Below, in pieces: positions 1-39,423 of a stretch of DNA of 39,423 bases. The stretch is taken from the NCBI GenBank assembly GCA_016179875.1, contig JACPCH010000216.1:1-39423 (forward strand). Direction: 5' to 3'. The translations under genes were made by a program, and so were the position numbers. The notes under the pieces are model-generated. The model saw only the letters and a list, made by a program, of their open reading frames with translations, did not search any database and was not told the DNA's origin. This DNA is from Candidatus Rokuibacteriota bacterium. GTDB lineage: Bacteria > Methylomirabilota > Methylomirabilia > Rokubacteriales > CSP1-6. Positions within the stretch are counted from its first letter, which is position 1; each line of letters opens with the position of its first letter.

Positions 1-1314
1 GATCGAATCGAACTCGAGCGGCGAGACGAAGAGCGCGACCGGGAGGTCGGCGCCGAGGAGCGCCGAGACCGCGCCGCCCACGCGTACGACGCCGTCCATC
101 AGCTTGAGCGCCTGGGCGCCCACGACGCGCCCGGGGCCGATCCGGAGCTGTCCCGGGCCCGACAGCGTGTTCCAGGGGTCGGCGGCGCCGAACGCGAGGG
201 CGCCCGTCAGGTCGAGCGGCCCGGCGACGGCGTAGCCCTGGCAGAGGAAGTCCACCAGCACGCGCTCGACGGGAAGCGCGCGGATCGCCAGGTCCTTCAG
301 CTCGACGCGCGCGTCGACGCGCGCGCCGCGCGCGAGCGTGACCGTGACGTGCGTCGCGATCGTCCCGCCGCCGAGCCCCGCGGTGACGGGGCGCGCCGTC
401 AGGCGCCCGTCCTGCCAGGCCGGCGCGAGCGTGAGCCCGGTGAGCGCCAGCGTCCGCTGCTGCGGCTCCGGACACGCCGCGCTCCGCCGCGTCAGGCGCA
501 CGGTGGCGAGCGCGAGGGTCCCGGTGGCCCGGGGCGCACCGAGCGTGCCCGACACCGTGAGCGTGCCCTTGACGGGCCCCGCGATCGCCGGCGCCGGACC
601 GGCCAGGGCGGCGACGAGCGGCGCGACGTCGCGGCCGTCGAGGCTGACGCGGGCGGCCAGCGGCGCGTCGAGGAGCCCGTGGCCGCCGTTCAGCCCCCCG
701 ATGCGCCCGTCGGTGATCGTCACCGCCAGGTCGCCCGGCATCACGCGCAGAGTGCCCGCGACCGCGAGCGAGCCGGCGCCGCCGTCCGCGAGCGTGAGGT
801 TCAGGTCCTCGAGGCGCCAGGACCCCGCGGGCCCGGGCGCGCCCGGCGCGTAGGTGACGACGCCGTGCTGGATGCTCACGCGCGCGGCCAGCAGCGGCGC
901 GCCGCCGCCCGGGGCGCCGCTCCCGCCCCCGGCGCGGGGGGCCCGCGCGGTCCCGCGCGCCTCGGGCGCCGCGCCGAGGCTCGCGACGTTCCAGCGTCCG
1001 TCGGCGCGCTGGACGAGCGCGATGCGCGGCGCGCTCAGCGTCACTTCGCGGAACTCGACGCGCCCGCCGAGGAGCGGCCGGAGCCTGAGGCGTAGCCGGC
1101 CCGTGTCGAGCTTGAGGAAGGGCGCCGTGCCGAAGGCCGGGTCCTCGGCGACCTCGAGACCGCGCAGCTCGACCGCCGGCAGCGGCAGCAGGGAGAGCGA
1201 GACCGAGGCGAACTTGACGGGCCGGCCGAGCGCCTGCGCGGCGCTGCCGGCGATCAGGGCCTTGACGCGGGGAAGGTCAACGAGGAACGGCAGGGCGAGC
1301 CCCGCACGAGCCAC
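1..1314 (-). CDS. AsmA family protein, 3' end beyond the window
   Basis: The minus-strand frame is open from a GTG at 1314 to the window edge (438 codons), with no stop in the stretches I translated at both ends and in the middle. The N-terminal part reads LPFLVDLPRVKALIAG, then GRPVKFASVSLSLLP, FLKLDTGRLRLRLRPLL and GRWNVASL. This is the typical opening of AsmA proteins, inner-membrane-anchored periplasmic proteins related to bridge-like lipid-transfer proteins. It follows the Tim44-like gene by 14 nt and is probably cotranscribed with it. The start is doubtful. AsmA proteins normally begin with a full membrane anchor, and here only about eight hydrophobic residues precede the conserved part. 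A second GTG at 1319, in another frame, reads VKWLVRG, which looks like the missing beginning, so part of the anchor may have been lost with a frame change. The family call is firm; the exact 5' end is not. Confidence 0.75.
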   Translation of the reverse strand, partial: MARAGLALPFLVDLPRVKALIAGSAAQALGRPVKFASVSLSLLPLPAVELRGLEVAEDPAFGTAPFLKLDTGRLRLRLRPLLGGRVEFREVTLSAPRIALVQRADGRWNVASLGAAPEARGTARAPRAGGGSGAPGGGAPLLAARVSIQHGVVTYAPGAPGPAGSWRLEDLNLTLADGGAGSLAVAGTLRVMPGDLAVTITDGRIGGLNGGHGLLDAPLAARVSLDGRDVAPLVAALAGPAPAIAGPVKGTLTVSGTLGAPRATGTLALATVRLTRRSAACPEPQQRTLALTGLTLAPAWQDGRLTARPVTAGLGGGTIATHVTVTLARGARVDARVELKDLAIRALPVERVLVDFLCQGYAVAGPLDLTGALAFGAADPWNTLSGPGQLRIGPGRVVGAQALKLMDGVVRVGGAVSALLGADLPVALFVSPLEFDSI

Positions 1315-1328
1315 TTCACCGCACGAAC

Positions 1329-2291
1329 CTAGCCCGGCTGGATCGCGGAGAGCCTCCAGGGCTTCGGGCCGACCGGACGCGTGAAGGTCCAGAACTCCTC
1401 GACACTCTGCGGGCTCTTCGAGCCGTCCACGAGGCCGCCCGAGGTGTCGTCCACCGTGTAGTCCACGAGCGAGACGGCGAAGTACACCGTCGCCCAGTCC
1501 TGGCCGCTCTCCTGCCAGGCCTCGCTCAGCTCGGCGCGGTTGATCACGATCTGCTCGATCCGGTTGGTCTGGCGCGCGCCGCGGAGCTGGTCGCACTGGG
1601 CCTGCAGCCGCGCGTACTCCTGGGGCGTGAGCCGGTCGTTGAGCGCGCTCACGTCGCGCCGCCCGATCCCCTGCTGGACGTCGTTGAACACCGCCTGCGC
1701 CCAGCGCGTGAACGCGTCGGGATCGAAGCCCGCGTCCATCTGGCGGACGAAGCCGAGGCCGCGCTCGAGGTCCGACGGCGCCGCCGGCGCCTCGGCGACC
1801 GCGGCGCCGCCCCCGGCCGCGCCCGACCAGCTCGGGCTGGCCGTGCCGTACGCGCTGCCGCCGGCCGCCGCCCCGGCATACGCCGGCGCGGGCTGCGACG
1901 CCTGACGGCTGCGGAACATCCGCACCGCGAAGAAGATGACGGCGCCGACGATGAGCATCTCGAGCAGGCCGAACCCACCGAGGCCACCGCCGAAACCACC
2001 GAGGCCGCCGAAGAGCATCGAGCCGAGGAGACCGCCGAGCGCGAAGCCCGCGAGGCCGCCCATGAGCCCGCCGAACATGCCCGGCCGCTGAGGCGCGGAC
2101 GGCCCCGGCTGGCTCAGCGAGCGCGAGGGCGTCGTGGGCATGGCGGGCGACGACGGCCGCACCGGCGCCGAGTATGAGCGCGAGCCGCGGCTGCCCCCGC
2201 CACCGGCGCGCGCCCAGACGGCGGCGGTGTCGGCCAGGAACAGCGCGGTGATGGCCAATCCGATAACGAGCAACGAGGCTCGTGATGTCAT
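1329..2291 (-). CDS. Tim44-like domain membrane protein (copy A)
   Basis: A 320-residue protein. Residues 1-28 form a signal peptide ending near VWARA. A low-complexity Gly/Ser/Pro stretch, a Gly-rich hydrophobic stretch (about 70-105) and a membrane segment (LLEMLIVGAVIFFAVRMF) follow. The C-terminal third, from about residue 175, is a Tim44-like domain: a helical region, then strands ending in FWTFTRPVG and PWRLSAIQ. Bacterial Tim44-like proteins are membrane-attached and of uncertain function; the domain is shared with the mitochondrial import subunit and with ribosomal protein mL45. The ATG at 2291 is preceded by GGAGG at 7 nt spacing. It is a tandem paralogue of the gene at 2334-3242, with the same order of signal peptide, Ser/Pro linker, Gly-rich stretch, membrane helix and domain. 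It lies directly upstream of the AsmA gene, which suggests an envelope role (inference). Confidence 0.8.
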   Translation of the reverse strand: MTSRASLLVIGLAITALFLADTAAVWARAGGGGSRGSRSYSAPVRPSSPAMPTTPSRSLSQPGPSAPQRPGMFGGLMGGLAGFALGGLLGSMLFGGLGGFGGGLGGFGLLEMLIVGAVIFFAVRMFRSRQASQPAPAYAGAAAGGSAYGTASPSWSGAAGGGAAVAEAPAAPSDLERGLGFVRQMDAGFDPDAFTRWAQAVFNDVQQGIGRRDVSALNDRLTPQEYARLQAQCDQLRGARQTNRIEQIVINRAELSEAWQESGQDWATVYFAVSLVDYTVDDTSGGLVDGSKSPQSVEEFWTFTRPVGPKPWRLSAIQPG

Positions 2292-2333
2292 GGGTGTACC
2301 TCCGGACGCTATACTACCGCACTTCGCTCCGGC

Positions 2334-3242
2334 TCACGCCGTCTGGATCGCCGCGAGCTTCCACGCCTGCGACCCGGCCGGCCGGGTGAAGGTCCAGGAC
2401 TCGGCGAAGTCGCGCGGGGTCTCCTTCGAGCCGTCCACGACGCTGTCGGAGGCGTCGTCGAGCGTGTAGTCGAGCAGCGAGCCGGCCAGGCGCACGACGG
2501 CGTACTCGTGCTCGCCCTGCCGCCAGGCGTCGGTCACCTCGGCCTGCGCGAGGTCGAGCTTCTCGACGTGGTTCGACTGTTTCGCGCTCTTCAGGCGGTC
2601 GCACCAGGCCTGGAGCGCGCCATACACCTTCGGCGTGAGGCGGTTCCGGAACATGCCCATGTCGCGCATGGCGAGCCCGCTGCGCACGCCCGAGTAGAGC
2701 GCGCGCGTGGCGTCGGCGAGCCCGGCGCGGTCGAAGGGCTGCATGGGCTGGCGCGCCGCCGGCTCGGGCGTCACGACGGCGCCCACGCGCGCCGGCGGCG
2801 CGCCCGCCACCGCGTAGGCCGGCCGGGCCGACGCCTCCTTGTGGCGGAAGAGCGAGAGGAAGAGGTAGACGCCGAGGCCGACGAGGGCCAGCTCCACGAG
2901 CCCGATGCCCCCGCCCATGCCCGCGCCGAACACCATCCGGCCGAGGAGGCCGCCCAGCATGAAGCCGGCCGCGCCCGAGGTGAAGTTGACGAAGAAGCTC
3001 GGGCGCGGCCCCGCCGGCTTGGCCGGCGACGCCGCCGGCGCGGCGGGCTTGGTCACGGAGCGCGACGGGCTCGAGGGCACCGAGGGCATCGCGGGTGTCG
3101 CGGGCCGGGCCGGCGCGGAGTACGAGCGCCCGCCGCGCGAGCCGCCGCCGAAGCGTGCCCGGGCCCAGGCGTCGTCCGCCTGGGTGACGAACCAGGCCGT
3201 CATCACCACCGCGACCATCGAGAGGAGCGCTCGCCGCTTCAT
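2334..3242 (-). CDS. Tim44-like domain membrane protein (copy B)
   Basis: A 302-residue paralogue of the next gene downstream. I chose the ATG at 3242, not the longer open frame, because it begins MKRRALLSMVAVVMTAWF, a clear signal sequence, and has GAGGAGG a few bases upstream. The order is signal peptide (about 1-27), Gly/Ser/Arg and Pro-rich linker, Gly-rich hydrophobic patch (FMLGGLLGRMVFGAGMGGG), membrane helix (LVELALVGLGVYLFLSLF) and Tim44-like domain (about 160-302). The domain ends SWTFTRPAG and WKLAAIQ, matching the other copy's FWTFTRPVG and WRLSAIQ. Only 42 nt separate the two copies, so they probably form one transcript with the AsmA gene. The specific role is unknown. The family call is well supported by the two copies agreeing with each other. 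Confidence 0.8.
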   Translation of the reverse strand: MKRRALLSMVAVVMTAWFVTQADDAWARARFGGGSRGGRSYSAPARPATPAMPSVPSSPSRSVTKPAAPAASPAKPAGPRPSFFVNFTSGAAGFMLGGLLGRMVFGAGMGGGIGLVELALVGLGVYLFLSLFRHKEASARPAYAVAGAPPARVGAVVTPEPAARQPMQPFDRAGLADATRALYSGVRSGLAMRDMGMFRNRLTPKVYGALQAWCDRLKSAKQSNHVEKLDLAQAEVTDAWRQGEHEYAVVRLAGSLLDYTLDDASDSVVDGSKETPRDFAESWTFTRPAGSQAWKLAAIQTA

Positions 3243-3355
3243 GACCCACCCTCCTCGTCCGGGGTGCAGAGCACGAGGTTCAGACGTGCTCACAGCAAGA
3301 GGAGCGCCAGGTCGAAGCGGCTTGAAATTCAGGGACTTCGGAGATGGGGCCGCCC

Positions 3356-3392
3356 GGCGGTGACATTTTCCGGACCCAACCTGGTCACCGCC
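3356..3392. repeat. inverted repeat in the 176-bp intergenic region
   Basis: A perfect 9-bp inverted repeat, GGCGGTGAC at 3356-3364 and GTCACCGCC at 3384-3392, with a 19-nt spacer. It lies between the acyl-CoA ligase stop (3419) and the Tim44-like copy B start (3242). No T-run follows on either strand. It could be a factor-dependent terminator for the ligase transcript or an operator; I cannot tell which. Nothing else in 3243-3418 looks coding. Confidence 0.35.
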
Positions 3393-3418
3393 GTTGGCCA
3401 ATTTCTGGCTAGCCGTGG

Positions 3419-4888
3419 CTAGCCGAGCTTGCGCAGCTCCTTCTTCAAGATCTTGCCCGTCGGGTTTTTCGGAAGCGCGCCGATGAACGCGACCTGCTCG
3501 GGCACCTTGTAAGCGGCGACGGCGCCCCGGCAGACCTCACGCAGCGCCTCGGGCGTCACCGTCCGGCCCTCCTGGAGGACCACGAACGCCTTCACGGCCT
3601 CGCCGCGGACGGGATCGGGCACGCCCACGACCGCGGCCTCCTTCACCGCCTCGTGGCGGTACAGGACCTCCTCGACCTCGCGCGGGAACACCTTGAAGCC
3701 GGCGACGTTGATCATGTCCTTCACGCGGTCCACGAGGTAGTAGTAGCCCCCGGCGTCGCGGTAGCCGATGTCGCCGGAGTGGAGCCAGCCGTCGCGGATC
3801 GCCTCGGCGGTGGCCTGGGGATTGCCGAAGTAGCCCTTCATCACGTTGGGGCCCTTGATGAGGACCTCGCCCAGCTCGCCGTCGGGCACCTCCCGGCCCT
3901 CCTCGTCCACCACCCGCATCTCGACGTTCTCGATCGGCGTGCCGACCGAGCCCGGGCGGACCTGGACGTCGTGGTTCCACGCCGCGAAGGGCGAGCACTC
4001 GGTGAGCCCGTAGCCCTGCGCGACCGGCCGGCCGTAGCGCTCCTGCCAGCGCCGCTCGACGTCGGTCGGCAGCGTCGCCGCCGCCGAGAAGAAGATCCGG
4101 ATCGAGGAGAAGTCGAGCGGCTTGTCCATGGACAGGAACAGGATGTACATCGTCGGGACGCCGTAGAGCAGCGTGACGCGATGCCGGGCCACCGCGCCGA
4201 GAAACTGATCGGGGACGAAGCGCGGCTGGACGACGAGGAGCGCGCCCGCCGTCACCAGCGCGTTCATGACGAAGTTCTGGCCGAAGCAGTGGAACATCGG
4301 CACCGCGCAGAGCCCGCGGTCCTCGGGCGTCATCCGGAGGTGGTGGACGGTCGCGTAGGCGTTCGAGACGACGTTGGCGTGGCTCAGCATGACGCCCTTG
4401 GGCCGGCCCGTCGTCGCCGAGGTGTAGAGGATCGCCGCCGTCGCCTCGCGGTCGAGGTCGAGCGCGCGCCGCGGCTCCCCGCCCGGGAGCGCCGCGAACT
4501 CCTCGGCCGGCAGCACGTGCGTGACCGACGGCATGCGGTCGCGCGGCGGCAGGTTGCCCGCCACGGCGGCCGCCGTGATGACGGCCTTCGGCGTCGCGTC
4601 GCCGGCGATGTAGGCGATCTCCTCGGCGGCGTAGGTGACGTTGAGCGAGAGCGGGATCACCCCGAGCTTCTGCGCCGCGTAGTAGGTCAGGACGAACTCG
4701 GCCGAGTTCGGCAGGTGCAGGCCGATCCGGTCGCCGGCCTGGAGGCCGAGGCGCGCGAGGCGGCCCGCCAGCACCGAGCAGGCGGCGTCGAGCTCGCGGT
4801 AGGTCCAGCGCTGCTCGCCGGCGGCGATCAGCGCGGGGCGGTCGGCGTGCCAGCGCGCCGCCTGCTCGAGCAGCCCGGCGACGTTCAC
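3419..4888 (-). CDS. AMP-forming acyl-CoA ligase
   Basis: A 489-residue member of the ANL superfamily, which activates a carboxylic acid with ATP and transfers it to CoA. The GTG start at 4888 overlaps the upstream gene's stop as GTGA. It gives VNVAGLLEQAARWHADRPAL, the usual beginning of these enzymes; the longer open frame upstream is only a shadow of the oxidoreductase. Visible motifs are the P-loop-like YTSATTGRPKGVMLSHANV (Ala where Gly is common), GYGLTECSPF (A5), the GWLHSGDIGY region (A7), VKDMINVAGFKVFPREVE (hinge) and the C-terminal PKNPTGKILKKEL containing the catalytic Lys. The length is slightly short for the family, and the C-terminus looks complete. No CoA-specific substrate can be named; medium- to long-chain or aromatic acids are possible. 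It is translationally coupled to a quinone oxidoreductase. Confidence 0.88.
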   Translation of the reverse strand: MNVAGLLEQAARWHADRPALIAAGEQRWTYRELDAACSVLAGRLARLGLQAGDRIGLHLPNSAEFVLTYYAAQKLGVIPLSLNVTYAAEEIAYIAGDATPKAVITAAAVAGNLPPRDRMPSVTHVLPAEEFAALPGGEPRRALDLDREATAAILYTSATTGRPKGVMLSHANVVSNAYATVHHLRMTPEDRGLCAVPMFHCFGQNFVMNALVTAGALLVVQPRFVPDQFLGAVARHRVTLLYGVPTMYILFLSMDKPLDFSSIRIFFSAAATLPTDVERRWQERYGRPVAQGYGLTECSPFAAWNHDVQVRPGSVGTPIENVEMRVVDEEGREVPDGELGEVLIKGPNVMKGYFGNPQATAEAIRDGWLHSGDIGYRDAGGYYYLVDRVKDMINVAGFKVFPREVEEVLYRHEAVKEAAVVGVPDPVRGEAVKAFVVLQEGRTVTPEALREVCRGAVAAYKVPEQVAFIGALPKNPTGKILKKELRKLG

Positions 4889-5853
4889 GGGATCAGCAGC
4901 ACCTTGCCCGTGGTCTTGCGCCCCTCGAGCGCCCGGTGGGCCTCGGCCGCGTCCTTGAGCGGGAACTCGAATTCGAGGCGCAGCTTCAGCCTGCCGTCGC
5001 GGACCCAGCCCGCGATCTCGCCCGCGCGCTGCAGCAGCTCGTCGCGGGTGATGATGTGGTGGTTGAGGCTCGGCCGCGTCAGGAAGAGCGAGCCCTTGGC
5101 GTTGAGCGTCTGCGGGTCGAAGGCGCCGATGGGGCCGCTCGAGGCGCCGTAGAGCGCCATCAGGCCGCGCGGGACCAGGCAGTTGAGGCCCTTGTCGAAC
5201 GTGGTCTTGCCCACCGAGTCGTACACGACCTGGACGCCCTTGCCGCCGGTGAGCCGCTTCACCTCGGCCTCGAAGTCCTGCGTGCTGTAAAGAATCACCT
5301 CGTCCGCCCCCGCCTCGCGCGCGAGCTTGGCCTTCTCCGGCGTGGACACGGTGCCGATGACGCGGGCGCCGCGCATCTTCGCGATCTGGCACAGCAGCAG
5401 GCCGACGCCGCCCGCGGCGGCGTGGACCAGGCAGGTGTCGCCCGCCTTCAGCGGGTAGGTGGAGCACGCGAGGTAGTGGGCGGTCATGCCCTGCAGCATC
5501 ATCGTCGCGCCCTGCTTCGTGCTGAGGCCGGCCGGCAGGATCACCAGCCGCGCCGCCGGCACCGCCGCGTACTGGGCGTAGGCGCCCGGCACGCCCGTGT
5601 AGGCGACCCGGTCGCCCGCCTTCACGTCGGTGACGCCGGAGCCGACGGCGCTCACGGTGCCGCCGCCCTCCACGCCGAGCGTCAGCGGCAGCGTGAGCTT
5701 GTACAGGCCGCTGCGCTGGTAGACGTCCATGAAGTTGATGCCGGCGGCGTCGAGCTTGACGACCACCTCGCCCGCCTTGGGCTGGGGCTCGGCGATGTCC
5801 TCCAGGCGCATGACCTCGGGACCGCCTTGCGTATGGATGCGAACGGCTTTCAT
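4885..5853 (-). CDS. NADPH:quinone oxidoreductase, MDR superfamily
   Basis: A 322-residue zinc-free medium-chain dehydrogenase/reductase of the quinone oxidoreductase (QOR) type, expected to reduce quinones or enones with NADPH in the cytoplasm. The N-terminal GroES-like domain contains AGINFMDVYQRSGLY and LPLTLGVEGGGTV, both characteristic of QOR. The Rossmann fold has AAAGGVGLLLCQIAK (about residues 144-158), and QVVYDSVGKTTF follows. It lacks the Cys-rich structural zinc loop of zinc alcohol dehydrogenases. The start ATG is preceded by GGGAGG at suitable spacing. Its stop overlaps the start of the acyl-CoA ligase, so the two are coupled; the 40-nt gap upstream leaves room for its own ribosome site. 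The pair suggests degradation or activation of an unsaturated or aromatic acid (inference). Confidence 0.88.
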   Translation of the reverse strand: MKAVRIHTQGGPEVMRLEDIAEPQPKAGEVVVKLDAAGINFMDVYQRSGLYKLTLPLTLGVEGGGTVSAVGSGVTDVKAGDRVAYTGVPGAYAQYAAVPAARLVILPAGLSTKQGATMMLQGMTAHYLACSTYPLKAGDTCLVHAAAGGVGLLLCQIAKMRGARVIGTVSTPEKAKLAREAGADEVILYSTQDFEAEVKRLTGGKGVQVVYDSVGKTTFDKGLNCLVPRGLMALYGASSGPIGAFDPQTLNAKGSLFLTRPSLNHHIITRDELLQRAGEIAGWVRDGRLKLRLEFEFPLKDAAEAHRALEGRKTTGKVLLIP

Positions 5854-5893
5854 CGGTGCGACCTCCCTCGACGGATTCGTGCGGCGCAGCGGA

Positions 5894-6745
5894 TTATAGC
5901 ACCGGCGTTCGCGCCGGCTCGCCCAGGAGGCCGCGCAGCCAGTGGTACAGCGCGTAGCACTCGAGGGCGAACGGCGGAAAGCCGAGGTAGCCGAGCACGG
6001 GCATCTCGAAGAGCTTCACGTCGGGCGGGTACGGGACCGTGTAGGTCCACTTCGTCAGCGCCCAGTAGTTCCAGAACTCCCAGAGGACCCCGCACACGAG
6101 GCCGCTCGCCAGCAGCGCGGCGAGACGCGAGGCGTCGCCCGTCGCGAGGTCGGCGAGCCAGGACGGCCGCCCGCGCCGGCAGTTCAGGGGCTCGAGGAGG
6201 AGCAGGAGGCCCGTCCAGACGAGCGGCACGAGCCACGCCGAGACGACGACGAGCGGCAGCGCCGCCGCCACGGCGCCGAGCGCGATCGACGCGCGCAGCG
6301 CGCGCTCGGACGGCCGCCAGGGCCTCACCCGCGCGCGCCGGAACACGGTGGCGCGCAGCGCCGAGGCCGTCAGGAAGAGCGCCGGGAAGATCGTCGCGAA
6401 CGCCCAGTCGTAGCCGACGCGCCGCAGGAAGAGGTTCGGCTCCATCTCGTGGTACCGCCACCACAGGCCGACCGCGTCGGCGCCGCCGCGCCAGAAGCGC
6501 GGGGCGTTGTACCACTCGAAGAGCCACCAGCCGCCGACGGAGACGAGCGCGACCAGCACGGCCTCCACGCGGTCGGTCGTGAGGTAGGAGCGGCCGGTGA
6601 GCCGGGCGACCACCGCGTCCAGCAGGAGGACGTAGCCCGTCCAGACGACCGGGGTGAACCACCGCCCGGCGAGCGCCGAGCCCGAGAGCAGCGCCGCCTC
6701 GGCGCCGAGGACGACGCCGAGGCCGATCCAGCCGTGGCGCCGCAC
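5894..6745 (-). CDS. polytopic membrane protein with internal duplication
   Basis: I do not recognise a named family. The chosen GTG at 6745 gives 283 residues. Hydrophobic segments near residues 8-25, 32-46, 61-78, 114-130, 155-175, 176-186, 206-224 and 252-272 predict about seven or eight membrane helices. The protein appears duplicated: residues about 29-85 (FTPVVWTGYVLLLD, then GGWWLFEWYNAPRFW) match about 171-233 (WLVPLVWTGLLLLLE, then CGVLWEFWNYWALTKW). Both are followed by a W.Y stretch and a GY...FP motif. The conserved aromatic and acidic residues inside helices suggest a binding site in the membrane. It follows the secreted unknown protein by 17 nt and probably shares its transcript. 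A transport or lipid-modifying role would be a guess. Confidence 0.65.
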   Translation of the reverse strand: MRRHGWIGLGVVLGAEAALLSGSALAGRWFTPVVWTGYVLLLDAVVARLTGRSYLTTDRVEAVLVALVSVGGWWLFEWYNAPRFWRGGADAVGLWWRYHEMEPNLFLRRVGYDWAFATIFPALFLTASALRATVFRRARVRPWRPSERALRASIALGAVAAALPLVVVSAWLVPLVWTGLLLLLEPLNCRRGRPSWLADLATGDASRLAALLASGLVCGVLWEFWNYWALTKWTYTVPYPPDVKLFEMPVLGYLGFPPFALECYALYHWLRGLLGEPARTPVL

Positions 6746-6762
6746 GCCCGTCCCCCGCCCCC

Positions 6763-7329
6763 TCAGCGCATCGCGGACAGATCGATCGTGAAGCGGTTGA
6801 CGTCGCGCCCGTCGGCGTCGCGGATCACCAGCAGCACCCGCGCCTTGCCGCCGATGTCGCGGACCGGGAAGCCGTACATGCTGCGCGCGAGGTAGCGGCC
6901 GCCCTCCTCGCGCGCGGCGGTGCGCTCGTTCTGGACGAACGACGGCTCGACCTCGCGGTCGCCGACGAGGATCCGCGGCGTGTAATAGCGGGCGAAGTCC
7001 TCGCGCGGGCCGCGCAGCTCGGCCCAGATCACCAGGCGCTCGCCCTGCTCGCGCAGCAGCCGGTCGGGCTCGCCGGGCTTGAGCTTTTCGCTCTTGAACG
7101 CCGCGTGCCGCGCCGCGAGCACGAGCCGATGGAACGGGGTGACGACCGTCACGCTCTCGCCGGACGCGTGGGCCACCCGCCACTCGCGGTCGAACGCCTC
7201 CTGGGTGACGGACCGGGCGCCCACGCGCAGCGCCTCGGTCCGCTCGCCGGGCGTGAGCGCGAACGAGGCCGCCGCCGCCGGCCACGGCGGCAGCAGGAGG
7301 AGCAGGGCGACCGCCGGCAGCGCCCTCAC
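6763..7329 (-). CDS. secreted protein of unknown function
   Basis: A 188-residue protein. The GTG at 7329 overlaps the M16 gene's TGA (GTGA). It begins VRALPAVALLLLLPPWPAAAA, a signal peptide with a likely cleavage site near residue 21, so the mature protein should be periplasmic or exported. The mature part has no Cys and no recognisable catalytic motif. It looks like a mixed alpha/beta domain with repeated charged stretches and ends in VLLVIRDADGRDVNRFTIDL, which resembles an Ig-like or beta-sandwich edge. It sits between a non-catalytic M16 homologue and a duplicated membrane protein in one tightly spaced run, so the three may act together in the envelope (inference from spacing only). Confidence 0.6.
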   Translation of the reverse strand: MRALPAVALLLLLPPWPAAAASFALTPGERTEALRVGARSVTQEAFDREWRVAHASGESVTVVTPFHRLVLAARHAAFKSEKLKPGEPDRLLREQGERLVIWAELRGPREDFARYYTPRILVGDREVEPSFVQNERTAAREEGGRYLARSMYGFPVRDIGGKARVLLVIRDADGRDVNRFTIDLSAMR

Positions 7330-8639
7330 GGCGCCCGGCCGACCACCACGCGGTTGAAGGTGTCGGGCGCGAAGTACTTCGCGGCCACGCGCTGGACGTC
7401 GGCCGCCGTGACCCGCGCCACGCGCTCCTTGTAGCGGTCGGCGTAATCGAGCCCCAGCCCGAGGTCCTCGACCGCGCCGATGAAGTCGGCGACCTTGCCC
7501 GAGGTGTCCAGGCGCAGCGGGAAGCTCCCGATCAGGTACGCCTTGGCCAGCGCCAGCTCGCGGTCGGCGACCGGCTCCCGGCCCATGCGCGCCAGCTCTT
7601 CGCGGATCATCGCCGCGACGCGCGGCGCCTCGGCGGCGCGCGTCTGGGCGGTGGCGACGAACGAGGCGCCGTACTTCGCGGGGTTCACGTAGCTGTACAC
7701 GGCGTAGGCCAGGCCGGCCTCGTCGCGCACCCGTCCGTAGAGGCGCGAGGCCGATCCGCCGCCCAGGACGTAGGAGGCGACGACGAGCGGAAAGTAGTCC
7801 GGGTGCGTCTGCCGGACCGCCTGCCGCCCGAACATGATCGTGGTCTGCGTGAGGTCGGCCCGCGTGATCGCCTCCTCGCGCGGCCCGGGGCCGGGCGCGG
7901 CGGCCGTCATCCGCGGGGCGGCCTCCGCCGGGCGCGCCCAGGCGCCGAAGCGCGCGACGATCTCGCGGCGGGCGTCGGCCACGGTGACGGCGCCGACGAC
8001 CGCGATCACGGTGGTGTCCGGGCGCACGTGGGCGCGGTGGAACGCGACGACGTCGTCGCGCGTGAGGCGGCCGACCGATTCCTGCGTGCCCTCGACCGGC
8101 ACGCCGTACGGGTGGCCCGGGTAGACGAGCCGGCCGAGCGCCCGCCCCGCCACCGACCCCGGGTCCTCCTCCGAGCGCTTGATCGCCGCCTGGATCTCGG
8201 GGATCTTGCGCGCCACCTCGGCCGGCGGGAACGTCGGCGACAGGACCACCTCGGCCAGGAGGTCGAGGCCGAGCCCGAGGTCCTTCCGGAGGACGCGGAG
8301 CGAGAGGTTCAGCGTGTCGCGCCCGGCGCCCGCCTCGAGGCTCCCGCCGACGAACTCGATCGCCGCGTCCAGCTCGGGCCCGGTGCGCCGGGCCGTGCCG
8401 CGCGTGACGAGGGCGCCGCTGAGGTGCGCGAGGCCGGGGCGGTCGGGCGGATCCCAGACCGCGCCGGCGCTTGCCAGGACGCGCACCGCCACGATCGGCA
8501 CCGCCGGGCGCTCGGCGACCAGCAACACCATCCCGTTCGGCAGCACCTCGCGGTGGGCGATGGGCCCCGCCGCTGCCGCGGGCGCGGCGGCGGCCAGCAG
8601 GAAGAGCAGAGCGAGCCCGGCGCGACGCATCCCCGCCAT
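7326..8639 (-). CDS. M16 (insulinase/pitrilysin) homologue lacking the zinc motif
   Basis: A 437-residue protein with a signal peptide (MRRAGLALLFLLAAAAPAAA). The ATG at 8639 gives MAGMRRAGL; the ATG at 8630 is an equally plausible start. The fold markers of the M16B family are all present: LPNGMVLLVAERP, RPGLAHLSGALVTRGT, GRLTRDDVVAFHRAHVRPD, the ASYVLGGGSASRLYGRVRDE segment and a final AADVQRVAAKYF. At residues 72-76, where active enzymes have HxxEH, this protein has HLSGA. It therefore lacks the catalytic Glu and the second zinc His and should be the non-catalytic half of a heterodimer. Such pairs (one active, one inactive) are well known in this family. The active-type partner is at 11982-13159, on the other side of an ABC exporter. 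The product should be periplasmic. Confidence 0.85.
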   Translation of the reverse strand: MAGMRRAGLALLFLLAAAAPAAAAGPIAHREVLPNGMVLLVAERPAVPIVAVRVLASAGAVWDPPDRPGLAHLSGALVTRGTARRTGPELDAAIEFVGGSLEAGAGRDTLNLSLRVLRKDLGLGLDLLAEVVLSPTFPPAEVARKIPEIQAAIKRSEEDPGSVAGRALGRLVYPGHPYGVPVEGTQESVGRLTRDDVVAFHRAHVRPDTTVIAVVGAVTVADARREIVARFGAWARPAEAAPRMTAAAPGPGPREEAITRADLTQTTIMFGRQAVRQTHPDYFPLVVASYVLGGGSASRLYGRVRDEAGLAYAVYSYVNPAKYGASFVATAQTRAAEAPRVAAMIREELARMGREPVADRELALAKAYLIGSFPLRLDTSGKVADFIGAVEDLGLGLDYADRYKERVARVTAADVQRVAAKYFAPDTFNRVVVGRAP

Positions 8640-8693
8640 TGTACCCGCTCGGTCGGGCGGCGTCAGAGCCTGTGAACGAATCGCCTGTCGAGC

Positions 8694-8718
8694 CGCGCCC
8701 CGGGTCCCCCGGGGCGCG
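8694..8718. repeat. perfect GC-rich hairpin in the intergenic region
   Basis: An 11-bp perfect stem (CGCGCCCCGGG at 8694-8704, CCCGGGGCGCG at 8708-8718) with a 3-nt loop. It lies between the ABC permease stop (8765) and the M16 start (8639). There is no T-run. It probably works with the neighbouring hairpin as a terminator or mRNA-end stabiliser for the exporter transcript. Confidence 0.5.
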
Positions 8719-8737
8719 TGCGAGCGCTGGGGGGCTT

Positions 8738-8757
8738 GGGGGCCCGTCGAGGCCCCC
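8738..8757 (-). terminator. hairpin just after the ABC permease gene
   Basis: A 7-bp stem (GGGGGCC at 8738-8744, GGCCCCC at 8751-8757) with a 6-nt loop, 8 nt beyond the minus-strand stop of the permease. A poly-U tract is absent, so intrinsic termination is not certain. With the second hairpin at 8694-8718 it marks the end of the exporter operon. Confidence 0.4.
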
Positions 8758-8764
8758 CATGTTC

Positions 8765-9826
8765 TCAGAACAGCGGCGCCGCGACCCGGAGGGCCGCCAT
8801 CACCACGGGCTTCGGATACACGCCGAGGACGACCACGTAGTAGGTCAGCGGGATCACGTGGGCGAGCCACTGGGCGCCCGGCGGCATGCCCTCGATCGGG
8901 AACAGCAGGCCCGAGAGGTAGATGGACGGCAGGAACGTCATGAACGAGAGCTGCATCGCCTGCGGCACCGTGCGCGAGGCGGCCGAGACGAAGATGCCGA
9001 CGCCGAGCGTGCCCCACATGAACACGGCCGACAGGCCGTAGAGGAGAACCAGGCTCCCCCGGATCGGAACGTCGAACACGAAGTGCGCCACCACCAGCGC
9101 CATCGTCATCTGGCCGTAGGCCACTAATAAATTTGGGGCGATCTTGCCGAGCAGCAGCTCCCAGCGGCGGATCGGGCTCACCACCAGCGCCTCCAGGGTG
9201 CCACGCTCCCGCTCGCGCACGATCGCGATGGCCATGACGCTCACGGTCGTCTGCATGAGCAGCGCGCCGATGAGCCCGGGCACGATGAAGATCGCCGAGA
9301 CCAGGTCGGGGTTGTACCAGGCGCGCACGCGGAAGTCGAGCGGCGGCGCGTCGTTCCGGAGCACCGTGCCCTCCCTCGTCTGCGCCAGCAGCGCGAGCGA
9401 GCGCGCGGCGGCCAGCGAGGTGGCGGCGTTCATGGCGGAGGTCGCCACCTGCGGGTCGGAGGCGTCCACGATCACCTGCACCTGGGCCCGGCCCCGCGCG
9501 AGCTGGCGGGCGTAGTCGGGCGGGATCACGATACCGACCTTGGCGGTGCCGTCGTCGATCATGCGCGTCAGCTCGCGCGTGCTCCGCGGCCAGTGCCGGA
9601 CGTCGAAGTACTGGCTGTTGGCGAGCGCCTCCAGGAGCGTGCGCGCCTCGACGCTCCCCGACTGGTCCACCACGGCGGTGGGCGCGTGCTTGACGTCGGT
9701 GTTGATGGCCCAGCCGAAGATGAACAGCATCGCCACCGGCACGAACAGCATGAGGGTGAGGGCCAGCCGGTCGCGCCCGAGCTGCACGAACTCCTTGACG
9801 ATGATGCCGTGCAGGCGGCTCCACAT
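8765..9826 (-). CDS. ABC-2 type exporter permease, short C-terminus
   Basis: A 353-residue inner-membrane permease of the ABC-2 family, of the YhhJ/YbhS/YbhR type. An N-terminal membrane helix (LALTLMLFVPVAMLFIFGWA) is followed by a large periplasmic domain (about 45-190) and then several helices: VSAIFIVPGLIGALLMQTT, VAYGQMTMALVVAHFVF, LVLLYGLSAVFMWGTLGVGIF and LSFMTFLPSIYLSGLLFP. The conserved ERERGTLEALVVSPI coupling segment is clear. The start ATG lies 2 nt beyond the ATPase stop. Family members normally end with a last helix and a basic tail after the PLTYYVVV segment; here the protein stops about 20 residues early with a weakly hydrophobic end, so it may be truncated. Systems of this type often have two permeases, but only one is present here. 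Confidence 0.85.
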   Translation of the reverse strand: MWSRLHGIIVKEFVQLGRDRLALTLMLFVPVAMLFIFGWAINTDVKHAPTAVVDQSGSVEARTLLEALANSQYFDVRHWPRSTRELTRMIDDGTAKVGIVIPPDYARQLARGRAQVQVIVDASDPQVATSAMNAATSLAAARSLALLAQTREGTVLRNDAPPLDFRVRAWYNPDLVSAIFIVPGLIGALLMQTTVSVMAIAIVRERERGTLEALVVSPIRRWELLLGKIAPNLLVAYGQMTMALVVAHFVFDVPIRGSLVLLYGLSAVFMWGTLGVGIFVSAASRTVPQAMQLSFMTFLPSIYLSGLLFPIEGMPPGAQWLAHVIPLTYYVVVLGVYPKPVVMAALRVAAPLF

Positions 9827-9828
9827 GC

Positions 9829-10822
<994 letters not shown>

Positions 10823-10842
<20 letters not shown>

Positions 10843-11974
10843 CGGCCGGCAGGCCGGGCTTCAGCACGCCCTCGGCGTCCCGGATCGCGATCTTCACCCG
10901 GAACACGAGGTTCACGCGCTCCTTCTTGGTCTGGACGTTCTTGGGCGTGAACTCGGCCTCCGACGCGATCTCGCTGATCGCGCCGGCGAAGGCGCGGCCC
11001 GGGAAGGCGTCCACGGTGATCGCGGCCGGCTGGCCGACGCGGATGCGCGCCACGTCGGTCTCGGACACGTAGGCGCGGAGCCACATATCCTTGGGGTCCA
11101 TCAGGGTCAGGATCGCCACGCCCGGGTTGGCGGTCTCGCCCACCTCCAGATTCTTCCGGAGCACGAGCCCGGTGAGCGGCGAGAGAATCCGCATCTCGGC
11201 GAGGCGGGCCTGGGCGAGCGCGAGCGCCGCCCGTGCCTCGGCCACCTGGGAGCGCGCCGCCGCCACCGCCTCGGGCCGCGGGCCGGCCCGGAGGAGCCCG
11301 GCGCGCTCGCGCGTCGCCCGCACCTCGGCCCGGGCCGCCTCGATCTCGTTCTTGCGCGCGCCGGCCTCCGCGAGCGCCAGGCGCTCGCGGGCGGCGGCCT
11401 CGTTGGCGGCCGCGACGTCGAAGGCATTCTGGGCGCGGTCGACCTCCTGCGCGGCGATCAGGTCGCGCGCGAAGAGCGCACGGGCCCGCTGGAGGTCGCG
11501 CTGGGTCCACTCGCGCGTGGCCGCCGCGTTCCGGAGGTTGGCCCGCGCCTGCTCGATTTCCTGCTCGCGCGAGCCCGCCAGCAGGTCGTCGAGCTGCGCG
11601 TGCGCGCGCGCCGCACGCGCCTCGGCCTCGTCGATCTCCTCGCGCCGCGCGCCCGCCCGCAGGTCGCGGAGCTGCGCCTCGGCGCTGGCGGCGGCGGCCT
11701 CGGCGCGCCGGACCTCGGCGGCGAGCTCGTCGGCGCCGAGGCGGACCAGGAGCTGGCCGCGCTCCACGGGCTGGCCCTCGGTGACCGGGCGCTCGACGAT
11801 GCGGCCGACGATCTTCGCGCTCACGTCCACCTGCAGGGCCTCGATGGTGCCGGTGACGGCGACGCTCCGCTCGTCGCCGGCCAGGTAGCGCACGGTCCAG
11901 GTGGCGGCGAGTGCCAGGAGCGCGACCGCGAGGACGGTCGCGGCGAGCTTCAGCGCTCTCGGCGGCAGGGACAC
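10823..11974 (-). CDS. HlyD-family periplasmic adaptor (YbhG-like)
   Basis: A 383-residue membrane-fusion protein that would link the ABC-2 exporter to an outer-membrane channel. The GTG at 11974 follows the M16 stop by 7 nt and has GAGG upstream. One N-terminal helix (LKLAATVLAVALLALAATWTV) anchors it. A biotinyl-lipoyl-like half motif (VSAKIVGRIVERPVTEGQPVERGQLLVRL) is followed by a long Ala/Glu/Arg-rich coiled-coil hairpin (about 75-260) with heptad character. The second lipoyl half (AEMRILSPLTGLVLRKNLEVGETANPG) and a beta-barrel domain ending in FRVKIAIRDAEG and LKPGLPADAQL complete it. No TolC-like partner is encoded in the window. It is translationally linked to the M16 protease upstream and the ATPase downstream. 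Confidence 0.88.
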
Positions 11975-11981
11975 GGCAGCC

Positions 11982-13159
11982 TCAGGGCTTCGGGAGGAGG
12001 ACGCCGACGTTCTTCCGGTCCTCGAGGAACCACGCGCGCGCGACGCGCTGGAGGTCCGCCGCCGTGACGGCGCGGATCTGCGCGAGGAACGCGTCCTTGC
12101 CCGCTTGAGCCGCTCCACCTCGCCGAGCAGCGCGCCCTCGAGCGTCTCCGGCGTCTGCCCGGGAAGCGGCGTGGCCCAGAACCAGAAGAGGTTCGGGTCG
12201 AGCGAGAAGTAGTTGTAGTCGCCGCCCGCTTCGAGGGCGAGCCGCCGCTCGTAGACGAGGTGGCGGTAGATCCGCGAGGCCCGGCCGCCCGCGAGCACGG
12301 CCGAGAGCACCTCGAGCGCGGGCGCGTCGGGGGACCGGTGGTTCGGCGCGTGGTATCCCACGTAGACGATCGGCAGCTGGGCCTGCTTCCGCACGACCAC
12401 CCGGCGCTCGCCGTTCGTCGGCGGCTCGACCGCGTACACCGGCGGCGGGTCGGGCCCCCGCGGGATCGGGCCGAAGCGCGCGCGGATCTTCTCGAGCGTC
12501 CGCGGCGCGTCGAAGTCGCCCACGGCGACCACCAGCGCGTTGTTCGGGACGTAGTACGTCCGGTAGAAGGCGCGGATCTCCTCCGGCGTGATGCGCCGGA
12601 GGTCCTCCATCCAGCCGATGATCGGGTAGCCGTAGGGGTGGGCCTTGAAGGCGATCGAGCTGACTTCCTCGCCGAGATAGCCGCCCGGATCGTCCTCGGT
12701 CCGCGTGCGCCGCTCCTCGATCACGACCTGGCGCTCGGACTCGATCTCCTTGGCGTCGAGCAGCAGGTGCTGCATCCGGTCCGCCTCGAGGTCGAGGACG
12801 AGGTCGAGCCGGTCGGCGGCGATGTTGACGTAGTACGAGGTCACGTCCTGGGAGGTGAACGCGTTGTCCTGCCCGCCGTTCTGCTCCACGAGCCGCGCGA
12901 ACTGGCGCGGGCCGTGGGTCGGCGTGCCCTTGAACATCAGGTGCTCGAGCAAGTGCGCGATCCCGGTCGCGCCGCGCGCCTCGTTGCGGGAGCCGACGCG
13001 GTACCACACCTGGAACGAGACGATGGGGCTCCGGTGGTCCTCGAGCAGCAGCACGCGCAGGCCGTTGTCGAGCGTGGCGGCGACGACGCCGTCGGCCGCG
13101 GCCGCGGCCGTCGGAGCGACCGCGCCGATCAGGAGGAGCGCGACGGCGAGGCGTCTCAT
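11982..13159 (-). pseudogene. catalytic-type M16 zinc protease, frame broken near 12100
   Basis: The signal peptide (MRRLAVALLLIGAVAPTAAA) and N-terminal domain are intact. They include the inverted zinc motif HLLEH at residues 69-73 followed by LMFKGT, and the distal Glu in ESERQVVIEERR. This is therefore the active-type partner of the M16 homologue at 7326-8639. The reading frame is lost after EVERLKRA near 12102. The rest of the protein, KDAFLAQIRAVTAADLQRVA to LLPKP, is in another frame and ends at 11982. Joining the two halves leaves about 390 residues. Compared with usual M16B proteins, roughly 50-60 residues are missing at the junction, so this is a deletion with frame change, not one stray base. 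It could be a real pseudogene or an assembly error. Zinc ligands and most of the first domain are retained. The stop is 7 nt before the HlyD start. Confidence 0.8.
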
Positions 13160-13165
13160 CGCCTC

Positions 13166-13194
13166 ATTATAACGCGCCGCGGCAGTGGTGTATC
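13166..13194 (-). promoter_or_regulatory. candidate promoter of the M16-exporter operon
   Basis: On the minus strand a perfect TATAAT (13166-13171) is preceded at 17 bp by GATACA (13189-13194), which matches three of six -35 consensus bases. TATAAT lies only 6 bp before the M16 start ATG, so transcription from it would give a leaderless or nearly leaderless mRNA. The 46-bp space is shared with the divergent HtrA gene. Confidence 0.4.
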
Positions 13195-13205
13195 ATCCAG
13201 GCGTG

Positions 13206-14252
13206 ATGCGCCTCCGGGTGTCCACCCTCCTGCCGCTGCTCCTCCTCCCCGCCGTGGCGCGCGCCGAGACCTGCGCCGAGCCGTTCGCGACGCTCTTCGA
13301 GCGCGTGGCGCCGTCGGTCGTGTCCATCCAGGCCACGAAGATCAACAAGGCCAAGCCCCAGCGGCGCTTCGAGACGATCGTGGGCTCGGGCGTCGTGATC
13401 GAGCGCGACGGCCAGGTGCTGACGAACGCCCACGTGGTGGACGGCGCCGCCTCGCTCTCGGTCACGCTCGACTCCGGCATCCGGGCGCCGGCGCGCATCG
13501 TCGGCATGGACACGGTGCTCGACCTCGCGCTGCTCCGCCTCGAGACGACGGCGCCGCTGCCGGCCGCCCGGCTCGGCGACTCGTCCACCGTGCGGGTCGG
13601 GGACGAGGTCGTCGCGATCGGCAACCCGATCGGCCTCGACCAGACGATGACGCGCGGGATCGTGAGCGGGCTGAACCGCGTCCTGCCGGGCGTGGCCGAG
13701 CAGCCGATGCTCCAGACCGACGCCCCGATCAATCCGGGCAACTCGGGCGGGCCGCTGGTGGACCGCTGCGGGAACGTCATCGGCATCAACACGTTCATCT
13801 CCGAGGACGCCCAGTCCATCGGCTTCGCGGTCCCGATCAACGCCGCCAGGGCGATCCTGCGCGACCTGCGCGAGGTCGGGCGCGTCGTCCGGCCGTGGCT
13901 CGGCATGCAGGGGCGCGAGGTGGACGGGCGCCTGGCCGCGCTGATCCGGCTGCCCCTCGCCCAGGGCTACCTGGTCGAGATCGTCTACGACGGCAGCCCC
14001 GCCGAGCGCGCCGGCGTGCGCGGCGGCAACCTGTCGGTGGTCGTGCAGGGCGAGGAGTACCTGCTCGGCGGCGACGTGCTCACGGCCATCCAGGGCGCCT
14101 CGGTCCGCACCCACCAGGAGTACGTCGCCCGCGTCAAGACGCTGCGCCCGGGCCAGCGCGTCCAGATCACGGTGATGCGCGAGGGGCACCCGCGCCAGTT
14201 CACGCTCACCGTCGCCGAGCGCCCGCGCCTGCCCTCCGACCTCGTGGATTAG
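13206..14252 (+). CDS. HtrA/DegP-like periplasmic serine protease with one PDZ domain
   Basis: A 348-residue S1C protease. The ATG at 13206 starts a signal peptide (MRLRVSTLLPLLLLPAVARA); a GTG directly before it is an alternative. The catalytic triad is visible: His in TNAHVV, Asp in VLDLALLRL and Ser in NPGNSGGPLV. The oxyanion segment AIGNPIGLDQTMTRGIVSG is typical. One PDZ domain (about 235-340) includes VEIVYDGSPAERAGVRGG and GGDVLTAIQG. The single-PDZ architecture resembles DegS or short HtrA proteins, but the cleavable signal and lack of a long anchor favour a soluble periplasmic protein for quality control. It diverges from the M16/exporter operon across a 46-bp gap, so a shared envelope-stress control is possible. 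It converges on the uracil-DNA glycosylase gene with a 4-bp overlap. Confidence 0.9.
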   Translation: MRLRVSTLLPLLLLPAVARAETCAEPFATLFERVAPSVVSIQATKINKAKPQRRFETIVGSGVVIERDGQVLTNAHVVDGAASLSVTLDSGIRAPARIVGMDTVLDLALLRLETTAPLPAARLGDSSTVRVGDEVVAIGNPIGLDQTMTRGIVSGLNRVLPGVAEQPMLQTDAPINPGNSGGPLVDRCGNVIGINTFISEDAQSIGFAVPINAARAILRDLREVGRVVRPWLGMQGREVDGRLAALIRLPLAQGYLVEIVYDGSPAERAGVRGGNLSVVVQGEEYLLGGDVLTAIQGASVRTHQEYVARVKTLRPGQRVQITVMREGHPRQFTLTVAERPRLPSDLVD

Positions 14253-14980
14253 GCACCGAGCAGGGCGCGAGCCTTGCGGAACACGGCGCGGAGCATCGGC
14301 CGCGTCAGCTTGCCGGTGAACGTGTTCTGCTGGCTCGGGTGGTACGAGGCGATCAGCGTCACGCCGTCCTCGAACGTGGTGATCGCGCCGTGGCCGAACG
14401 CCGGCCGGCGCCGCGGGCGGGCGGCGCCCCGCGCCCGGCGCGCCCGCAGATACGCCTGCCAGCCGATGCGCCCGAGTCCGACGACGACCCGCACCCGCGA
14501 CAGCAGGCGCAGCTCCTCCAGCAGGAACGGCTCGCAGCGCGCCATCTCGCGCGGCGTCGGCTTGTTGGCGGGTGGGGCGCAGCGGATCGCGGCGGTGATC
14601 CAGGCGTCGCGCAGCCGGAGGCCGTCGCGCCGGTCCCGCGAGGTCGGCTGGTTCGCGAAGCCCGCGTGGTGGAGCGCGTCGAAGAGCCAGTCGCCGCTCC
14701 GGTCGCCCGTGAACATGCGTCCCGTGCGGTTGCCGCCGTGCGCCGCCGGCGCGAGGCCGACGAGCAGGAGCCGCGCGCGCGGATCGCCGAAGCCCGGCAG
14801 CGGGCGCGCCCAGTAGCGCTGCCCGCGGTAGCGCCGCGGCGGCGCCGCCGCGGCGCCCTCCCGGTGGGCGACGAGCCGCGGGCATCGCACGCAGCGAACG
14901 ATCCGGGCGTCGAGACGCGCGAGGGCGGTTCGATCTTGCAATCCGGCGGGATTGTGACACGGTGGAGGCCATGCCGCCAC
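14249..14980 (-). CDS. family 5 uracil-DNA glycosylase (UdgB type)
   Basis: A 243-residue base-excision-repair enzyme that removes uracil, and often other deaminated bases, from DNA. The four-Cys iron-sulfur pattern begins with CVRCPRLV (about 30-37) and continues with later Cys at IRCAPPANKP and MARCEPF. The active-site motif GLAPAAHGGNRTGRMFTGD is diagnostic of family 5, which has no polar Asp/Asn at the water-activating position used by other UDGs. The second motif is SYHPSQQNTFTGKLT. The ATG at 14980 has GGAG 7 nt upstream and would overlap the divergent ilvA start. A TTG at 14941 would avoid the overlap and would still leave about 16 residues before the first Cys. The gene ends with a 4-bp overlap with HtrA. 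Confidence 0.9.
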   Translation of the reverse strand: MAAWPPPCHNPAGLQDRTALARLDARIVRCVRCPRLVAHREGAAAAPPRRYRGQRYWARPLPGFGDPRARLLLVGLAPAAHGGNRTGRMFTGDRSGDWLFDALHHAGFANQPTSRDRRDGLRLRDAWITAAIRCAPPANKPTPREMARCEPFLLEELRLLSRVRVVVGLGRIGWQAYLRARRARGAARPRRRPAFGHGAITTFEDGVTLIASYHPSQQNTFTGKLTRPMLRAVFRKARALLGA

Positions 14981-16191
14981 CGCTCCAGCTCGCCGACGTC
15001 GAGGCCGCGCGGGACCGGTTGAGGGGCGTGATCTACGCGACGCCCTGTCCCTACTCGCAGACGCTCTCCGAGCTCACGGGCGCCCGCTGCTTCGTGAAGC
15101 TCGAGAACCTCCAGATGACCGGCTCCTTCAAGGAGCGCGGCGCCGCGAACCTGCTCCAGCAGCTGGACCAGGCGGCCCGCGCGCGCGGAGTCATCGCGGC
15201 CAGCGCCGGCAACCATGGCCTCGCCGTCGCGTTCCACGCCGCGCGCCTCGGCATCCCCGCCGTCATCGTGATGCCCGAGTGGGCGCCGCTCATCAAGGTG
15301 ACGTCCTCGCGGCGCCACGGCGCCGAGGTGATCCTGTTCGGCGCGAACTACGACGAGGCTTACGGCCACGCCCGCGACGTCGCGGCCCGGCGCGGGCTCG
15401 AGTTCGTCCACCCCTTCGACGACGCGCGCGTGATCGCGGGCCAGGGCACGCTCGGCCTCGAGCTGCTGGCCCAGCGCCCGGAGATGAACGCCGTGCTCGT
15501 CCCGGTGGGCGGCGGCGGGCTCGCCGCGGGCGTTGGCCTCGCCGTCAAGGCGCGCCGCCCCGAGGTCCGCGTGATCGGCGTCCAGGCCGAGAGCATCCCC
15601 GCGATGAAGCGCGCGCTGGAGGCGGGGAGCCGCGTCACCCTGCCCGCCGCCTCCACACTCGCCGACGGCATCGCCGTCCGCCAGGTCGGCGCGCTCACGC
15701 TCGAGGCCGCGAAGCGGTACGTGGACGACATGGTGACGGTGAGCGAGGAGGAGCTGGCCAACGCGATATTGTTGTTGCTCGAGATCGAGAAGACGGTCGT
15801 GGAGGGCGCCGGCGCCGCGCCGCTCGCCGCGCTCCTGAACCGCCCGCTCGGCCTCGCCGGCGCCGACGTGGTCCTGGTGCTCTCGGGCGGCAACATCGAC
15901 GTCACGATGCTCTCGCGCATCATCGACCGCGGCCTCGTGAAGGACGGGCGCCTGGTGCGCCTGCGCGTGATGCTCCGCGACCGGCCGGGCGAGCTCGCGC
16001 GGCTCACCGCGGCGATCGCCGAAGCGCGCGCGAACATCCTCCACATCGAGCACGACCGCGCCTTCTCCCACGCCGCCATCGGCGAGACCGACGTCGAGCT
16101 GACGCTGGAGACGTCGGGCCGCGCCCAGATCGAGGCGCTCGTCGGGCGGCTCGAAGCCGCCGGCTACCGCGTCGAGGAGCAGCGGGCTTAG
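14962..16191 (+). CDS. ilvA: threonine ammonia-lyase with C-terminal ACT domain
   Basis: A 409-residue PLP enzyme converting threonine (or serine) to 2-oxobutyrate (or pyruvate) and ammonia. The PLP Lys is in TGSFKERGA (residue 57 from the GTG start). SAGNHG binds the substrate carboxylate and GGGGLAAG binds the PLP phosphate. The C-terminal region (about 330-405) is a single ACT domain (LRVMLRDRPGELARLTAAIAE). That length and one ACT domain match the shorter, TdcB/ilvA2-like enzymes, not the two-ACT biosynthetic form, so its role could be isoleucine synthesis or catabolism. The start is GTG 14962 or ATG 14971. GGTGGAGG lies almost against the ATG, so the choice is uncertain. It converges on plsC with a 4-bp overlap. 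Confidence 0.9.
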   Translation: MEAMPPPLQLADVEAARDRLRGVIYATPCPYSQTLSELTGARCFVKLENLQMTGSFKERGAANLLQQLDQAARARGVIAASAGNHGLAVAFHAARLGIPAVIVMPEWAPLIKVTSSRRHGAEVILFGANYDEAYGHARDVAARRGLEFVHPFDDARVIAGQGTLGLELLAQRPEMNAVLVPVGGGGLAAGVGLAVKARRPEVRVIGVQAESIPAMKRALEAGSRVTLPAASTLADGIAVRQVGALTLEAAKRYVDDMVTVSEEELANAILLLLEIEKTVVEGAGAAPLAALLNRPLGLAGADVVLVLSGGNIDVTMLSRIIDRGLVKDGRLVRLRVMLRDRPGELARLTAAIAEARANILHIEHDRAFSHAAIGETDVELTLETSGRAQIEALVGRLEAAGYRVEEQRA

Positions 16192-16802
16192 TCCAGTGCC
16201 CGCAGGGCGCTGACGATCGCGGCCTGGGCCCGCGCGCCGAGCCGGCGCGCCGCCTCGCGCGGGTCGTCGCCCGGCTCGGGCGCCAGCGGCGGGTGGTAGG
16301 TGATCGTGATGCGGCCGGTCCGCGGCAGGGCGCGCCCGGGCGGCCACGACGCGTGCCCGCCGCTGATCGTGACCGGCAGCACGGGCACGCCGAGCGACAC
16401 GGCGAGGCGGAACGCGCCCGGCTTGAAGCGGCCCACGGCGCCGTCGCGGCTGCGCTCGCCCTCGGGGAAGATCATCAGCACGTGGCCCGCCTGGAGGAGC
16501 CGCACCGCCTCGCGCGTGGCGCGCGCGTCGCTCGCCTCCATCTGCACCGGGAAGGCGCGGAGCCGCCGGATGGTCCAGGCGAGGCCGGGGACGTCGAACA
16601 GCCGGCTCCAGGCCATGTAGTAGACGCGCCGCCGGATCGGGAGCGACACCAGCGGCGGATCGGCGTAGGTCTGGTGGTTCGGCGTCACGATCAGGGGGCC
16701 GCTGGCGGGGATGTGCTCGACCCCGCGGAGCTCGAGACCGAAGTAGGCCCGACAGAAGGCGCGCAGGGCCGGCCGGGCGAGGTCGAGGAGCGGGGTCCGC
16801 AC
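16188..16802 (-). CDS. plsC: 1-acyl-sn-glycerol-3-phosphate acyltransferase family protein
   Basis: A 204-residue PlsC-type acyltransferase, expected to make phosphatidic acid at the inner membrane. The catalytic NHQTYAD (HX4D, about residues 42-48) and substrate-binding FPEGERSRDG (about 113-122) motifs are intact. Further family blocks are VYYMAWSRLF, FKPGAFRLAVSLGVPVLPVTI and the ITITYHPPL strand. The length is at the short end for the family but complete. Whether it acts on lysophosphatidic acid or another acyl acceptor cannot be told from sequence. It lies downstream of the DksA-like gene but is separated from it by a strong terminator, so it probably has its own promoter in the short gap. 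Confidence 0.88.
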   Translation of the reverse strand: MRTPLLDLARPALRAFCRAYFGLELRGVEHIPASGPLIVTPNHQTYADPPLVSLPIRRRVYYMAWSRLFDVPGLAWTIRRLRAFPVQMEASDARATREAVRLLQAGHVLMIFPEGERSRDGAVGRFKPGAFRLAVSLGVPVLPVTISGGHASWPPGRALPRTGRITITYHPPLAPEPGDDPREAARRLGARAQAAIVSALRALD

Positions 16803-16819
16803 GGTTCCCTAGCCTACAC

Positions 16820-16854
16820 AAAAAAACGGGGCCGGAATGCTCCCCGGCCCCGTT
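16820..16854 (-). terminator. Rho-independent terminator of the DksA-like gene
   Basis: On the minus strand, 17 nt past the DksA-like stop, ACGGGGCCGG pairs with CCGGCCCCGT (10 bp, extendable by one A-T pair) around an 8-nt loop and is followed directly by seven T. This is the only textbook intrinsic terminator I found in the window. Confidence 0.92.
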
Positions 16855-16871
16855 GACGACCCGTGTCTGGG

Positions 16872-17273
16872 TTACTCGTCGTCGCCCGCGGCGTCGACCT
16901 CGACGGACTCGAGCTGGCGCCCGAACCGCTCGATGCGATCCTGGCACCGCACGCACGTCTGGACCTCGGGCATCGCGCGCAGCCGCGCCGGCGAGATCGG
17001 CTCCTCGCACTCCACGCAGATGCCGTACTCGCCCTCGGCCAGGCGGTCGAGCGCCACCGACAGGCGGTTCACCCGGTCCACCAGCAGCTCGCGCGTGGCG
17101 AAGCCGATCTCCCGGTCGCCGTTCGCCTGGATCTCGTCCACCTCGTCGGCGAACGGTGAGTTGTCGCCGATCGCTCCGGGCAGATCCTCGATCGCCACGG
17201 CCCCGCCCATCTGCCGGAGCCGGTCAACAGCCGTCTTCAGATCCTGCTCGAGCCGCTTCCTGATGCTGTCCAT
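16872..17273 (-). CDS. TraR/DksA-family zinc-finger transcription regulator
   Basis: A 133-residue DksA-like protein that would bind in the secondary channel of RNA polymerase, often with ppGpp. The ATG at 17273 has GGGAGGGT upstream. The N-terminal half is a coiled coil (about 1-80). Acidic residues at the tip region (FADEVDEIQAN) resemble the DxxDxA motif of DksA but do not match it exactly. The C-terminal four-Cys zinc finger is complete: CVECEEP, then CVRCQ with 16 residues between. The last residues are acidic. It is probably monocistronic, with an A+T-rich patch upstream and a strong terminator downstream. DksA itself is about 150 residues; this is a slightly shorter paralogue type. Confidence 0.88.
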   Translation of the reverse strand: MDSIRKRLEQDLKTAVDRLRQMGGAVAIEDLPGAIGDNSPFADEVDEIQANGDREIGFATRELLVDRVNRLSVALDRLAEGEYGICVECEEPISPARLRAMPEVQTCVRCQDRIERFGRQLESVEVDAAGDDE

Positions 17274-17582
17274 GGCACCCTCCCAATCCGACTGGCTTGC
17301 GGATATGTGCAACATGCATGCCGCTATCGGACGGAGCACAGGGTCCCATAATTCATTGAAAATATGAAAGAACTGTTGGTGGCGTGACAGTTGGGCCCGG
17401 GCAAAATGCCCGGGCCGTGTCACACATGACGGCGGACTGGGACATTTCCGACCAGGCAGGGGCGAGCGCCCGCCCCTCGGCGATGTCGCGCAGGAGCCGG
17501 CATGGCCGCGGGGGCGATGGCCCACACGAGCTTCTTGGACCGGCGCGCGCTCGGCCGGCAGCGGCTCCTTGACCCGCACGGC
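17274..17582. other. 309-bp noncoding region with hairpin and A+T-rich patch
   Basis: This region lies between the malic enzyme stop and the DksA-like start. I see no convincing gene. The patch 17347-17375 is strikingly A+T-rich for this genome and probably carries the DksA-like promoter, though I could not fix a -35/-10 pair. An inverted repeat AACTGT/ACAGTT (17371-17376, 17387-17392) sits beside it. A perfect 9-bp hairpin (GGCCCGGGC at 17394-17402, GCCCGGGCC at 17408-17416) follows. The remainder to 17582 is ordinary G+C-rich sequence. Confidence 0.5.
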
Positions 17583-19019
<1,437 letters not shown>

Positions 19020-19108
19020 CGCCGTGCCTCCTCTGGCCGCGTGCACTAGTCCCGCGTCACCACTCTTGACGCACCGGGTAATCGCGGCGCGCGAGTGGCC
19101 GATATTCT

Positions 19109-19119
19109 ACAACTGTTGT
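19109..19119. promoter_or_regulatory. short palindrome between divergent genes
   Basis: The 11-bp palindrome ACAAC-T-GTTGT lies in the 143-bp space between the malic enzyme and the DUF169/URO-D gene, the only A+T-balanced part of that space. Its core AACTGTTG also occurs at 17371 upstream of the DksA-like gene. It could be an operator; the evidence is limited to its symmetry and position. Confidence 0.25.
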
Positions 19120-19162
19120 CGGGGCCACGGCGAGGGAGTAGGCTCTCCCCCGGAGGCACCCC

Positions 19163-21022
19163 ATGATCGACGTCAAGACCGCGGACCGGGAGCTGCAGAC
19201 CTACATCCGGCCGCAGACCTTTCCGGTCGCCGTCCGGATGCTCAAGCCCGACGAGCCGATCCCCGACAAGGCCCGGCGGCCGGCGCGGGACTTCAAGAAG
19301 CTCAGCATGAACTGCCAGGTCATCGACATGGCCCGGCGCTACGGCTGGATGATCGCCCTCACCCGCGAGGACCACATCTGCTCGCTCGGCATCGCGGCGC
19401 TCGGCTTCGAGCGGCCCAACCATCTGCTGAACTCGGGCACGCTCTGCGAGGGCATGTACACCGAGACGAAGACGGCGGGCGAGCGCTCGGAGGCCGCGGT
19501 GGACCGCTTCGCCCCCGGCGAGTACCACGCGCTCCTGGTGGCGCCGCTCGACCGCGCGCCGTTCGAGCCGCACTTCGTCTGCATCTACGCCAACCCCGCC
19601 CAGGTGATGCGCCTGACGCAGGCGGCGCTCTGGAAGCGGGGCGGCAAGCTCACCTCCTCGTTCGGCGGCCGCATCGACTGCTCCGAGATCATCGTGACCA
19701 CGATGCGCACCGACGAGCCGCAGGTGATCCTGCCCTGCTCGGGCGATCGCATCTTCGGCCAGACCCAGGACCACGAGATGGCGTTCACGATCCCCTGGTC
19801 GAAGATGGAGGAGATCGTCGAGGGCCTCAGGGGCACCCACGCCGGCGGCATCCGCTACCCGATCACCCAGTTCATGGAGTACGAGGCCAAGCTGCCGCCG
19901 CGGTACATGGAGGCCAACCGCGCCTGGGACGTGGAGCACGGCAAGGCCGAGTACACGAACCGCGACCGGGTCGTGGCCGCCTACAAGCGCTCGTTCGCCG
20001 ACCGCGTGCCCGTGTACCCGATCGTCGCCTCGTTCGCGGGCACGCTCGACGGCCTCTCCATCGAGGAGTACTGCACGAACATCCCGAAGGCGATCACGGC
20101 GATGCTGAACTACTACGAGAGGTACCAACCGGACGTCGTGCTGGCCTACAACGACCTGGCGAAGGAGGCCGAGGCCTTCGGCTGCCGCGTGAAGTACTCG
20201 GATTACGTCGTGCCGTCGATCGACGCGCACGTGCTCCACGACGACAAGAAGAAGCTCGCCGGGCTCGCGATGCCCGATCCCTACCGGACGGCGCGCCTGC
20301 CCGGGTTCCTCGAGCAGTGCGAGGCGCTCGTCAAGGCCAAGCCCCCGGCGGCGATCGGCGCCGTCGCGGTCGGCCCCTGGACGATCGCGATGCTGCTCCG
20401 GAACCCGGAGACGATGCTCCTCGACACCTTCGAGGACCCGCAGTTCATCCACGACGTCATGCGGGTCGCCACGGACTTCTGCAAGCTCTGGGGCGACGCG
20501 ATCGTCAAGACGGGCATCGGGCTCTCGTTCTCCGAGCCGACCGCGTCCATCAGCCTGATCTCGCCCGACAACTACAAGACCTTCATCGCCCCCTATCACA
20601 AGGAGCTGGTCGATTACTTCAAGGCCAAGAGGGTCGGCGTCACCACGCACATCTGCGGCACGACGTATCCCATCTTCGAGGATCTGATCGCCTGCGGCTT
20701 CACGACCATCTCCTTCGACCTCGACCAGCAGGCGGACCCGAAGCTCCACGTGGACCAGCTCCGGCGATTCGTGGAGGTGGCCCGGGGGCGGGCGGTCGCG
20801 ATCGGCAACGTGGACGCGACGAAGTTCGAGAAGACGGCGAAGGCGGCGATGTACGCCGACGTCAAGCGATGCGTGGACACGGCCGCGCGCCAGTCGGGCT
20901 TCATCCTGTCCACGTCGTGCGAGATCCCGCCGCGCTCGGAGCCCGAGATCGTCAAGTGGTTCATGGACGCGGCGCACGAGTACGGCCGCTACGAACGCAT
21001 CTTTTCCTCGGAGGGGGCCTGA
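19163..21022 (+). CDS. DUF169 domain fused to an MtaA/URO-D-type methyltransferase
   Basis: A 619-residue two-domain protein; the ATG has GGAGG seven nt upstream. Residues about 5-240 are a DUF169 domain, whose function is unknown: TFPVAVRML, the Cys-containing HICSLGIAALGFERP and a CSGDRIFG segment. Residues about 265-615 belong to the uroporphyrinogen decarboxylase superfamily. The usual Arg-rich porphyrin site of HemE is not evident. Instead there is the zinc pattern of MtaA-type methylcobamide methyltransferases: His496-Ile-Cys498 (THICGTT) and a late Cys586 (STSCEIPP). That suggests a Zn-dependent methyl transfer to or from a thiol or corrinoid, not heme synthesis (inference). The window holds a corrinoid protein and homocysteine methyltransferases 11-13 kb away. 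The gene stands alone and is followed by hairpins. A tight-binding cofactor role for DUF169 is only a guess. Confidence 0.8.
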   Translation: MIDVKTADRELQTYIRPQTFPVAVRMLKPDEPIPDKARRPARDFKKLSMNCQVIDMARRYGWMIALTREDHICSLGIAALGFERPNHLLNSGTLCEGMYTETKTAGERSEAAVDRFAPGEYHALLVAPLDRAPFEPHFVCIYANPAQVMRLTQAALWKRGGKLTSSFGGRIDCSEIIVTTMRTDEPQVILPCSGDRIFGQTQDHEMAFTIPWSKMEEIVEGLRGTHAGGIRYPITQFMEYEAKLPPRYMEANRAWDVEHGKAEYTNRDRVVAAYKRSFADRVPVYPIVASFAGTLDGLSIEEYCTNIPKAITAMLNYYERYQPDVVLAYNDLAKEAEAFGCRVKYSDYVVPSIDAHVLHDDKKKLAGLAMPDPYRTARLPGFLEQCEALVKAKPPAAIGAVAVGPWTIAMLLRNPETMLLDTFEDPQFIHDVMRVATDFCKLWGDAIVKTGIGLSFSEPTASISLISPDNYKTFIAPYHKELVDYFKAKRVGVTTHICGTTYPIFEDLIACGFTTISFDLDQQADPKLHVDQLRRFVEVARGRAVAIGNVDATKFEKTAKAAMYADVKRCVDTAARQSGFILSTSCEIPPRSEPEIVKWFMDAAHEYGRYERIFSSEGA

Positions 21023-21034
21023 GGGCCCCCTCCG
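21009..21034 (+). terminator. hairpin at the end of the DUF169/URO-D gene
   Basis: A perfect 11-bp stem (CGGAGGGGGCC at 21009-21019, GGCCCCCTCCG at 21024-21034) encloses a 4-nt loop that contains the stop codon. There is no T-run, so termination may need a factor or the following hairpins. Confidence 0.5.
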
Positions 21035-21052
21035 ATACCTCCCCCATCGATT

Positions 21053-21071
21053 GCGGCGGCGAAGCCGCCGC
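21053..21071. repeat. GCGGCGGC/GCCGCCGC hairpin
   Basis: A perfect 8-bp stem with a GAA loop, the second of three hairpins in a row between the convergent DUF169/URO-D and RRM genes. It probably contributes to transcript ends from either side. Confidence 0.4.
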
Positions 21072-21092
21072 TCGAAGGGCCTACAAACAAGT

Positions 21093-21123
21093 ACGGGCCA
21101 GGCGTCAGTGACGCCTGGCCCGT
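21093..21123. terminator. 31-nt perfect palindrome, likely bidirectional terminator
   Basis: ACGGGCCAGGCGTCA (21093-21107) and TGACGCCTGGCCCGT (21109-21123) are exact reverse complements around a single G. On the minus strand the stem lies 29 nt past the RRM gene's stop and is followed by a T-rich stretch (ACTTGTTTG). It most likely ends RRM transcription, and may also end read-through from the plus strand. Confidence 0.6.
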
Positions 21124-21152
21124 CGCTCGCTATCCTCGGGTGCCTGTGACGG

Positions 21153-21557
21153 CTACCACTTCACGGGCTTGGAGGGCCGGTGGGCGTAGCCGCTGTCGCG
21201 GCCGCCGCCGCCCCCGCCGGGCCGTCCGCCGCCCGGGCGCCCGCCACCGGGCCGTCCGCCGCCGGGCCGTCCGCCGCCGGGCCGCCCGCCGCCCCCGCCG
21301 GAGCGCGGCGCCTGCGGGTTCGAGATCTCCACCGTGATGCGCCGCCCGTCGAGCTCGCGTCCGTTGAGCTGCGAGATCGCGGCCTGCGCCTCCTCGGCGG
21401 TGTTCATCTCGACGAACCCGAAGCCTCGCGACTGTCCCGAGAACCGGTCGGTGATCACGGTCGCGGACAGGACGTTGCCGCACTGGGCGAAGAACTCCCG
21501 CAGCCCTTCGCTGGTGGTGGAGTACGCCAGTCCCCCGATGTAGAGCTTGGACGCCAT
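21153..21557 (-). CDS. RRM RNA-binding protein with Gly-Arg-Pro tail
   Basis: A 134-residue small RNA-binding protein. The ATG at 21557 has GAGGAGA upstream. One RNA-recognition motif fills residues 1-82, with RNP2 LYIGGL (about 5-10) and RNP1 SRGFGFVEM (about 42-50), both carrying the aromatic residues that stack on RNA. The tail (about 88-120) is five perfect GGGRP repeats followed by a Gly run, then a short end HRPSKPVKW. This matches the bacterial and cyanobacterial Rbp/glycine-rich type, often cold-induced. The Arg-Gly tail would add non-specific RNA binding and possibly condensate formation (inference). A leader of about 140 bp separates it from the next upstream gene, so it is likely transcribed alone. 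Confidence 0.9.
   Translation of the reverse strand: MASKLYIGGLAYSTTSEGLREFFAQCGNVLSATVITDRFSGQSRGFGFVEMNTAEEAQAAISQLNGRELDGRRITVEISNPQAPRSGGGGGRPGGGRPGGGRPGGGRPGGGRPGGGGGGRDSGYAHRPSKPVKW
21219..21293 (-). repeat. five 15-bp tandem repeats encoding GGGRP
   Basis: Five in-frame copies of a 15-bp unit in the RRM gene encode the GGGRP pentapeptides. The units are nearly identical at DNA level, for example CCGGGCCGTCCGCCG on the plus strand, differing mainly at the third base of Arg and at one or two positions. Copy number could vary by slippage between strains. Confidence 0.85.
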
Positions 21558-21700
21558 GTGGATCTCCTCGGACTTCTCTTCCGCTCTCTTGCACGCCCCG
21601 CGAACGCGGAAGGAGCTTTCATCGGGGGCGAGCCCGGCCCATCCGGTCGACACTCCAGAGTGTACCAGCGCGGAGACGCCGCGCAAGCGAGCGGCGGGAG

Positions 21701-21907
21701 CTAGCGGGTCAGCACCGGGTTCGCGGCCGGCACACCCGCGCCCACCTCGGGAGCGCTGGGCACCTCCGGCTCGAGCGCGTCGGGGTCGAGCGCGGCGCCC
21801 GCCGCGCCGGCCGGCGCGCCGCGCCGCTCGCTCGCGACGCAGCTGAGCTCGACGACCGAGCCCACCAGGACCAGGGCCAGGAGCCCCGTCAGGAGCCCGC
21901 GGACCAT
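21701..21907 (-). CDS. small membrane-anchored or lipoprotein-like protein, unknown
   Basis: A 68-residue protein. It starts at ATG 21907, overlapping the upstream stop as TGATG. Residues 1-24 (MVRGLLTGLLALVLVGSVVE) form a hydrophobic segment with a Cys soon after (LSC), which could be a lipobox-like site, though the match is imperfect. The rest is Ala/Glu/Pro-rich and probably disordered. The function is unknown. Translational coupling to the degenerate receiver gene suggests they are made together. It could be a chance frame, but the coupling and the well-formed N-terminus support it. Confidence 0.5.
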   Translation of the reverse strand: MVRGLLTGLLALVLVGSVVELSCVASERRGAPAGAAGAALDPDALEPEVPSAPEVGAGVPAANPVLTR

Positions 21908-22269
21908 CAGCGGCCGCACTCCGTCCCGACGGCCTTTTCGACGAGGTCCTCGACCGTGACGGGACGCGCCAGGACGCGGAACCCGAGCAGCTCGAACCCG
22001 ACCCGCAGGTCGAGCGGCGCGTCGGGGCGCACGACGACCACCACCGGCACGCCCGGCGCCACGCGCTCGAAGAGCGTGGCGTGCTCGGCGGCCGAGAGCC
22101 GGAGCAGCGCGGCGTCCACCACGATGAGCGAGACGCTCGCCGTGAGAAGCGTCCGGACGCCTTCGCAAACGTTTTCGACCATCACGACGCCGACCCCGCG
22201 CTCGAGACAGGCGAGGCCGAGCTTCTCGCTCGCCGTCCGGTCGCCATCGATCACCAGGAAGCGGTCCAT
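21907..22269 (-). CDS. degenerate response-regulator receiver domain protein
   Basis: A 120-residue stand-alone receiver-like protein. The ATG at 22269, with GGAGGAA upstream, begins MDRFLVIDGDRTASEKL, which fits strand 1 and the acidic pocket. The phosphorylatable Asp is in SLIVVDAALL. The conserved Lys of the LKP motif is Arg here (VLARPVTVEDL), and the Thr/Ser switch after VVVVV is also unusual. Phosphorylation signalling may therefore be altered or absent. It lies 158 bp beyond the NtrC-type regulator gene in the same direction. That gap has no recognisable gene and may hold a promoter. Confidence 0.7.
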   Translation of the reverse strand: MDRFLVIDGDRTASEKLGLACLERGVGVVMVENVCEGVRTLLTASVSLIVVDAALLRLSAAEHATLFERVAPGVPVVVVVRPDAPLDLRVGFELLGFRVLARPVTVEDLVEKAVGTECGR

Positions 22270-22427
22270 GTGCGTGTTCCTCCATCCCGGAAGGCAGCAA
22301 GGACGGTGCCAGCGGGTGGCGCGGCCCGAACGGCGCGATTTCACGGGCGCCGGCCGCGTCCGCGCCACCGGCGGGAACGGCGGGTCGGGCAGGACGCCCG
22401 AGGGGTTCCGGGGCCGGCCGCCCGACG

Positions 22428-23776
<1,349 letters not shown>

Positions 23777-23780
<4 letters not shown>

Positions 23781-26700
23781 TGCGGAAGCACCACGCGGAA
23801 GACGCTGCCCTTGCCGGGCCGCGAGGTCACCTCGATGCGGCCCCCGTGGTCCGCCACGATCCCCTGCGCGATCGCCAGCCCGAGCCCCGTCCCCTGCCCC
23901 GGCGGCTTGGTGGTGAAGAACGGGTCGAAGACGCGCGGGAGGTTCTCGTCGGGGATGCCCGGCCCCGCGTCCTCGAACTCGACCTCGATCTCCCCCCGGC
24001 GGACGCGCGAGCGCAGCGTCAGGGTCCCGCGCCCGTCCATCGCCTCGAGCCCGTTCGAGGCCAGGCCCAGGAAGACCTGCCGGAGCTGGCCCTCGTTGAC
24101 CGTGGCCGGCGGCAGCGCCGCATCGAGCTCGGTGACGAAGCGGCTCTCGGCGAAGCGCGACTGGTGCGCGAGGAGCTCGACCGCCTTCTGCACGAGGCCG
24201 TTCAGGTCCGTGGGCGCCCGCCGGCTCCCCGGCTCGCGCACGAACTGGAGCAGGCTCCCGGTGATCTCCTTGCACCGGTACGCCTCCTCCTCGATGAGCC
24301 CCAGGTAGTTGGGAAAGTCGGCGAGCGCCGCGCGCCCGGCGTCCGCGGCCTCGCGCAGCCGCTCCCGGAGCGCCTCCGCACAGCCGGCGATCGTGGCCAG
24401 CGGGTTGTTGAGCTCGTGCGCGACGCCGGCCGCCAGGCGCCCGGCGACGGTGAGCCGCTCGGTGAGGAGCATCTGGCGCTCGAGCCGCTTGGCCCGCGTG
24501 ATGTCCTCGACGAGCAGGACCGCGTGGGTGACGGTGTCGGCGGCGCTCTCGAACGGGGCGACGGTGAACCGGAACATCTTGGCCTCACCCGCGACCACGA
24601 TCTCCTCCTCCGTCGAGCCGACCCGCCGCGTGGCGAAGGCCTCGCGGAGGAACGCCCGCACGGGCTCCGCCGTGTCGGCGGGCAGGAGCCCCGGGAACGA
24701 GCAGCGTGCGCCGGCGTCGCACGCGAGCACGCGCGCGCCCTCGCGGTTGGCGCGCACCACGCCCAGCCCGGCGTCGAGCACGAAGACGCCGAGCGGGAGC
24801 GTTTCCAGCACGACTTCCACGAAGCGCTTCTGGCTGTCGAGCTCGCGCGTGCGCTCGGCCACCATGCCCTCCTGCGCCGTGTAGAGTCGCGCGTGCTCGA
24901 GCGCGATCGCCGCCTGGTCGGCGAGCGCCAGCAGCAGCTCCTCCTCCGCCGCCGAGAACTCGTGGACGTCCCGGCGGAAGACGCTGATCGCGCCGATCGC
25001 GCGATCGCCGACCCGCAGCGGCACCGCCAGCATCGAACGGAAGCCGGCCGCGCGCGGGAGCTGCGGGTAGCGGACGCGCGGATCGTCGTGGAGGTCGCGG
25101 CTCTGCACGGGACGCCGCTCGCTCACCGCCAGCCCGCCGATCCCCTCGCCGACCTTCAGGCGGATCTGGGTCGCCATGTCGGTCGGCAGGTCGAGGCTCG
25201 CCACCGAGACCAGCTCGTTGGTCGCCGGGTCGAGCGTCGCCAGCCCGCAGGAGTCGGCGCCGAGCACGCCGCGCGCCGCGTCCAGGATGACGTGGATCGT
25301 GCGGTCCACGTCGAGGCTCGCGGTGACGGCGCGGCCGGCCTCGAGCAGCGCGCGGGTCTCGCGCGCCCGGTGCACGCTCTCCTCGAAGAGCTGCGCGTTG
25401 TGGATCGCGATCCCCGCCTGCTCGCCGAAGGCCTCGAGCACGCGCTGGTGGTGCGTGGTGAAGACGCCCGGCCGCGTGGAGAACGCCGAGATCACGCCGA
25501 TGACGGCGCCGCCCTCCTTGAGGGGCACCGAGAGCATCGAGCGGATCCCCTCCCGCTCGTCCACGTCCCGGCGCGCCGAGCGCGGGTCGGTCCGGACGTC
25601 GTGGACGCGGATGGCGGCGCCGAGCGAGGCGGCGCGGCCCATGATGCCCTCGCCGACCGGCATCGAGAGCTTCCGCCACTCCTCGCTCCGGAAGCCGTGC
25701 GCGGCCACGTGGACGATGCGCGTCCGCTCGGCGTCGAGCAGGCCGATGCCGCAGCCGGTCGAGCCGATCAGCGCGGCGACGGAGCGGCTGATCCGGTCGA
25801 GGACCGAGGCGACGTCCAGGCGCGCCGTGATCAGCTGGCTCGTCGCGTAGAGGGCCGCCAGCTCGTCGGCGCGGCGGCGCCCCTCGTCCAGCAGCCGGCG
25901 CTGCTCGATCGCGAGGGCGAGCGGCCGGGCCAGCTCGGCGATCACCTCGACGTCCGTGTCGTCGAAGGCCGCCGGCCGGGCCGCGGCGACGGTCACCGCG
26001 CCGAAGGCACCGCCGCCGGCGACCAGCGGCACCAGCGCCACCGCTCGCCAGCCGCGCGCGGCCAGCGCCTGGCGGCTCGCCGCGGGCACCCGCTCCGCGG
26101 CGACGTCGTCCACCCGGACGGGCGTGCCCGTCGCCACGACCTGCTGGAGCAGGGTGTCCGCGACCGGCATGCGCGCGTCGCGCCGCGCCCCGAGCGGCAG
26201 GCCCCGCGCCACCACGTCCACCAGCTCGAACTCGCCGCGCTCGGCGTCGAGGAGCGCCACCCCGATCGAGTCGAAGCCGACGAGCTTCGCCGCGCTGTCC
26301 ACGAAGGCGCGGAACACCCCGTCGAGCGAGTCGCTCGAGACGAGCAGCTGGGTGATCTCGTTGAGGACCGACATCCGGAGCGCGCGGCGGTGCAGCCGCC
26401 AGACCTGCTCGATCGCGACGCCGAGCTCGCGCGGGAAGCCGGCGGCCAGCGCACCGCGCCCGAGCGCGCGCGGCGGGCCGACCAGGACCAGCGCGCCGAC
26501 CGGCCGGCCCGGCGCGCCGAGCGCCACGCGCAGGAGCGTGGCGGCCCGACCGCGGGGCGCGCCGGGCGCGGCCGCCCGCTCGAGCCGCACGCCGCGCAGC
26601 GGCGCGCGCGCCGCGGCGGCGAGCCAGCGCCCGAGCGCCGCCGGCACGCGGCGCGCGCCGGCGGTGACGACGATCGGCGCCTCGCGGGGCGGCGTGAACA

Positions 26701-26827
26701 GGAGCGCCCCGGCGGACGCGCCCGTGAGCCCCACGAGGCGGGCCAGCGTCCGCCGGAGGCCCTCCTCCACCGAGGCGGCCGTCGAGAGCGGCGTCAGGAG
26801 ATCCGGGAACACGCGCCCGATCTTCAT
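23777..26827 (-). CDS. soluble multi-GAF sensor histidine kinase
   Basis: A 1016-residue kinase with no membrane helix. By my reading the order is: a degenerate GAF (about 15-140), three GAF domains (about 150-310, 325-475, 490-640), a PAS-like domain (about 655-770), HisKA with the phospho-acceptor His804 in VAHELNNPL, and an HATPase domain (about 890-1014) with N-box SNGLEAMDG, G1 DAGPGIP and G2 GTGLGLA. The HELNNPL form is typical of the NtrB/HPK4-like group that partners NtrC regulators, which agrees with the adjacent gene. Several GAF domains suggest sensing of small cytoplasmic ligands or redox state. The start overlaps the D-aminoacylase stop (ATGA), which ties the two-component pair to the metabolic genes upstream. 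Confidence 0.92.
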
Positions 26828-28413
26828 GCCGGCCTCAGGACCCGGCCGGGGAGACTCCCCGTGTGCTCGCCGTCCTTGATCACGAAGCGGCCGTTCACCA
26901 GCACGTGCTCGACGCCCACGGGGTAGCGGTGCGGCTCCTCGTACGTCGCCTGGTCGGCGACGCGCTTCGCGTCGAACACGACGAGATCGGCGCGCTTGCC
27001 CGGCGCGATCACGCCGCGGTCGGCGAGTCCGAGCCGCCGCGCCGGCAGGCCGGTCATCTTGTGGACCGCCTGGGGCAGCGAGAGCACGCGCTGCTCGCGC
27101 GCGTACTCGCCGAGCACGCGCGGGAACGTGCCGTAGCTCCGCGGGTGCGGCTTGCCGGCGGCGAGCTCGCCGTACGGCGCCAGCGCCGAGCCGTCGGAGC
27201 CGATCATCACCGCCGGGTGCGCGAGCACGCGCCGGACGTCGGCCTCGGCGAGCTGGAAGAGGATCATGTACGCCTTGCCGCCCTCGTCGGCGAGGAGGTC
27301 GAGCGCCGCGTCGAGCGGAGCCACGCCGCGGGCCGCGCCGAGCTCCGACAGCCGGCGGCCCTCGGCGTCCTTCCGCGCCGCGCAGGAGGACACCATGACG
27401 TTCTCCCAGCCGACGCGGTCGAGCAGGCTCTGGCCGGTCGGCGGCGCCTCGAGCTCCGCGCGGATCCGCGCGCGCGCCGCGGGATCGGCCAGGCGCGCGA
27501 GCATGGCGTCCACCCCGCCCTCGAGCGCCCAGTCGGGCAGGAGCGTCCGCAGCGTCGTGCTCGACGCGGTGTACGGGTACACGTCGGCCATGACGTCGAG
27601 GCCCTCGGCGCGCGCGGCGTCGATGAGGGCGAGGGCGTCGGCCACCGTGCCCCAGTTCGGCCGGCCCGCCGCCTTGAGATGGCTCACCTGCACGGACACC
27701 CGGCCCTCGCGCCCGATCCGGATCGCCTCCGCCACCGCGTCGAGCAGCGTCGCGCCCTCGCCGCGGATGTGGCTGGCGTAGAGCCCGCGCTGGCGGCCGG
27801 CGACGCGCGCGAGCGCCACCAGCTCCTCGGTCGTCGCGTACGAGCCCGGGGCGTAGATCAGCCCGCTCGAGAGGCCCCAGGCGCCCGCGTCCATCGCGTC
27901 GGCGAGCAGGGACTGCATCAGGGCGAGCTCGCGCGCGTCGGGCGCGCGCCGGGCGAAGCCCATCGCCGCGATGCGGAGGGTGCCGTGGCCGACGAGCTGG
28001 ACGACGTTGAGCGCGCTGCCGTCGCGGTCGAAGGCGTCGAGGTACTCGCCCACCGAGCGCCAGGCGAAGTCCATCCCCTTGGGAACGTAGAGGGCGAAGC
28101 CCCGCAGGTCGTCCAGGTGCTCGGCCGTCACGGGCGCCGGCGAGAAGCCGCAGTTGCCGACCACCTCGGTGGTCACGCCCTGGCGGATCTTACTCTCGGC
28201 CCGGCGGTGGCCCCAGAGCCGCCAGTCCGAGTGCGAGTGCATGTCGATGAAGCCGGGCGCCCGGCCGGCGGCGTGCAGGCGGTTGCCCGCGGCCTCGCCC
28301 GAGAGATCGCCGACGGCCGCGATCAGCCCGTCGCGGACGCCGACGTCCGTGCGGCCGCCAGCGCTGCCGGTGCCGTCGATGACTTCGGCCCCCTCGATCT
28401 TGAGGTCGAGCAC
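26824..28413 (-). CDS. N-acyl-D-amino-acid deacylase (amidohydrolase superfamily)
   Basis: A 529-residue metal-dependent amidohydrolase of the D-aminoacylase/N-acyl-D-glutamate deacylase group. The GTG at 28413 lies 1 nt past the amidase stop. The N-terminal beta-sandwich (LDLKIEGAEVIDGTG) precedes the metal motif GFIDMHSHSD (HxH). Family blocks such as TTEVVGNCGFSPAP, GAWGLSSGLIYAPG, ASHIRGEG (metal His), VQVSHLKAAG (metal His) and MIGSDGSALAPYG (catalytic Asp) are all there. The C-terminus (KRADLVVFDAKRV, VEHVLVNGRFVIKDGEHTG) closes the sandwich. It would hydrolyse N-acyl-D-amino acids, dipeptides or related amides in the cytoplasm. The adjacent amidase suggests a shared amide-degrading route. 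The true substrate is unknown. Confidence 0.9.
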   Translation of the reverse strand: MLDLKIEGAEVIDGTGSAGGRTDVGVRDGLIAAVGDLSGEAAGNRLHAAGRAPGFIDMHSHSDWRLWGHRRAESKIRQGVTTEVVGNCGFSPAPVTAEHLDDLRGFALYVPKGMDFAWRSVGEYLDAFDRDGSALNVVQLVGHGTLRIAAMGFARRAPDARELALMQSLLADAMDAGAWGLSSGLIYAPGSYATTEELVALARVAGRQRGLYASHIRGEGATLLDAVAEAIRIGREGRVSVQVSHLKAAGRPNWGTVADALALIDAARAEGLDVMADVYPYTASSTTLRTLLPDWALEGGVDAMLARLADPAARARIRAELEAPPTGQSLLDRVGWENVMVSSCAARKDAEGRRLSELGAARGVAPLDAALDLLADEGGKAYMILFQLAEADVRRVLAHPAVMIGSDGSALAPYGELAAGKPHPRSYGTFPRVLGEYAREQRVLSLPQAVHKMTGLPARRLGLADRGVIAPGKRADLVVFDAKRVADQATYEEPHRYPVGVEHVLVNGRFVIKDGEHTGSLPGRVLRPA

Positions 28414-28414
28414 G

Positions 28415-29722
28415 CTAGAGGGCCGGCGCGGCGGCGAAGCCGAGCACGTCCTCGCACCAGCGGGCGGTGGCGAGGAGCCGCGCGTCCGCATCGGCCGCCT
28501 GGACGAGCTGGATCGCGAGCGGGAGCCCCGACGCGGCCACGCCGCTCGGCAGCGAGACCGACGGGACGCCGGCGAAGCTCCAGGGGGCGCAGTTCCAGGC
28601 GTCGCCCGTCCAGCCGAGGCCGGCCGGGGCGGGCGCGGGCGCCGAGGGCGAGAGCAGGGCGTCGTAGGCCGCGAGCAGCGGCAGCACGTCCTCGCGGAAG
28701 GCCAGGCGCGCGCGATGGGCCCGGACGTAGGCCGTGCCGGACACCGCGAGCCCGGTCTCGGCGAGCCCCTTGATCTCGGGATGGTAGTCGGCCGCGTGCG
28801 CGGCGAGCAGCGGCTCGTGATAGGTCGCGGCCTCCACCTCGAGCACGGTCTGGCCCGCGGCGTGGATCGCGCGGAAGGACGGCGGGAGCTTGACCTCGAC
28901 CACGCTCGCCCCGGCCCGCGCGAAGGCCGCGGCGCAGGCCTCGAGGTGGGCCGCCACCTCGGGCGTGGCGCGCTCGAGCAGCTCGCGGGCGAGGGCCAGA
29001 CGCGGCGCGGGCGGCGGCGCGGCCACGAGCGCGCGCCCGGCCAGCACGCTCATCACCAGCGCGGCGTCGGCGACGCCGCGCGTGAAGACGCCGACGTGAT
29101 CGAGCGACCAGGCGAGCGGCACCACGCCCGCGGCCGGCACCAGGCCGTGCGTGCCCTTGAACCCGACGGCGCCGCAGTAGGCGGCGGGCCGGAGGACCGA
29201 GCCGACCGTCTGCGAGCCGAGGGCCAGCGGCACCATGCGCGCCGCCACGGCCGCAGCCGAGCCCGAGGACGAGCCGCCCGGCGTGTGGGCCGCGTTCCAG
29301 GGGTTCGTGGTGGGTGCCGGGTCGCGGTACGCGAACGTCGTCGTGTGGGTCTTGCCGAGCACGATCGCGCCGGCGGCGCGCAGCCGGGCCACCGACGCCG
29401 CGTCCTCCTTCGGCCGGCGGTGGGCGAACGCCCGGGCGCCGGCCGTCGTCGGCAGGCCCGCCGCGTCGAAGATGTCCTTCACGCCGAACGGCACGCCGTG
29501 GAGCGGTCCGCGCACGCGGCCGCTCGCCGCTTCGTCCGCCCGCTCGCGCGCGGCCGCGCGGGCGCCCGCCTCGTCCACGTGGATCCACGCCTGGAGCCGG
29601 CCGTCGAGGGCGCGGATCCGCTCCAGGCAGGCGTCCACCAGCGCGACCGGGTCGAGCGCGCCGGCGCGGATCCGCTCCGCCGCCTCCTCGACACCGAGCG
29701 CCGCCGGATCAGTGGAGGGCAT
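28415..29722 (-). CDS. amidase signature family hydrolase
   Basis: A 435-residue amidase using a Ser-cisSer-Lys triad. The Lys is in LHGVPFGVKDIFD (residue about 81), the cis-Ser in TPGGSSSGSAAAVAA (about 150) and the nucleophile Ser in GSQTVGSVLRPAAYCG (about 174). The canonical nucleophile block has the form GxDTGGS, so Gln and Val here are departures, though the Ser itself is kept. It may be an amidase with altered specificity; this group also contains GatA-like and aryl-acylamidase enzymes, but no GatB/C neighbours exist here. The ATG overlaps the MTHFR fusion gene's 3' end by 14 nt. It is followed directly by the D-aminoacylase gene. Confidence 0.9.
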   Translation of the reverse strand: MPSTDPAALGVEEAAERIRAGALDPVALVDACLERIRALDGRLQAWIHVDEAGARAAARERADEAASGRVRGPLHGVPFGVKDIFDAAGLPTTAGARAFAHRRPKEDAASVARLRAAGAIVLGKTHTTTFAYRDPAPTTNPWNAAHTPGGSSSGSAAAVAARMVPLALGSQTVGSVLRPAAYCGAVGFKGTHGLVPAAGVVPLAWSLDHVGVFTRGVADAALVMSVLAGRALVAAPPPAPRLALARELLERATPEVAAHLEACAAAFARAGASVVEVKLPPSFRAIHAAGQTVLEVEAATYHEPLLAAHAADYHPEIKGLAETGLAVSGTAYVRAHRARLAFREDVLPLLAAYDALLSPSAPAPAPAGLGWTGDAWNCAPWSFAGVPSVSLPSGVAASGLPLAIQLVQAADADARLLATARWCEDVLGFAAAPAL

Positions 29723-31559
29723 CGAGCACTTCCGCCACGACCTCGAACCGCCCGAACGACGGCATCAGGTAGGCGCCCCCGTAGCGCCCGCGCACCGCGT
29801 GCACCAGCTCCTGCGCCATCTCGATCCCGACGCGCAGCGCGCCGTCGCCCGCCTCGCGCAGGCGCCGGCGCACGGGCTCCGGGATGCTGATGCCCGGGAC
29901 CTCGTTGTGGAGGAACTCGGCGTGGCGGACGCTGTGGAGCGGCAGGACGCCGACCACCACCGGCACCGGCGAGCCGCCGGCGCGCTCGAGGAACCGGTCG
30001 AGCGCCGCGAGATCGTACACGGGCTGGGTCTGCACCCAGCGGGCGCCGGCCTGCACCTTCCGGTGGAGCCGCTCGGCCTCGCGCGCGGCGTCCTCCGCCG
30101 CCGGGTTGAGCGCCGCGCCCACGCAGAAGGCCGTCGGCTCGCCGATCGACGAGCCGGTGGCGTCGAGCCCCTCGTTCATCCGGCGGAGAATCTCGATGAG
30201 GCCGATGCCGTCCACGTCGAACACCGCCGTCGCGTCCGCGTAGTCGCCCGCGCGCGGCGGGTCCCCCGTCATGGCCAGGATGTTGCGGATGTCGAGCGCG
30301 TGGGCGCCCAGGAGGTCCGCCTGGATGCCCATCAGGTTCCGGTCGCGGCAGGTGAAGTGCATGTTGACGTCGAGCCCGGTCGCCTCCCGCACCAGCAGCG
30401 CCGTCGGCAGCACGGCCATGCGCACGCGGCCCAGCGAGCCGTCGTTGATGTCCACGATCTCGACGCCGCGCTCCTTGAGGAGCTTCGCGCCCTGCACCAG
30501 CTTCTCGACGGTGTGACCGCGCGGCGGGTCGAGCTCGACGGTGACGAGGAACTCCCGCGCCTCGAGCTTCCGCTGCAGCGGCGTGGGCGGCCGCCGCAGG
30601 TGCAGGCCGGGCGCCTCGCTCGCGGCGGGCGCGCTCACGGTGATCGCGGGGCGCGCGGCCACGCGCGCGGGTGGGCGCCGCCGGTCGAGCACCTCGCGCA
30701 TCGCCGCGATGTGCTGGGGCGTGGTGCCGCAGCAGCCGCCGACCAGGCGCGCGCCGGCGTCCACCATCCGCCCGGCGTACTCGGCCATGTAGGCCGGCGA
30801 CGAGAGGTAGATCAGGCGCTCGCCGATGCGGCTCGGCAGGCCCGCGTTCGGCTGGATCGCGATCGGCAGGCCGCCGGCCGCCGGCACCATCTGCTCCAGG
30901 ACCTCGTAGAGCGTGCTCGAGCCGACCGAGCAGTTCGCACCCAGCGCCGCGACGCCGAGGCGCGACAGGGTGAGGGCGACCTCGGCGGGCGACCGGCCGG
31001 TGAAGGTCACGCCCTCGTTGGTGAACGCCATCTGCGCCACGATGGGCAGGTCGGTCACGCCCCGGATCGCCTCGATGGCGAGCGCGATCTCCGCGAGGTC
31101 GGAGAACGTCTCGGCGATGAAGGCGTCCACGCCGCCCTCGAGCAGCGCCTCGGCCTGCTCGCGGAACGCGGCGCGCCCCTCGTCGGCCGTCACGGTGCCG
31201 AGCGGCGCCAGGTACTTGCCGAGCGGGCCCATGGAGCCCAGCACCAGCACGTCGCGCCCGGCGCTCTCGCGGACGTCGCGGGCGAGCCGGACGCCGCACC
31301 GGTTGATCTCGCGGACCTGCCCCTCGAGTCCGTGCACCGCGAGCTTGAACCGGTTGGCGCCGAAGGTGTTGGTCTCGATGCAGTCCGCGCCGGCGGCGAT
31401 GTAGTCGGCGTGGACCGCCTGGACGAGCCGCGGGTTGTTCAGGTTCAGGACGTCGAAGCACGCGTCGAGCGAGACCCCGCGCGCGTAGAGCAGCGTGCCG
31501 GTCGCGCCGTCGCCGAGAAGCGGCCCGGCCTCGAGGCGCCGGCTAAACGCGTGCGGCAT
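29709..31559 (-). CDS. homocysteine S-methyltransferase/MTHFR bifunctional protein
   Basis: A 616-residue fusion. Residues about 1-300 are an S-methyltransferase domain with all three zinc Cys: Cys210 (GANCSVG) and Cys276-Cys277 (GGCCGTTP). Residues about 335-616 are a methylenetetrahydrofolate reductase-like domain. It contains FLVTVELDPPRG, the FAD-binding segment around HFTCRDRNLMGIQ and ILAMTGDPPRAGDY, and GARWVQTQPVYDL. The same fusion occurs in many bacteria (YitJ-like): it would reduce methylene-THF to methyl-THF and methylate homocysteine or another thiol. The ATG at 31559 overlaps the shikimate kinase 3' end by 17 nt. The gene belongs to the overlapping run that also carries a second homocysteine methyltransferase, a corrinoid protein and its reactivator. 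Confidence 0.9.
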   Translation of the reverse strand: MPHAFSRRLEAGPLLGDGATGTLLYARGVSLDACFDVLNLNNPRLVQAVHADYIAAGADCIETNTFGANRFKLAVHGLEGQVREINRCGVRLARDVRESAGRDVLVLGSMGPLGKYLAPLGTVTADEGRAAFREQAEALLEGGVDAFIAETFSDLAEIALAIEAIRGVTDLPIVAQMAFTNEGVTFTGRSPAEVALTLSRLGVAALGANCSVGSSTLYEVLEQMVPAAGGLPIAIQPNAGLPSRIGERLIYLSSPAYMAEYAGRMVDAGARLVGGCCGTTPQHIAAMREVLDRRRPPARVAARPAITVSAPAASEAPGLHLRRPPTPLQRKLEAREFLVTVELDPPRGHTVEKLVQGAKLLKERGVEIVDINDGSLGRVRMAVLPTALLVREATGLDVNMHFTCRDRNLMGIQADLLGAHALDIRNILAMTGDPPRAGDYADATAVFDVDGIGLIEILRRMNEGLDATGSSIGEPTAFCVGAALNPAAEDAAREAERLHRKVQAGARWVQTQPVYDLAALDRFLERAGGSPVPVVVGVLPLHSVRHAEFLHNEVPGISIPEPVRRRLREAGDGALRVGIEMAQELVHAVRGRYGGAYLMPSFGRFEVVAEVLDALH

Positions 31560-32073
31560 GCGCCCCCCGGAGCGCCCGGAGCACGCGCGCGACGATCTGA
31601 TCCGTCCCGAGGCCGGCGGTGTCCACCGTGACGTGGGCCCGGGCGTAGAACGGCTCGCGCGCGCGGTAGAGGGCCTCGACCTCCGCGGGCGGGCGCGCGA
31701 GCATGGGCCGGTCGCCGGCGCGGCCCGCGCGCGCGACCAGCTCGTCGAGCGGGCCGCGGAGCCACACGACGGTGCCGAGCATGCGCAGCGTCTCCATCCG
31801 GCCCTCGCGGCAGGGCAGCCCGCCACCCGTCGCGATCACGTCGCCGGACTTCAGGCGGAGCGCCTCGACCGCCTCGCCCTCGAGCTCGCGGAAGCGCGCC
31901 TCGCCGTGCCGGCGGAAGAGCTCCGGGATCGGGCAGCCCTCGCGCGCCGTGATCATGTCGTCGGTCTCGACGAAGCAGCGGCCGAGGCGCCGGGCGAGCA
32001 GGCGCCCGACCGTCGACTTTCCGGCGCCCATGAAGCCGATCAAAATCACGTTGTGGCCCGGCATCTCCCGCAT
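31543..32073 (-). CDS. aroK: shikimate kinase
   Basis: A 176-residue enzyme phosphorylating shikimate in aromatic amino-acid synthesis. The Walker A loop GFMGAGKST is at about residues 13-21. The shikimate-binding DD motif (VETDDMI) and its partner RHGEARFRELE are present, as is GGGLPCREG. The lid Arg is in GDRPML. Either ATG 32073 or the ATG three codons later may be the start. The first lies 4 nt past the reactivation gene's stop; ribosome-site evidence does not separate them. No other shikimate-pathway genes are here, so it appears to have been picked up into a one-carbon operon. Confidence 0.92.
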   Translation of the reverse strand: MREMPGHNVILIGFMGAGKSTVGRLLARRLGRCFVETDDMITAREGCPIPELFRRHGEARFRELEGEAVEALRLKSGDVIATGGGLPCREGRMETLRMLGTVVWLRGPLDELVARAGRAGDRPMLARPPAEVEALYRAREPFYARAHVTVDTAGLGTDQIVARVLRALRGAHAARV

Positions 32074-32077
32074 CGTA

Positions 32078-32803
32078 TCACCGATGCACCGTCCGGGCGG
32101 CGGGCGCCCGGCGGTAGGCGCAGGCCGGCATCCAGCAGCGCGCGCACTGGCTGAAGTAGTTGTCCACGCGGGCCTCGCGGCCGGCGCCGGCGAGGAGCGA
32201 GATGGACTTCACCGGCGCCATGAAGCACGCGGCGTTGAGGGTGACGCCGACGGCGTCGCCGGGGCAGAGCCGGAAGAGCTCGCGCTGCTGGGTGACGTCC
32301 CAGCCGGCGTAGCCGGGGCTGATGCGGTTCGTCACCCTGAGCCCATGGGCCAGCCCCTCCTGGCAGAGCGCGTCGTTGACGTACTCGGCGAGACTCTCGA
32401 CGGCGCCCGAGCCGACGCTGTCGAGCATCATCGCCAGCGGCAGCTCGCGCGCCGCCCACAGCTCGGCGACCCGGCGCTCGAGCGCGTCGCCGATCGTGCA
32501 GACGCCGGCCACGACGTGCTCGACCGCCCCCCAGCTCTCGCCGATCGTCGGGATCGCCAGGGCGACGCCGCCGGCCGCGAGCGTGTCGCGGTCCCCGCGG
32601 GCGACGGGAGCCCAGCGGACGACGGCGCGCGGCGCCATGAGGCGGCGGCCGAGGGCGAGCGCCTCGTCGAAGAGCGCGCGGACCGCCGCGTCCGGCACGT
32701 CGCGTCCCTTCTGATAGCCCTGGAAGCGCAGAGCCTCGTCGGGGTCGATCTCGAGGGCGATGTCGGTGAGCACGCGGGGGGTGGCGGGGAACGGCGCGGT
32801 CAC
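32078..32803 (-). CDS. corrinoid reactivation protein (MetH activation-domain family)
   Basis: A 241-residue stand-alone homologue of the AdoMet-binding activation domain of cobalamin-dependent methionine synthase. The GTG start at 32803 overlaps the homocysteine methyltransferase stop (GTGA). Recognisable blocks are DEALRFQGYQKGRDVPD near the N-terminus, CTIGDALERRVAEL, the AdoMet-site-like RISPGYAGWDVTQQRELF and GVTLNAACFMAPVKSISLL. In full-length MetH this domain reductively remethylates inactive cob(II)alamin with AdoMet. The C-terminus carries a Cys cluster CxxCx4C (QCARCWMPACAYRR), a pattern I know from stand-alone versions in anaerobes, possibly a metal or Fe-S site (inference). The gene sits directly beside the corrinoid protein, so its target is clear by context. 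Confidence 0.82.
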   Translation of the reverse strand: MTAPFPATPRVLTDIALEIDPDEALRFQGYQKGRDVPDAAVRALFDEALALGRRLMAPRAVVRWAPVARGDRDTLAAGGVALAIPTIGESWGAVEHVVAGVCTIGDALERRVAELWAARELPLAMMLDSVGSGAVESLAEYVNDALCQEGLAHGLRVTNRISPGYAGWDVTQQRELFRLCPGDAVGVTLNAACFMAPVKSISLLAGAGREARVDNYFSQCARCWMPACAYRRAPAARTVHR

Positions 32804-33714
32804 TTCTTGCGGCTTCGCACGACCTCGGCGATGAGTCGGATGTGCTCGGGGTTCGAGCCGCAGCAGGCGCCCACGACGTTGCACCCGGCGTCGAGGAGCG
32901 CGGGGTACTCGCGCGCCATCGCCTCGGGGCCGAGCTCGTAGGTGACGGTGTCGCCGGTGGTGACCGGCAGGCCCGCGTTCGGGTAGGCGACCAGCGGCGC
33001 GTCGGTGACCCGGCGCATCTCGCGGATGATCACGATGGCCCGGTCGGGCCCGCGGCCGCAGTTCATCCCCACGATGTCGGCGCCGGCGGCGAGGAGGCTC
33101 TTGGCGACGTCGGCGGGGCTCTCGCCCCACATGGTGCGGTCGCGGTCGTGGATCTCCTCGTACTGGAAGAACATCGTCGCCATCACCGGGAGGTCCACGA
33201 CCTTCTTGCACGCGCGGATCGCGGCCGTCGCCTCCTGGGGGAACATCATGGTCTCGACCGCGAAGAGATCCACGCCGCCCTCGGCGAGCGCCTCGGCCTG
33301 CTCGCGGAAGGTCGTCTCGTATTCCTCGTCGGTGACGCCCGCGTCCAGCGCGTAGTCCTGCGGCAGGCGGCTGGTCGGGCCGATCGAGCCCGCGACGAAG
33401 CCTCCGGACGGGGCGGCGGCGCGCGCCAGCCGCGCGCCCTGCGCGTTCAGCTCGCGCGTCCGGTCGCCGATCCGGTACTCGTCGAGCTTGAGCCGCGTGC
33501 CGCCAAAGGTGTTGGTCTCCACGATCTGGCTGCCGGCGTCGACGTAGGCCCGGTGGATCCCCCGCACGACGTCGGCGTGGGTGTCGTTCCAGAGCTCCGG
33601 GCAGGCGCCGTTCAGGAGGCCGGCCGCGAAGAGCATGGTGCCGTAGCCGCCGTCGAAGACGAGCGTCTCGCCACTCCGGAGGCGCTCGACGACCTCCCAG
33701 CCGCGCGCCTTCAC
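32800..33714 (-). CDS. homocysteine S-methyltransferase domain protein (MetH N-terminal type)
   Basis: A 304-residue stand-alone S-methyltransferase. It resembles the homocysteine module of MetH. The zinc Cys are Cys219 (GMNCGRGP) and Cys284-Cys285 (GACCGSNP). The beginning LVFDGGYGTMLFAAGL and ETNTFGGTRLKL are family hallmarks. Its ATG overlaps the corrinoid protein's stop (ATGA), and its stop overlaps the reactivation gene's GTG start, so the three are coupled. It should take the methyl group from the neighbouring corrinoid protein, with homocysteine as the likely acceptor. Other thiol acceptors cannot be excluded, since corrinoid-linked members of this family can differ in substrate. It is a distant paralogue of the methyltransferase half of the 29709-31559 fusion. 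Confidence 0.85.
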   Translation of the reverse strand: MKARGWEVVERLRSGETLVFDGGYGTMLFAAGLLNGACPELWNDTHADVVRGIHRAYVDAGSQIVETNTFGGTRLKLDEYRIGDRTRELNAQGARLARAAAPSGGFVAGSIGPTSRLPQDYALDAGVTDEEYETTFREQAEALAEGGVDLFAVETMMFPQEATAAIRACKKVVDLPVMATMFFQYEEIHDRDRTMWGESPADVAKSLLAAGADIVGMNCGRGPDRAIVIIREMRRVTDAPLVAYPNAGLPVTTGDTVTYELGPEAMAREYPALLDAGCNVVGACCGSNPEHIRLIAEVVRSRKK

Positions 33715-34388
33715 GCCCGCGCCGCCTCCGCCCGCCCGCCGCGGAGCGCCTTGGCCTTGAGGACCGCGAGCGTGGCGTCCCGGGCGTAGCCGTCGGCGCC
33801 GATCTCGTCGGCGAACGCCTGGCTGACGGGCGCGCCGCCCACCATGACCTTCACCCGCTCGCGCAGCCCCGCCTTGACCAGCGCGTCGATGGTGCGCTTC
33901 ATGCCCGGCATGGTGGTGGTCATGAGGGCGGAGATGCCGACGATGTCGGCGCCGTGCTCCTCGACCGCCTTCACGAACACCTCGGGCGCCACGTCGCGGC
34001 CGAGGTTATGGACCTTGAAGCCCGCGCCCTCCAGCATCATGCCGACCAGGTTCTTCCCGATGTCGTGCAGGTCGCCCTGCGCGGTGCCGATCACCACCAC
34101 GCCGAGGTTGTCGTCGGGGCGCGCGCCCGCCGTGATGAGGGGCTTGAGCAGATCCAGGCCCGCGTACATGGCGCGCGCGGAGAGGAGCACCTGGGGCACG
34201 TAGTACTCGTTGCGGCGGAACTTCTCACCCACCACGTCCATGCCCGGGATGAGCCCCTTGAAGATCAGCGCCTTCGGGTCCATCGCCAGGTCGAGGCCTT
34301 CCCGGGTCTTGCGCGCGACCGTGTCCTTGTCGCCCACGATCAGGGCGCGCGCCATCGCCGGATAGTCGAAGCCGTCGTCACCGCTCAT
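33711..34388 (-). CDS. corrinoid (B12)-binding methyl carrier protein
   Basis: A 225-residue methyl carrier of the MtaC/MtbC/MetH B12-domain family. The N-terminal helical cap (about 1-88) contains IPGMDVVGEKFRRNEYYVPQV. The Rossmann-like B12 domain follows, with the cobalt-ligand motif Asp106-Leu-His108-Asp-Ile-Gly111 (GDLHDIGKN), then VGISALMTTT and VGGAPV. All residues needed for base-off, His-on binding are there. The ATG has GGGGGAGG upstream. It is the first gene of a nine-gene overlapping run and is directly coupled to a homocysteine methyltransferase and a reactivation protein. No folate-binding or substrate-specific methyltransferase (MtaB-, MtbB- or MtgB-type) gene is adjacent, so its methyl source is open. 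Confidence 0.93.
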   Translation of the reverse strand: MSGDDGFDYPAMARALIVGDKDTVARKTREGLDLAMDPKALIFKGLIPGMDVVGEKFRRNEYYVPQVLLSARAMYAGLDLLKPLITAGARPDDNLGVVVIGTAQGDLHDIGKNLVGMMLEGAGFKVHNLGRDVAPEVFVKAVEEHGADIVGISALMTTTMPGMKRTIDALVKAGLRERVKVMVGGAPVSQAFADEIGADGYARDATLAVLKAKALRGGRAEAARA

Positions 34389-34449
34389 TCCGCCTCCCCC
34401 GCCTTCCGTATCTTAAAGCATCGGCGGCGGCGGCGCGAGGCCGGCGGCC

Positions 34450-36495
34450 TCAGCGCGGCGGCCGCTCGGCGGGCTCGGGGAGGGCCGGGACGCCGTCGCC
34501 CGACGCGAACGACACGCCAGCCGCGTCGCCGCTGCGCCAGACGACCGTGCCCTCGACCTCGATGGGCGTCGGCAGGGCGCCGCCCTCGCACTGGATCCGG
34601 AGGCGGGTGCCGACGCCCAGCTCCGCGGGCACGCCGGTGAGCGAGATGCCGTTCTTGGCGATGTCCCGCGTCCGCACCGGCACGACCTCGCGGGCGCCGA
34701 CGACGGTCACCGTCGCGGCGGCGCCGAGCGCGACGCGCGGGTGCTTGCGGAGGTTCGCGGGCAGCACGCCCCAGATCCGGACGGTCTCGGCCCGGCCCTT
34801 CACCGCCACCGCGCCGAGCTCGTAGGTCGGGAACTGGCCGCGGACGCGCTCGTGGGTGGACTCGCTGATGATGATGGACGCGCCGTACTCCTTGGTGAGG
34901 GCCTCGAGGTGCGCCGCGATGTTCACCACGTCGCCGATCGCCGTGTACTCGAGCCGCTGGCGCGAGCCCATGGTGCCGACGATCGCCTCGCCCGTGTTGA
35001 TCCCGACGCCGTTGCGGATGGTCACGCCGAGCTTGGCCTCCCAGCGGGCCGAGACCTCGAGCGTGCGCTCCTGCAGCTTGAGCCCGGTGCGCACGGCGTT
35101 GGCGGCGTGGTCGGGGTCGTCGATCGGGGCGTTGTAGAGCGCCATCACGCAGTCGCCGATGTACTTGTCCACCGTGCCGCCGTACTCGAAGACGACCTCG
35201 GTCATCTCCGACAGGTACTCGCGCAGCATCTCGACCACCTGCTCGGGCGCGACGCGCTCGGCGAGCGCGGTGAAGCCGCGGATGTCGGAGAACAGCACGG
35301 TGACGAGCCGGCGGCTCGACCCGAGGCTCACGTCGCCCCGCTGCCGCACGATCTCGGTGAGGACGGCGGGCGAGAAGAACTGGCCGAGCCGCCGCCGCTC
35401 GCGCTGCTCGCGGACGAAGTTGCCGACGACCGCCGCGCCGTAGCCGAGCAGGAGCGCGAGCGTGACGGCCGCGAACCGGAACCACGCGCCCCACACGCTG
35501 AAGGCGAGGAACGTCACCGCCGCCAGCGCCGCCCACAGCCCGGCGCTCGCCGCCAGCGCGCGGAGCGCGCGCAGGCGCACCACGAGCCAGGCGCCCGCGA
35601 TCGCGGCCGCCAGCGCGACGGCCGTCGAGAGCCAGCGCGGCGCCTCTCGCACCGCGAGGCCGCCCAGGAGGGTCTCGAGGGCATTGGCATGGATCTCGAC
35701 GCCCGGCATCGTCCGCGCGCGCGCGAAGGGCGTCGAGTAGACGTCCTGGAGGATCGCGCTCGTGGGGCCGACGAGCACGATCTTGCCCTGGAACGTCTCG
35801 GGCGGGACCTCCCCCTGCACCACGCGGTGGTACGGGATCCACGGGAAGGTCTTGGGGCCGCCGCGATAGTTGATCAGGAACTCGCCGGGCGGCGGCAGCT
35901 CGGCGGCCGGCAGCCCGGCGGCCCGGGCGAGCCGGTAGAGCGCGAGGTCGAACGACGGGATCAGCTCCTCGCTGTGCCGGCGCTGGAGGGGCACCCGGCG
36001 GAGGGTGCCGTCGGCGTCCACGGTGACGCTGACGGTCCCGATCGCCGCCGCCCCACGCCGGATCACCGGCAGCGGCGGGTTCAGGTCCACCTTCGTGTAG
36101 AAGGACTCCGACACCTCCGTGATCGCCGAGGCCAGGACGATGTTGCCCGCGCGCGCGACGGAGCCGCCGAGGGTCTCGTCGTCGGCCCGCCCGCGCGGCG
36201 ACGGCTCGGAGAACAGCACGTCGAAACCGATCGTGATGGGGCGCCCGGCGTTGATGGTCTCGACGAGGTTCGCGTGCAGCGCCCGCGGGAACGGCCACGG
36301 CAAATCGAGCTCGTCGAACGAGTCCTCGTCGATCGTCACGATGACGATCGGGAAGACCGGCGGGCGGGCCCCCCGCAGCTCGAAGAGCCAGTTGAGCAGG
36401 CCGAGCTCGCCCGTCTCCAGGGCGCCCGCGAAAACGAGCGCGGCGGTGAGGAGGCCGGCGGCGATGCCCATGATGAGCGTCCTGACGGCGGTCAT
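34450..36495 (-). CDS. CHASE2-class III nucleotide cyclase-PilZ protein
   Basis: A 681-residue membrane protein. The ATG at 36495 is preferred; a GTG just before it is the alternative. After an N-terminal helix comes a periplasmic CHASE2 sensor domain (about 35-290: IVIVTIDEDSFDELDLPWPF, TIGFDVLFSE). Three membrane helices (about 295-370) and a class III cyclase domain (about 400-575) follow. Cyclase hallmarks are LFSDIRGFT (first metal Asp), VDKYIGDCVMAL (adenine-selecting Lys, second metal Asp) and YTAIGDVVNIAAHLE. In that last block residue 529 is His where the transition-state Arg normally stands (codon CAC), four residues after the conserved Asn. A PilZ domain (about 585-675) ends it, with RKHPR and DIAKNG resembling the c-di-GMP motifs RxxxR and D/NxSxxG. 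It diverges from a cyclic-nucleotide phosphodiesterase. Confidence 0.85.
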   Translation of the reverse strand: MTAVRTLIMGIAAGLLTAALVFAGALETGELGLLNWLFELRGARPPVFPIVIVTIDEDSFDELDLPWPFPRALHANLVETINAGRPITIGFDVLFSEPSPRGRADDETLGGSVARAGNIVLASAITEVSESFYTKVDLNPPLPVIRRGAAAIGTVSVTVDADGTLRRVPLQRRHSEELIPSFDLALYRLARAAGLPAAELPPPGEFLINYRGGPKTFPWIPYHRVVQGEVPPETFQGKIVLVGPTSAILQDVYSTPFARARTMPGVEIHANALETLLGGLAVREAPRWLSTAVALAAAIAGAWLVVRLRALRALAASAGLWAALAAVTFLAFSVWGAWFRFAAVTLALLLGYGAAVVGNFVREQRERRRLGQFFSPAVLTEIVRQRGDVSLGSSRRLVTVLFSDIRGFTALAERVAPEQVVEMLREYLSEMTEVVFEYGGTVDKYIGDCVMALYNAPIDDPDHAANAVRTGLKLQERTLEVSARWEAKLGVTIRNGVGINTGEAIVGTMGSRQRLEYTAIGDVVNIAAHLEALTKEYGASIIISESTHERVRGQFPTYELGAVAVKGRAETVRIWGVLPANLRKHPRVALGAAATVTVVGAREVVPVRTRDIAKNGISLTGVPAELGVGTRLRIQCEGGALPTPIEVEGTVVWRSGDAAGVSFASGDGVPALPEPAERPPR

Positions 36496-36527
36496 CACCT
36501 GACAATGTATGCTAGTATCGCGCCTTA

Positions 36528-37289
36528 ATGAAAATCCGCGTGCTCGGCGCCTTCGGGGGCGAAGGACTCGGGCATCGCCCCTCCGCGTTCCTCGTCAACG
36601 ACCGTCTGCTGATCGACGGAGGCTCCGTGACCGGCGCCCTCACCGTGCCCGAGCAGCTGCGGATCGAGCACGCGCTCCTGTCGCACGCCCACCTCGACCA
36701 CCTCGCCGGGCTCGTGTACCTCAGCGAGACCCTCGGCTTCTGCGAGACCGGGGCGGCGGTGACCATCGCCGGCATCGACCCGGTCATCACGGCACTCCGG
36801 TCCAACGTCTTCAACAACGTCCTGTGGCCCGACTTCAGCAAGATTCCCCACGCCGACGTGCCGGTGGTGAAGTACCGCACGCTGGTCGAGGACGTCGAGC
36901 AGCGCGTCGGCGACGTCTGGGTGACGCCGGTGCCGGTGAATCACACCGTGCCGACCACCGGGTTCATCGTGCACGACGGCGCGACCGGGCTGATGTACTC
37001 CGGCGACACCGGGCCGACCAAGGCGCTCTGGGACGCGGCCCGCGGCCTCACCGGCATCCGCGCGGTGATCCTCGAGTGCGCGTTCCCGAACCGCCTGGCC
37101 CCGCTGGCCGAGATCGCCAAGCACATGACCCCCGACCTGATTCGCCACGAGCTCGACAAGCTCCCGCCGAACGTCCCGGTGTGGATCTTCCACATCAAGC
37201 CGCAGTTCGCGGAGGAGATCGCCGAGGAGCTCGGCCGCCTCGCCGACCGCGTCGTCTTCCTCGAGCAGGACCGCACCTACTCGATCTAG
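36528..37289 (+). CDS. class II 3',5'-cyclic-nucleotide phosphodiesterase, MBL fold
   Basis: A 253-residue metallo-beta-lactamase-fold protein of the class II phosphodiesterase type (yeast PDE1, Vibrio CpdP), expected to hydrolyse cAMP or cGMP. The metal-binding motif is His53-Ala-His55-Leu-Asp57-His58 (SHAHLDHLAGL); later ligands are in PVNHTVPTTGF and YSGDTGPT. The closing segment ILECAFPN and WIFHIKPQF are also family features. No signal peptide is visible, so it is cytoplasmic, which suits a second-messenger role. The start is 32 bp from the divergent cyclase start, and the short space contains A+T-rich stretches, so promoters overlap. General MBL hydrolases are the alternative, but the whole sequence matches the phosphodiesterase group better. 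Confidence 0.82.
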   Translation: MKIRVLGAFGGEGLGHRPSAFLVNDRLLIDGGSVTGALTVPEQLRIEHALLSHAHLDHLAGLVYLSETLGFCETGAAVTIAGIDPVITALRSNVFNNVLWPDFSKIPHADVPVVKYRTLVEDVEQRVGDVWVTPVPVNHTVPTTGFIVHDGATGLMYSGDTGPTKALWDAARGLTGIRAVILECAFPNRLAPLAEIAKHMTPDLIRHELDKLPPNVPVWIFHIKPQFAEEIAEELGRLADRVVFLEQDRTYSI

Positions 37290-38297
37290 CGAGCCGTCTC
37301 CGGAATCAGGACGACCGTGTCGCTCGACACCTCGACCCGCACGCGGTCGCCCAGCCTGAAGATCGGGATCACGCCGGACGACGGCACCTCCACCCGCACC
37401 GGCTCGCGGCCGCCGACCTCGATCTCGTAGAGGTGGCGCGCGCCCTCGAAGACGCGGAGCGCGACGCGCCCCGGAATGCCCGGCCCACGCGCCATCGCCG
37501 CCTCCACCAGCGACAGCGTCTCGGGCCGGAGCACCAGCAGGCCGCGGCTCCCCTCGCGGAAGGCGCCGATCCCCGCCACCGGCACCCGGTGGCCGCCCTC
37601 GGTCTCGACGACGACCCCGAGGTCGCGGACCTCGACGACGCCGACCGGGACGAAGTTGGCCGGCCCCAGCGCCTCGGCGACGGCGCGGCTCGACGGCCGG
37701 TGGTACAGCTCGTCCGGGTCGCCGACCTGGAGCACGCGGCCGCCGCCCGTCACCGCGAGCCGGTCCGAGAGCGCGAGCGCGTCGGCGGCGTTGCGCGTCG
37801 CGTGGATCGTCGTCACCGCCAGGTCGCGGTGGAGCTTGGCCAGCTCGAGGCGGAGCGTCTTGCGCGCGGTCGGGTCGATGTTCGCGAGAGGCTCGTCGAG
37901 GAGCAGCACGCGCGGCTCGACCGCCAGCGCCCGCGCGATCGCCAGGCGCCGCCGTCTCCTCCCGCGCGAGCCCCTGCTGCTCGAGCCCGAAGGCGATGTG
38001 GGCCGCCACCGTGAGGTGCGGCCAGAGCGCCCCCTCCTGGAACACGTAGCCGACGCCCCGCGCTCGTGGGGGCAGCGTCGAGATGTCCTGGCCGTCCACC
38101 AGGACGCGGCCGCTCGACGTCGGCAGGAATCCGGCGATCGCGCGCAGGACGTCGGACTTGCCCGACTTGGGCGGCCCGAGGAAGGTGAAGAACTCGCCGT
38201 AGCGGACGTGCACGCTGACATCCCCGATCCCGGGCGGCAGGCCGCCGCGGGTGCTGACCCCCTCGATCCGGATGTCGACGAGAGGCCGCGCGCTCAC
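37286..38297 (-). pseudogene. PotA-like ABC ATPase, frame broken with signature motif missing
   Basis: Two frames together make a broken ABC ATPase with a C-terminal TOBE domain. From GTG 38297 (GTGA overlap with the MFS stop) the frame carries Walker A GPPKSGKS (41-48; Pro-Lys in place of the common Ser-Gly) and Q-loop VFQEGALWPHLTV, and stays open to about LAREETA at residue 116. Near 37950 the frame changes. The rest, RRLAIARAL, Walker B VLLLDEPLANIDP, H-loop TTIHATRN and a TOBE region, ends at 37286. The segment holding the LSGGQ signature, about 30 residues in relatives, is missing. The total of 1012 nt is not divisible by three. Without the signature the protein could not hydrolyse ATP normally, so it is a pseudogene or an assembly error. 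No permease gene is next to it. Confidence 0.8.
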
Positions 38298-39423
38298 GCC
38301 CGCGCCCTCCGCGTCGCCAGCGCCGCGAGCGGGACGCACGCGGCGCCCACCGCCGCCAGCACCAGGTAGAGCGCGAGCGGCGAGGTCCAGGCCAGGAGCG
38401 TCGTCGCCACCACGGGCCCCACGAAGGCGGCGCCGATCCGGGCCGAGTTGATGGCGCCGATCGCCGCACCGCTGGCGTGCTGGGCGATGCGGGCGACGAC
38501 CAGCGGGAAGACCGGCGCGATGCACAGGACCTGGAGGAACCGCAGCGCGCCGAAGGGCCACACGGTGCCGGCGGCGCCGAGCAGGGCCAGACACACCGAC
38601 GAGGCCAGGAGGAGCCCCGTGATGAGGCGCCGCTCCGGCAGCAGCTCGCCGAGCCGCGGCGTGGCCAGCGCCCCGAGCGCCGCCGCGACGCCGGACACGA
38701 AGAGCAGGAGGCCGCCGACCTCGAGCGTCCGGCCGGCCGCCACGCCGAGCGCCGGCAGGATCTGGGGCAGGATCGCCGTGAGGAAGAAGACCTGCGTCGA
38801 GCCGCCGAGCACGATCAGCGCGACCGCGGTGACGTTCGCGCGCCGCGCGCTCCCGCCGGCGGCCGCGCCCTCGCGCGGCGCCGGCGGCGACGGCACCCCC
38901 CAGCGGACGAGCGCGCCGCAGGCGACGAGGATCAGGCCGCCCAGCACGAACGACTCGCGGAACCCGATCCGCGCCGCCGCCAGCGCGCCCGCCAGCGGCC
39001 CGATCACCTGCCCCACCGTCATCGCCGACTGGATGGCGGCGACCTGGCGGCGCACGTCGCGCCCCTCCGGCGCGCGCCCGGCGATGATGAAGGCGAACGT
39101 GGAGGCGGCGCCCATGAAGCCGAGCACGAAGCGCGACAGGAACAGCGCGGGCAGCGTGCGGGCCACGGCCATGCCGAAGAAGGCCACGCCCTGGAGGACC
39201 TCGACCACCACGTAGAAGGACTTCGGGTTGCCGTGGCCGGCGTAGCGGCCCCACAGGGGCGCCGTGGCGACCGTGACGAGCGGGGTGACGCCGAGGATCC
39301 AGCCCGTCCAGCGGAGCGTGGTCACCGGGTCGGCGTCGCTCATCGCCTGGATGTGGAAGGGCAGGCTCACGTACACGAAGGACCAGGCGAGCGTGCCGCA
39401 GAACATCGCGACGGGCAGGACGT
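38294..39423 (-). CDS. MFS transporter, 5' end beyond the window
   Basis: The frame is open to the right edge (VLPVAMFCGTLAWSFVY before any clear start); an internal ATG at 39406 is probably not the true start. About 11 hydrophobic helices are visible. The loop between helices 2 and 3 reads PLWGRYAGHGNPKSFY, a weak form of the MFS motif A. SRFVLGFMGAAS and a central Pro/Ala/Arg-rich loop (about 180-200) follow, as expected for two six-helix halves. It is a drug- or metabolite-exporter-like major facilitator of unknown substrate. Its stop overlaps the start of the broken ABC ATPase as GTGA, an unusual pairing because MFS proteins do not need an ATPase. Confidence 0.8.
   Translation of the reverse strand, partial: VLPVAMFCGTLAWSFVYVSLPFHIQAMSDADPVTTLRWTGWILGVTPLVTVATAPLWGRYAGHGNPKSFYVVVEVLQGVAFFGMAVARTLPALFLSRFVLGFMGAASTFAFIIAGRAPEGRDVRRQVAAIQSAMTVGQVIGPLAGALAAARIGFRESFVLGGLILVACGALVRWGVPSPPAPREGAAAGGSARRANVTAVALIVLGGSTQVFFLTAILPQILPALGVAAGRTLEVGGLLLFVSGVAAALGALATPRLGELLPERRLITGLLLASSVCLALLGAAGTVWPFGALRFLQVLCIAPVFPLVVARIAQHASGAAIGAINSARIGAAFVGPVVATTLLAWTSPLALYLVLAAVGAACVPLAALATRRARA

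Follow-up and report, generated by a model that had tools for sequence, protein, structure and literature searches.

Three adjoining genes in a Candidatus Rokuibacteriota genome, encoding a corrinoid (B12) carrier, a homocysteine S-methyltransferase (HMT) domain protein and a stand-alone MetH-type reactivation protein (activator), may provide the carrier, acceptor and repair parts of folate-independent, B12-dependent methionine formation. The window, referring to the whole stretch of 39,423 nucleotides analysed here, also encodes a DUF169-URO-D fusion as a candidate for the enzyme that would load the carrier. The resulting route, from a methyl donor via the URO-D enzyme and the carrier to homocysteine, is put at slightly better than even.

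The carrier (33711..34388, minus strand, 225 aa) is MtbC/MtgC-like and matches PF02607 (78.6 bits) and PF02310 (106.6 bits) in Pfam, with a TIGR02370 score of 213.6 bits lying slightly below the cut-off of 215.3, and its cobalt-ligand motif DxHDIGKN is kept in 32/32 loci. The HMT domain protein (32800..33714, minus strand, 304 aa, GTG start) matches PF02574 with 244.7 bits, contains no PF01717 domain and keeps the zinc cysteine motifs NCG and CCG in 30/32 and 32/32 loci, respectively. The activator (32078..32803, minus strand, 241 aa, GTG start) scored only 24.9 bits against PF02965, for which the cut-off is 25, and its identity was settled by the AlphaFold2 model (pLDDT 88) because this score is borderline. 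Foldseek returned 1j6r as the best PDB match (TM-score 0.83 by target length), which is TM0269, a stand-alone activation domain from Thermotoga, and the remaining significant matches were all MetH activation domains, so the third protein of the trio is predicted to have the MetH activation-domain fold. The three separate genes named in a preliminary description of this DNA were all recovered at 32078-34388 by Pfam and the predicted fold. The junctions of the trio, given there as one ATGA and one GTGA, were both found to be GTGA overlaps, with ATGA absent between the trio genes. A start codon that produces this 4-base overlap was found at the carrier/HMT junction in 21/30 loci and at the HMT/activator junction in 15/30, and this recurrence across the loci of relatives indicates that the overlaps are not due to chance.

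The C-terminal CX2CX4C motif of the activator is encoded at 32146-32120 on the minus strand. In a 23-row alignment including a Zixiibacteriota protein, C220, C223 and C228 were invariant and C147 nearly so. The motif is present in an activator-like protein of Gemmatirosa as well and absent from the short activation paralogues of a second cluster described below. As a guess, it could hold a metal or Fe-S centre.

Past the trio, the gene run continues, according to Pfam, with a shikimate kinase gene (31543..32073, minus strand, PF01202 140.3 bits), a conserved neighbour (aroK) that adjoins the trio in most family members, and then a YitJ-like HMT-MTHFR fusion (29709..31560, minus strand, PF02574 and PF02219), which scored 702.9 bits with NF006396 (cut-off 453). 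Methyl-THF is the expected product of this fusion and is not required by the proposed model. On the other side, a CHASE2-adenylate cyclase-PilZ protein (34450-36498, minus strand) and a class II cAMP-phosphodiesterase-like protein (36528-37289, plus strand) flank the trio in many relatives, which suggests cAMP signalling nearby. A search for riboswitch clues gave no Rfam match in the window.

Close relatives of the trio were found in Candidatus Rokubacteria, which are soil and groundwater bacteria, and in other Methylomirabilota. In total, 58 of 95 Methylomirabilota genomes searched encode the activator, with the carrier and HMT genes adjacent to it in almost all loci read; as far as visible, these genomes are MAGs or fragmented assemblies, and absences from them are soft. 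With its gene adjacency and overlaps recurring across these genomes, the trio is an old conserved unit and belongs to the core features of both Rokubacteria and certain other Methylomirabilota. The median identity across the family was 87% for the carrier, 86% for the DUF169-URO-D fusion and 83% for the HMT protein, compared with 56-81% for the other proteins of the block, so that these three evolve more slowly than any other protein of the block. Two genomes (G002, L196 4400-4425; G032, L193 5403-6549) keep the carrier, HMT and DUF169-URO-D genes with no activator gene at the usual place. A contig binned as Acidobacteria (L173) bears a trio of the Rokubacteria type (carrier 87%, HMT 88%) and is probably misbinned. 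No relatives of the trio HMT were found in a viral collection.

The trio had been taken for a split MetH system lacking its folate-binding module. The PF00809 search confirmed that the window holds no pterin-binding module, and PF00809 was missing from the whole assembly as well, which means little because this assembly, at 77% completeness, does not even include folP. Genomes of the same genus and family usually carry two PF00809 genes, one in a folP-sized frame and the other in a frame of at least 1000 residues. Three of the long frames were read, and all three encode full-length MetH with the activation domain included. In the genome itself, contig C210 begins with 234 bases that encode MetH residues 1-78, a fragment truncated by the contig end and 83% identical to the MetH of a same-genus relative. 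Seven trio genomes without MetH (G009, G017, G019, G022, G023, G025 and G030) have a strong PF01717 gene instead. In G023 (L102 1462-3455) this is a split MetE of two genes of ~330 aa with a 4-base overlap, matching Meth_synt_2 and Meth_synt_1; equivalents occur in the other six genomes, and the distribution of split MetE is complementary to that of MetH. The trio normally coexists, therefore, with another methionine synthase, either MetH or split MetE. Besides these, Rokubacteria genomes contain 2 to 22 PF01717 matches each, mostly core-MetE-like frames of ~350 aa with ~90-150 bits (contigs C79, C178, C166 and C53 of the genome itself).

In the HMT tree, the trio clade is separate from the MetH of the same lineage and from the MtgE-like and HMT-MTHFR proteins, with the deeper branches weakly supported. 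On account of the separate HMT clades and the MetH still present, an origin of the trio by splitting of the MetH of this lineage was rejected, and the split MetH reading was given up. As to the two findings that the preliminary description had held decisive, most relatives do possess MetH, and a pterin gene always paired with the trio was not found among them. PF00809 in relatives was only folP-like, part of full-length MetH or located in the second cluster of a few genomes, and a hidden pterin gene was rejected as trio partner on this ground. The second cluster (L090 8001-20000 and L091 9460-18800, in G007 and G014) comprises a short activation paralogue, an MTHFR with DUF5981, a diverged pterin protein, a PF02574 protein, an URO-D protein, a carrier and RACo, and appears to form a complete system for corrinoid/folate demethylation. 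The suggestion that the missing pterin module points to a non-folate methyl source has held up as the better reading, because the trio is not accompanied by a pterin module and MtrH is absent from relatives.

Pterin-less runs of the same kind were found in other phyla. On a Zixiibacteriota contig (MAG), MttB, activator, carrier and HMT genes overlap in a single run that contains no pterin gene. Elsewhere, the MAG has a folP-like gene along with a MetH-like fragment. Gemmatirosa kalamazoonensis likewise encodes an URO-D protein, a carrier, RACo, an activator-like protein and an HMT in a single run without a pterin gene, the URO-D protein having no HxC motif. These runs show that a donor-type methyltransferase, a carrier, a PF02574 enzyme and an activator recur as a group in which a folate module is missing.

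Several candidates for the donor side were rejected. MttB-type enzymes (PF06253) are absent from the genome itself and from 59/60 relatives, which speaks against them as donor enzymes in this lineage and leaves the methylated amines previously proposed as donors, via MttB/MtgB, unsupported. MtrH-type enzymes were found in none of the relatives searched, and an MtrH-type MTII was rejected as trio partner. The genes sometimes inserted between the activator and aroK encode, as far as tested, an AI-2E transporter, an epoxide hydrolase and a CoA transferase, none of them a methyltransferase, and SAM as the net methyl donor via the activator would bring no net methionine gain.

A search for URO-D proteins revealed, besides HemE, a second URO-D type on the contig of the trio in genome after genome. 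In the window it is encoded at 19163..21022 (plus strand, 619 aa, PF02596 195.5 bits, PF01208 190.6 bits) as an MtaA/CmuA-like DUF169-URO-D fusion. The preliminary description had implied that the window holds no other methyltransferase, overlooking both this fusion (19163-21022) and the HMT-MTHFR gene (31560-29709). The URO-D half scored 129.3 bits with TIGR01463 (mtaA_cmuA), below the cut-off of 235.4, and 34 bits with HemE, and on these scores the protein is most similar to MtaA/CmuA-type corrinoid methyltransferases, closer than to HemE. The HxCG...C motif is kept in 24-25 of 26 copies. Its best-ranked annotated plasmid match belongs to a run of carrier, URO-D and ASKHA reactivator genes in Thiodictyon. 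The AlphaFold model, obtained from a 6-row alignment (pLDDT 36), was too poor for use, and among the titles and abstracts listed from the open-access literature none gave a DUF169 function. Most family genomes also have DUF169 genes that stand alone at other locations. A methoxy or similar donor, another of the earlier proposals, is compatible with an UroD-type enzyme.

The distribution of the fusion follows that of the trio. Both the activator and the DUF169-URO-D gene were found in 56 of the 95 genomes, the activator only in 2 (G053 and G086), the URO-D gene only in 8 and neither in 29, so that DUF169-URO-D is present in 56/58 genomes with the trio activator and 8/37 others. At least 5 of the 8 URO-D-only genomes (G002, G013, G014, G032 and G036) keep a carrier-sized gene without the activator of the trio. 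The fusion and the trio lie on one contig in 38/56 genomes, with a median distance of 11.8 kb. In the window, 11 kb separates them and they are on opposite strands; a two-component system and an amidohydrolase lie in between, and the two could be linked just as members of an old synteny block. A first rival holds that the trio acts as proposed with some other, unlinked enzyme as donor methyltransferase, DUF169-URO-D being an old neighbour with a function of its own. Other block genes are conserved with it. A malic enzyme gene beside DUF169-URO-D is also highly conserved (only 4 full copies measured), and most family members possess elsewhere an URO-D-only paralogue of ~370 aa with 60-67% identity to the URO-D half. 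Against this rival, the pair stays linked where the block is lost: in family f7, DUF169-URO-D is ~4 kb from the trio and the other genes of the block that were tested were all missing, and in family f3 it lies within ~1 kb, with little or nothing left of the block around it. Co-occurrence also persists outside the main family (both 8, activator only 1, URO-D only 2, neither 27; Fisher p = 8e-6, uncorrected for relatedness), and the shared slow evolution and the same pairing within the one Gemmatirosa run point in the same direction. The unlinked donor enzyme is thus considered unlikely, though it is the best placed of the rivals, and DUF169-URO-D, a strong candidate, is likely the missing donor enzyme of the trio.

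In the proposed mechanism, the URO-D enzyme would pass a methyl group from a methylated donor compound to the carrier, and the PF02574 protein would transfer it from the methyl-Co(III) carrier to zinc-bound homocysteine to give methionine. The PF02965-type protein would restore carrier that has slipped to Co(II), likened here to the MetH activation domain, which uses SAM. The pathway might serve as a methyl-salvage shortcut alongside MetH or MetE. The direction of transfer, homocysteine as acceptor and the donor role of the URO-D protein are all drawn from the protein families. Counting for the mechanism are the conserved trio with its intact zinc and cobalt ligands and without pterin, MtrH or MttB partner, as well as the co-occurrence, linkage and shared slow evolution of the URO-D gene and the independent pterin-less runs; the parts, motifs and predicted activator fold, together with the co-occurrence, linkage and co-conservation of the four genes, were read directly from sequence. 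Counting against it, MetH or MetE is present in most trio genomes, which leaves the need for further methionine formation not obvious, and the URO-D score is well below the MtaA/CmuA cut-off while two activator-bearing genomes have no DUF169-URO-D gene.

Alternatively, the trio could be a variant methionine synthase fed by methyl-THF, its carrier being loaded by the pterin domain of MetH or by an unrecognised folate enzyme. MetH is available in most relatives, an HMT-MTHFR fusion lies in the gene run of the trio, and a homologous carrier in Ruegeria is loaded by the separate pterin protein MtgD (PMC12478193). However, the trio persists in the seven split-MetE genomes, in which PF00809 was found in a folP-sized frame only or not at all and MtrH is missing, which makes feeding by methyl-THF improbable. 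Reverse flow, by which the PF02574 protein would load the carrier by demethylating an S-methyl compound and the URO-D protein would pass the methyl group to a thiol acceptor, is considered no better. MtaA/MtbA-type UroD enzymes do act on the acceptor side and their typical HxCG...C motif is kept here, but the PF02574 proteins of MetH, Bhmt and MtgE act on homocysteine at the acceptor side, and the Zixiibacteriota partner belongs to MttB, a donor-side family, yet the same HMT type is present. That the trio is the only methionine synthase of the cell, with MetH/MetE dispensable or absent in some lineages, is very improbable: G026 (94% complete) lacks MetH- or MetE-type matches beyond weak PF01717 hits and G047 (96%) lacks PF01717 and has a single, folP-like PF00809, but both are MAGs, other contigs of G047 carry additional PF02574 fragments, and MetH or split MetE is found in most trio genomes.

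Extended to several phyla, the proposed route could be modular, with the carrier/PF02574/PF02965-type core plugged onto varied donor methyltransferases (DUF169-URO-D in Rokubacteria, URO-D in Gemmatirosa and MttB-type in Zixiibacteriota) and the methyl groups of environmental compounds entering methionine and SAM directly; this extension is tentative and falls somewhat short of even. If true, methyl groups of soil and groundwater compounds would reach methionine bypassing tetrahydrofolate, a MetH-type homocysteine enzyme would do what is known of MetE-type core synthases, and a first role would be proposed for a core gene set of Rokubacteria and for the DUF169-URO-D fusion. Such trios should not be annotated as 'split MetH'.

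Compared with known systems, the trio shares its homocysteine, B12 and activation modules with full-length MetH, from which it differs in having separate genes, lacking a pterin module and coexisting with full MetH in the lineage. A stand-alone activation protein of the same fold also occurs in two-part MetH, as in Thermotoga (TM0268/TM0269) and Peptoclostridium acidaminophilum. The other protein of the Thermotoga pair retains the pterin module, unlike the trio, and so, judging from its length, does that of P. acidaminophilum.

In Phaeobacter and Ruegeria, the MtgC carrier and MtgE HMT serve methionine synthesis, MtgC also taking part in glycine betaine demethylation, within a system that includes the pterin protein MtgD and the MttB-type MtgB (PMC5764234, PMC12478193). 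The trio resembles MtgBCDE in its separate carrier and HMT genes and in a carrier that would be loaded by a donor-specific methyltransferase, whereas its locus has a PF02965-type activator instead of RamA/DUF1638 and lacks MtgD and MttB-type MtgB. Both domain types are present, but the HMT and carrier fall into clades separate from those of the Mtg proteins and score below the family cut-offs, the HMT 204 with NF005718 (cut-off 338) and the carrier 203 with the MtgC models (cut-offs 310/370).

The UroD-type systems (MtvB, OdmB, VdmB, MtoB, CdmB and CmuA) likewise combine an UroD-family enzyme with a corrinoid carrier and an activator, and the bacterial ones, such as CdmBCA, pass methyl groups to tetrahydrofolate via a separate MTII, their activating enzyme being ATP-dependent (PMC13222342). 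Here, in contrast, homocysteine is the apparent acceptor, and the UroD domain forms a fusion with DUF169 that is genomically associated with a corrinoid carrier, a pairing also seen in Gemmatirosa and Thiodictyon. No description of this gene combination was found in the open-access literature. The MesA-MesD core methionine synthases form methionine without methyl-folate, with MesA-C probably taking methyl groups from corrinoid proteins (PMC7857596), and are distinct from the trio enzyme in being MetE-type (PF01717) rather than MetH-type (PF02574).

Follow-up and report, generated by a model that had tools for sequence, protein, structure and literature searches.

The locus

The window, i.e. 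the whole stretch of 39,423 nucleotides analysed here, encodes on its minus strand a protein of 681 residues which is flanked by a divergent phosphodiesterase-like gene and, downstream, by a gene for a corrinoid protein (Table 1). The cyclase frame starts with an ATG at position 36495 and ends with a stop codon at 34450–34452. The first-pass annotation had proposed a CHASE2 sensor, a class III cyclase and a PilZ domain on one chain, and this fusion is real: all three domains exceed their Pfam cut-offs, with 193 versus 26.3 bits for CHASE2 and 87.1 versus 21.9 bits for Guanylate_cyc. For the PilZ domain, that annotation had named a profile search with PF07238 as the check; residues 582–665 reach 30.0 bits, above the cut-off of 22.5 bits.

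Table 1. Features of the cyclase locus in the window
Feature	Coordinates	Strand	Basis
CHASE2 – transmembrane – class III cyclase – PilZ protein, 681 aa	34450..36495	−	Translation, Pfam; frame open, no internal stop
CHASE2 domain, residues 15–302	35590..36453	−	PF05226, E 9e-57
Three long helices, residues 287–371	35383..35637	−	AlphaFold2 model: H287–307, H310–335, H341–371
Class III nucleotide cyclase domain, residues 397–571	34783..35307	−	PF00211 (Guanylate_cyc), E 1.4e-24
His529 codon, site of the catalytic transition-state Arg	34909..34911	−	Aligned to R of CyaB, Cya2 and CyaC
PilZ domain, residues 582–665	34501..34752	−	PF07238, E 6.7e-7; fold matches
PilZ RxxxR motif, RKHPR, residues 583–587	34735..34749	−	Alignment of relatives
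PilZ DxAxxG motif, DIAKNG, residues 611–616, Ala for Ser	34648..34665	−	Alignment of relatives
Metallo-beta-lactamase-fold gene, class-II cyclic-nucleotide phosphodiesterase-like, 253 aa	36528..37289	+	PF02112, PF12706; divergent linkage
Corrinoid (B12-binding) protein gene, downstream	33711..34388	−	PF02310, PF02607; synteny

CHASE2 is an extracytoplasmic sensor. Judging from the full-chain AlphaFold2 model (mean pLDDT 81.7), the three long helices at residues 287–371 are likely to comprise transmembrane segments and a signalling helix. Confidence is low in the stretches 384–392, 509–520, 582–588 and 666–681. The top Foldseek match of the full chain is the CyaB cyclase (3r5g, TMt 0.86).

The corrinoid gene is a conserved neighbour of the cyclase, with no evident link to signalling. 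In Rokubacteria it forms part of a conserved neighbourhood in which genes for the corrinoid protein and a homocysteine S-methyltransferase lie in tandem (32800–34388, minus strand).

The cyclase domain

In class III cyclases, an arginine at the position aligned with residue 529 stabilises the transition state. The window protein retains the other catalytic residues (D404, K444, D448, T518, N525 and K566), so that the two metal-binding aspartates, the Lys/Thr pair and the asparagine of a complete class III adenylyl cyclase are present and the transition-state arginine is missing. It is replaced by His529, which the first-pass annotation had overlooked; solved relatives carry the catalytic arginine there. 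Among 50 unique relatives, this position is arginine in 46 and histidine in four. A wider alignment of 96 rows, consisting of the window protein and its wider relatives with duplicates dropped and L127 absent, shows arginine in 93, including all 48 relatives below 44% identity.

The earlier annotation had left the product as cAMP or cGMP. K444 and T518 align with the lysine and threonine of the adenylyl cyclases CyaC and CyaB, and the guanylyl cyclase Cya2 has glutamate and glycine instead; cAMP is therefore the expected product of this type of active site, and cGMP is not. Each residue of the substrate pair is found in 49 of the 50 unique relatives. A guanylyl cyclase identity was considered and is unlikely given the same pair.

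The PilZ domain and its family

Both PilZ motifs described in the first-pass annotation are present, as is the alanine in place of the usual serine. Of the canonical c-di-GMP-binding signature, the window protein has RxxxR and departs from [D/N]xSxxG by this single alanine. The isolated domain is modelled with a mean pLDDT of 76.3 as a PilZ β-barrel, and solved PilZ domains with bound c-di-GMP (Alg44, PA0012) top its Foldseek list. In a second fold comparison the 20 best entries are all PilZ, headed by BcsA (Z 12.1, rmsd 2.3 over 80 residues). A chance PilZ match is excluded by the profile score above cut-off, the fold and the conservation across relatives. Passages retrieved in a literature search on the effect of the Ser-to-Ala change on binding held no direct measurement.

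The nearest relatives of the window protein come from Candidatus Rokubacteria metagenome-assembled genomes. Across the phylum, 49 of 95 genomes contain a match at E 1e-110 or better. In 41 of the 95 this match extends to query residue 664 or beyond, thus covering nearly the whole PilZ domain. These 41 comprise 40 of the 57 genomes from the window's own family (two of the 40, G011 and G024, with N-terminally partial matches) and one of the 38 elsewhere in the phylum. A second sample was centred on L081, a protein titled Nitrospiraceae: 13 of its 295 genomes match at 1e-80, and in seven the alignment with the L081 query extends at least to residue 668. Soil and groundwater bacteria that have been little studied carry this fusion as a recurring family. 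Of 692 matching plasmid records, not one spans 80% of the query at a single place by the count of the search tool.

In the dereplicated set of 50 proteins, PilZ is present in 44 and absent in six. Since the latter occupy at least three places in the tree, the domain was probably lost, or gained, more than once. L038, L045, L046, L070, L072 and L077 are close family relatives which end after the cyclase.

Both arginines of RxxxR are kept in all 44 PilZ-bearing members, and the complete motif (both arginines, D/N, Ser and Gly) is found in 33, 31 with aspartate and two with asparagine; two further members have glutamate instead of aspartate. The serine is present in 35 and is otherwise glycine (six), alanine (two) or threonine (one). 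In 42 of the 44, exactly 17 residues separate the conserved VKG lysine of the cyclase from the first PilZ arginine.

These counts bear on the question of whether the PilZ domain of the family is a protein-contact module which does not bind c-di-GMP. Non-binding PilZ domains do exist, according to passages of PMC10333796 and PMC12564702, and a profile built from the PilZ set matches solved PilZ chains weakly (best E 0.012). Against this stand the complete binding motif in three quarters of the members (33/44) and the fact that the best fold matches are c-di-GMP-bound PilZ domains, and we regard a pure contact role as rather improbable.

The divergent phosphodiesterase-like gene

The neighbouring gene starts 33 bp from the cyclase start and runs in the opposite direction. 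It scores 56.6 bits with PF12706 (cut-off 27) and 52.1 bits with PF02112 (cut-off 23.7), the latter match being partial (profile positions 82–145 of 340). With a profile of 14 relatives, yeast PDE1 is the top PDB match (E 1.3e-12), and the HxHxDH metal motif (H53, H55, D57, H58) is invariant in all 14 rows. The match to NF041851 lies far under the cut-off (29 of 400 bits). The protein thus resembles a class-II-like cyclic-nucleotide phosphodiesterase; its substrate we infer, because generic metallo-beta-lactamase families (RNase Z, PhnP) also match, weakly.

Linkage was counted in 47 unique full-length members for which 300 bp or more of upstream DNA was available, 41 with PilZ and six without. 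Of the 41 PilZ members, 22 have a divergent phosphodiesterase homologue within 200 bp, as does one of the six PilZ-less members. Among the 19 remaining PilZ members, two have it at about 900 bp. The pairing is not a mere reflection of shared chromosome order, since a deep group keeps it without an adjacent corrinoid gene: in L039, L063, L065, L068 and L073 the phosphodiesterase adjoins the cyclase and the DNA examined contained no corrinoid gene, and in L075, from the same group, the phosphodiesterase stays by the cyclase and the corrinoid gene lies about 1.5 kb beyond the cyclase. The back-to-back arrangement of a messenger-making and a messenger-destroying gene supports a role in cyclic-nucleotide signalling.

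A divergent copy and its intact paralog

The four members with histidine at position 529 are the window protein, L048, L049 and L127, all copies at this locus within one genus. These four group in a single clade (SH-aLRT 100) in a quick tree from which the PilZ part and the transition-state column had been omitted. The PilZ serine is missing from all four (A, G, G, G). In genomes of sister species a second paralog sits elsewhere (L056/L128, L057/L130 and the fragment L129); it keeps the arginine as well as an intact DISEGG, and the flanking DNA examined contains no phosphodiesterase neighbour. All three sister genomes of the genus contain both paralogs. A search of the window's assembly, which is 77% complete, found no second paralog at E 1e-40.

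Several measures set the two paralogs apart. PilZ scores in the histidine clade are 30.0, 27.8, 21.6 and 16.7 bits, the last two under the cut-off of 22.5, versus 41.1 and 35.7 bits in two copies of the second paralog. Between genomes G002 and G003, the histidine copies share 70% identity in the cyclase domain and 45% in PilZ, versus 93% and 83% for the second paralog. For G001 and G003, the corresponding values are 86 versus 94% (cyclase) and 77 versus 88% (PilZ). The linked phosphodiesterase is 87% (G002–G003) and 91% (G001–G003) identical.

Substitution rates (NG86) follow the same pattern, with the reservation that they are rough on GC-rich codons and that the paralogs differ in dS for the same species pairs. 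Cyclase dN/dS is 0.28–0.58 in the histidine clade (six pairs) versus 0.10–0.17 in the second paralog (three pairs), and PilZ dN/dS is 0.66–1.15 versus 0.31–0.65. The CHASE2 domain of the histidine clade gives 0.34–0.57 and the linked phosphodiesterase 0.15–0.26. Four syntenic pairs of arginine-bearing members from other genera show 0.07–0.19 for the cyclase and 0.32–0.77 for PilZ. As PilZ values are also high in these pairs, PilZ is the less constrained domain throughout, and the paralogs contrast more clearly in the cyclase. The cyclase and PilZ domains of the histidine clade are under looser constraint than those of the second paralog.

The earlier proposal of a cyclase controlled by c-di-GMP has to be divided at this point. 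It gains from the motifs, the nearly constant spacing and the K/T pair at the level of the family, for which a c-di-GMP to cAMP link is plausible from sequence, and it loses ground for the copy in the window, given His529, the missing serine, the falling PilZ scores of its clade and the rates. Reduced or lost activity is the more likely state of the window protein than a working switch. Overall, we consider it reasonably probable that this protein is a copy in decay, or one put to another use, within a genuine family of adenylate cyclases that are putatively regulated by c-di-GMP.

Two other readings keep the protein in function. It could be a working nucleotide cyclase switched directly by c-di-GMP in which alanine and histidine are tolerated variants. 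Such a switch would fit the retained RxxxR, Asp and Gly of PilZ and all the metal and substrate residues of the cyclase, a PilZ score above the Pfam cut-off, and a phosphodiesterase partner kept with intact metal motifs; we nevertheless hold it to be unlikely, as arginine occupies position 529 in 46 of 50 relatives and in the solved ones, the PilZ serine is lost clade-wide, and rates are relaxed in both domains. Loss of the serine need not end binding by itself, because members with the catalytic arginine (L025, L078, L060, L052) also have glycine or alanine there.

Alternatively, the window protein could be a non-catalytic partner of the intact paralog. The mammalian C1/C2 cyclase heterodimer has one working site. 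In an analogous pair, the window protein would supply the two metal aspartates, and the paralog the lysine, threonine, asparagine and arginine. Retention of the metal aspartates with loss of the arginine, the presence of both paralogs in the three sister genomes and a dN/dS below 1 in CHASE2 and cyclase agree with such a pairing. It is weakened by the second paralog not having been found in the window's 77% complete assembly, and by L127, the copy of genome G001, which reads VAKYFGDR for VDKYIGDC; these changes beside the substrate lysine are in line with ongoing decay. We judge this pairing to be a slim prospect, a little below that of the working switch.

The preferred reading, a decaying or repurposed copy, has evidence against it as well. 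The frame is open, the catalytic residues except the arginine are kept, and dN/dS in CHASE2 and cyclase is below 1; selection thus still acts on the protein to some degree, and it may be active.

Relation to known systems

CHASE2 class III adenylate cyclases are common in Rhizobiales and others, and they share with the window protein the CHASE2 domain, the transmembrane helices and the class III cyclase. Forty-eight wider relatives align along the CHASE2–cyclase part; in the relatives L082–L126, except L121, the query match stops at residues 568–589 and there is no PilZ part. CyaB (3r5g) and CyaC (1wc0/1wc1) have the same cyclase fold and K/T substrate pair, but they carry the catalytic arginine where the window protein has histidine, and their matches stop short of the PilZ domain. 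BcsA and Alg44 resemble the window protein in that PilZ is attached to a membrane protein and RxxxR immediately precedes the barrel; they differ in that the output here is a nucleotide cyclase and that the serine of DxSxxG is replaced in the window copy. The divergent neighbour resembles yeast PDE1, a class II phosphodiesterase, by profile match and by a PF02112 score above cut-off, although this match is partial and NF041851 falls far below its cut-off. Mycobacterial Rv1339 is likewise reported as a class II cyclic-nucleotide phosphodiesterase (PMC9293780).

The known connections of c-di-GMP with cAMP pass through transcription, shared effectors or CRP-like proteins. Passages of PMC10333796 also describe links of this sort. 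A fusion on one chain would make the link direct, with one messenger controlling another. No description of a PilZ–cyclase fusion was found in searches of open-licence full texts, and cyclase terms are absent from the text of PMC12943098; domain databases may well list the fusion.

Proposed mechanism

The window's genome has six GGDEF matches and eight cyclic-nucleotide-binding matches, so the presence of both c-di-GMP and cyclic-nucleotide messengers in this cell is plausible. On contig C269 of genome G000, three consecutive genes with GGDEF domains lie on the minus strand (4037–6646).

PilZ proteins carry RxxxR, which wraps around the ligand, on the linker preceding the barrel, and binding would therefore pull directly on the cyclase end. 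In the family, the C-terminal PilZ domain, held on a short linker of nearly fixed length, would bind c-di-GMP through RxxxR and [D/N]xSxxG, and this binding would shift the cyclase dimer. Synthesis of cAMP would then depend jointly on c-di-GMP in the cytoplasm and on an external signal sensed by CHASE2, with the divergent class-II-like phosphodiesterase degrading the cAMP. The window copy is a divergent member at the phosphodiesterase locus; it has lost the transition-state arginine and the PilZ serine and is under relaxed constraint, and the second copy, with intact motifs, sits elsewhere in the sister-species genomes. As a homodimer the window protein is most likely a weak or inactive cyclase, either disappearing or retained for a role in sensing or pairing. 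Within this scheme, the architecture, motifs, substitutions, linkage and rates are observed, and c-di-GMP binding, the direction of control and the loss of activity are steps which we infer. A more elaborate version, in which a lineage-wide cassette lets c-di-GMP directly drive or brake cAMP synthesis via PilZ, with the phosphodiesterase as eraser, and in which the copy beside the phosphodiesterase in one genus has turned into a pseudo-cyclase modulating its intact paralog, seems unlikely to us.

The paired paralogs, one intact and one which has lost both Arg and Ser, provide a natural comparison to tell which elements of the switch are important. A further pattern appears in the Nitrospiraceae-centred sample, where L140, L141 and L143 keep RxxxR and [D/N]xSxxG and have altered cyclase residues: L143 reads AEMRG at the first metal site, and Q or H occupies the transition-state position among the three. 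These proteins may be c-di-GMP receptors with a dead cyclase as their scaffold. As their erosion is opposite in kind, with PilZ motifs kept and the cyclase altered, the cyclase and PilZ halves of the fusion seem able to decay independently of each other.
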